A stretch of DNA of 37,976 nucleotides, taken from Akkermansia muciniphila (GTDB taxonomy: Bacteria; Verrucomicrobiota; Verrucomicrobiia; Limisphaerales; UBA9464). Below the pieces are notes generated by a model. That model saw nothing but the letters and a program-made list of their open reading frames with translations, was not told the DNA's origin and did no database searches. The stretch is from the NCBI GenBank assembly GCA_945898055.1, contig CAMDGV010000040.1, forward strand, positions 1 to 37,976, given 5' to 3'. The translations under genes and the position numbers were made by a program. Below, in pieces: positions 1 through 37,976 of this stretch (positions are counted from its first letter, which is position 1; the number at the start of each line of letters is the position of its first letter).

Positions 1-141
1 GCCAATTCGGTACAATATCGAATTATTTGGTTCGTGCGACCTACTGCCAAATTCAAAGAAAAGTCCGCCCTAAAAACTCAATAAAATGAAAAAATCCGCT
101 CAGAATCAGAAAATAGTAAAAATATCCTTGCCCTCTTACAT
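1..141. other. Left-end fragment of unknown origin
   Basis: AT-rich sequence to the left of the first motif copy. A plus-strand start at 86 opens a frame beginning MKKSAQNQKIVKISLPSY that runs straight into the motif and then antisense through the DPP IV gene, so only about 19 residues could be native. It may be the 5' end of a Bacteroidota gene cut by the motif. No family recognised. Confidence 0.3.
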
Positions 142-163
142 AGCAGGAAATTGCTTTTTTAAA
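142..163 (+). repeat. Junction motif copy A
   Basis: Contains GGAAATTGCTTTTTTAA, matching the core of the motif at 3428 and 6647. It lacks the GGGGAGG run on its right because the DPP IV coding sequence begins there. On the minus strand the DPP IV reading frame passes into it directly after the conserved Thr-Glu-Tyr-Phe near the C-terminus, so the copy marks the point where that gene is truncated. Confidence 0.6.
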
Positions 164-2521
164 ATACTCCGTCATGTCGCCATATCCATGCCGTTGGCCA
201 GGCAACAAAACAAGATCGAACCGTTTGTTGGCCTTGATCAGCGCATTGGCCATGCGAATGGTATTGCCGGGATGAACATTGTTATCAATGTCTCCATGAG
301 AGAGCATCAAATGGCCCTTGAGATTTTTAGCCAGCTCTGAATTTTTTTCAATCGCGTACAGAAAACTGGTATCTCCTTTATCAGAGACCTGTTCTCTTAC
401 CCCATGGTGCTTTTCGCTCCACCACCTGTTGTAAATATTGTTTTCGTGGTTCCCTGCGGAGGAAACAGCCACTTTGAAGAAATCAGGATAGACCAACATG
501 GCAGCGGTAGACATGAACCCTCCACCGGAATGCCCATGGATGCCCACGCGGTTGATGTCCATATAACTGAACCTTTGCCCAAGTTGTTCAATGACTGTTT
601 TCTTATCAGCCAAGCCATAATCCCTCAGGTTGCCATAGCCATAATTGTGGTACCATTTGGACCTTGACGGATGACCGCCCCTGTTGCCCAAGGTTACTAC
701 GATAAATCCAAACTGGGCAAGCCTGTCTACGCGGTCCATCGCTCTTCCAAAAGCCTTGTTCACAGCTTCTGTTTGGGGTCCGGGGTAGACGTATGCAACA
801 ACTGGATATTTCTTCGTTGAATCAAAATCAAAGGGTTTGTATACCACGCCATACAGGTCTGTTATACCATCATCAGCCTTGGCAATAAAAGGCTCAGGAA
901 ATTTATATCCGGCATGCATGAGCGATGAAAGATCGGCCTTCTCCAGGTCCATGATTTTCTTTCCTGTTGCATCAAACAATGCCGAAACGGGTGCAGTATT
1001 GACCCTGGAATAATTGTCAACAAAGAAACGCCTGGTATCATCCAGGTTGGCACTGTGGTCATGGTCTCCGGGGTTGAGCAATTTCAAGCCACTGCCATCC
1101 AGTGCTGTTTTGTACAAATGCAGGTAGTAAGGATCTTCACCGGCTTCCTTGCCATTGGCGGTAAAATAGAGCGTTCTTGTCTTGTCATCAATGTCTTCCA
1201 TTTCCTCCACATGCCATGGCCCTGAAGTGATCTGTGATTTCATTTTACCGGAAGAATCATAGAGGTAGAGATGGCCCCATCCGTCGCGTTCACTCCAATG
1301 GATGAATTCCTTTCCATTGTTAAAAAACAGTGGCTTGCGGAGTTCAAGATAGGTATTCATCCTCTCCTCTACCAGCACTTTAACCATTTTGGATGAAAGA
1401 TCAAATGCACAAACATCAATTCTCTTCAGGTCTCTGCTTGTTCTGCTGAAATAAAATTTGGTATCATCCCCCATCCAGATCATTGGGCGGCGCTCATCAT
1501 CCCGGGCTCTTTTTTCAACATTGGCAGACCATATCCCCAGCTCCTGGTCTTTGAACAGGGATGCATCGATTTTTTCCGTTTTTTTTGTAGCCATGTCAAA
1601 CACCATCATTCCCCTAATGGGAGCTTCTTTTTCTCCTGGCATATGGTATTTATAGGTTTCCAGGGTGGGGCGTGGCTCCGCGATGCTGTTGATGACCCAG
1701 AGGTCTTTTACATTGCGGCTGTCGGTTCTTGTGACCACAAAATGTGTTGAATTCGGAGACCACATCACCCCTGCAAATTTTCTTTTTTTGCGGTTGGCCG
1801 CCTTTTCAAGATTGGTCTCACCAAATGATTCGCCGAATCCATAATTTTCAATGCCGTCAGTGGTCAGTTTTTCTTCCACAATGGTACTGTCATCCTCTTT
1901 TACAATGGCTTTCCGCAGGTTCGCAGAATCCATCCTGTACAAATTGAAATCCCTTGCAAAAACCCCCTATTGCTGATCGGGTGAAACATTGGCCCAGGAA
2001 GGCTTTGGCGTTGGCTTCTTGTGGTCCTTCAATTCGACAAGTGAATCAAGGGTGATGTTGTATTGGAAATGAAAAATCTTTTTTTCTTTGGTGGATGGTC
2101 CTTTTTTGGTGGTGTCTTTTTTCTCAACATCCTGGGTGCTTTTCACTTCGAACTGGATCCAGTTCTCATCTTTTACAAACTTGAGGTTATCCAATGAAAG
2201 GTGTTTGCCATCAAAAGGATCCTTGACAATTCTAGTGATGGATGCCGCCAATTTATCATTGTCAAACATGGGGACCTTGGCCATTTTTACCGGATCCACC
2301 ACATACCATTTTTTACCAGCGGTTGTTTCATAGGCATACCAGAACTTAACACCACCTTTCATCCAATGAGGATCAACGGCAGTAGAGAACAGCATTTTCT
2401 CCAACTTCTTGGGAGAGAACCTCGCGGCCAGTTCATAGTTGGCTTTGGAAGCTTGTGTCTGTTGTCCAAATGATACAGCGCTGCTTGCTAGAAATAGCAT
2501 CAGGTAAAAAATCCTTTTCAT
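161..2521 (-). pseudogene. Dipeptidyl peptidase IV (S9B), stop-interrupted and 3'-truncated
   Basis: Secreted prolyl dipeptidyl peptidase of the DPP IV family, which removes X-Pro dipeptides from peptide N-termini in the periplasm. The minus frame starts MKRIFYLMLFLASSAVSFG (signal peptide), runs through the N-terminal beta-propeller, and meets one in-frame TAG at 1967-1969 after Ser-Pro-Asp-Gln-Gln. It continues in the same frame (GVFARDFNLYRMD), which fits the family's usual 'SPDxxxVxFxRxxNLY' region, so this is a nonsense change and not a frameshift. The catalytic half is complete: GHSGGG nucleophile, LSHGDIDNNVHP aspartate, RHGYGD histidine. The last residues after EYF are replaced at 161 by motif-derived codons, so about 10-15 residues are lost. 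Low GC and signal peptide style suggest a Bacteroidota source (inference). A start at TTG 1942 could give only the catalytic part, without a signal peptide. Confidence 0.85.
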
Positions 2522-2588
2522 GCAATTGGTTTTCGGTTGTGCATAAAGATAATCCCATTTTGGCTAAATTCGGGTCCATACCATCAAC
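2522..2588. promoter_or_regulatory. Divergent promoter region
   Basis: Short spacer between the divergent DPP IV and SGNH genes. The minus strand has TATCTTTA and the plus strand TAAATTCG, both loosely like the Bacteroidota -7 box TAnnTTTG. No strong Shine-Dalgarno is seen on either side, as is usual in that phylum. Weak evidence only. Confidence 0.3.
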
Positions 2589-3254
2589 ATGAAAAAGCTT
2601 TTTATCATCCTTTTCTTCCTTACCGCCATGATTCAAAACATCACTGCACAAAAGACCCTGAGCTTTCTTGCGTTGGGAGACTCCTATACCATAGGCGAAA
2701 GCGTTCCAATCTACCATTCATTCCCCTACCAAACCGTACAACTCTTGCGAAAAAAAGGAATGCAAGTACACGCTGCTGAAATAGTGGCAAAAACAGGATG
2801 GACCACCGATGAATTGATGGCTGGCATTGAAAAAACAGCGTTAGAAAAAAAATATGATATCGTAACGCTTCTTATCGGCGTCAACAACCAATACAGGGGA
2901 AAGTCTTCTGATGCCTATGCCATTGAATTTGAAGTACTGCTGAAAAAAGCCCTTGATTTTGCGGCAGGCAATAAAAAACATGTATATGTATTGAGCATCC
3001 CGGATTGGGGAGTAACGCCATTTGCTGAAGGCCGGGACAGGAAAAGAATTGCAGCAGAAATTGATCTATTCAACAGGATTAACAGGAAGATCACTGAAGC
3101 CAAGGGCATCACATACATTTCAATCACGGAAGGAACAAGGGAAGTTCCTTCAAATCCAAAACTGGTTGCAAAAGATGGGCTTCATCCATCCGGCGATGAT
3201 TATGCCCGCTGGGCTGAGAAACTCAGCAATGCGGTTATGGCCATAGCCTATTGA
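2589..3254 (+). CDS. SGNH/GDSL-family hydrolase (secreted)
   Basis: A 221-residue secreted esterase or lipase-like enzyme of the SGNH superfamily. Residues 1-20 form a signal peptide (MKKLFIILFFLTAMIQNITA). Block I is ALGDSYTIGE near residue 30 (nucleophile Ser), block III is GVNNQYRG near residue 97 and block V is DGLHPSGDDY near residue 197, giving the Ser-Asp-His set. The length is typical for single-domain members. It is divergent from DPP IV and the two share base composition, so they probably came together from one source genome. The substrate cannot be told; acyl, acetyl or lysophospholipid esters are all possible. The 3' end overlaps a convergent small ORF by 20 bases. Confidence 0.85.
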   Translation: MKKLFIILFFLTAMIQNITAQKTLSFLALGDSYTIGESVPIYHSFPYQTVQLLRKKGMQVHAAEIVAKTGWTTDELMAGIEKTALEKKYDIVTLLIGVNNQYRGKSSDAYAIEFEVLLKKALDFAAGNKKHVYVLSIPDWGVTPFAEGRDRKRIAAEIDLFNRINRKITEAKGITYISITEGTREVPSNPKLVAKDGLHPSGDDYARWAEKLSNAVMAIAY

Positions 3255-3384
3255 GCAGCTCCTTGACAATTTTGAAGGCGAAAAGACCAACGAATACCGC
3301 AATCCCTACACGGATCCCTACACGGATCCCTACACGGATTTCAGGCTTGTATTTTTGAACGAGTTGTCTTACATGATTCATCAT
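3235..3384 (-). CDS. Small single-pass membrane protein with in-frame 12-bp repeats
   Basis: A 49-codon frame from ATG 3384: MMNHVRQLVQKYKPE, then three copies of Ile-Arg-Val-Gly, then a hydrophobic stretch (IAVFVGLFAFKIVKELL) and stop at 3235. A basic, amphipathic N-terminus followed by one predicted membrane helix is typical of small Bacteroidota inner-membrane proteins of unknown function. It is convergent with the SGNH gene and overlaps its last codons. The exact 12-bp tandem repeat inside the coding part keeps frame. No family recognised. Confidence 0.5.
   Translation of the reverse strand: MMNHVRQLVQKYKPEIRVGIRVGIRVGIAVFVGLFAFKIVKELLNRLWP
3302..3337. repeat. Three perfect tandem copies of a 12-bp unit
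   Basis: ATCCCTACACGG is repeated three times without mismatch. On the minus strand it encodes repeated Gly-Ile-Arg-Val in the small membrane protein, so copy-number change would alter length without a frameshift. Confidence 0.9.
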
Positions 3385-3450
3385 GTTATAGTGTTTTAGT
3401 ATTTGATGAAATGCTTTTGTTCATTATTGATAGGAAATTGCTTTTTTAAC

Positions 3451-3464
3451 GGGGAGGAAAAATG
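3451..3464 (+). promoter_or_regulatory. Repeat-borne ribosome binding site and start codon
   Basis: GGGGAGGAAAAATG: a strong Shine-Dalgarno four bases before an ATG, inside the repeat. The frame from this ATG passes through the rest of the repeat without a stop and continues in frame into the gltX fragment, so the repeat could act as a translation leader for whatever lies to its right. Function is inferred. Confidence 0.45.
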
Positions 3465-4478
3465 ATTTATTTTTCTAATCATCGAAAAAAGGGAGGCGCT
3501 AGCGGCATGCGCCCCTTTTGTTATTATAAAGTAATTTTTAAGGCCGACGGAATGCCGACTTACCATCTTGCCAACGTGGTTGACGACCATTTGATGGAAA
3601 TCACGCACGTAATTCGTGGCGAAGAGTGGTTGTCGTCGATGCCGCTGCATGTTTTATTGTACCGCGCGCTGGGTTGGGAAACACGTCCGCGGTTTGCCCA
3701 TTTATCGCTTATTTTAAAGTCGGTTGGCAAAGGAAAACTCAGTAAACGCGATGGTGACAAAATGGGATTCCCTGTTTTTCCGTTGTTGTGGAACGACCAA
3801 TCTTCCGGCGAAACTTTTCACGGGTACCGCGAAGATGGCTATTTCCCTGAAGCATTTATCAACCTGCTGGCTTTGCTTGGCTGGAATCCCGGCACAGAGC
3901 AGGAATTCTTTTCGCTCGATGAACTTTCAGCAATTTTCAGTCTGGAAAGGGTAGTAAAATCGGGTTCGCGTTTCGATCCGGAAAAGGCAAAATGGTTCAA
4001 CAGGCACTATTTTCAGCAAAAAACTGAACAGGAACTGGCCGTTTTGTTTCAGCCTGTTTTAAAAGAAAAAGGCGTTGAAGTGAGCGATGAAATGGTGGTA
4101 AAAGTGATAGCCGAAATCAAGGAGCGCTGCGAATTTGTGCTGCAATTGTGGGAGCAGGGGTATTACTTTTTCGAAACCCCAAAAAGTTACGATGCAAAAA
4201 CCGTTGAAAAGCGCTGGCTACTTGAAACACCGGGACAATTAACAGAAATCTGCGGTATTTTTGAAACCGTCGAAACCTGGGAACAATCGCTGATTAAAGA
4301 AGCTTTCTCCAATTTCATGAACGAAAAAGGCTGGAACTTTGGTGCAGTGATGAATCCGCTACGACTTTGTTTGGTTGGAGGGAATGTGGGTCCCGATTTG
4401 TTTAAAATCTGCGAAATATTGGGGAAAGAAGAAACTGTTTCAAGAATAAAAGTAGCCATTGAAAAAATAGCCAAATAG
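3462..4478 (+). pseudogene. gltX: Glutamyl-tRNA synthetase, 3' fragment fused to a repeat-encoded leader
   Basis: Charges tRNA-Glu with glutamate in the cytoplasm when complete. From codon 23 (3528) the protein is a clear class I GluRS from the second half of the catalytic domain: VIFKADGMPTYHLANVVDDH, HVIRGEEWLSSMPLH, the KLSKRDG loop (KMSKS equivalent), then the anticodon-binding domain to a natural stop. The N-terminal part with the HIGH motif, roughly the first 200 residues, is missing. The first 22 codons come from the 104-bp repeat and start with ATG after GGGGAGG. An enzyme without the N-terminal half of the Rossmann fold cannot be active, so this is a truncated copy. Glu-Asn-type composition and low GC point to Bacteroidota (inference). 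Confidence 0.85.
3487..3519. terminator. Hairpin terminator-like element in repeat copy B
   Basis: AAAAGGGAGGCGC and GCGCCCCTTTT pair across a 9-base loop with a 2-base bulge. T-runs flank both ends, so it could terminate in either direction. The same element is at 6706-6738. Confidence 0.5.
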
Positions 4479-4517
4479 ATTTCAGTTCAGATATCCGATT
4501 AGTTTTAGACATTTATC

Positions 4518-4552
4518 CATGAAAATTTAAAATATCATTTTAAATTTTCATG
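4518..4552. repeat. Perfect 16-bp inverted repeat with 3-bp loop
   Basis: CATGAAAATTTAAAAT, then ATC, then its exact reverse complement. The right arm is also the first recognisable coding sequence of the truncated AAA ATPase, so the fold-back lies exactly at a gene break. Such palindromes can be terminators, recombination scars or amplification fold-back chimeras. Confidence 0.85.
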
Positions 4553-4859
4553 GGAAGCTTTTGTAATTAATCAGATAAACGCTTTGAAGAGTAACCGGAT
4601 TGAAACGATGTTTTACCGCACGCATCAGGGAGCCGAAGTTGACCTTGTGTTTACTAAAGGGCTGACTGTTGTTGCAACTGCAGAAATAAAGTATTCCAAT
4701 TCTCCGCAACTTAGCCGCGGAAATTTGCAGGCCTTGGAAGATTTGAATGCCCCTGTAAATTTTGTTCTGACGCCTTCATCAGATGATTTTCTGATAAAGG
4801 AAAACATCAGGGTTTGCTCACTGAAAACATTTATATTTAACTACTTGTCAAAGCTCTAA
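4537..4859 (+). pseudogene. AAA ATPase with DUF4143, C-terminal fragment
   Basis: Reading in frame from the palindrome gives HFKFSWEAFVINQINALKS, then FYRTHQGAEVDLVF, AEIKYSNSPQLSRG and LTPSSDDFLIKENIRV. This is the end of the DUF4143 (PD-(D/E)XK-like) domain found at the C-terminus of ATPases of the 'ATP-binding protein, DUF4143' family. The Walker A/B ATPase part, some 280 residues, is absent and no start codon with a ribosome site precedes it (TTG 4584 would cut off the SWE motif). It is a relic. It lies 60 bases after the gltX stop and is convergent with the esterase at 4895. Confidence 0.75.
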
Positions 4860-4894
4860 TAAGTAGAATAAGATTCAGGATGTGGACTGACTGC

Positions 4895-5800
4895 TTATTC
4901 CAGAAATTTCAAATCCTTTAACCAGTAGATAAAGCTATCCTGCCAGGAGGCAACACCAAATCCCCTGCCTATTCCCGAATCGAAACCATGATTTCCTTTG
5001 GCATAAATATGCAATTCGGCCGGAACATTTTTTTCAAGCAGGGCAGTGTACAACTGAATGCATTTAAGTGCCGGAGTAACTTTATCTTCAGCGCCGTTAA
5101 TTAAAAACATGGGCGGTATATTTTCTTTTTGTTTAACCGCTTTGAAAACTTCGTCACTAATTCCAGGGTAAATGGGAAACACAAAATTGGGAGCAGTGTT
5201 CTCTTTGAAACGCGCATATTCGGGTAAATCTTTTTCGAAAATATTTAAAGCTGCATAAAGCGACAAAGCTCCGCCTGCTGAAAAACCTCCAATTCCAATT
5301 TTGTTTTTATCGATATTTAATTCGTCTGCGCGGCTTCTCAAAATATTAATTGATTGCTTTGCGTCGGCTAAAACTTCAGCGTTATAAATTTCTCTGTTAA
5401 GCGAAAAACTTTCGGCATCGGAGTTAAACGTACGGTATTTCAACACCAGCGAAGTAATTCCTTTATTGGCCAACCACATGGCAAAATCAACTCCTTCGCG
5501 GTCGAACCATACATCGCGAAATCCACCACCGGGGCAAATTACCACAGCAATTCCGTTTGCTGTTCCTTTTTTTGGTTGAATAAGAACGTAAGTTGGTTCG
5601 GAAACCTGGCTGAAAACCCTGTTTTTTTGTGAAAGGGAACTTTGGTTAATATCGCCCGACCTGACTTTTTCTTCGGTATATTTTACTGGATTATTTTTGA
5701 TACCGTTTGGCCAAAGTGGCAGTTCTGTTGATTGAGCTTTAACCACATTACCATTCGCAAGAAATAGAATCGGAAGAAAGAAAGACAGTAATTTTTTCAT
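4895..5800 (-). CDS. Secreted alpha/beta hydrolase, BD-FAE/acetylxylan-esterase type
   Basis: A 301-residue secreted carbohydrate-ester hydrolase. ATG 5800 is chosen because it starts a clean signal peptide (MKKLLSFFLPILFLANGNVVKAQ); an open frame upstream to 5944 has no such character. The mature part has ICPGGGFRDVWFDREG (oxyanion HGGG equivalent), GIGGFSAGGALSLYAA (nucleophile Ser in GxSxG), FLINGAEDKVTP (Asp) and KGNHGFDSG (His). Family members remove acetyl or feruloyl groups from plant polysaccharides in Bacteroidota; the substrate here is inferred. It is complete, in contrast to the truncated genes on both sides, and is separated from the TlpA fragment by about 100 bases. Confidence 0.85.
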   Translation of the reverse strand: MKKLLSFFLPILFLANGNVVKAQSTELPLWPNGIKNNPVKYTEEKVRSGDINQSSLSQKNRVFSQVSEPTYVLIQPKKGTANGIAVVICPGGGFRDVWFDREGVDFAMWLANKGITSLVLKYRTFNSDAESFSLNREIYNAEVLADAKQSINILRSRADELNIDKNKIGIGGFSAGGALSLYAALNIFEKDLPEYARFKENTAPNFVFPIYPGISDEVFKAVKQKENIPPMFLINGAEDKVTPALKCIQLYTALLEKNVPAELHIYAKGNHGFDSGIGRGFGVASWQDSFIYWLKDLKFLE

Positions 5801-5903
5801 TGGTTTACGTTTTATTGAAAAGAAAAATACATAACGAACTAAAAATACAAAGAAAGTATCAGCCGGCAAAAAATGGCTAAGTGGATTAATCCAAAATTTG
5901 AAT

Positions 5904-6701
5904 TTAGTTTTTAAATAGCCTGTCCATTTCAGCATAAAACTCACTTCCCTCTCCTAAAAACTTTCCAACAACAATTCCTTCAGGATTAATGATGATTTTT
6001 GTTGGGAAACCTTCAATTCCGTAGGTTCTTGTGAGCTTTTCATCATTACTTAACAGGTTGGTCCAGTGGATTTGATGTTTTGCGATTGCCGCTTTCCACG
6101 TTTTTTCTGAGTCGCGACATGCAATACTTACAAACGCAGTTTTGTTTTTGTATTTGCTGTAGTATTGTTTCATTGCTGGGATATCTTTGATACAGAAACC
6201 ACACCAGCTTCCCCAAAATTCCAGAACAACATATTTCCCTTTAAAGTCAGAAAGTGACACTGTTTTTCCATTCTGGTCGGGTAATGAAAAAGCCTGTGCA
6301 ACATCTCCGGTTTTCAATGAATACAAAACATCGCGGGCATATTCACCAAAGAAAGATGATTGTACATTTTTACTTAAAATGGGGTAGTATTTGTAACACG
6401 AATCCATTGGCAATCTCATTAATGCTTCAACTGAATAATCCCAGTCAGGATGCTTCACAATAAAACCGGTTGTTTCAGCATTGATTTGGGAAATGATTTT
6501 ATCAACCTTTTCACTTTCTTTTTTGATCTGCAAACTATCCTTTGTAAGTTTAGCATTGGCATATTTAAGGCATGCTGAATTTAACTGGGTTTGAGATGGA
6601 AATAGGATTTTCAGAAGCTCGTTTCGTTGCTCATTTAACTGGTTATTGATAGGAAATTGCTTTTTTAACGGGGAGGAAAAATGATTTATTTTTCTAATCA
6701 T
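5904..6701 (-). pseudogene. TlpA-like thiol-disulfide protein, 5'-truncated, fused to repeat-encoded residues
   Basis: The C-terminal half is a thioredoxin-fold TlpA/ResA domain: VSLSDFKGKYVVLEFWGS, active site WCGFC, and GIEGFPTKIII with the cis-proline. Before it is a helical linker (SQTQLNSACLKYANAKLTK) typical of Bacteroidota TlpA proteins that carry an N-terminal DUF4369 domain. That N-terminal domain and the lipoprotein or signal peptide are missing. The first 19-20 codons of the open frame (ATG 6701, MIRKINHFSSPLKKQFPIN) come from the 104-bp repeat, and native sequence begins at 6642. Without export the redox domain would sit in the wrong compartment, so the gene is probably dead. Confidence 0.8.
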
Positions 6702-6746
6702 CGAAAAAAGGGAGGCGCTAGCGGCATGCGCCCCTTTTGTTATTAT
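6643..6746 (+). repeat. 104-bp direct repeat, copy C (extended junction motif)
   Basis: Identical to 3424-3527. It separates the truncated TlpA gene on its left from the serine hydrolase on its right, whose stop codon lies 8 bases away at 6755. The pair flanks 3,115 bp of Bacteroidota-like sequence. Confidence 0.95.
6706..6738. terminator. Hairpin terminator-like element in repeat copy C
   Basis: Same bulged stem as at 3487-3519. Here it lies just downstream of the serine hydrolase on the minus strand, with a T-run after the stem in that direction, so it is well placed to end that transcript. Confidence 0.55.
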
Positions 6747-6754
6747 TTACAAAA

Positions 6755-8257
6755 TTATTTCTTTTTTTCAGGTACTGCTTCCATCATTAAAGTGTACGCC
6801 TTGTTTAAAGATTTTTCATCTTCCCTTTGCACCGATCCTTTGTAATGGCCAAGCCGCACAATCACCAAATCATGCGAAGGAATAATAGTTACAGATTGTC
6901 CACCTGCTCCTCGCATTAAATAAGCATCTTTGGGAATGGGTAAGCCACCATTACCATTTATCCAAAACAGGCCGCCATAAATAGGGAGGCCATCAGCTAC
7001 CCAGGGCTCGGCGAGAGTACTTACAAATTTTGTAAACCCTTCGGGCAAAATTTGTTCACCATTCCATACCCCTTCCTGTAAATAAAGATTGCCCAATCTT
7101 GCCCAGTCACGAGCTGAAGAAAACTCATAGCCCTGTGTTAAAAAGTTACCATACGGATCTGTTTCCATCACCATGGTACGAATGCCTATTTTGTCGAACA
7201 ATTCTTTTTGAGGAAAGCGGTGATAGTTTTCACCCTTGCCTTCAATACCAAGCCGATTGAGATAATTGATGAGTACAGGATCGCAATTGCGATAACGCCC
7301 AACCCGATTGGGTGGATATTGTTGCGGAAGATTAGCTGCGTATTCGAATGAATTGATACCACCCGTATACAGGTACATGTGGTCTGGGTAGCCCAACGAT
7401 CGATCGTAATCCGGATCCCCCGGTGCCCTGCAATACAAGCCACTCGACATGTGCATGAGGTCCATGATTCTAATGTTGGCTCGGCCATCTCCTTTGCCTT
7501 GCCATTGTGGAATGGGGGCTGGTTGTTCCAGTTTATATACGCCTTGCTTAATCAATATCCCCATTATGGTAGCAGAAAGGCTTTTGCCCATTGACCAGCT
7601 TTCCAAAGGTGTATTTTTAGTAGTGCCTTCACCATATTTCTCAGCTATAATCCTACCTTTGTAGGTTACTACAAATGCAGCGGTGTGTGCTTCTGCAGGA
7701 GTAAATGCAGAGTCTTCTGCTTGCTTTACTTTGTTCATGTCAATATTGGATGACATGTCTGTGGTTGGTAACTTATCACCCATCGGCCATGGGGTAGTGG
7801 TAGCATCCGGAAGATTACGGGAAATTTTTATGGGTTTAAAATAGAGAGAATTTCTCCCCTCTGATAACGTAATGCAGCCTTGTCCTTCTGTGTAGATGGC
7901 GGTTCGGGTAATGCCATTGGGAATCTCAATGGAAACGGTTTTCTTTTCGTAATCAATTTTTGGCTTACCAACTTTAGCTCTTTCAGCAAATGGTGCTGTA
8001 AAATAACCAACATTTTCGGCAGCAAACTCGGGGGTTAGTCCTGTAATAAAAACAGCAGAACACATTATTTTGGCATAGCCGGCTGTGTTGTGGGAGAGTG
8101 CATCACCGGGTGGGGCTTTATACGTTGTCTTTAATTGAAGGGCCGCCGCACGAGCCAACATTTTACTTTTTACATCGGAACTTGATTCCTGGGCGAAACT
8201 TATTAGTCCGCTCAAAACAAACGAAGTGAGGAAGGGAATCTTTACTGTTTTTTTCAT
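6755..8257 (-). CDS. Secreted serine hydrolase, class C beta-lactamase/NylB-like
   Basis: A 500-residue secreted serine hydrolase of the beta-lactamase/transpeptidase fold. ATG 8257 begins a signal peptide (MKKTVKIPFLTSFVLSGLISFAQ). The SxxK motif is SMGK (about residue 230), the YxN motif is YRN in GRYRNCDPVLINYL, and the KTG position is taken by RGAGGQ before SVTIIPSHDLVIVRLG, as in 6-aminohexanoate-dimer hydrolases and esterase EstB types more than in true beta-lactamases. About 130 residues precede the catalytic domain. The start codon is 2 bases from junction motif D and the stop is 8 bases from repeat copy C, so the gene fills its block almost exactly. Substrate unknown; antibiotic resistance should not be assumed. 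Confidence 0.85.
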   Translation of the reverse strand: MKKTVKIPFLTSFVLSGLISFAQESSSDVKSKMLARAAALQLKTTYKAPPGDALSHNTAGYAKIMCSAVFITGLTPEFAAENVGYFTAPFAERAKVGKPKIDYEKKTVSIEIPNGITRTAIYTEGQGCITLSEGRNSLYFKPIKISRNLPDATTTPWPMGDKLPTTDMSSNIDMNKVKQAEDSAFTPAEAHTAAFVVTYKGRIIAEKYGEGTTKNTPLESWSMGKSLSATIMGILIKQGVYKLEQPAPIPQWQGKGDGRANIRIMDLMHMSSGLYCRAPGDPDYDRSLGYPDHMYLYTGGINSFEYAANLPQQYPPNRVGRYRNCDPVLINYLNRLGIEGKGENYHRFPQKELFDKIGIRTMVMETDPYGNFLTQGYEFSSARDWARLGNLYLQEGVWNGEQILPEGFTKFVSTLAEPWVADGLPIYGGLFWINGNGGLPIPKDAYLMRGAGGQSVTIIPSHDLVIVRLGHYKGSVQREDEKSLNKAYTLMMEAVPEKKK

Positions 8258-8258
8258 G

Positions 8259-8292
8259 CTGATAGAAAATTGCTTTTTTGATGGGGGGAAAG
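8259..8292 (+). repeat. Junction motif copy D
   Basis: CTGATAGAAAATTGCTTTTT, then TTGATGGGGGGAAAG. It is aligned with copies B and C with a few substitutions. On the minus strand it is the immediate leader of the serine hydrolase. It also marks an abrupt change from low-GC sequence on the left to GC-rich sequence on the right. Confidence 0.75.
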
Positions 8293-8310
8293 TCGGAGAG
8301 TGAGGGTAAT

Positions 8311-9300
8311 TCACCGCTTCGCCGCCTTGAGCGTGGCGATGAGGTAGTTCTCGGTCTTGGTGTGCTTCACGTCGGGCGCGCCGGGATAGACGAGTTCGCA
8401 GGCGACTCCGAGGAGTGTGCACTTCTCCTGGAGCTTCACCCCGTAGTTTGCCGTGTGTGTCGGGTCCTTCTGCACTTGGCCGAGCGCGGGGGGGTCGGAG
8501 TAAATCATCCAAATGGGCGGGTCGTCGGCGGTGACGTGCTCGATGGGGGAATACTTCTTAATCCACGGCAGCACGGACTCGCGTCCAGCGAGGAACGCGG
8601 CGAACTGCGAGTCGCGGGTCTTGAGGTCATTCGAGTCGGGCATGAAGCCGAAGGCGTGGCCGCCGTAACGACTGTTGGGCGTCCATTCTTTGAGTTCCTT
8701 TGGGTCGAGCGAGGTCTGTGCGCCGATGACCGCCGCGCACCAGAGGCGGGTAGATTCGCGCGCAATGGGGTCGGCGCTCTTCGCGTCGGCGAGGTCAGCG
8801 TGGAAGGCGAGCCACAGCGAGGAACACGCGCCCGCGCTGCCGCCAGTCGCGCCGATGCGCTGCTTGTTAAGGTTCCACTCCTTCGCCTTGCTGCGGACGA
8901 ACTGGAGCGAGCGAGCGGCGTCGGCGATGGGCCACGCGACGGGCGGTTTCACGCCGGCCCTCTGCGCCTGCGTGCTGTAGCGGTAGTTGATGGAGACGAC
9001 TGAAATGCCCGCCGCGAGATACTTCTCCAGATTACTCACGCCTTTCTTATCGCCCGCGACCCAACCGCCGCCGTGGATGTGGAAGACGACGGGGGTGGGC
9101 TGGTCGGAGCCAGCGCGATAGAAGTCCAGCGCCTGCCGCTCATGCGTGCCGTAGGCGACGTTCGCCTGCGTGGGCGCACGCTGTGGTTCGGCAGGTTTCG
9201 CGGCGGATTTGGCCTTGGCATCAGTCTTCGGCGCATCGTCGGCGAAGGCGGGACTGTTGAGCAGACAGATCGAGGCGAGGAGAAGGCTAATTCGTGTCAT
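8311..9300 (-). CDS. Secreted alpha/beta hydrolase, BD-FAE-like esterase (GC-rich block)
   Basis: A 329-residue secreted esterase-like protein. ATG 9300 starts a signal peptide (MTRISLLLASICLLNSPAFA); a 12-residue upstream extension in the same frame is motif sequence and is rejected. After an Ala/Lys/Pro-rich linker come VVFHIHGGGWVAGDKKG (oxyanion hole), ATGGSAGACSSLW (nucleophile Ser), a WMIYSDPP segment where the acidic residue is expected, and DVKHTK (His candidate). The family is frequent in Planctomycetota and Verrucomicrobiota, and GC is far above both the Bacteroidota blocks and the host part, so it is probably from another source (inference). It lies head-to-tail with the next esterase. 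Confidence 0.8.
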   Translation of the reverse strand: MTRISLLLASICLLNSPAFADDAPKTDAKAKSAAKPAEPQRAPTQANVAYGTHERQALDFYRAGSDQPTPVVFHIHGGGWVAGDKKGVSNLEKYLAAGISVVSINYRYSTQAQRAGVKPPVAWPIADAARSLQFVRSKAKEWNLNKQRIGATGGSAGACSSLWLAFHADLADAKSADPIARESTRLWCAAVIGAQTSLDPKELKEWTPNSRYGGHAFGFMPDSNDLKTRDSQFAAFLAGRESVLPWIKKYSPIEHVTADDPPIWMIYSDPPALGQVQKDPTHTANYGVKLQEKCTLLGVACELVYPGAPDVKHTKTENYLIATLKAAKR

Positions 9301-9308
9301 AGCAGCGA

Positions 9309-9336
9309 GTTGGGAAAAACTTACTTTTTTAAGCAT
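9309..9336 (+). repeat. Junction motif copy G (weak)
   Basis: TTGGGAAAAACTTACTTTTTTAAGC resembles the motif core (AAATTGCTTTTTTAAC) but with several changes and no GGGGAGG. It holds the last codons and stop of the second esterase and the leader of the first. It may be a decayed copy or a chance resemblance. Confidence 0.35.
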
Positions 9337-10190
9337 TCAGCCATAAACTCGAACACTGCCTTCGTGGACAGGTCTTCCGGCGCGCCGAGGTTCTGGTTGA
9401 TGCGAGTGTGATTTGTCTCCCTCGCGCCGAAGGCCTTGGCCGGGATGCCGGATTCCTTCAGCACGCCTTCGAGCCGCCGGGCTTGCATCGTGTTGTCCGG
9501 ATGGTCCGCGACGTGGAGAATAAGGAAGGGTGGAATGCCTTTGCCCTTGGCCACGTGAGTGACGGCGGAGTAATCGCGGTGAAGCTCCGCGGTGTTGCCG
9601 AACTTGACGCGATGTCCCTGCTTGGGCATCGGGAAGCCATGCACGCGCAACCGCGTCTCGGCGGTCTCAATCATCGCGGGCACGTCGTAAGTATCGCCAT
9701 CCACGGGGAAGCAGCCCTTGAGCGCGGAGAAAGGCACGCCCTCGGCCTTCAGGTAACGGTCATCAATGCAGATCAGTGCTGCGAGTTGCGCACCGGCGGA
9801 GTGGCCGCCGACGATGATGCGGGTCGGGTCGCCGCCGTGTTTGGCGATGTTCGCATGCACCCAGCCGAGGGACTTGGCGATGTCGCGGAAGAGGGTGACC
9901 ATGTCCACCTCGGGCAGGAGGCGGTAGCCCGTGGAGACGAAGACATAACCCTTGTCCACGAACGCCTGCGGCTTGAGCTGGATGCTGGTCCGGTCCCCCT
10001 CCTGCCAGCCGCCTCCGTGAATCCAGAACACCACGGGCAGGCTCTTCGCGTTTGGCGGAGCGTAGATGTCCACCTTCATGCGCGGGTTGACCGGGTCGCC
10101 GTATGGAATGTTGGCGGCAGTGGGCTGGAGTTGGGCCAGCGCCGGAGTTAGCGACGCGAGGAGGGCGGCGAGGAAGAGGAGATGTTTCAT
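9321..10190 (-). CDS. Secreted alpha/beta hydrolase, second BD-FAE-like esterase
   Basis: A 289-residue secreted esterase-like protein. Signal peptide [20 protein letters not shown] from ATG 10190. Domain landmarks are [28 protein letters not shown] (nucleophile Ser), [10 protein letters not shown] (Asp) and ETNHTRIN (His), in the order expected for the family. The length is usual. It is followed 20 bases later by the first esterase, so the two could be co-transcribed, yet they are only distantly alike and are not a recent duplication. Motif E precedes its start by 5-6 bases. Likely a deacetylase or feruloyl esterase of plant polymers; substrate inferred. Confidence 0.85.
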
Positions 10191-10195
10191 CGTAA

Positions 10196-10232
10196 CTGAT
10201 AGAAAATGGCTTTTCTGACGCGAAGGGGAAAA
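10196..10232 (+). repeat. Junction motif copy E
   Basis: CTGATAGAAAATGGCTTTTC, then TGACGCGAAGGGGAAAA. It is a diverged but clear relative of copies B-D, placed directly before the start of the esterase at 10190 (minus strand). Confidence 0.65.
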
Positions 10233-10262
10233 GGGTGGTCTGTGAAAAAACGGGAGGGGGGG

Positions 10263-11231
10263 CTATTCCTGAAACTTGATTTCCCGCGTGGAGCGCTCCT
10301 GTCCGGTGCGCTGTGTGAGTGGACCGTAAAGTTCAGGCCGCCGGGCGCGAATCCAAAGACGGCCGGTCGCGTGCTCCAGCAGGCTCGCGTCCAAGTCTGC
10401 CACCACCATCGCATCGGCGGCGGCGGACGTCTCGGCGAGGATCCGGCCATACGGGTCGAGAATCATCGCGTTGCCGGTACGGACTTCATCGTCGTCGATC
10501 CCGACGCCGTTGCTGAAAATGAGAAACAGACCGTTGTCGTGCGCGCGGCTCGGCAACCACCGCAGGAGCCAACCCCGCCCCTTATCGCCAAGAAACTCAC
10601 GTTTAATCGCCGCCGGATCGCGGTGGCGATCAGCCCACACTTGGCGCTCGATCAAACCCATCAGATGGGGATTTCGGCTGCGCACCGCACCGGTTTGGTG
10701 GGGCGCAATGAGGATCTCCGCACCGCGCAAAGCCGTCAGGCGGACATTTTCACCGATGTTGCAGTCGTAACAAATCAGAACGCCCACGCGGAACCCGTCC
10801 GGCAAATCGAACACCGTGAACTCGCTGCCACTGCTCATCGCGACGTGCTCGAAGGCGTGCAGCTTGCGATGGCGGTGCACCGTGCCGTCGGGCAGCGCTA
10901 CGACGTAGCTGTTGTAGAACTTTCCGTCGGCGTCCGCTTCAAACCACCCCGCCCCAACAGAGATTCCATGCCGCCGGGCCAGCGCGATCAAACGTTGCGT
11001 GCTCGGCCCGGAGGGAATCGGTTCCGCCAGCGCAGCGAGTTGCGCCAAGGTGAGATTGCGCACGAACCAATAACCACTGACGCAGCCCTCGGGGAAAATC
11101 ACGAGTCGCACCCCTTGATCCGCCGCCCTCGCCGTGAACGCCTCAATCTTCAGGAAATTCGCCGATGGGTCGCCCGGCGCACTTTCAAACTGCACGGAGG
11201 CGACTCGGAGTTCACGGGGTGAGGATGACAT
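10263..11231 (-). CDS. Carbon-nitrogen hydrolase (nitrilase superfamily)
   Basis: A 322-residue cytoplasmic enzyme (no signal peptide) that hydrolyses non-peptide C-N bonds such as amides or N-carbamoyl groups. ATG 11231 is used; the TTG 11246 upstream adds only five residues. The Glu-Lys-Cys triad is visible: FPEGCVSGY (Glu, about residue 47), HRKLHAFEH (Lys) and LICYDCNIGENVR (Cys). C-terminal ILDPYGRILAETS is typical of the fold. It could be an N-carbamoyl-amino-acid or formamidase-like amidase; the sequence does not settle this. It is the rightmost gene of the mosaic, GC-rich, and starts about 19 bases from motif F. Confidence 0.85.
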   Translation of the reverse strand: MSSSPRELRVASVQFESAPGDPSANFLKIEAFTARAADQGVRLVIFPEGCVSGYWFVRNLTLAQLAALAEPIPSGPSTQRLIALARRHGISVGAGWFEADADGKFYNSYVVALPDGTVHRHRKLHAFEHVAMSSGSEFTVFDLPDGFRVGVLICYDCNIGENVRLTALRGAEILIAPHQTGAVRSRNPHLMGLIERQVWADRHRDPAAIKREFLGDKGRGWLLRWLPSRAHDNGLFLIFSNGVGIDDDEVRTGNAMILDPYGRILAETSAAADAMVVADLDASLLEHATGRLWIRARRPELYGPLTQRTGQERSTREIKFQE

Positions 11232-11249
11232 AGCGGCAGACGACAACTA

Positions 11250-11285
11250 CTGATCTGGAATTGCTTTTTGGACGGGGAGGGAAAA
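11250..11285 (+). repeat. Junction motif copy F (right edge of the mosaic)
   Basis: CTGATCTGGAATTGCTTTTT, then GGACGGGGAGGGAAAAC. It keeps the GGGGAGG run and the TTGCTTTTT core. It is the last copy seen; to its right the base composition and gene content become those of the host chromosome. Confidence 0.7.
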
Positions 11286-11343
11286 CTAGAGAATTGGTTT
11301 TTAGTGGGGGTTCTTCAACTCTATATTCACCCAGAATAATCTG

Positions 11344-11868
11344 TCAATATCCACGGTTACGGTCTTTTGCTAACTGCTTTGGCAAAAATTCACGCTCAGT
11401 AAAATGGCGCACCGCGGCTCAATCACTGCCGTCGGTAATTTGACCGAACTCTTAGGGTCGGTCCGGGTCCCATCGGCCCTTTCAAGGCTGTGGGTCATGA
11501 CCAGTTTCAAACGCTCGATAGAATTTTGCCTGAAGGACTCGGCGAGGAATTGGAGCAGGCCACTTTTCCGAAGTGGAAGCCTATCTGAATTTTTGGAGCA
11601 ATCGCCCAAAATCGTGTCCCGCATGGCAGTCATCCTCTTGTCGATCGGGCGTTTGTTCGGAGTGTCTGAGCCCGTAGCAACGGAGATTTCCCCGTGCCGT
11701 ATCTAGGACCACAGAGTCAAGTGCATCGGTTTGGCGAATGTCGGAACGACCGTTTGAATCTTTAATTTCAGGCCGGGGCGGAAACAACCATCGACAGTCA
11801 CATCCACTGGATGGAAGTTGAGCGATGCCACGGCTCGCAGCGCCTTTGGATCCGGGCAGACTGGCCAA
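11344..11868 (-). pseudogene. Degraded coding remnant of unknown family
   Basis: The minus strand has protein-like stretches in several frames separated by stops and shifts: VASLNFHPVDVTVDGCFRPG, then MTAMRDTILGDCSKNSDRLP and LLQFLAESFRQNSIERLKLV, ending in a frame with TEREFLPKQLAKDRNRGY. No single frame is open throughout. This is what a decayed gene looks like, but no family is recognised and chance open frames cannot be excluded. Together with the flanks (11286-11980) nothing else is visible in this stretch. Confidence 0.3.
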
Positions 11869-11980
11869 GGCTAGGAACTCTCTGTCGAAGTCAGCCGAAG
11901 AGGGTGGATTCCGGGGGATTTATTAGCACTGGAGTTAGCGCTAAACTTCGAAATTTCGCAAAAAACCAAGGAAAACGGGT

Positions 11981-12056
11981 TGGTGCCAGCGGGAAGAATC
12001 GAACTTCCGACCAAGGGCTTATGAGTCCCCTGCTCTACCGCTGAGCTACGCTGGCA
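11981..12056 (-). tRNA. tRNA-Met (CAU)
   Basis: A 76-base cloverleaf with encoded CCA. The acceptor stem TGCCAGC/GCTGGCA is a perfect 7-bp pair, the D-arm reads TAGCTCAGCGGTAGAGCA, the anticodon loop is CTCATAA with CAT, and the T-arm reads TCGGAAGTTCGATTCTTCCC-like. CAU could also be the lysidine-modified tRNA-Ile or initiator; the first pair T-A and the loop do not decide. It lies 0.7 kb from the mosaic border. Confidence 0.9.
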
Positions 12057-12158
12057 TGTTAACCCCTCTCAGGAGGCCCTGTTGCATAAAGCTTATAGCC
12101 TGTCCGAATCAAGCCTCTTCTGTATCGACTTCGTTTTTCTAATCAAAAATTGCCTGAT

Positions 12159-12183
12159 TTAGGCCCTCGCTCCGCAGGGCTAA
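12159..12183 (-). terminator. Possible terminator of the phosphate operon
   Basis: Ten bases past the PiT stop codon the minus strand has TTAGCCCT, an 8-base loop, and AGGGCCTAA, forming a stem with one bulged C. A weak T-run (ATTTTTGATT) follows after about 12 bases. Confidence 0.35.
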
Positions 12184-12192
12184 CTCATCTGA

Positions 12193-13299
12193 TTAGCTCA
12201 CGCCGACCCGGATCAACCGCATCAGCAAATAAGCCAGAGTTGCAGTCACCGGCAAGGTCAAAACCCAAGCCCAAATAATACGCTCAACGACACTGAAATT
12301 AAGTGCATTAAAACGCTTAGCGCAGCCAACTCCCATGATACTAGTGGTGATGGCATGGGTGGTTGAGACTGGCATTCCGAAGTAAGCGGCGACACTCAGC
12401 ACCGTGGCAGCGGTTGTTTCGGCAGCAAAACCATGGACCGGTTGCAATTTGACCATTTTGTGACCCATCGTCTTGATAATCTTCCAACCACCGGCTGCGG
12501 TCCCAGCTGCCATCGTAAGAGCACAGGTCACCTTGATCCAAACGACAATGCCTTCTTTGCCATCGGCACCAATTTCCATCGGTTGCCTTAAAAAGGTGAG
12601 CCACTCCGGTAGATCAGCCAAGGTCCCCGCTTTGCCCGCTCCCAACAAGGCCAAGGCGATAATCCCCATGGTTTTCTGAGCATCATTACTGCCATGACTA
12701 AACCCCATATAAGCGGCACTCAGGAGTTGCGCCTTACCAAAAACTCGCGTCACCCACTTGGGGGTCCAATTGCGGAGAGAAAAATAAAGAAAAGTCATCA
12801 GGAAAAGTCCCACCAACAACCCCATCAAGGGCGAGAGGAACATCGGAATGATAACCTTGTAAAGAAGGCCTTCATATTTGTACCAAGACACTCCTTCCTT
12901 AACTTTACTGAAGACAACTACGGACAAATTATTTCCAGCGGCAGCAATACCCGCCCCCAAAAGGCCACCAATCAAGGCGTGGCTCGAACTGGAGGGAAGC
13001 CCAAACCACCAAGTCACGAGGTTCCACACGATGGCCCCGCTCAGAGCGCAAATAAGCATCTGAGTCGAGAGTGCCGATGGAATTAGCTTCGGATCGAGTA
13101 AGCCAGAGCTAATGGTCTTAGCCACAGCTGTCCCATACAAAGCACCGATTAAGTTTGTGACCGCGGCCAAGAGAATCGCCAATCGGGGGGTTAATACCTT
13201 GGTTGAAACCACCGTCGCAATCGAGTTGGCTGTATCATGGAATCCATTGATGTATTCAAACACCAAGGCCACCATAATGACCGTAAACAAAAGGGTCAT
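12193..13299 (-). CDS. Inorganic phosphate transporter, PiT family
   Basis: A 368-residue inner-membrane permease that takes up phosphate (or metal phosphate) with H+ or Na+. The two inverted PiT signature repeats are seen: VFEYINGFHDTANSIATVVSTKV near the N-terminus and GFSHGSNDAQKTMGIIALAL mid-protein, with VSTTHAITTSIMG near the end and about ten hydrophobic helices. Length is at the short end for the family. It lies 12 bases after the DUF47 gene, with which PiT permeases are classically paired, and is the last gene of the module. Confidence 0.95.
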   Translation of the reverse strand: MTLLFTVIMVALVFEYINGFHDTANSIATVVSTKVLTPRLAILLAAVTNLIGALYGTAVAKTISSGLLDPKLIPSALSTQMLICALSGAIVWNLVTWWFGLPSSSSHALIGGLLGAGIAAAGNNLSVVVFSKVKEGVSWYKYEGLLYKVIIPMFLSPLMGLLVGLFLMTFLYFSLRNWTPKWVTRVFGKAQLLSAAYMGFSHGSNDAQKTMGIIALALLGAGKAGTLADLPEWLTFLRQPMEIGADGKEGIVVWIKVTCALTMAAGTAAGGWKIIKTMGHKMVKLQPVHGFAAETTAATVLSVAAYFGMPVSTTHAITTSIMGVGCAKRFNALNFSVVERIIWAWVLTLPVTATLAYLLMRLIRVGVS

Positions 13300-13311
13300 G
13301 GCGCTGTAAAA

Positions 13312-13938
13312 TTAGGAATTCTTAAGAACGATCTGAACAATCACGTTGCCGGCGTCGCGGCAGCGGTCGATGACTTTTTCTAAAAGGTCATAGAGATCCT
13401 TGAGTGCAACCACGGTCACAGCGTCGTGTTTTGCATTGTAAAGTTCCCCCAGCAGTTGGGTCATCTGCTTGTCTGCTTGGCCTTCAAAATATTGCAGCTT
13501 GTCGTTCTTCTCCTTGACTTTCGGTAAGTCAGGCGAGTGACGCAATTCTTGAACCATTGTGAGCAGGGTTTCCATCGACTGCTGAAGGAGTTCTGCCTGA
13601 CGTTTAAAATTGGATGCCTGCACTCTCTCAGGACAAATCAGAAAGCGCTCGGTAAACTTTTCCAATGTCTTCGGAATTTTATAAAGTGCCTTGGCCAAGC
13701 TATCAATGTCTTCGCGCTCGAGAGGCGTGACAAAGGTGGTGATCAGTCGTTCCTGCAATTCTTCGGTGATGCGCTTATCTTTGCGTCGAACCGTGGCAAA
13801 TTGGTCTAAAGCCGATACCCTGGGACTCGAGAGTGTCTTAACAAAAATCTGCACACTTTCATTACCTTCTTTGGCGCTCTGCTCCAGAAGGTCGAAGAAG
13901 ATATCGCCGCCCCCCACTAGTTTTTGAAATGAGAACAT
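13312..13938 (-). CDS. DUF47/PhoU-like phosphate transport regulator
   Basis: A 208-residue cytoplasmic helical protein of the DUF47 family (TIGR00153-like), related to PhoU. It begins MFSFQKLVGGGDIFFDLLEQ and has the repeated acidic helices (EGQADKQMTQLLGELYNAKH, VALKDLYDLLEKVIDRCRDAGNVI) that bind metal in PhoU proteins. Members are almost always encoded next to a PiT permease and are thought to gate it. It precedes PiT by 12 bases and follows the porin gene by about 70 bases, so all three are probably one transcript. Confidence 0.9.
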   Translation of the reverse strand: MFSFQKLVGGGDIFFDLLEQSAKEGNESVQIFVKTLSSPRVSALDQFATVRRKDKRITEELQERLITTFVTPLEREDIDSLAKALYKIPKTLEKFTERFLICPERVQASNFKRQAELLQQSMETLLTMVQELRHSPDLPKVKEKNDKLQYFEGQADKQMTQLLGELYNAKHDAVTVVALKDLYDLLEKVIDRCRDAGNVIVQIVLKNS

Positions 13939-14010
13939 AATATTATAAAAATGCAGTTAAGTGTCGAATTAAAGTCTTTCAGGTTACGGAATTGAAATAA
14001 TATGAAGGGT

Positions 14011-15474
14011 TCAATAATTAATCTGAGCCTGAACGCTGATTCGATCTGCACTCTCAGAGTTTAAATAGGGGGCGATTTTGGTGTTGGTCCGCTCAAAAGT
14101 GCGGGTGTATTGGACGGTAAATTCGACCGCCGGCCATGGGGCCCATTCGATCCCAAAATCTAATTCATTCACGCGCTCGGAGGGCGCATTAATCGCAAAC
14201 TTGCGACCGCCTTGGTACGACTGCCAGCGAAGAAATGGAAACCAAGCACCTAAACGATTATCGTCCTTGTAGGAAAGTTGAACATACCCGCCATTGAGAC
14301 TTCCTGCGGAAATCGTCCGACGATCACTCGAAAGCTCAGGGCCAATTCCAAAGTTCCATTCCGCCTCGACCCCAAAGGGCTGAGGATACCATACCGCACT
14401 CACTCCCGCCCGTTGGTCTGCGGTTCCATCAGGCCGAGCAAGAGGGGTTATCGCGGAAGCCCCAGAGCCGATGGTTTGACTTGATGTGACAAATCGACCC
14501 GAATAGGCTTGAACACCCGTCTCGAAAAATTGCCCGTTCGGCAATTGAAATGGGTAGCTAGCGCGGGCCACAAAATGGGGGTCGCCGTTGAAATCAAGGC
14601 GATTGAGACCTTGCCCAGAATAAGCTCCCAAACCTAGCACTCCATAGTCACCTGAACCCTTGAGCCCCAGCTTCACGAGGTCTGCATACCGCTTACGGAT
14701 AGCATCCGGAGCCCAATAGAAAAAGGCTCCAATATCTCGTTCCCCTTCCGCCACACTATTGATGGCGTCCGGTCGTTCTAAGGGAGCTCGATTGGCTGAA
14801 GATTGCAAATTAGACCAACCGAAGGGCACCTTGGATTGCCCGATCCGAATCCGGTATTCTTTGTCAGTATCAAAGGATATATCGCCGTATAGATCCCGCA
14901 ATTGCACCGAAAAGTCCCCAGAAGTTGGCGATCCATTCAGATCCGGTTGGATATAAAGAAGTAAATGTTCTGAAACATCGCCGCTCAAGACCACTCGGGC
15001 CCGTCGAATATAAAAAGAAGAATTCTCCGCAACAGAACGATCATTTGGAACCATTAAATCGGCGCCGTCCTGACTCAGAATGGAGGTGTAACGAAACTGG
15101 GTGTAACCTTTAACTCCCAAGCGTTCATACCATTTGGATTTTAGTATCTTGCTAAAGGAATCGGTCGTCAAAGGTGCCGCCGATTTAACCGAGCCTTGAG
15201 CCGATTCTGCTGCCTTCGGGGGAACGGTTACCGATCCGTTCGTCTTGGATTCGACCACCGGCAAGGCCACCACGGTTTTTGGGGAACTAGCGGCAGACTC
15301 GTCGGCAACTGCAGCAACCATTTCATCATATTCTTGCTGCGAAATAGACCCACGATCCTTCAGCACTCTCAATAACTTCAGCATCACCGGCCCTGCGGCT
15401 TCGACCGAACTAAAGGGCGTAGCGCCGCTCACTCCCAAAAGAAAACACAGCCCTAAGATTTTGTGAACTCGCAT
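14011..15474 (-). CDS. Phosphate-selective porin, OprP/OprO type
   Basis: A 487-residue outer-membrane beta-barrel that lets phosphate into the periplasm. ATG 15474 is chosen over TTG 15477. A signal peptide (MRVHKILGLCFLLGVSGATP) is followed by VMLKLLRVLKDRGSISQQEY, the short SHOCT-like helix common at the start of Verrucomicrobiota porins, then a linker and the porin_O_P barrel (SFYIRRARVVLSGDVSEHLL, YRIRIGQSKVPFGWSNLQSS) ending in INY. Placement directly before DUF47 and PiT suggests an outer-to-inner membrane phosphate route. A large leader hairpin and a Pho-box-like array lie upstream. Confidence 0.85.
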   Translation of the reverse strand: MRVHKILGLCFLLGVSGATPFSSVEAAGPVMLKLLRVLKDRGSISQQEYDEMVAAVADESAASSPKTVVALPVVESKTNGSVTVPPKAAESAQGSVKSAAPLTTDSFSKILKSKWYERLGVKGYTQFRYTSILSQDGADLMVPNDRSVAENSSFYIRRARVVLSGDVSEHLLLYIQPDLNGSPTSGDFSVQLRDLYGDISFDTDKEYRIRIGQSKVPFGWSNLQSSANRAPLERPDAINSVAEGERDIGAFFYWAPDAIRKRYADLVKLGLKGSGDYGVLGLGAYSGQGLNRLDFNGDPHFVARASYPFQLPNGQFFETGVQAYSGRFVTSSQTIGSGASAITPLARPDGTADQRAGVSAVWYPQPFGVEAEWNFGIGPELSSDRRTISAGSLNGGYVQLSYKDDNRLGAWFPFLRWQSYQGGRKFAINAPSERVNELDFGIEWAPWPAVEFTVQYTRTFERTNTKIAPYLNSESADRISVQAQINY

Positions 15475-15475
15475 C

Positions 15476-15527
15476 AAAAAGTAGCCTCAAAGCAGGTTTT
15501 GTTTGCACCTGCTAATTCCTACTTTTT
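15476..15527 (-). promoter_or_regulatory. Leader hairpin abutting the porin start codon
   Basis: On the minus strand AAAAAGTAG pairs exactly with CTACTTTTT, and inside it AGCAGGT pairs exactly with ACCTGCT, with small internal loops of 5-6 bases. The T-run ends one base before the ATG at 15474, and the only Shine-Dalgarno-like GAGG lies inside an internal loop. It could hide the ribosome site or act as an attenuator. Structure is seen; the role is inferred. Confidence 0.55.
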
Positions 15528-15532
15528 AGACT

Positions 15533-15565
15533 CTGTGTGACGCAAAAGCGTCAAAACTGTGACAG
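15533..15565 (-). promoter_or_regulatory. Pho-box-like operator
   Basis: Read toward the porin gene there are three 11-base units, CTGTCACAGTT, TTGACGCTTTT and GCGTCACACAG. The spacing and the GTCA cores fit the PhoB direct-repeat box (CTGTCAT every 11 bases); the middle unit is poor. The same bases also form an inverted repeat, TGACGC-AAAA-GCGTCA, so another regulator is possible. Confidence 0.4.
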
Positions 15566-15623
15566 TTAGGTTACGTTAAGTTCTTAAAGATGACTTTTCG
15601 TCGTTTTTTATTAAGTAGAAAAC

Positions 15624-16304
15624 TTAACGAAAAGCTTCCGGGATGGTCTCAGGAACTCCAACGGTTCGACGATAATCAAGAATAATCCGGACGGCTTCCT
15701 CGGGTGTCTCCACGACCTTCATTAGATCCATGTCCCCTGCTGAGATCATCCCAGAAGATCCCAAGGTATCTCGCGACCAATCCAACAATCCCTGCCAATA
15801 AGAGCGTCCGAATAAAATCAACGGAAACGCAGGAATTCGCCCCGTTTGAATGAGCGTTACGACTTCAAAGAGCTCATCCAAAGTACCGAAGCCGCCTGGC
15901 ATATACACAAAACCCATACTGTATTTTACCAAGCAAACCTTCCGACTGAAAAAATAATGAAAGTTCACCGACAAGTTTGAGTAGGGATTGCTCACTTGCT
16001 CAAAGGGCAATTCAATATTTAACCCGACACTCCTGCCTTTTCCTTGCGAGGCTCCTTTGTTGGCGGCTTCCATGATCCCAAGCCCTCCACCGGTCAAAAC
16101 CGTAAACTTTTCTTTGGCAAGGCTTTTGGCGATCTCCACAGCCGCTTTGTAATTTGGGTCCGATGGTTTGGTCCGCGCGGATCCAAAAATGGTGACCGCT
16201 GCTTCAATTCGCGACAGTTTGTCGAAGGAATCAACAAATTCCGCCATAATTTTTAGGACGCGCCAAGGGTCTTCTACCCCGCGTTGCTCTCGTATACTTT
16301 TCAT
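15624..16304 (-). CDS. LOG family protein (TIGR00730), nucleotide 5'-monophosphate phosphoribohydrolase-like
   Basis: A 226-residue cytoplasmic Rossmann-like protein of the LOG/YgdH group, which cleaves ribose-5-phosphate from nucleotide monophosphates (in plants, cytokinin precursors). Both signatures are present: TGGGLGIMEAANKGASQGKG and MPGGFGTLDELFEVVTLIQT. The start also carries an SDR-like segment (AAVTIFGSARTKPSDPNY) that is standard for the family. It is the last gene of the minus-strand run and starts 27 bases after recG. The physiological substrate in bacteria is uncertain. Confidence 0.9.
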   Translation of the reverse strand: MKSIREQRGVEDPWRVLKIMAEFVDSFDKLSRIEAAVTIFGSARTKPSDPNYKAAVEIAKSLAKEKFTVLTGGGLGIMEAANKGASQGKGRSVGLNIELPFEQVSNPYSNLSVNFHYFFSRKVCLVKYSMGFVYMPGGFGTLDELFEVVTLIQTGRIPAFPLILFGRSYWQGLLDWSRDTLGSSGMISAGDMDLMKVVETPEEAVRIILDYRRTVGVPETIPEAFR

Positions 16305-16331
16305 CGGGTTAAAAATGAGCCTACGGAAATC

Positions 16332-18401
16332 TCAAATTGAATCGAGTTTTTGCTTTTCTACTAACGCGAGATAACTGCGAACCGCGTCACGGGCTTGAAC
16401 CAGTAAGTCTCCATCCTCAATCAAATCACCGAATCGCAATCCAGATAGACCGCTCTGGGCTTGCCCTATTAATTCCCCGGGACCACGTAATTTAAAGTCC
16501 GCTTCGGCCAAAGCAAAACCGTCGTCTGTTCCTGCTAAAATTTCCAGTCGTTTTTGACCTAGCTCGGTTGCCTCGCCCGATACAAGAATACAATGCGACT
16601 CGGCGGTGCCACGTCCAATGCGACCTCTTAGTTGGTGCAACTGCGCTAATCCAAACTGCCCCGCATTTTCGATGAGCATCACGGTTGCTTCAGGAACATC
16701 TACCCCAACCTCAATCAGAGAGGTGGCAACCAAAACTTGGACAAGACCCGATCGAAAGGCATCCATTGTCGATTGCTTTTCCACTCCAGTCATTCGCCCG
16801 TGAAGGCTCGCGACTCGATACGGTTGCAGGGCTTGTGCTATCCGTGGATAAGCCGTTTCTACGGATTTAATATCCTCCTCCCCCGAATCTGAAACCCTCG
16901 GATACACCACATAAACCCGGTGACCTAGGGCAATCTCGCGTCGGACAAATTCCCAAATTTTCGGCAGAGCTTCCGGTGTTCGCAGATGGGTTCTAATCCG
17001 GCTTCGTCCGGGTGGTTTTCCATCTAAAATACTCACGTCTAAATCGCCGTAAAGGGTGAGGCCTAGTGTCCGCGGAATGGGGGTGGCGGTCATCACTAAG
17101 AGATGGGGGTAATGTCCCTTTTTCAGTAATTTTTCCCGCTGCGAAACCCCAAAACGATGCTGTTCATCAATCACCACCAAGCCGAGTCGTTCAGGGGCAA
17201 AACTATTTTCAATGAGGGCATGGGTTCCCACCGTTACTTGAGGGCCTTCAGAAAATAAAGGGACTAACCCTGAAGATTTCATCGATCCGGTGCGAATCGC
17301 CACTTCGATTCCCAATGGACTAAACCATCGCTCAAACACCCGGTGCAACTGCCCCGCCAAAATCTCTGTGGGGGCCATTACGGCCACGTGGTAACCGCTT
17401 TCTAAAGCCATTAAGGCGGCACTAGCTGCGACGAAAGTCTTGCCCGCCCCAACATCGCCTTGCAGCAATCGCCGCATGGGCACCGCTCCGCCCATATCCC
17501 CCCTGATTTCCCGCAGAACACGCTGCTGGGCTGCCGTGGGTTGAAATCCAAGTGAAGCCAGAAATAGCCGCATGAGTCGATTGTCACCACCACAGGGCAA
17601 GGCCTTGGTATTACGTTCTAAGTTTTGTCGCCGCCGCTGGAGCACCCGTTGTAACTCAATGAATTCATCTAAGGCAAAGCGTTGACGAGCCAACTCCACG
17701 TCGCCCATCTGGTTAGGGAAGTGCAAATCGACTAAGGCCTTGGCCCGACTCGGCCAAGGGGGAGCCAATCCCTCCGGCAGGGTGGCCACTAAATCAGGTG
17801 AAGGAACGGGCAATAAATCACCCCACTGCCGCAGCACAGACCAAGCAATCCAACGCCGGGTGCGCTGCCCTAGTCCTTCAGTTAATGAATAGATCGGCAC
17901 GATCCGGCCGACGTGGACCGACTGTTCCTCAGCTGCAATGCCGCCGCCCGACTCTCTCTCACTTAAACTGGAAAGACGCTCTGTCTCTGGGTGATCCATC
18001 GTCGCCGGTTGCAACGACTTGATTTTGCCGTAGATCACCAACTCATCGCCCACCCTGAAAAGGCGCTCCAGATGCGGCATATTCCACCAACGGCAATGCA
18101 GCCGAGCGGTGCCATCGTCTAAGATAAATTCGTAAACTGATTTTCCACTTTGTTGGAATTTTTTGACTCCAGCCGCCACTATCCTGCCCAGCACAGCCCC
18201 GCGAACGCCTTCCTCCAAATCCCTGACTTTACAAAAGGATCGGCGATCTTCATGCCGCCTCGGGGCATCGAACAATAAATCACCCAGTGTCCTCAGGCCC
18301 AACCGTTCCAACAAGCGTTCACGAGCTGGTCCGACCCCGGTCACCCTCGAGACAGGCGAATCGAGGGTCGGAAGGGATAAAATCTTCGGAGCCTCTGACA
18401 T
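16332..18401 (-). CDS. recG: ATP-dependent DNA helicase RecG
   Basis: A 689-residue helicase that reverses stalled forks and branches Holliday junctions. The N-terminal wedge/OB region is visible (VTGVGPARERLLERLGLRTL, DLLFDAPRRHEDRR, DDGTARLHCRWWN). Helicase motifs follow: GDVGAGKT (I), MAPTEILAGQ (Ia), VIDEQHRFGV (II, DEQH), VMTATPIPRTL (III), VATSLIEVGVDVPEA (V) and QLRGRIGRG (VI). Length is normal. It lies 51 bases after scpA. A plain housekeeping gene. Confidence 0.97.
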   Translation of the reverse strand: MSEAPKILSLPTLDSPVSRVTGVGPARERLLERLGLRTLGDLLFDAPRRHEDRRSFCKVRDLEEGVRGAVLGRIVAAGVKKFQQSGKSVYEFILDDGTARLHCRWWNMPHLERLFRVGDELVIYGKIKSLQPATMDHPETERLSSLSERESGGGIAAEEQSVHVGRIVPIYSLTEGLGQRTRRWIAWSVLRQWGDLLPVPSPDLVATLPEGLAPPWPSRAKALVDLHFPNQMGDVELARQRFALDEFIELQRVLQRRRQNLERNTKALPCGGDNRLMRLFLASLGFQPTAAQQRVLREIRGDMGGAVPMRRLLQGDVGAGKTFVAASAALMALESGYHVAVMAPTEILAGQLHRVFERWFSPLGIEVAIRTGSMKSSGLVPLFSEGPQVTVGTHALIENSFAPERLGLVVIDEQHRFGVSQREKLLKKGHYPHLLVMTATPIPRTLGLTLYGDLDVSILDGKPPGRSRIRTHLRTPEALPKIWEFVRREIALGHRVYVVYPRVSDSGEEDIKSVETAYPRIAQALQPYRVASLHGRMTGVEKQSTMDAFRSGLVQVLVATSLIEVGVDVPEATVMLIENAGQFGLAQLHQLRGRIGRGTAESHCILVSGEATELGQKRLEILAGTDDGFALAEADFKLRGPGELIGQAQSGLSGLRFGDLIEDGDLLVQARDAVRSYLALVEKQKLDSI

Positions 18402-18452
18402 AGTCCTAAATTACCAATGTTCTTTAGTGCTCCAAGGAGTGCAGTCAGCAGA

Positions 18453-19454
18453 TCAATCCTCGGCCGAAGGGATCTTTTCGGTTATCTGAAATGCCTCGAC
18501 GGACAAATCTTCCTCGTTTCCTAATGCTCGATCAAGGGCATCACGAGCCAAATCAGCCGACGACGAGCGAGGTTCTTGAGTCGACTCAAGTGGCGGGTCA
18601 ACCACCGTTGCGGCGACCTCTTCTAGCGGTGCTGCCCCAATTAAAATTTCGCCGAAATCATCTCCCTGGATAACGGTCAGGTGGTGGAGTCGGGTCAGTT
18701 CTAAGACCGCCAGAAAAGTGACCACCACTTCGGTGCGCGTTCTTGCAGCGGCAAACAATTCACTAAAATGGAAAGTGCCCCTTTGCAGAATCAGGTCCCG
18801 CAAGAAGGCCATTTTTTCGGACACCGTGTAGGGATCCTCTTGAATCTCTTGCGAATAGCCTTGGGCGGCGACCCGTTTTAAAATCGAATTAACCGCTTCG
18901 ATGAGATCAAAGACCGAAGCCGTGGTGCGCCGAATTGGGGTCGGCTGATCGAAGTCCAAAGGCGCTGGGCGACGCTCATAAATCAATTCCATCTCCCCTT
19001 CCCTCACCTGCAAAAGCGCCGCTGCATCCTTGAATCTCTTGTATTCAACTAAGCGCCGGATCAGCTCAAAGCGGGGGTCCTCGTCATCCTCATCCACTGA
19101 TTCTAATTCCGGCTTCTTGTCGGCCGGCAATAACTCTCGGCTTTTAATGTAAATCAGAGTAGCCGCCATCACCAAAAAATCTCCCGCCACCTCAAGATCG
19201 AGCTCCCGCATCTGATCAATGTAGGCCACAAATTCAGAGGCAATCCGGGTCAGATTAACCTGATAAATATCAACCTCTTGCTTCTTTACTAAGTGAAGAA
19301 GGAGATCCAATGGACCTTCAAAAACATCAAATTGAACGCGGTATTCGTTCACAAAACCTAAAGGGATTTGGCGCCATCGCTCTCGCGCTTTCTGGTTCGA
19401 TTGCGCCTCTGGAATTTCAAGCAGTTCGGTTGGAATCGGATCCGGTAAGCTCAT
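18453..19454 (-). CDS. scpA: Segregation and condensation protein A
   Basis: A 333-residue kleisin subunit that links the SMC heads with ScpB for chromosome condensation. ATG 19454 is used; an open frame upstream to 19610 overlaps the neighbouring gene and is not kleisin-like. Family features are VQFDVFEGPLDLLLHLVKKQ, EVDIYQVNLTRIASEFVAYI, DFLVMAATLIYIKSRELLP and the C-terminal winged helix (FLAVLELTRLHHLTVIQGDD). A C-terminal acidic tail of about 60 residues extends beyond the usual end. scpB, often adjacent, is not in this window. Confidence 0.92.
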   Translation of the reverse strand: MSLPDPIPTELLEIPEAQSNQKARERWRQIPLGFVNEYRVQFDVFEGPLDLLLHLVKKQEVDIYQVNLTRIASEFVAYIDQMRELDLEVAGDFLVMAATLIYIKSRELLPADKKPELESVDEDDEDPRFELIRRLVEYKRFKDAAALLQVREGEMELIYERRPAPLDFDQPTPIRRTTASVFDLIEAVNSILKRVAAQGYSQEIQEDPYTVSEKMAFLRDLILQRGTFHFSELFAAARTRTEVVVTFLAVLELTRLHHLTVIQGDDFGEILIGAAPLEEVAATVVDPPLESTQEPRSSSADLARDALDRALGNEEDLSVEAFQITEKIPSAED

Positions 19455-19474
19455 CGTCAAAACTAAAAATAAAA

Positions 19475-20125
19475 TTAGCGAACTAGCAGTGCGCAGCGTC
19501 CAGCACCGATCTTTTGACTGAAGCGCGCGGTCACCACCTCCAAAATCCAAGTCTCCAACCGACGGCATTCCTCGCACCAGTGCTTGCGCCCGGTCAGTTG
19601 CTTGACGCACTCCCTTAATCCGGAGAATTCAACCGCTTCAGGACCGGCGGCAATCGCTTCATCTAGTCTCGCTCGAAGCCGACGCTGAAATTCTAATTCC
19701 CCGAGCGACTTAGACTCAGCAGCTATAGTCTGCAAATCTGTCTTCCATACCTTGGTTATCGGCTTGGCTTGCGGGTGGGTTTCAGTGGGAGAGGGCAAAT
19801 TGGGCCCCGGCTTGGTTTGATCCTTTTGCGGGACAGTTCCCCCTTCAGTCGTCGCGGGGTCAAAGCTGGAAATCACGGCAGTCAGACCCAAGCCAGCTAG
19901 AACCCGAGCCAAAGCATCCGAAAATTCAGCGGTAGTGACCTGGTTTTGTCCTAGTTCATCCTTAAAATAGTGTAGAATGCCCGCCGCCGCCTGTTTTAAC
20001 CAATCTGGATCTAACTCCGTGGCTGCAGCGCCTGCCAACTCGACGGTCAATTGATCGACGGAACAGGGAATAAAGCCGCCGTCTAGCTTGGCCACCAATA
20101 GAAATTCGTTCACTAGGGCAATCAT
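19475..20125 (-). CDS. Conserved-looking protein of unknown function between nrdR and scpA
   Basis: A 216-residue cytoplasmic protein that I do not recognise. Residues 1-75 look folded and helical (VNEFLLVAKLDGGFIPCSVD, AAAGILHYFKDELGQNQVTT), followed by a Pro/Thr/Lys-rich linker (about 95-125), and a second helical part ending with HWCEECRRLETWILEVV, where a Cys-x-x-Cys pair could bind metal. Its ATG overlaps the nrdR stop (ATGA), which implies translational coupling, and scpA follows after 20 bases, so it is a firm member of this operon. It was chosen as real for that reason. Confidence 0.7.
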   Translation of the reverse strand: MIALVNEFLLVAKLDGGFIPCSVDQLTVELAGAAATELDPDWLKQAAAGILHYFKDELGQNQVTTAEFSDALARVLAGLGLTAVISSFDPATTEGGTVPQKDQTKPGPNLPSPTETHPQAKPITKVWKTDLQTIAAESKSLGELEFQRRLRARLDEAIAAGPEAVEFSGLRECVKQLTGRKHWCEECRRLETWILEVVTARFSQKIGAGRCALLVR

Positions 20126-20652
20126 TTCTTCCGAGCTCCTTTCTCAGAGAACTCAACGTCCCCCTCATCCAACAATTCCATTTGACGCCTATCGTCAGGC
20201 GGCAACGCTTCCAAACGCACAACCTCGGCAACGAAGTCTTTAGCTTCCTCAAAACTTCGGTAAATACTCGCAAACCGGACGTAGGCTACTTGGTCCATCG
20301 AACGTAGTTCTCGCATCACCCGCTCTCCAATAACTGTACTGGCCGCCTCTCGCTCACAGCTGGCGGCGAGGTATTCCTCAACTCGATCCACTGCCGAGGT
20401 AATTGAGTCTTCGGAAACTGGCCGCTTTTGACACGCCCGCTTCAGGCTAGTTACTAATTTATCCTTCGAAAAATCCTCCCGCCGACCGTCCCTCTTTATC
20501 ACCATCATTGGCTCGTACTCAATTTGCTCATAGGTCGTAAACCGATGAGCGCACTGCGTACACTCGCGACGGCGGCGAATCGTTGCCCCTTCCTTGGAAG
20601 AACGAGAATCGATGACCTTGTCATCTTGGCATAAGCATTTTGGGCACCGCAT
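20122..20652 (-). CDS. nrdR: Transcriptional repressor NrdR
   Basis: A 176-residue ATP-cone repressor of ribonucleotide reductase genes. ATG 20652 starts the invariant MRCPKC zinc ribbon; the frame upstream to 20667 adds five non-conserved residues. Zinc ligands are CPKC and CTQC, separated by the VIDSRSSKEGATIRRRRE segment. The ATP-cone follows (PMMVIKRDGRREDFSKDKLV ... VAYVRFASIYRSFEEAKDFV). A C-terminal tail of about 25 residues past the usual end is acidic then basic (EGDVEFSEKGARKK). No ribonucleotide reductase gene is in the window. Confidence 0.95.
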   Translation of the reverse strand: MRCPKCLCQDDKVIDSRSSKEGATIRRRRECTQCAHRFTTYEQIEYEPMMVIKRDGRREDFSKDKLVTSLKRACQKRPVSEDSITSAVDRVEEYLAASCEREAASTVIGERVMRELRSMDQVAYVRFASIYRSFEEAKDFVAEVVRLEALPPDDRRQMELLDEGDVEFSEKGARKK

Positions 20653-20995
20653 AATTGAATCAACCAACAGCCGGCTGTGTTACTGGTCCAATTAGACCAC
20701 TACAGGTTGTGTCGTCAAACGGATTGCCTCTAAACTTGCTCACAATTTGTTTTTGGACTGAGAGCGTACGCCGAACAGCCTCGCTCTGTCTTTTCGTCAC
20801 AGGGGGAAATTCTGGGTCGGAAGACGAAAGACCAAGCGAAAGGGCGGCCGAACGAGCAGCGATCATTTCAAAAGAGAACGCCAAGAACGCCAAGAACGCC
20901 GAGAACGGCAATTTCTTGCACCTAAGCAGGATGCTGTGACTTAAATGATTGCGTTTTGACTCCCCTCGACGTCCAACAACTGGCATTTATCGGGG
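20653..20995. other. Intergenic region upstream of nrdR and the GIY-YIG gene
   Basis: About 340 bases between divergent genes. Short open frames exist on both strands but neither has protein-like composition. It contains the tandem repeat at 20876-20908. A promoter for nrdR must lie here, but no NrdR box or clear -35/-10 pair stands out. Confidence 0.4.
20876..20908. repeat. 9-bp tandem repeat (GAACGCCAA)
   Basis: Two exact copies of GAACGCCAA followed by GAACGCCGA and a partial GAACGG. Repeats of this CCAAGAACG type turn up in intergenic DNA of many environmental bacteria; what they do is not known to me. Confidence 0.8.
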
Positions 20996-21274
20996 GTGGA
21001 AATTTCTCATGATGAACATTGGTCGGTCTTTGTGCTCCGAAACCCTGCGGGTCGCTGCTTTGTCGGACACACCGGTGACCTTGCAAAACTGATGACCACA
21101 GCCGACGTCGAGGTTGCTCGCTGGACAGGTCAACCTGGGCCTTGGCTTTTAGTTTGGCAGCACGATGGACTTGCCGAGGCGGCCGCTCGAAAATACGAGA
21201 CCAGCCTTAAGAAAGATAAAGAAACACCTCGTTTCTATGCGCGAACAGCCCTTACCCCGCTTGATGTTGTCTGA
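20996..21274 (+). CDS. Small GIY-YIG superfamily protein, divergent
   Basis: A 92-residue protein with the architecture of stand-alone GIY-YIG (UPF0213/URI-like) nuclease domains: WSVFVLRNPAGRCFVGHTGD at the start, GPWLLVWQHDGLAEAAARKY in the middle and a basic KKDKETPRFYARTALTPL end. The signature is changed: the first box reads VFV and the second CFVGHT instead of YVG/YIG, and the usual R-x-x-x-H after the second box is LAKLMTTADV, so the catalytic Arg appears lost. It may be inactive or a structural relative. Start is GTG 20996. It is divergent from nrdR. Confidence 0.6.
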   Translation: MEISHDEHWSVFVLRNPAGRCFVGHTGDLAKLMTTADVEVARWTGQPGPWLLVWQHDGLAEAAARKYETSLKKDKETPRFYARTALTPLDVV

Positions 21275-21357
21275 GTTATGTTTCGACCGAGCGGCAGCCT
21301 GCCTCAATCGAGGCAAACTAACCGGGTTCGGGGTGTCCTCTCAACCGACTGATAATT

Positions 21358-22548
21358 TCAGGGCAGTTCAATAAAATCTGAACTCACCCTCAGCCCTCGT
21401 TCATCGAGCATAGCAATATAAGCAGTCAATGGTCGTAACTGAGGAAGTTGTGCCATGATCGACCGTCCTTTCAACTGAGCGGGTTCACTCGACCATCGAC
21501 GCTTATTCCAAGGCCCTGTGTCGGCTGTATAGCAGAGGGTAGCTTGTTTCAGTGATTTCGCTGAGACGATCTGAACCTGAACCGTGGAGCCCTTTAACAC
21601 CAATGCAGAGGGATTAAGTAAGGGCGGAGAGTGCTGCAAGACCTGATCGACAAAGGCATCGACTTCATTAAACGACCAAATATGGCCGTGGGGCAGGTTA
21701 GTCACGATCGATAAATGACGCAGATTTTGCGGAACTAAGCGGTAAGACTTTTGATAACTATCCAGTGGGTAAGCGAAGTCGGCGGTACCATTAAGAAAAA
21801 GCATAGGGCACCGCACCGCAGCGAGATAGTGACTAGGATCAAATAAGCGCAACCAACGCTCGCGAGCTTCAGGAGTCATTGCCGCCAGCGAACTGTTTTT
21901 CCAAACACTGTTGTCACCTAAAAAACCACATCCATAAACCGGTACCGCGACCTTAAAACGAGAGTCGAGAGCGGCCACGAGACACGTCAGATATCCGCCC
22001 CAACTAATGCCAGTTAGACCGATCCGGTCTGGGTCAACTTCGGGGAAAGATCGAAGCAAGGAATGCCCGAGAATGACATTGGCAACGGCGTGATAGCTCC
22101 ACATTTCTTGCGCTTCAGTCTCAATAAAATTGCGGAACTTAGTTGGGTCCGTTTGGTCTGGTCCACCTTCTGGGAGGCGTCCATTGGGACCATTGCCCGC
22201 TAAATCCATGGCGAGGGCGACATAACCACGTTGAGCCCAGTGTTCGGCCCAGTCTTGGAAGGCTTTGCCTCCACCCCCATGGACAAGCACCATTGCCGGC
22301 AACTTTTTGCTCTCCGAGTGCGCTGGTCGACCAATGTAAGCGAAGACCCGCGTTGGTTTCCCTTGAAAGGCGGGGCCTTCGTAATAAAGCTCCTGCACTA
22401 ACCCCGTGCGCTTGCCTTGTTGAAAAGAAGGCACTTTCTGCAAAGAAGCGTTACTCCAAGGCCCTGTTGAGGGCAGAGTTCTGGGGGTGGACGTGCAAGC
22501 GACCCAGAGGAGAGGGAAACACCAACCGATGATAACGCGTTTAAACAT
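21358..22548 (-). CDS. Exported alpha/beta hydrolase (acetylxylan esterase/dienelactone hydrolase-like)
   Basis: A 396-residue exported hydrolase. The N-terminus MFKRVIIGWCFPLLWVACTS could be a lipoprotein signal with Cys about residue 18, although Trp at -3 is unusual. The catalytic domain shows MVLVHGGGGKAFQDWAEHWA (oxyanion loop), GLTGISWGGYLTCLV (nucleophile Ser), FLNGTADFAYPLDS (Asp) and NLPHGHIWS (His). About 80 residues follow the domain and look like a small beta module (STVQVQIVSAKSLKQATLCY), as in peptidase S9/xylan esterase-like proteins of Verrucomicrobiota and Planctomycetota. Base use matches the host part. Confidence 0.8.
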   Translation of the reverse strand: MFKRVIIGWCFPLLWVACTSTPRTLPSTGPWSNASLQKVPSFQQGKRTGLVQELYYEGPAFQGKPTRVFAYIGRPAHSESKKLPAMVLVHGGGGKAFQDWAEHWAQRGYVALAMDLAGNGPNGRLPEGGPDQTDPTKFRNFIETEAQEMWSYHAVANVILGHSLLRSFPEVDPDRIGLTGISWGGYLTCLVAALDSRFKVAVPVYGCGFLGDNSVWKNSSLAAMTPEARERWLRLFDPSHYLAAVRCPMLFLNGTADFAYPLDSYQKSYRLVPQNLRHLSIVTNLPHGHIWSFNEVDAFVDQVLQHSPPLLNPSALVLKGSTVQVQIVSAKSLKQATLCYTADTGPWNKRRWSSEPAQLKGRSIMAQLPQLRPLTAYIAMLDERGLRVSSDFIELP

Positions 22549-22737
22549 AAAAAGGCAGTGAAGAGCGTTAGAATGAAGATAGGCCGTGGCCTCGGCGACT
22601 TAAAAAACAAGGGGTGGGCAGATCAGCCGATATCCCTCTTTTTAACTAGGAATATCCGTTTGGGTCAACCCCTGCGCTGCGGTCAGCGATAGGGCAGGAA
22701 CATTGAAACTTCGTCTTTGGTTAAATCTTTTCCCGCT

Positions 22738-23454
22738 ATGCCCCCCGTTGTTTTCGAATTTGAATTTACTTTTCAAGACGGTACCCTTCAACGACTGGTA
22801 ATTGAGGTCGATAAGGGCACCTTTTTGCAAGCAGCCAAGGCCTCGGCAGCGACCGCGCCGGACTGGACTCGATTGGAGTTTCACCAGTGCACTCATTGTC
22901 CCTTTAACCCGAAAGACAAGCCTCATTGCCCCGTGGCATTAAACCTTTCATACCTTGCCTCGCACTTTAGCAACCGAAAGTCCTTTGAAAAAGTCTCAGT
23001 GCGCTTAAAAACTGAGGAACGTTGGTATGGTAAATCGACCGATTTGCAGACGGCTTTGCAAAGTGTTTTTGGCCTGAGTATGGCGACCAGTGAGTGTCCG
23101 CACTTCGATTTTTATCGTGCGCTGGCGAGGTTTCACCTTCCCTTCGCCACCTTCACAGAAACATCGGTTCGCATTTTCTCTTTCTATTTAATGCAGCAAT
23201 TCTTTGAAGCTTGGAAGGACGGCTCACCCTCGACCACCGTCCCTGTTGATTTGAACGGACTGACAACGATCCACGAGAACCTTTCCAAGGTGAACTCAGG
23301 AATGATCCGTCGTATTCGGTCAATTGGACACGGCGACGCCGGCCAAAACGCACTGGTGATTCTCGACAACTTCGCCGCCCTGTTACCCTTAGAGATCGAA
23401 ATGGGACTCAAGGAAATCGAAGTGCTGTTTAAGTTAAAAAAACATCAACTTTAA
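22738..23454 (+). CDS. Unknown protein with a Cys-x-x-Cys-Pro motif
   Basis: A 238-residue protein that I cannot assign with certainty. ATG 22738 is preferred to TTG 22717. The first 45 residues look like a beta sheet (VVFEFEFTFQDGTLQRLVIE). Then comes a cysteine cluster, FHQCTHCPFNPKDKPHCPVA, and later MATSECPHFDFYRALARFHL, followed by helices (SFYLMQQFFEAWKD). The pattern of CxxCP, CPVA, ER-Y-K and MATSxCP recalls a small uncharacterised family seen in other Gram-negatives. Metal or cofactor binding is possible. It is monocistronic and diverges from the alpha/beta hydrolase at 22548. Confidence 0.65.
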   Translation: MPPVVFEFEFTFQDGTLQRLVIEVDKGTFLQAAKASAATAPDWTRLEFHQCTHCPFNPKDKPHCPVALNLSYLASHFSNRKSFEKVSVRLKTEERWYGKSTDLQTALQSVFGLSMATSECPHFDFYRALARFHLPFATFTETSVRIFSFYLMQQFFEAWKDGSPSTTVPVDLNGLTTIHENLSKVNSGMIRRIRSIGHGDAGQNALVILDNFAALLPLEIEMGLKEIEVLFKLKKHQL

Positions 23455-23502
23455 GAGCTTTAAATCACTAAAAAGCCTCCAAGTTCTCGAGAATTTGATC
23501 GA

Positions 23503-23521
23503 CGGATTCATCCGGTTTTTT
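23503..23521 (+). terminator. Weak terminator-like hairpin
   Basis: CGGATTCATCCG followed by a run of six T, 50 bases after the preceding stop codon. The stem is only 4-5 bp. A second, nearly perfect palindrome (CAAGTTCTCGAGAATTTG) lies at 23480-23497. Confidence 0.35.
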
Positions 23522-23574
23522 AAGGACTAGCTTGCACATACCTCGTAAGCCGCTAAACCAACGCCCACGCTTAC

Positions 23575-25878
23575 ATGCAAGATCTGTTCGTCGCCCGCAT
23601 CGCTTCCGAACTCCAAATCTCCCCAGCCAAGGTTGCCGCTACCGCGCGCCTCCTAGCAGAAGGAGCCACGGTCCCCTTTATTTCCCGCTACCGCAAGGAG
23701 GTCACCGGTAGTCTTGATGAAGTGGCTGTCACAAGTATTCGCGACCGGATGGCTCAATTGGTGGAACTTGAGCAACGACGTGAATCGATTATAAAGTCGT
23801 TGTCGGAACGCGATTTGCTTTCCGATGCCTTAAAAATCTCCATCGGTGGCGCAGAAACCCTTTCGGTATTAGAAGATCTCTATGCGCCCTACCGACCGAA
23901 ACGTCGTACCCGCGCTACCATTGCCAAGGAAGCTGGTTTAGAACCCTTGGCACTGCTGATTTTCGACGAACAAGCGACGCTTGATCCCTTGGCTGCAGCG
24001 GTTGCTTTTGTGGATCCTGCGAAACAGATCGTTGATGTGACCGCGGCATTGGCTGGGGCACGGGACATTCTAGCTGAGCGATTTAGTGATGATGCGACGG
24101 TCCGTGCTCGCCTCAGAGAATTATCGTGGTGCAGCGGGAGTGTTCGCTCCCGAGTGTTACTCGGTAAAGAGTCTGAAGGAGCGAAATTCAAAGATTATTT
24201 CGACTGGACAGAGCCCGTGGGGAAAATCCCCAGCCATCGACTATTAGCCATCCGCCGGGGCGAAGAGGAAGGATTCTTAATGATGCGAATCCAGCCGCCA
24301 GAAGAGGAAGCTATCGCTATTTTATTCAGCTTATTTCTGAAGGCCCGAGAAACCCCAGCAGCGGAGCAGGTGCGATTGGCTGCGATCGACAGCTACAAGC
24401 GTCTGGTCGGATTTTCCATTGAGGCTGAACTTCGTTTGGCCACCAAAAAAAAGGCAGATGAAGAGGCTATTCGTGTCTTTTCGGGTAATCTGCGCGAACT
24501 CCTTTTGGCTTCTGCTCTGGGTGAAAAATGTGTTTTAGCCTTGGATCCAGGGTTCCGCACCGGTTGTAAAACAGTCGTTTTGGATCGGCAAGGAAAGCTA
24601 CTCCATCACGATGTCCTTTATCCCACGGCCGGCAGTGCGGGCCAACTGAAAGACGCCGCCGAGGCCATCCATGGGTTGGTGCAGAAGCACGGCATCGAGG
24701 CCATCGCAATTGGCAACGGAACCGCCGGCCGCGAGGCTGAGCAATTTATCCGCAGTCTCAAACTACCACCTTCGATTGCCATCGTTATGGTCAATGAAAG
24801 TGGCGCTTCAATTTACTCAGCAAGCGATGTCGCTCGGGAAGAATTTCCCAACGAAGACCTGACCGTTCGCGGAGCGGTGAGTATCGGTCGTCGCCTCATG
24901 GATCCGTTGGCTGAATTGGTGAAATTAGATCCGAAGTCGATCGGGGTAGGACAGTACCAGCATGATGTGGATCCTGCGGCCTTGCAGCGCGGATTGGACG
25001 ATGTGGTGGTGTCGTGTGTGAACCGAGTGGGCGTGGAACTAAACACCGCCAGCAAACAGTTGCTAAGCTATGTCTCCGGCCTTGGATCCACCTTGGCCGC
25101 CAACATTGTGACTCATCGCAACCAAAACGGCCCGTTTAAGACACGCCAAGCTCTGCTTCAAGTTCCCCGGTTAGGCCCAAAAGCCTTTGAACAATGTGCG
25201 GGATTTCTAAGAATCCGTGATGCTGTGAATCCACTCGATTCAAGTGCCGTTCATCCAGAGCGCTATGGTTTAGTTGACGCCATGGCACGAGATACTGGGT
25301 GCAGTGTGGCCGATTTAGTTCGGGATGGAGGCCTTCGGTCGCGTGTTCAGTTGGCAAAATATGTCACCGAATCGGTGGGCCTCCCGACATTGAAGGATAT
25401 TGTCGACGAATTAGCTCGGCCGGGACGCGATCCCCGGGAAAAGTTCGAAGCTTTTACCTTCCAACAAGGTGTTTCTAAAATGGAAGACTTACAGCCGGGC
25501 ATGAAGTTGCCGGGCATTGTGACCAATGTAACCGCGTTTGGCGCATTTGTGGATATTGGAGTGCATCAGGATGGATTGGTGCACGTAAGTCAACTGGCTG
25601 ATCGCTTTGTAAAAGAAGCGGCTGAGGTGGTGAAAGTGGGGCAGAAAGTCCACGTGACAGTGACCGAACTCGATCTACCTCGAAAACGAATTGCACTGTC
25701 GATGAAAGCAAATCCGCAAATAGGGGCTCCGAAAGATGGAAGAACCTCACCGACGGGTCCACGTCCCTTGGCGACAGATCCGCGATCAGGGCCCAGGCCC
25801 AACGCTAGACCGACCTTCAATCCTGCAGCAGGAAGTTGGAGTGCCTTAGGCGACGCCTTTGATCGAGCAAAGAAATAA
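23575..25878 (+). CDS. tex: Transcription accessory protein Tex
   Basis: A 767-residue cytoplasmic nucleic-acid-binding protein linked to transcription and RNA handling. The full Tex order is seen: N-terminal helices (MQDLFVARIASELQISPAKV), PFISRYRKEVTGSLDE, the YqgF-like domain (VLALDPGFRTGCKTVVLDRQ, AIGNGTAGREAEQFI), the helix-hairpin-helix region (ISIGRRLMDPLAELVKLDPK, VGQYQHDV, LLQVPRLGPKAFEQCAGFLR) and a C-terminal S1 domain (MKLPGIVTNVTAFGAFVDIG). A Pro/Arg/Gly-rich tail ends the protein. Length is standard. The start follows from homology. Confidence 0.97.
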   Translation: MQDLFVARIASELQISPAKVAATARLLAEGATVPFISRYRKEVTGSLDEVAVTSIRDRMAQLVELEQRRESIIKSLSERDLLSDALKISIGGAETLSVLEDLYAPYRPKRRTRATIAKEAGLEPLALLIFDEQATLDPLAAAVAFVDPAKQIVDVTAALAGARDILAERFSDDATVRARLRELSWCSGSVRSRVLLGKESEGAKFKDYFDWTEPVGKIPSHRLLAIRRGEEEGFLMMRIQPPEEEAIAILFSLFLKARETPAAEQVRLAAIDSYKRLVGFSIEAELRLATKKKADEEAIRVFSGNLRELLLASALGEKCVLALDPGFRTGCKTVVLDRQGKLLHHDVLYPTAGSAGQLKDAAEAIHGLVQKHGIEAIAIGNGTAGREAEQFIRSLKLPPSIAIVMVNESGASIYSASDVAREEFPNEDLTVRGAVSIGRRLMDPLAELVKLDPKSIGVGQYQHDVDPAALQRGLDDVVVSCVNRVGVELNTASKQLLSYVSGLGSTLAANIVTHRNQNGPFKTRQALLQVPRLGPKAFEQCAGFLRIRDAVNPLDSSAVHPERYGLVDAMARDTGCSVADLVRDGGLRSRVQLAKYVTESVGLPTLKDIVDELARPGRDPREKFEAFTFQQGVSKMEDLQPGMKLPGIVTNVTAFGAFVDIGVHQDGLVHVSQLADRFVKEAAEVVKVGQKVHVTVTELDLPRKRIALSMKANPQIGAPKDGRTSPTGPRPLATDPRSGPRPNARPTFNPAAGSWSALGDAFDRAKK

Positions 25879-25969
25879 GGGCGCCGGAATCAGACTTTTC
25901 GGTTATCAATCTCACTTTTAATCGCACTTTCAGCTTGGAGGTTTCAACCCAGACCTTGGAAGCTTACCT

Positions 25970-26752
25970 ATGGACCTGCATTTACGAGATAAAGTTGTTT
26001 TGATCAGTGGCGCCACCAAAGGGATCGGGGCCGCCACCGCCCGCGCCTTTGCGGCAGAGGGTGCTCGAGTAGCAATCCTCGGACGCGACCTGATCGCGGG
26101 CAGGCGTTTGACCGCCGAGTTAGCTGGGTCGATTTTTGTGGCGGCGGATTTAGTCAGCGAGACTGACTGCCAGCGGGCTGTACAGGAAACCTTTGATTCA
26201 TTAGGGAAAATCGACGTTTTAGTCAACAATGCTGGGGTCAACGACAGCGTTCCTCTCACCGCCGCACCTGCCGACTTTTTGGGATCTCTGCAGCGTAACT
26301 TACTGCACGTTTTTTCTCTCACCCACCATGCCCAAAAGCATTTAGTGGCAAGCCGCGGTGCCGTGGTGAATGTGACGTCGAAGGTCGCTTGGACCGGCCA
26401 AGGCGGAACCTCTGGCTATGCGGCAGCGAAGGGCGCGATCAATGCGCTCACCCGAGAGTGGGCCGTGGCCTTAGGACGGGAGGGGGTTCGGGTGAACTGC
26501 GTGGTGCCATCCGAATGCGAATCTGATCAGTACGATCGTTGGTTTCAGTCTCAACCCGACCCCAGCGCGGCCCGAGCACGCGTGGAACAACTCGTCCCCT
26601 TCGGAAACCGATTAACCCGCTCGGAAGAACTCGCCGATAGCATTGTCTGGCTGTCGTCAAATCGTGCGAGCCATGTCACTGGCCAATTTCTCTTTGTCGA
26701 CGGCGGCTACACGCACCTCGATCGTGCACTCACCTCGGCCCATCGTTGGTAG
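25970..26752 (+). CDS. Short-chain dehydrogenase/reductase
   Basis: A 260-residue NAD(P)-dependent oxidoreductase of the classical SDR family. The cofactor site is ISGATKGIGAATARAFAAEG (TGxxxGIG), followed by ADLVSETDCQ, NNAGVNDS, the active-site Ser region VVNVTSKVAWTG and the YxxxK motif YAAAKGAINALTREWA. C-terminal SNRASHVTGQFLFVDGGYTH is the usual ending. In the catalytic Ser position the sequence has TSKVAWTGQGGTSGY, so Ser or Thr 12-14 residues before Tyr may serve. Substrate unknown. It stands 91 bases after tex on the same strand. Confidence 0.9.
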   Translation: MDLHLRDKVVLISGATKGIGAATARAFAAEGARVAILGRDLIAGRRLTAELAGSIFVAADLVSETDCQRAVQETFDSLGKIDVLVNNAGVNDSVPLTAAPADFLGSLQRNLLHVFSLTHHAQKHLVASRGAVVNVTSKVAWTGQGGTSGYAAAKGAINALTREWAVALGREGVRVNCVVPSECESDQYDRWFQSQPDPSAARARVEQLVPFGNRLTRSEELADSIVWLSSNRASHVTGQFLFVDGGYTHLDRALTSAHRW

Positions 26753-26847
26753 GTCAACCGACGCTTGGCTTCCTTCGAGTCCTGAGTCGTCAAAGGATAA
26801 CCAGGAAGTGAGGGGACAAATCGCCAACTTCTCTCTACCCTCAAGCG

Positions 26848-28239
26848 GTGGCTGAGTCTGATTTTTTTCAAGGTGATGGTTCGAGTGCCCCGCCTCCTGC
26901 AGTGCTAGGGACGAATGAAGTTTCTCGCACCACCATTCCTTTGGCGGCGCGGATGCGACCGCGTGGTTTGGATGATTATGTAGGTCAAAGTCATATTTTA
27001 GGCCCAGGCCAGTTATTACGTCGAGCGATTGAGGCCGACCGAGTTCAGTCGGTTATTTTTTTTGGCCCACCCGGTACAGGGAAAACCTCGCTCGCGCAGA
27101 TTATTGCGGCTCGGAGCCGTTCACATTTTGAGCGATTAAACGCCGTGGAATCCAATGTTGCCGAACTGCGCCGCGTGTTGCAGGGCGCTGCAAATCGACT
27201 TAGAAATACCGGCCAACCTACCTTACTGTTCATCGACGAGATCCATCGATTTAACAAGGCACAGCAAGATTCTCTCTTACCCGATGTCGAGAGCGGGGTC
27301 GTCAAGTTGATTGGAGCCACGACCCATAATCCGTTTTTCTTTGTTAATTCACCTTTAGTTTCTCGGTCGCAAGTTTTCGAATTGCAACCGCTATCGGTCG
27401 ATGATCTTGCATCGCTTTTGCGACGGGCTCTATTGGACCGAGAGCAAGGGTTAGGATTCCTGCGGATCAGCGTCACCAATGAGGCGCTCCAGCATCTGGC
27501 CACGGTGGCCGATGGCGACGCTCGAAAGGCCCTCAGTTCCTTAGAAGTGGCCGCCTTGACCACCGATGCTGGGCCTGATGGGACAGTGCTGATTGACTTA
27601 ACGATTGCCGAGCAGTGTATCCAAAAAAAGGCAATCGTCTATGATGGCGATGGCGACGCTCATTACGACACCATTAGCGCATTTATTAAGGCGATGCGTG
27701 GCAGTGATCCCGATGCGACTTTATATTGGTTAGCCAAGATGATTCATGCTGGGGAAGATCCTCGCTTTATTGCTCGGCGGATTATTATTCAAGCTGCTGA
27801 GGACGTCGGCTTAGCGGACCCAATGGCCTTAGTGTTGGCCACATCTGCCTGCGAAGCGGCGGAACTGATTGGATGGCCGGAAGCCCGTATCCCGATCGCT
27901 GAGGCAGCACTTTATGTGGCCACTGCAAATAAAAGTAATTCGGTCATCAAAGCAATTGATGCAGCCTTGGACGATGTTCGATCTGGGCGCACCCTTGCTG
28001 TTCCCACCCGACTTCGTGACGGTCATTATGCGGGCGCAAAGCACTTGGGGCATGGGGTGGGTTACCAATATGCCCATGACCATCCCGGCCACTTTGTTCC
28101 AGAAAACTATTTAGGAGCCGAACGTCGATTTTATCACCCAACCGAGCAGGGAACAGAAAAGAAAATTAAAGAGCGAGTAGATCGCTGGCGCGCTTGGATC
28201 CTTGAAGCCAAAGCGAAAGCGGACAAATCAACTCAGTGA
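26848..28239 (+). CDS. rarA: Replication-associated recombination protein A
   Basis: A 463-residue AAA+ ATPase of the RarA/MgsA/WRNIP1 family, which acts at stalled replication forks. Start is GTG 26848. Features in order: PLAARMRPRGLDDYVGQSHI, Walker A FFGPPGTGKTSLAQ, Walker B LFIDEIHRFNKAQQD, sensor 1 LIGATTHNPFF, arginine-finger region VSRSQVFELQPLS, sensor 2 DGDARKALSSLE and the C-terminal tetramerisation part (KAMRGSDPDATLYWLAKMIH, EDVGLADPMAL). Length is typical. It is convergent with the S4 gene. Confidence 0.96.
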   Translation: MAESDFFQGDGSSAPPPAVLGTNEVSRTTIPLAARMRPRGLDDYVGQSHILGPGQLLRRAIEADRVQSVIFFGPPGTGKTSLAQIIAARSRSHFERLNAVESNVAELRRVLQGAANRLRNTGQPTLLFIDEIHRFNKAQQDSLLPDVESGVVKLIGATTHNPFFFVNSPLVSRSQVFELQPLSVDDLASLLRRALLDREQGLGFLRISVTNEALQHLATVADGDARKALSSLEVAALTTDAGPDGTVLIDLTIAEQCIQKKAIVYDGDGDAHYDTISAFIKAMRGSDPDATLYWLAKMIHAGEDPRFIARRIIIQAAEDVGLADPMALVLATSACEAAELIGWPEARIPIAEAALYVATANKSNSVIKAIDAALDDVRSGRTLAVPTRLRDGHYAGAKHLGHGVGYQYAHDHPGHFVPENYLGAERRFYHPTEQGTEKKIKERVDRWRAWILEAKAKADKSTQ

Positions 28240-28262
28240 CTCGGTTTTCCTCCGAGTCTTTG
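28238..28262. terminator. Possible bidirectional terminator between rarA and the S4 gene
   Basis: GACTCGG and CCGAGTC form a 7-bp stem with a 7-base loop, overlapping the rarA stop codon, followed by CTTTG. The half-site GACTCGG recurs at 28283. The T-run is short. Confidence 0.4.
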
Positions 28263-28279
28263 AACTCCCCGGCGGCGCG

Positions 28280-28651
28280 TTAAGACTCGGAGGGGTCTGA
28301 CCACCGTTGAAGATCGCGCCGATCGCGCTTGGTTGGGCGCCCTTCGCCGGGAAGACGGTACCCTATCGCCTTTTTTCTCTCCGCTCGACGACTCAATTCC
28401 TCCGGCGGCGTGGCATCTTCGGCAAACTCAGGTACTTGCTTGGCACTGACCCGCGCGGGTGGAAAACCAAGGATGCGATAGGTTCGGGTGATATCGCCCG
28501 TTCGTGCAGCAATGCTCTGACCAAGACGAACTTCGTAAGCAGGTTTAGTGACGACCCCGTCGACGGTGACATGCCCCTCACGAATTTCATTAATCGCCAA
28601 TGTCCGAGTTCGATAGAGCCGAACCCCCCACAGCCATTGGTCAAGACGCAT
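28280..28651 (-). CDS. S4-domain RNA-binding protein (HslR/Hsp15-like)
   Basis: A 123-residue protein. ATG 28651 directly begins the S4 motif MRLDQWLWGVRLYRTRTLAI ... REGHVTVDGVVTKPAYEVRL, as in heat-shock protein HslR, which binds free 50S subunits carrying nascent chain-tRNA. The upstream TTG 28675 would add eight residues. After the S4 fold is a basic tail (RRAERKKAIGYRLPGEGRPT), suited to RNA contact. It is convergent with rarA. The gene symbol is withheld because other S4 subfamilies are close. Confidence 0.85.
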   Translation of the reverse strand: MRLDQWLWGVRLYRTRTLAINEIREGHVTVDGVVTKPAYEVRLGQSIAARTGDITRTYRILGFPPARVSAKQVPEFAEDATPPEELSRRAERKKAIGYRLPGEGRPTKRDRRDLQRWSDPSES

Positions 28652-28765
28652 AGAAAGAGAGTAACGCTCAACCAATGCCGAGGCGATTACGGAGAGTTAA
28701 TTTCCATTTAAGTGAACTTTTTCTTGCACCGTTTTTTCCCTAGCGTATAGGAAACGGCCTCTCGG

Positions 28766-28840
28766 GCGTGCTTAGCTCAGCGGTAGAGCACTTCCTTCAC
28801 ACGGAAGGGGTCGTAGGTTCAAACCCTACAGCGCGCACCA
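28766..28840 (+). tRNA. tRNA-Val (CAC)
   Basis: A 75-base cloverleaf with encoded CCA. Acceptor GCGTGCT pairs with AGCGCGC (one G-T), the D-arm is TAGCTCAGCGGTAGAGCA, the anticodon stem is CTTCC/GGAAG with loop TTCACAC giving CAC, and the T-arm is GTAGG-TTCAAAC-CCTAC. Confidence 0.93.
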
Positions 28841-28969
28841 TCTCTGGATCCTCTCTCCAGACTTCATTTCTCCAGAACTCATAAGCGCCCTAACGCCCTC
28901 AATCGAGTTTTCCTCGGTCGGATCTAGGCAAGCCAGTTGATCTGAGCCTCGAAAAAGCGTCCGCCCTGC

Positions 28970-29992
28970 TTACTCTTCTAAGGTTTTGCCCATCCCTGCT
29001 TTCCCCTGCCCTTTCGAGCTCTTTTGCAGTGTGAAGGACCGGTCGAGAAAGAAATTTTGCCCTGGCGATTGGTGATTTTGATCAGCATTCGACCGTCGAA
29101 ATGCGAGTGCCTTGGGGATTCGACGGAAGATTTCGCCGAGCACGTAAAAATCCCTGAGAACAAAGTTCCAGCGCCGCGACAACACATTATTGACCACGAC
29201 TGCAGGCCACACCAGCAGGCTTAGGGGCAACATTCTGAGGGAAAAATATTTCAACGCAATAATCGTGAGACTTGCTCGCTGCGAAAGATATCGGCGTTCG
29301 CTTACTTTGACGTTGAGCTCGGATAATGTCTGGTTATTGGAAGCATTCACTGCGTGATGAATGCGGGCTTGGGGAACGGTCACCGCCTTCCAGCCTTGTT
29401 GCCAAGCTCGGATGAACAAGTCGATGTCTTCGTGATCAAGAAAAAATTGAGTATCCCACCCACCCAGATCTCGAAAAATTGCCCGGTGAATCAGGAAAGC
29501 ACCCGCACAGGGAAAAGGAGTAAATTCACCTGCAGGAAGACACACTTCAAAATCAGCCGACCGTCGGGGATGTGGCGAGTTAATCGCCCATTTAACCCTC
29601 TTGAAACGAGTCGCCCCGTGAAGAAAAGCCCCCGTATCATACTGGAAATGCCAACCGTCTGCCGCCGCAATTCGCTTCTGTAAATCGATACGCTCCGCCA
29701 ACAATCGCAGGCAATCAGGTTCAAACCACATGTCCTCATTGCAGAAAAAAAGAAGTTCGGAGCAGGCTAGCTCGGCACCGACTTGATATCCGCAAACTAA
29801 TCCCGTCTGCGGCGGTTCCTGCACCACTCGGACCTCTGTATACTTGGCCAGAATAGCGGCGGACGCATCCGTACTCAATCGGTCAACGACTAGAATCTCG
29901 AGCTGCACTCCACGTTGTTGGCGGAGAGAGTCGAGTAACCGAGGGAGGAAACGAGCCCCGTTAAAATTGGAAATAATGACCGAGATATGCAC
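28970..29992 (-). CDS. Family 2 glycosyltransferase
   Basis: A 340-residue GT-A glycosyltransferase that moves a sugar from a nucleotide donor to a surface polysaccharide or lipid acceptor. GTG 29992 is chosen because it begins the fold (HISVIISNFNGARFLPRLLD); the frame upstream to 30058 is not conserved-looking. Features are VVDRLSTDASAA, FFCNEDMWFEPDCLRLLAE in place of DxD (E-D), GAFLIHRAIFRDLGGWDTQF and FLDHEDIDLFIRAWQQGWKA (the ED acceptor-base motif). A hydrophobic pair (SLRMLPLSLLVWPAVVVNNV) near the C-terminus suggests membrane association, as in rhamnosyltransferase-like GT2s. It lies 28 bases after the epimerase. Confidence 0.88.
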   Translation of the reverse strand: MHISVIISNFNGARFLPRLLDSLRQQRGVQLEILVVDRLSTDASAAILAKYTEVRVVQEPPQTGLVCGYQVGAELACSELLFFCNEDMWFEPDCLRLLAERIDLQKRIAAADGWHFQYDTGAFLHGATRFKRVKWAINSPHPRRSADFEVCLPAGEFTPFPCAGAFLIHRAIFRDLGGWDTQFFLDHEDIDLFIRAWQQGWKAVTVPQARIHHAVNASNNQTLSELNVKVSERRYLSQRASLTIIALKYFSLRMLPLSLLVWPAVVVNNVLSRRWNFVLRDFYVLGEIFRRIPKALAFRRSNADQNHQSPGQNFFLDRSFTLQKSSKGQGKAGMGKTLEE

Positions 29993-30020
29993 ACGTTTAA
30001 GCGAGAAAATAAAAGTAAAC

Positions 30021-31031
30021 TCACCGCCATGACGGTGGAAGACCTTCCCTAATTTCAATATTTTTGAAGGTTGTCGGGATGGCCGGTCCTTGACCGCGCA
30101 CCCAATCGACCATTCGCGCCAAACCGTCTGTTAATTGAATTTCAGGTTGGGGCCGAAAGACCGAACGAAAAGCTGTATGATCGCTAATGGCATGGAGGAC
30201 CTCGGATCGAGCCTGAAGATGTTTGATTTCGGCAGGAACAGCGAAAGCGGCCGCCACAAGATGAGCGAGATCAAGAACGGTCGACTTTTGATCTGACCCA
30301 ATATTAAAAGTGCGACCGGCCGAAACGGGAATCTGCGGTGCCAATGCGATGTAGGGGGCGACATCGGCGATATGGGTGAAAGCGCGGGTTTGTAACCCAT
30401 CACCAAAAACGGTCATGGGCTGGCCTTGGAGAAGTTGATTCATAAAAATCCCCACCACATTGCGGTAGCGATCCGCGATATTTTGACGTTCGCCGTAAAC
30501 GTTATGTGGGCGAAAGACGGTATAAGGGAGTCCAAAGAGAAGGTGCGCCGCCTTCAGATCTAGTTCGACCGCATATTTGGAAATGCCATAGGGATCTTCG
30601 GGGTGAGGCACTGTTTCCTCACTCAACGGCAGAGGAGCAGAACCGTACACCGCGATAGAACTGGTGAAGACAAAGCGTTGGACTGGGTGGATCGCCTTTT
30701 GATTAACTGCAGCATTGATCAGGTTAACGGAGGCCAGAAGATTGGTCTGATAATTGAAATGCCGAACGAAGTGAGACAACCCCTCAGCAGCATAAGCGGC
30801 GAGATGATAAATGTAATCAAAAGGCCCATATTGACTCCAAAGATTTCGGACGAAAGCGATGTCGGACAGATTACCCACAGCCATTAGAACCCCTGGGGGG
30901 ACATGGGAAGACACCCCCCCGCTTAAATCATCAGCAGCCACCACCGACATGCCCAGACGCAAGCAGTGTTCAGCAACGTGCGAACCAATAAAACCAGCGG
31001 CACCCGTTACTAATGCTTTTTTTCTGACCAT
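30021..31031 (-). CDS. NAD-dependent sugar epimerase/dehydratase
   Basis: A 336-residue extended SDR acting on nucleotide sugars. ATG 31031 begins MVRKKALVTGAAGFIGSHVA with the TGxxGFIG cofactor motif; an upstream open part to 31067 is dropped. The catalytic set is FTSSIAVYG (Ser) and YGISKYAVE (YxxxK). Substrate-side landmarks are VFRPHNVYGERQNIADRYRN, GDGLQTRAFTHIADV and FNIGSDQKSTVLDLA, as in UDP-glucose 4-epimerase and related enzymes. With the downstream glycosyltransferase it forms a two-gene unit for cell-surface glycan synthesis. Confidence 0.9.
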   Translation of the reverse strand: MVRKKALVTGAAGFIGSHVAEHCLRLGMSVVAADDLSGGVSSHVPPGVLMAVGNLSDIAFVRNLWSQYGPFDYIYHLAAYAAEGLSHFVRHFNYQTNLLASVNLINAAVNQKAIHPVQRFVFTSSIAVYGSAPLPLSEETVPHPEDPYGISKYAVELDLKAAHLLFGLPYTVFRPHNVYGERQNIADRYRNVVGIFMNQLLQGQPMTVFGDGLQTRAFTHIADVAPYIALAPQIPVSAGRTFNIGSDQKSTVLDLAHLVAAAFAVPAEIKHLQARSEVLHAISDHTAFRSVFRPQPEIQLTDGLARMVDWVRGQGPAIPTTFKNIEIREGLPPSWR

Positions 31032-31514
31032 AACCCCACAACGACAGAAATCAGACCTAGCAGGCAATTAAAAATCAAAATTTAATCATTTCCATAAGCG
31101 AAACCGGCAGATCGAAATAAAACTCGACGCCGATTGCGGAACCTTGAGCCAATGGAATTTGAGAGAGTGGAGCGGATCCGATCCACTAGGGCACTGAGTA
31201 GAAAGGACTCTCGAGAATGGACTTTCTATGCTGATCCAATTCAATCCAATGCCCTTGCAAATCGGGAACCTTGGTTAAAAAAGGAGGCAAAATCATCGAA
31301 TTCCAACCTGATCAATGGAGGCATAGTTCGGCCCAGCTTTCACAAATCCAGATGAGGACTAGAACAGAGGCTCCTTTTTTTAGACAATTTGATGATTCAG
31401 ACCGCTTGACCCTTTTCCGATCCCCACTAAGATAAACGCTCTTCGTGGACTGCTCAGCAAAAGAATATTTAATCTTACCTGAGCCTGTTTTTCGATAGGA
31501 TTAGGACGACTTAA
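31032..31514. other. Divergent intergenic region, epimerase/korA
   Basis: About 480 bases with no convincing gene. A 74-codon plus frame at 31134 has no family character and no ribosome site. AGTGGA and TCCACT around a GGATCC core give a short hairpin near 31165-31190. Promoters for both flanking genes are expected here but I cannot place them. Confidence 0.4.
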
Positions 31515-33317
31515 ATGAGCACTGCAGACGATATTAACGCAGCCCCCCAGATTTCAAAAATCTCCGAAGCGGTCATCCGCATCGCTGGCAACTCACAAGA
31601 TGGTATCCAAGCCATTGGCGGATTCTTGGCCCGATTAGCCGGGCGATCTGAACAGGAGGTCATGACATTTATGACTATCCCTTCGACCATTTCGGGAGGG
31701 CCGTCCATCTTCCAAGTTCGCATTGGTTCGGGCGAAGTTCTTTCGTCCGGTGATGAAGCGGATTTACTGTTGGCCTTCTACGACCACAGTTATTTAGCCC
31801 ATTTGAATTCGCTCAAACCGGGTGGAATCGTGATTTATGATTCCGACCACATGAAGGCGGATGATATCTCCGTCGAAAATCTGACGAAATACCGTCACTT
31901 GGGGGTCCCGATCTCGTCCTTAACCATCGAAGCCATCGGCGGGACGGGCCGAGATAAGGGGAAGAATGTCTTTGCTCTCGGTTTACTTGCCAAAATGTTC
32001 GGTCTGAATGTTCCCAAGCTCCACAAACTCTTAGCAGAAAGATTCACCGGCAAGGACCCAAAGATTGTTGAAACCGCGCTCAACGCCTTCAACGCGGGTC
32101 ACAACTATGAATTAATCACGGCCACCGAACTTTTCCAATTCAAGCCGGGTGAAAATGTGGGGCAAAGTCAGGTAGTGATGAGCGGTAACGAAGCACTGAC
32201 CTTCGGCCTGATCGCTGCTGGGGTCCGCTTTGGTGCCGGATACCCCATCACTCCTTGGTCCGATATTATGGAACTTCTTCGCCGAGAATTGCCCAAGTAC
32301 GGAGGCCAATTCCAGCAGTGTGAAGATGAAATTGCCTCTATCTCTATGGCCATTGGTGCTAGTTGGGGCGGTGGCGTTGCTGTCACCGGATCCTCCGGTC
32401 CCGGTATCGCCCTCAAGACCGAGGCGATCGGCTGGGCGTCCATGGCAGAAATGCCGCTCATTGTTGTCGATGTTCAACGTGGAGGCCCTTCCACTGGTAT
32501 GCCCACGAATATCGAGCAATCCGACATCAATATTGCTTGCTACGGGGGGCACGGTGATAGCCCTCGGGTCGTTATTGCCCCAGCAAGTGTCGAAGACTGT
32601 TTCTATACCGCGATTGAAGCCGTCAATATCGCCCGCAAATACAGCACCCCAGTGATCATTCTGTCGGACCAAGGAATTGCCACTCGGATCGAAGCTTTCA
32701 AGGAACCCGATCTAAAGTCCCTCATGCAGGATATCTCGCCTGACCTCTCTCCGGTCACTGATCATAAGCCTTATGACCTTTCGGCTCCGGATGGTATCAC
32801 GCGGCACATCGCCCCCGGCACACGGGTGGCCAGCGGTAAATACCCCGTCGTCACGGGGCTGGAACACGATGAACTGGGCCACCCAACTGGTTCAGGAAAA
32901 CTCCACACTCAGATGATTTCTAAACGGCGCAACAAACTAAAGAAGTTGGCGTCGGAGTTTCCCGTGCCCAAGATCTATGGTCCCTCTGAAGGCCAAATCC
33001 TTCTGGTTAGTTGGGGTTCTGCCCAAGGCCCAGTGCAAGAGGCGGTGAAGCTAAGTCGCGAGCAAGGGCACGCTATCTCAGCGGTCCACGTCCGTTACAT
33101 CACCCCATTGCCTCCTGGTTTAGAAACCATTTTTGCCGGTTTTAGCCACGTGTTTGTGGTCGAACTGAATGACGAAGGATTTTCCGGGGTTGGACAATTG
33201 GGGGCGCTCATTCGTTCCCACATCCCAGATCCAAAAATCCGAGGTATCACCAAAGTCGATGGCCTGACTTGGAAAGTGAAGGAAATCATCAACCGCGCCC
33301 TCGAACTGGCCAAATAA
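31515..33317 (+). CDS. korA: 2-oxoacid:ferredoxin oxidoreductase, fused gamma-alpha subunit
   Basis: A 600-residue subunit that with KorB oxidatively decarboxylates a 2-oxoacid (2-oxoglutarate most likely) to acyl-CoA, reducing ferredoxin. Residues 1-190 are the gamma domain (AVIRIAGNSQDGIQAIGGFL, TFMTIPSTISGGPSIFQVRI, GGTGRDKGKNVFALGLLAKM). The alpha part follows (SGNEALTFGLIAAGVRFGAG, YPITPWSDIMELL, GSSGPGIALKTEAIGWASMA, RGGPSTGMPTNIEQSD) and ends with the transketolase-C-like domain. The gamma-alpha fusion is the common 'KorA' form in bacteria and archaea. korB starts 33 bases later. Confidence 0.93.
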   Translation: MSTADDINAAPQISKISEAVIRIAGNSQDGIQAIGGFLARLAGRSEQEVMTFMTIPSTISGGPSIFQVRIGSGEVLSSGDEADLLLAFYDHSYLAHLNSLKPGGIVIYDSDHMKADDISVENLTKYRHLGVPISSLTIEAIGGTGRDKGKNVFALGLLAKMFGLNVPKLHKLLAERFTGKDPKIVETALNAFNAGHNYELITATELFQFKPGENVGQSQVVMSGNEALTFGLIAAGVRFGAGYPITPWSDIMELLRRELPKYGGQFQQCEDEIASISMAIGASWGGGVAVTGSSGPGIALKTEAIGWASMAEMPLIVVDVQRGGPSTGMPTNIEQSDINIACYGGHGDSPRVVIAPASVEDCFYTAIEAVNIARKYSTPVIILSDQGIATRIEAFKEPDLKSLMQDISPDLSPVTDHKPYDLSAPDGITRHIAPGTRVASGKYPVVTGLEHDELGHPTGSGKLHTQMISKRRNKLKKLASEFPVPKIYGPSEGQILLVSWGSAQGPVQEAVKLSREQGHAISAVHVRYITPLPPGLETIFAGFSHVFVVELNDEGFSGVGQLGALIRSHIPDPKIRGITKVDGLTWKVKEIINRALELAK

Positions 33318-33350
33318 CTGTCATTTAATCTCTCTCCCTTCTCACAGACC

Positions 33351-34307
33351 ATGAGCGAAATAGCCATCCTCAACCTCCCCGCTTCGCGTGGAGCCAACAC
33401 CAATGCGACACCGGTCCCACTGATCCCGGACGCTGACCGCAAGCCGCTTACTAAAAAGGAAATCTCCGCTGACCACCCCACTTGGTGCCCCGGTTGCGGC
33501 GATTTCTCGGTTCTCGCCCTGTATTTTAAGCTGATCGAAAAGCGAAAGATGCATCACGAGAAGATCACCACAGTCGCCGGCATCGGATGCTCATCTCGGT
33601 TCCCTTACTTCGTTCAGGCTCATGGCGCCCATTATATTCACGGTCGCGCTTTGCCTTTTGCCTCAGGCGTTTCGCTTAGTCGCCCGGACCTGCACGTCTT
33701 TGTCTTCGGTGGCGACGGCGATGCCTTTTCCATCGGCGGTAATCACTTCACCCATACTGCCCGGAAAAACGTCAAACTGACCTATGTGGTTATGGACAAT
33801 AGCGTCTATGGCCTGACCAAGAATCAGACGTCGCCAACTTCACCCATCGGCTTCAAGTCAAAGACCGACGTTTGGGGTGCCAAGGATCAACCGATCAATC
33901 CACTCAAGCAAGCGATCGCTGCCGGCGCAACCTTCGTGGCACGCACCTCCCATACCAATCCCAATCACGTTTTACAGATGATGGAAGCCGCCATGGATCA
34001 CGATGGCTTTAGCTTTATCCAGTGCTTAAGCGAGTGTGTCGAATTTTACCCCGGCGCCTTCGACACTTCTAATCCTCGCAAGGGCGGTAAGTACGAACTG
34101 GTTCCAGAATCCCACGATGTCACCGACGAGTATGCGGCCTACAAACTCTCTGAGAATCTTCATCCTGGACTCTTCGGAGTTTTCTATAAAAATAAAAGGG
34201 CTACTAAAAACGCCAATGAAGCCGAGATCATTGCCGATCTCCAAGGCAAACATGCAGGGCTTGAACCTTGGCAGATTTTGAAGAAAAATTTCGATCGGAT
34301 GAAGTAA
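33351..34307 (+). CDS. korB: 2-oxoacid:ferredoxin oxidoreductase, beta subunit
   Basis: A 318-residue thiamine-diphosphate-binding subunit. Cluster ligands begin with HPTWCPGCGDFSVL and GIGCSSRFPYFVQAHG; the ThDP/Mg motif is FGGDGDAFSIGGNHFTHTAR followed by YVVMDNSVYGLTKNQTSPTS (GDG...N). No separate 4Fe-4S ferredoxin-like domain is present, as expected for this two-subunit type. It is the second gene of the korAB pair and is followed 37 bases on by a strong terminator. It points to ferredoxin-linked central metabolism, oxidative or reductive; direction cannot be told. Confidence 0.94.
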   Translation: MSEIAILNLPASRGANTNATPVPLIPDADRKPLTKKEISADHPTWCPGCGDFSVLALYFKLIEKRKMHHEKITTVAGIGCSSRFPYFVQAHGAHYIHGRALPFASGVSLSRPDLHVFVFGGDGDAFSIGGNHFTHTARKNVKLTYVVMDNSVYGLTKNQTSPTSPIGFKSKTDVWGAKDQPINPLKQAIAAGATFVARTSHTNPNHVLQMMEAAMDHDGFSFIQCLSECVEFYPGAFDTSNPRKGGKYELVPESHDVTDEYAAYKLSENLHPGLFGVFYKNKRATKNANEAEIIADLQGKHAGLEPWQILKKNFDRMK

Positions 34308-34344
34308 TCGTACCCCTTCAACTCCGAACCTCTTCAACTTTACA

Positions 34345-34374
34345 ACGGCCCTGATTTCTATCAGGGCCGTTTTT
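34345..34374 (+). terminator. Rho-independent terminator of korAB
   Basis: ACGGCCCTGA and TCAGGGCCGT form a perfect 10-bp stem, extended by one T-A pair, with a TTCT loop and followed by TTTT. This is the best terminator in the window. Confidence 0.92.
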
Positions 34375-34625
34375 ACTTCCGTCCGATTGACACGTCACCA
34401 ACTCATTCTCGCTGGCCTAGTAGGGCGTCCCCTCTCTCGATCAAGCAAAGACCCATTGACCGCAGATCGTAAATCCAAGCTGTGCGGTGCTCCGTTTTTT
34501 TTTCGCAGTGCGCGTTGTCGCTCTTGCGGTAAGCCCGACCGCGTGTGAAGAGCATGGAGCCTTTGAGCACTGAAAGTAGACTTTTTAAGCGTTCCACTTC
34601 CCTCTACTACTCTTTGTTTCAAGAA
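34375..34625. other. Gene-poor stretch after korAB
   Basis: Two overlapping minus-strand frames of 64-75 codons exist but have no protein-like pattern and cross a run of nine T at 34494-34502. I see no RNA gene or repeat. Confidence 0.4.
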
Positions 34626-34901
34626 TCAACGACTTGGACCGTCCGCCCAGCCCATAAAGCGCACCTGTTGTCGCAGTTCGTCAGCGGTGAGGAACCGGGT
34701 TTCGCGCTCCAAGCGCTGGAGAATTTCGGTGGCGGCGAGGTTGTCTCGGCACTTCTGCTTGAGCCAACCTAATTCTCGTCGGTGATACGTAAGCGTACGC
34801 CCAACTCCATGGTTCCCTAGTTGACGAAAGTAGGATATTAGACGATCGAAGGCGGGGGCAAAAGTCCGACCAAAGTCGCGTGGACTTTTCTCACTCCTTC
34901 T
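34626..34901 (-). pseudogene. Decayed coding remnant, methylase/helicase-like segment
   Basis: A 91-codon minus frame with no start codon of note. It reads AFDRLISYFRQLGNHGVGRT, RRELGWLKQKCRDNLAATEI and LQRLERETRFLTADELRQQV, then FMGWADGP and a stop. The segment from DNLAATEILQRLE to GW is like the 'NLAALxxLKxLExEGRxATxEEQxxLxRYxGWG' start of very large helicase/DNA-methylase proteins of mobile elements. If so, only a small N-terminal piece is left. This match is from memory of the motif and is tentative. Confidence 0.35.
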
Positions 34902-35085
34902 TTAATTCAATACTGCTGCGACTGGCTTTCAGCACAATCGCGAGGATGCAAGCCGAGAACGCCAACCCAACGCGGCTGATGTCCTGGGGATCTTCCGGCG
35001 CCATTCCGACGCCTTCAAGCAGGTCTAGGCTAAGGGCCGCGCCAAGCGCGAAGCCAATTCCCGGGGCTGGACCGAAGAGAATCAA
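34891..35085 (-). CDS. Possible small membrane protein
   Basis: A 64-residue frame from TTG 35085: a Gly/Ala-rich hydrophobic helix (FGPAPGIGFALGAALSLDLL), a polar loop (EGVGMAPEDPQDISRVG), a second helix (LAFSACILAIVLKA) and a basic tail ending ELKKE. Two membrane spans would make a hairpin protein. It ends at the beginning of the remnant on its left. The start codon is weak and there is no clear ribosome site, so it may be part of the same decayed locus. Confidence 0.35.
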   Translation of the reverse strand: MILFGPAPGIGFALGAALSLDLLEGVGMAPEDPQDISRVGLAFSACILAIVLKASRSSIELKKE

Positions 35086-35218
35086 TTCGACCTCAACTAG
35101 GGCTTGATTGTCAGTCGTAAAAGACTCTCAATCCTTCCCGATCCCTTGACCTCAAGTTTTTCAAGGTTCCGATTATGACTCTGAGCCTCGGCCCGACCTC
35201 AATTTTACGTTTTTATCC

Positions 35219-36076
35219 ATGAAGCCTTATCCTAATCGTTTTTTAACCGAACTGCCCAAGGCTGATAATTCAACTTTATCATTGGGTCTGCGGACGACTC
35301 GACGAGGCTTCACGCTGATTGAGCTCTTGGTTGTGATCGCTATTATTGCGATTTTAGCGGGTATGTTGCTGCCCGCACTGGCTAAGGCCAAGCAAAAGGC
35401 TCAGAACACAAAATGTATGAGTAACCTTCGCCAAGTAGGCCTGGCTCTCCAGCTTTACATGCTCGATTACAGTCGGTATCCGGGCCATTATCTCGTCGCC
35501 AATGGCACTGTCGTTTATCCAGGGCGACTCTTGCCCTTTCTTGCCAGTAATTTACCGGTCTGGAACTGCCCTTCGGAAAGCAGTCGTTACTATTGGACTA
35601 ATAGCCTGACCACAAAGCTCCCCAGCATTCTTACCCCCAGTTCCGGATTCTGTTACGGCTACAATGATTGGGGTGGGGTCAATGAGTTCACCAAACCTTA
35701 TCAGGGACTGGGTGGCGATATTGGGACGGGTAACGAGCCTTGGAATATTGAACCCAAGGACTCTCACGTGAAAGCACCCGCCGATATGATCTGCCTCGCT
35801 GATAGCCGTTCAGATGCGGCTTGGGACACTGCCATTGATCCTAACGACGGCGACCCAAAGGGCCCGGAACAATCGGAGTGGCCCAGCAGTCGGCACGGAG
35901 GGAGCGGCCGACCCAAGACCAATGCCGGAAACGTCAAATCAAGTCAGGGCGGTGGTGCTAACTTTATGTTCTGCGACGGCCACGCCGAATTCATCAAACA
36001 AGATCTAGCCGTTTCGAAAGATCCCAATATGCGCAAGCGTTGGAATGCCGACAATGAAGCTCACCTCAATCAATAG
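35219..36076 (+). CDS. Type II secretion-like pseudopilin with H-X9-DG C-terminus
   Basis: A 285-residue exported filament-type protein. After a 30-residue basic leader comes the prepilin peptidase site [18 protein letters not shown] (cleavage after Gly, methylated Phe, Glu at +5) and a long first helix ([15 protein letters not shown]). The globular part ends in [15 protein letters not shown], the processing-associated H-X9-DG signature typical of the large pseudopilin families of Verrucomicrobiota and Planctomycetota. No secretion machinery genes are nearby, so it must use one encoded elsewhere. It lies 78 bases before a paralogue. Confidence 0.88.
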
Positions 36077-36154
36077 GGGTTAACTTCAGATTTTTCAGTT
36101 TTCCGCCTTCTTCTGTTGGATGGAATCGTCCTCTCAGGATAATCTTTCCTGGCT

Positions 36155-37048
36155 ATGCTCGACTTAGTTTCCATGAACGACTCCTCCATGAGACTGACCC
36201 GCCTTAACTCCAACCGCTCCAACCGAACTCTCAGCGGATTCACTCTAATCGAATTATTAGTGGTGATCGCCATTATCGCCATTTTAGCGGGTATGCTTTT
36301 GCCAGCCTTAGCTAAAGCCAAAGCCAAGGCTACTGGTGCGGCTTGCGCGAGTAATCAAAAACAGTTGGTTCTAGCCACAACCCTCTATTCTCTTGATTTT
36401 ACCGAGATTCTTGCCCCCACCGAGGGTTGGAAAAACAAGGCGGGAACGAGCATCCCTCTCACCGGTGGAGGTTACTGGGCGGGGCCCACTCCCGATATCG
36501 CCAATGGGATTAGCCTCGAAGAAGCTCTAAAACGGGTACAACGGGGCCTCACTAACTCTCCCATTTGGGACTATTGTTCCGCCTTTGGGGCCTTCCATTG
36601 TCCTGGGGATCTGCGAGCCCGACGTCGCCCCGGAACGGGTTGGGCTTATGACAGCTACTCCAAGGCCAACGGCATGAATGGGCTCCTTGGCTGGGAATCG
36701 TCTCAACCGCCTTACATTAAGGCCTCTGAGGTGGCGTCCCCGTCTCAATCTTTTGTCTTCATCGAAGAGTCTGACCCTCGGAATTCGAACTTGGGTACCT
36801 GGGTAATCAGCACGGATGCCAAAGGGTGGATTGATCCCTTTGCCATTTTCCACGGCAACTTTAGCACCTTCTCCTTTCAAGATGGTCATTATGAAGGTCA
36901 TCGCTGGACCGACGCTCGAACCATCAAAGCCGCCAAAGACTCCGCGGTGGGTATTTCAAGTTTTAACTGGGCCGGGGGCGGTGCCACCAATCCTGACTTT
37001 CGCTGGGTCTGGGAAAATTACCGCCATCGCAATTGGAAACCCCTCTGA
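36155..37048 (+). CDS. Type II secretion-like pseudopilin, paralogue of the preceding gene
   Basis: A 297-residue exported protein with the same layout: leader of about 30 residues (ATG 36155; ATGs at 36173 and 36188 are possible starts), prepilin site [20 protein letters not shown], helix [20 protein letters not shown], a Trp/Gly-rich globular domain and an end reading FSFQDGHYEGHRW in place of FCDGHAEF. The N-terminal 45 residues are nearly identical to the upstream gene while the rest is far apart, which is usual for this family. Probable cargo or minor pseudopilin; role unknown. Confidence 0.87.
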   Translation: MLDLVSMNDSSMRLTRLNSNRSNRTLSGFTLIELLVVIAIIAILAGMLLPALAKAKAKATGAACASNQKQLVLATTLYSLDFTEILAPTEGWKNKAGTSIPLTGGGYWAGPTPDIANGISLEEALKRVQRGLTNSPIWDYCSAFGAFHCPGDLRARRRPGTGWAYDSYSKANGMNGLLGWESSQPPYIKASEVASPSQSFVFIEESDPRNSNLGTWVISTDAKGWIDPFAIFHGNFSTFSFQDGHYEGHRWTDARTIKAAKDSAVGISSFNWAGGGATNPDFRWVWENYRHRNWKPL

Positions 37049-37141
37049 AATAATCCGATCGACTTTCCACTGAGCCCGATCGTCTCTGTCTGACCCTAGC
37101 TATCCATTGATCTCCCTCGCCTACATCACCTGTTTGTCGTC

Positions 37142-37699
37142 ATGAGCCGCATCCTTGTTCTCTACGATTCCCTGACCGGTAATGTCGCTCAGATGGCTCA
37201 ATTGATCGCTGAGGGTGCTTTAAGTGTCTCTGGCACGGAGGTCCGCGTCCTAACAGTGACCGACGCAACCGCAGCCGATGTGGTATGGTGCGACGGACTC
37301 GCAGTGGGCAGTCCTACCCATATGGGGCTTCTCTCCTGGAGAATGAAACAATTCTGGGATGAAGTGATGGGCCCTCACTGGATGCAAGTGGACGGTAAAA
37401 TAGCCTGCGCTTTTAGTAGTGCCGGCGGTTGGGGTGGTGGCATGGAACTCGCCTGCCAATCCCTTCTCACCGTCCTTATGAATTTCGGTTTTCTCACCTT
37501 TGGCGTTACCGACTACGCCGCAAAAATGAGCACGCCTCATTACGGTGCAGTGGTGGCCAAAGCCCCGCGCAACGAGGCTGATCAAGCTGTTTGTCGACTG
37601 CTTGGGCGTCGTTTAGCAGAGTGGACAGCGGTGTTCACCTACGGTCGCAAGGAATTACATCCAATCCTGCGTGTCGGTGAACGAATGCACCCCGAGTAA
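37142..37699 (+). CDS. Flavodoxin-family NAD(P)H:quinone oxidoreductase-like protein
   Basis: A 185-residue FMN-binding protein of the flavodoxin/WrbA fold. The phosphate-binding loop is RILVLYDSLTGNVAQMAQLI (S-L-T-G-N), followed by DGLAVGSPTHMGLLSWRMKQ, with the isoalloxazine-contact Ser-Pro-Thr, and AFSSAGGWGGGMELACQSLL. The C-terminal third (YAAKMSTPHYGAVVAKAPRN) matches WrbA-like proteins in position. Electron donor and acceptor are unknown. It is preceded by 90 bases of spacer after the pseudopilins and is probably a separate transcript. Confidence 0.85.
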   Translation: MSRILVLYDSLTGNVAQMAQLIAEGALSVSGTEVRVLTVTDATAADVVWCDGLAVGSPTHMGLLSWRMKQFWDEVMGPHWMQVDGKIACAFSSAGGWGGGMELACQSLLTVLMNFGFLTFGVTDYAAKMSTPHYGAVVAKAPRNEADQAVCRLLGRRLAEWTAVFTYGRKELHPILRVGERMHPE

Positions 37700-37976
37700 G
37701 GCAAAGCAACCGGTGTCGTCGTCACTTTTCTTTGGATGCACAAATTTCGCCTTATTTAGATTTTGTGACTCTGCGGGATTTGCGAAAAACGCGGTCTCGA
37801 AGTCTAAACTGCCCGTTTTGACTCTGACTGTTTAGAGGGTAAAAACCCGCAATATCTTAGCAAATGAGGGAAAGCTGTCCGCAGGGGTCAGCACTGAAAC
37901 AATCCCACTTCACCCTCGGCAAACTGAGCCTGTTTCTTACCGTCTCACCGAAAAACCGGGCGACAATTCAATCGTG
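37700..37976. other. Right-end region, possible start of a partial gene
   Basis: A plus frame opens at ATG 37864 (MRESCPQGSALKQSHFTLGK) and stays open to the window end, 37 codons. The composition is not distinctive and no ribosome site precedes it. Nothing else is seen. Confidence 0.25.

Follow-up and report, generated by a model that had tools for sequence, protein, structure and literature searches.

A Pho-type promoter whose −10/start-point DNA is predicted to fold back on the start region of a phosphate-selective porin gene

We describe a phosphate-selective porin gene whose promoter segment and start region are complementary to each other, in a 37,976-nt stretch of DNA (the window). Our computations reveal 11-bp Pho repeats, a −10 hexamer at a fixed position behind them, a conserved and covarying pairing with one arm in the −10/start-point segment, and a co-directional upstream neighbour followed by no detected terminator. 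The explanation that we favour, with confidence somewhat better than even, is fold-back masking, in which the porin would be made only from phosphate-starvation transcripts and read-through RNA would be closed. A PhoB-type promoter (four 11-bp repeats and the −10 AAAAGT) would drive a porin–DUF47–Pit operon, and the stretch from the −10 to the start point would double as the 5′ arm of an outer stem whose 3′ arm sits immediately ahead of the start codon. RNA initiated at the Pho promoter would lack this outer 5′ arm, carry a 5′-terminal inner hairpin only, by which it is perhaps stabilised, and be translatable; RNA arriving from the upstream gene would have both arms and fold the start region shut.

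Results

Phosphate genes of the locus

On the minus strand of the window, a LOG-like gene (Pfam Lysine_decarbox/SLOG, 15624–16304) is followed by the Porin_O_P phosphate-selective porin gene (14011–15474, ATG at 15474–15472), a DUF47/PhoU_div protein gene (13312–13938) and a PHO4/Pit phosphate transporter gene (12193–13299). The LOG-like gene is co-directional with the porin gene and is the presumed source of read-through. The porin frame also has an in-frame TTG at 15477, which is missing from the sister locus L003. The named genome closest to that of the window is the MAG Pedosphaera sp. Baikal-deep-G220, whose porin (L032) is 91% identical, and the window therefore probably belongs to Verrucomicrobiota, Pedosphaerales, the lineage of Pedosphaera. 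Of 320 genomes of the order, 23 hold porin homologues with an E value of 1e-60 or lower, including 9 of the 19 genomes of the genus. Porins about 39–51% identical to that of the window are found in Nitrosomonas, Nitrobacter, Bacteroidota and Myxococcales genomes (L041–L056), a distribution that suggests horizontal spread of the porin gene; a search of viral contigs for further homologues confirmed none.

A search of the window's own genome for the PstS family TIGR02136, that family alone, gave no match, and phosphate uptake in this genome may rest on the porin, DUF47 and Pit proteins. The best PhoB-like regulator of the genome scores 247 bits, under the TIGR02154 cut-off of 296, and a PAS-HisKA kinase adjoins it. 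Among solved sequences it comes nearest to MtrA, RegX3 and other OmpR-type regulators, and the name PhoB is therefore used provisionally. In the gap between the porin and DUF47 genes (13939–14010, minus strand), CGTAAC and CGACAC stand 22 bp apart, with TATAAT behind them and immediately ahead of the DUF47 start, and in the L004 genome a weak Pho-repeat match (E 0.095) precedes DUF47 (L078); judged by these motifs, there is possibly a second Pho promoter ahead of DUF47.

Pho repeats and predicted start point

Four tandem 11-bp direct repeats span 15575–15532 on the minus strand upstream of the porin gene: CGTAACCTAAC (repeat 1, 15565–15575), TGTCACAGTTT (repeat 2, 15554–15564), TGACGCTTTTG (repeat 3, 15543–15553) and CGTCACACAGA (repeat 4, 15532–15542). 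They confirm the GTCA-core 11-bp repeats of the original prediction, whose interval stopped at 15565 and left repeat 1 almost wholly beyond it. As in a Pho box, the units share a conserved 7-nt core and stand in one register; the core reads GTMAC, repeat 3 is degenerate (GAC core) here and in most relatives, and the 11-bp register is kept among the relatives. Repeats in the same register occur at 18 porin loci and at 3 loci of another gene (L065, L075, L076). These 21 promoters were picked for having the repeats; loci with a repeat-score shuffle p of at least.03 (L014, L017, L038, L039, L041–L044, L046–L051, L053, L056, L061, with a shorter array in L041–L043) and loci whose arrays look doubtful by eye (L015/L040, L020, L052, L054, L060) stand outside the set. 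In the window's own genome, the repeat model finds one strong site, which is the porin promoter of the window and itself a member of the model (E 2.1e-5), and four further sites at E 0.29–1.3 (150 of 636 candidates scored). With the four other sites reaching only these values, we dropped a wider Pho regulon of this genome as a test bed.

In Pho promoters the −10 lies about 10 nt past the core of the last repeat, a spacing taken from E. coli phoA, and a −35 is dispensable. The window has AAAAGT (15521–15526, minus strand) 10 nt after the GTCAC of repeat 4. A hexamer of the form xANNNT stands at this offset (49, exactly 10 nt past the repeat-4 core) in 16 of the 21 promoters selected for their repeats, including 9 of 9 in the genus, with A at its position in 18 and T at its position in 19; at any other offset from 20 to 74 the same form is found in at most 7 of 21. 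This is strong evidence that the offset-49 hexamer is the −10. From its position in 16 of 21 promoters we infer a transcription start near 15514 (15512–15516), 7 nt after the −10. The transcriptional control by phosphate status that had been predicted is well supported by the repeats in one register, the −10 at fixed spacing and the PhoB/PhoR-like pair, with PhoB binding itself standing as a prediction.

A two-tier hairpin across the start point

Nine outer and seven inner base pairs form on the minus strand, exactly the two-tier hairpin that had been proposed. In the outer stem, the 5′ arm AAAAAGTAG (15519–15527), which overlaps the −10 and lies upstream of the predicted start point, makes nine pairs with the 3′ arm CTACTTTTT (15476–15484), which ends one base before the ATG. 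In the inner stem, AGCAGGT (15507–15513), at or next to the predicted 5′ end of PhoB-driven RNA, makes seven pairs with ACCTGCT (15491–15497). A Shine-Dalgarno-like GAGG, which is GGAGG in sister L003, follows at 15485–15488. The proposed 52-nt span of the hairpin holds, and the T-run that was said to touch the start codon is separated from the ATG by the G at 15475. A start near 15514 would place the outer 5′ arm (15527–15519) outside PhoB-driven RNA, which would then carry only the inner stem at its 5′ end and leave GAGG and ATG free. A transcript starting downstream of the hairpin had been named as counting against the original prediction; the predicted start, past the outer 5′ arm, goes some way in that direction, and the inner stem would stay in the RNA.

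The segment 15530–15475 folds at −19.9 kcal/mol (z −4.2), which 0 of 200 dinucleotide shuffles equalled. In natural sequence of similar G+C, taken as 57-mers of the window on both strands at step 5 (the hairpin site itself falls off this grid), 4 of 3459 fold equally and 1 of these also matches the arm complementarity. At step 1, with the site omitted, 21 of 17015 overlapping 57-mers fold equally and 10 also match the arms. Such segments are commoner when G+C is not matched: 177 of 8428 window 57-mers then both fold as well and match the arms. Searching the window against curated RNA families, we found that only two tRNAs reach the gathering score, and on this basis we rejected membership of a known riboswitch or RNA thermometer family.

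The chief rival to fold-back masking is a plain ribosome-site hairpin in the main leader, which is possible if transcription starts earlier than predicted here. The main starvation transcript would then begin upstream of the outer 5′ arm and every porin mRNA would have the hairpin, which would damp or regulate translation through ribosome-site masking, as an RNA thermometer or as a similar leader switch. We give this a distinctly smaller, though still appreciable, probability. A −10-like TAnnnn at repeat 3 of some relatives (L012, L058, L059) speaks for it. A promoter that uses repeat 3 as its −10 would start at about offset 40 and include the whole hairpin in its RNA; we rejected this promoter, as xANNNT occurs at the corresponding offset 28 in only 4 of 21 promoters, against 16 of 21 at offset 49, and the candidate of the window at offset 28 is CTTTTG.

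Conservation of the outer pairing in the genus

Whether pairing is conserved in relatives had been named as a decisive point for the hairpin, and in most relatives it is kept: the outer pairing persists through sequence change in seven of nine genus leaders, though not in the closest sister, L003. The segment that runs from repeat 4 up to the start codon folds better than its dinucleotide shuffles in L002 (the locus of the window), L005, L006, L008, L009 and L013 (p.002–.018), and no better than them in L003 (.45), L004 (.29) and L007 (.096). When the arms are tested for pairing against single-base shuffles, as in all arm tests of the genus, Nitrosomonas and Nitrobacter/other leaders, p is.019 for the window,.007–.013 for L005–L009 and L013,.014 for L011 and.036 for L045, with no signal in L010 (.55), L012 (.40) and L041 (.59); these values are to be read with segment bounds and offsets set after a first look at the alignments and with related sequences that are not independent, L007, L009 and L013 being nearly alike. 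Loci with Pho-like repeats and a long leader or an unclear start (L016, L018, L019, L020, L058, L059, L060, L093, L094, L101, L102) lie outside the arm tests.

The arm sequences differ between lineages, yet match within each. When 3′ arms were swapped among seven lineages, the true matching ranked first of 5040; when the set held the weaker members L003, L007 and L004, it was among the best 2 of 5040, and with four genus leaders alone it was the best of 24. In seven genus leaders, 91.7% of cells are paired, against at most 53.6% when the arms are slid, and their covariation score was reached by 4 of 500 shuffles. Two pairs are changed on both sides in these leaders, an unexceptional count that 72 of 500 shuffles reached. 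The compensated changes run from C-G to G-C in the outer helix and from U-A to C-G in the inner one; the lineage of the window has an A-U-rich outer helix at these same 5′ columns. RNAalifold, applied to seven ungapped genus leaders from the other two lineages, returned the same two-tier fold unprompted.

The stem is not equally firm everywhere. In L003 a G to A change in the −10 breaks it (arm p.35), and the outer pair probability there is.00–.37 depending on context. L004 has an outer pair probability of.74 alone and of at most.21 with coding sequence added, and values in L005, L007 and L008 go down to.06,.26 and.25 in some contexts. Taken across the leaders compared, the outer pairing does not look like chance. 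A conserved and covarying outer pairing suits fold-back masking and also a hairpin carried by every porin mRNA.

It suits less well the idea that only the inner hairpin matters, as a stabiliser of the mRNA against 5′-end-dependent decay, with the outer stem of the window arising by chance. In ompA-type stabilising stem-loops, a stem within a few nucleotides of the 5′ end confers a longer half-life, and the inner stem of the porin leader, near the predicted 5′ end, fits this position; its stabilising effect would be by analogy. In the genus leaders the inner stem begins no further than about 3 nt from the predicted start point, and its pair 22-35 covaries in seven leaders. We nevertheless consider this idea unlikely, given outer arms that covary both in the genus and in Nitrosomonas and folds from the predicted start that rise at best modestly above shuffles (p.018–.75 in nine genus leaders).

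Leaders of Nitrosomonas and Nitrobacter porins

The porin occurs in 23 of 85 genomes of the Nitrosomonas genus, and 16 leaders from there (L103–L118) combine 11-bp Pho repeats with a −10 of type TAnnnT and a hairpin; the 5′ arm of this hairpin starts where the −10 ends, and its 3′ arm includes the Shine-Dalgarno sequence. Arm pairing reaches p ≤.05 in 10 of the 16 and lies above.05 in 6. In N. europaea, GCCTCCC directly follows AATAAT and GGGAGGC lies at the Shine-Dalgarno sequence (−17.5 kcal/mol, p.001). The covariation score of the Nitrosomonas alignment was reached by 0 of 500 shuffles, pairing amounts to 78.0% against at most 54.3% when partners are shifted, and permuted arms equalled the leaders' own arms in 2 of 20000 permutations. 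Five pairs changed on both sides are unexceptional (128 of 500 shuffles reached this count), and the RNAalifold consensus of the 16 leaders, which differ in loop length and include a few rows aligned out of register, is weak, with only 4 pairs and −1.07 kcal/mol.

Nitrobacter winogradskyi gives an arm-pairing p of.022. Nitrobacter vulgaris (L041) gives no arm signal (p.59), and the layout is thus present in one of the two Nitrobacter tested. L100 reaches p.025 without a gain in opening cost, and L098/L044 and L099/L046 have no clear Pho repeats. The leader sequences of Nitrosomonas and Nitrobacter are unlike those of the genus despite the same layout; because the porin genes are related, this layout may have been inherited along with the porin gene.

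Position of the pairing partner and cost of opening

We scanned each leader, from −70 onward, for the 10-nt stretch that is the strongest pairing partner of the 16 nt ahead of the start codon. The scan covered 28 leaders (9 of the genus, 16 of Nitrosomonas, and L097, L100 and L043); L097 also stands for L042, with which it shares one leader, and L010, L011, L012, L045 (=L096) and L041 (arm p.55,.014,.40,.036 and.59, respectively) were left out. The best partner starts at −8 to +6 relative to the first base after the −10 in 22 of the 28 leaders and lies elsewhere in L003, L004, L103, L104, L112 and L116. Mean pairing energy peaks at −8.2 kcal/mol at the −10/+1 segment, compared with −1.3 to −3.6 kcal/mol upstream and −0.9 to −5.1 kcal/mol downstream, a region into which fewer leaders extend. 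If transcription starts about 7 nt past the −10, the DNA of the best partner would be left out of the promoter's own RNA and included in read-through RNA. The start region thereby pairs upstream of the predicted own start point, as fold-back inhibition demands, though not every leader pairs. A hairpin serving the main leader need not have its partner at the −10/+1 segment itself, and the position found in 22 of 28 leaders counts against that rival.

In the window, the cost of opening the start region is 3.4 kcal/mol for the short RNA, against 11.2 kcal/mol for the long RNA and 5.2 kcal/mol when the arm is shuffled (p.025). Within the genus, the opening cost beats that of the shuffled arm only for the window (L002) and L013. 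In Nitrosomonas, it is more than 1 kcal/mol higher in read-through RNA in 10 of 16 leaders, by up to 12.7 kcal/mol, and the other 6 gain 1 kcal/mol or less.

The simplest alternative, an ordinary Pho promoter with hairpins that form by chance, finds its argument in the closest sister, L003, which is without a stable outer stem. Shuffle, natural-sequence, arm-swap, slide and positional controls all disfavour chance, and we regard this alternative as very improbable.

Transcription from upstream

Fold-back masking presupposes RNA that enters from upstream. The upstream frame is co-directional in 5 of 8 readable genus loci, with 45–48 nt from the gene end to the repeats where the gene is LOG-like and 8–38 nt where it is of the DUF1684 type (Pfam match in L005). 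Of 20 Nitrosomonas/Nitrobacter loci, 17 have a co-directional frame that ends no more than 320 nt away; L042 and L097, both positive and with the same leader, are among the 20, and in L107 this frame is RmlD by Pfam. A simple scan for terminator-like sites upstream found none in any of the loci scanned (13 of 13 and 20 of 20), and on the minus strand of the window none of the hairpins between the LOG-like gene and the porin gene is terminator-like. Read-through from the upstream gene into the porin gene is plausible from this arrangement. In a 9-bp inverted repeat, CGTTAAGTT / AACTTAACG (15621–15629 and 15574–15582), one half lies at the stop codon of the LOG-like gene and the other at the edge of Pho repeat 1.

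Transcription attenuation, one of the two modes of leader control originally suggested, found no support: no G+C-rich stem followed by a U-run lies between the LOG-like gene and the porin gene, no terminator-like site was found, and the T-run at the porin start is itself the outer 3′ arm next to the ATG.

L007, L009, L013 and L105 keep the stem although their nearest intact upstream gene looks divergent, which favours a hairpin acting in the main leader. The loss of the stem in L003 and L004 and the divergent neighbours weaken the read-through reading more than they weaken the pairing itself. Upstream of the Pho repeats in L007, L009 and L013 lies a C-terminal remnant of a DUF1684-type gene, probably the result of a recent deletion, and a divergent methyltransferase-like gene (named by eye) stands beside it; L005 and L006 keep the DUF1684-type gene whole.

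Discussion

Control at the leader, as first suggested, is partly borne out: the outer 5′ arm lies in the −10/start-point DNA, and masking of the start region most likely acts on read-through RNA and not as a leader that senses phosphate. The logic of such masking is familiar from other systems. In fold-back inhibition of IS10 and IS50, a promoter-proximal segment of read-through RNA pairs with its start region, just as we propose for the porin, and serves there to protect a transposase against outside transcription rather than to govern phosphate uptake.

Long early transcripts of the phage T4 lysozyme gene e fold and mask translation, and those that begin at promoters a short way ahead of the ribosome site are missing the 5′ strand and are translated (PMC3014915). 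The likeness lies in a start region that is masked in long RNA and free in short RNA; the difference is that gene e is a phage gene with late promoters, whereas the porin gene is chromosomal, has a PhoB-type promoter and has a pairing and start derived from sequence. For B. subtilis sigG and spoIIG, PMC5942855 reports a hairpin proposed to block the read-through transcript that cannot form in the gene's own transcript. This is again a bacterial gene whose own transcript is without the blocking hairpin; sigG has at least 20 pairs and a sporulation promoter, whereas the porins have about 5–9 pairs at the Pho −10/+1 segment, in two phyla. With this logic already known from T4 gene e and B. subtilis sigG, what appears to be new is its use for a phosphate porin behind a Pho promoter.

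Pho boxes consist of 11-bp direct repeats read by PhoB, according to PMC4415409 and PMC2648988. The promoter of the window shares the 11-bp direct repeats and differs from the boxes outlined there in having four units, a degenerate third unit and a GTMAC core, in probable Verrucomicrobiota, with PhoB binding predicted only. In the open-access literature, outside which most subscription journals lie, we found neither a leader-controlled phosphate porin nor a Pho promoter with such a fold.

More tentatively, with the balance falling just short of even, a design rule might hold for the porins of Verrucomicrobiota, Nitrosomonas and Nitrobacter, in which the spacer between −10 and start point is the complement of the ribosome-binding and start region, and only PhoB-started mRNA is translatable whatever gene lies upstream. 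If true, the few bases between −10 and +1 would encode both a promoter and an insulator that silences a nutrient porin on read-through RNA, and host genes would have an insulation principle that could be screened for in any genome. A mistimed outer-membrane channel may be costly, and a tight shut-off would then make sense. The pattern, a −10/+1 segment complementary to the pre-start region, is cheap to find and can be tested in cultured Nitrosomonas europaea.

The three further loci with Pho-like repeats (L065, L075, L076) have them ahead of a gene for a BamE-like lipoprotein, in each case near 1501–1538, and in L075 and L076 this gene is followed by a MotA/ExbB gene (Pfam match made in L076). 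At all three the −10 is so close that the mRNA would be nearly leaderless, and L076 has a 6-bp hairpin with the −10 as its loop that ends just before the start codon.
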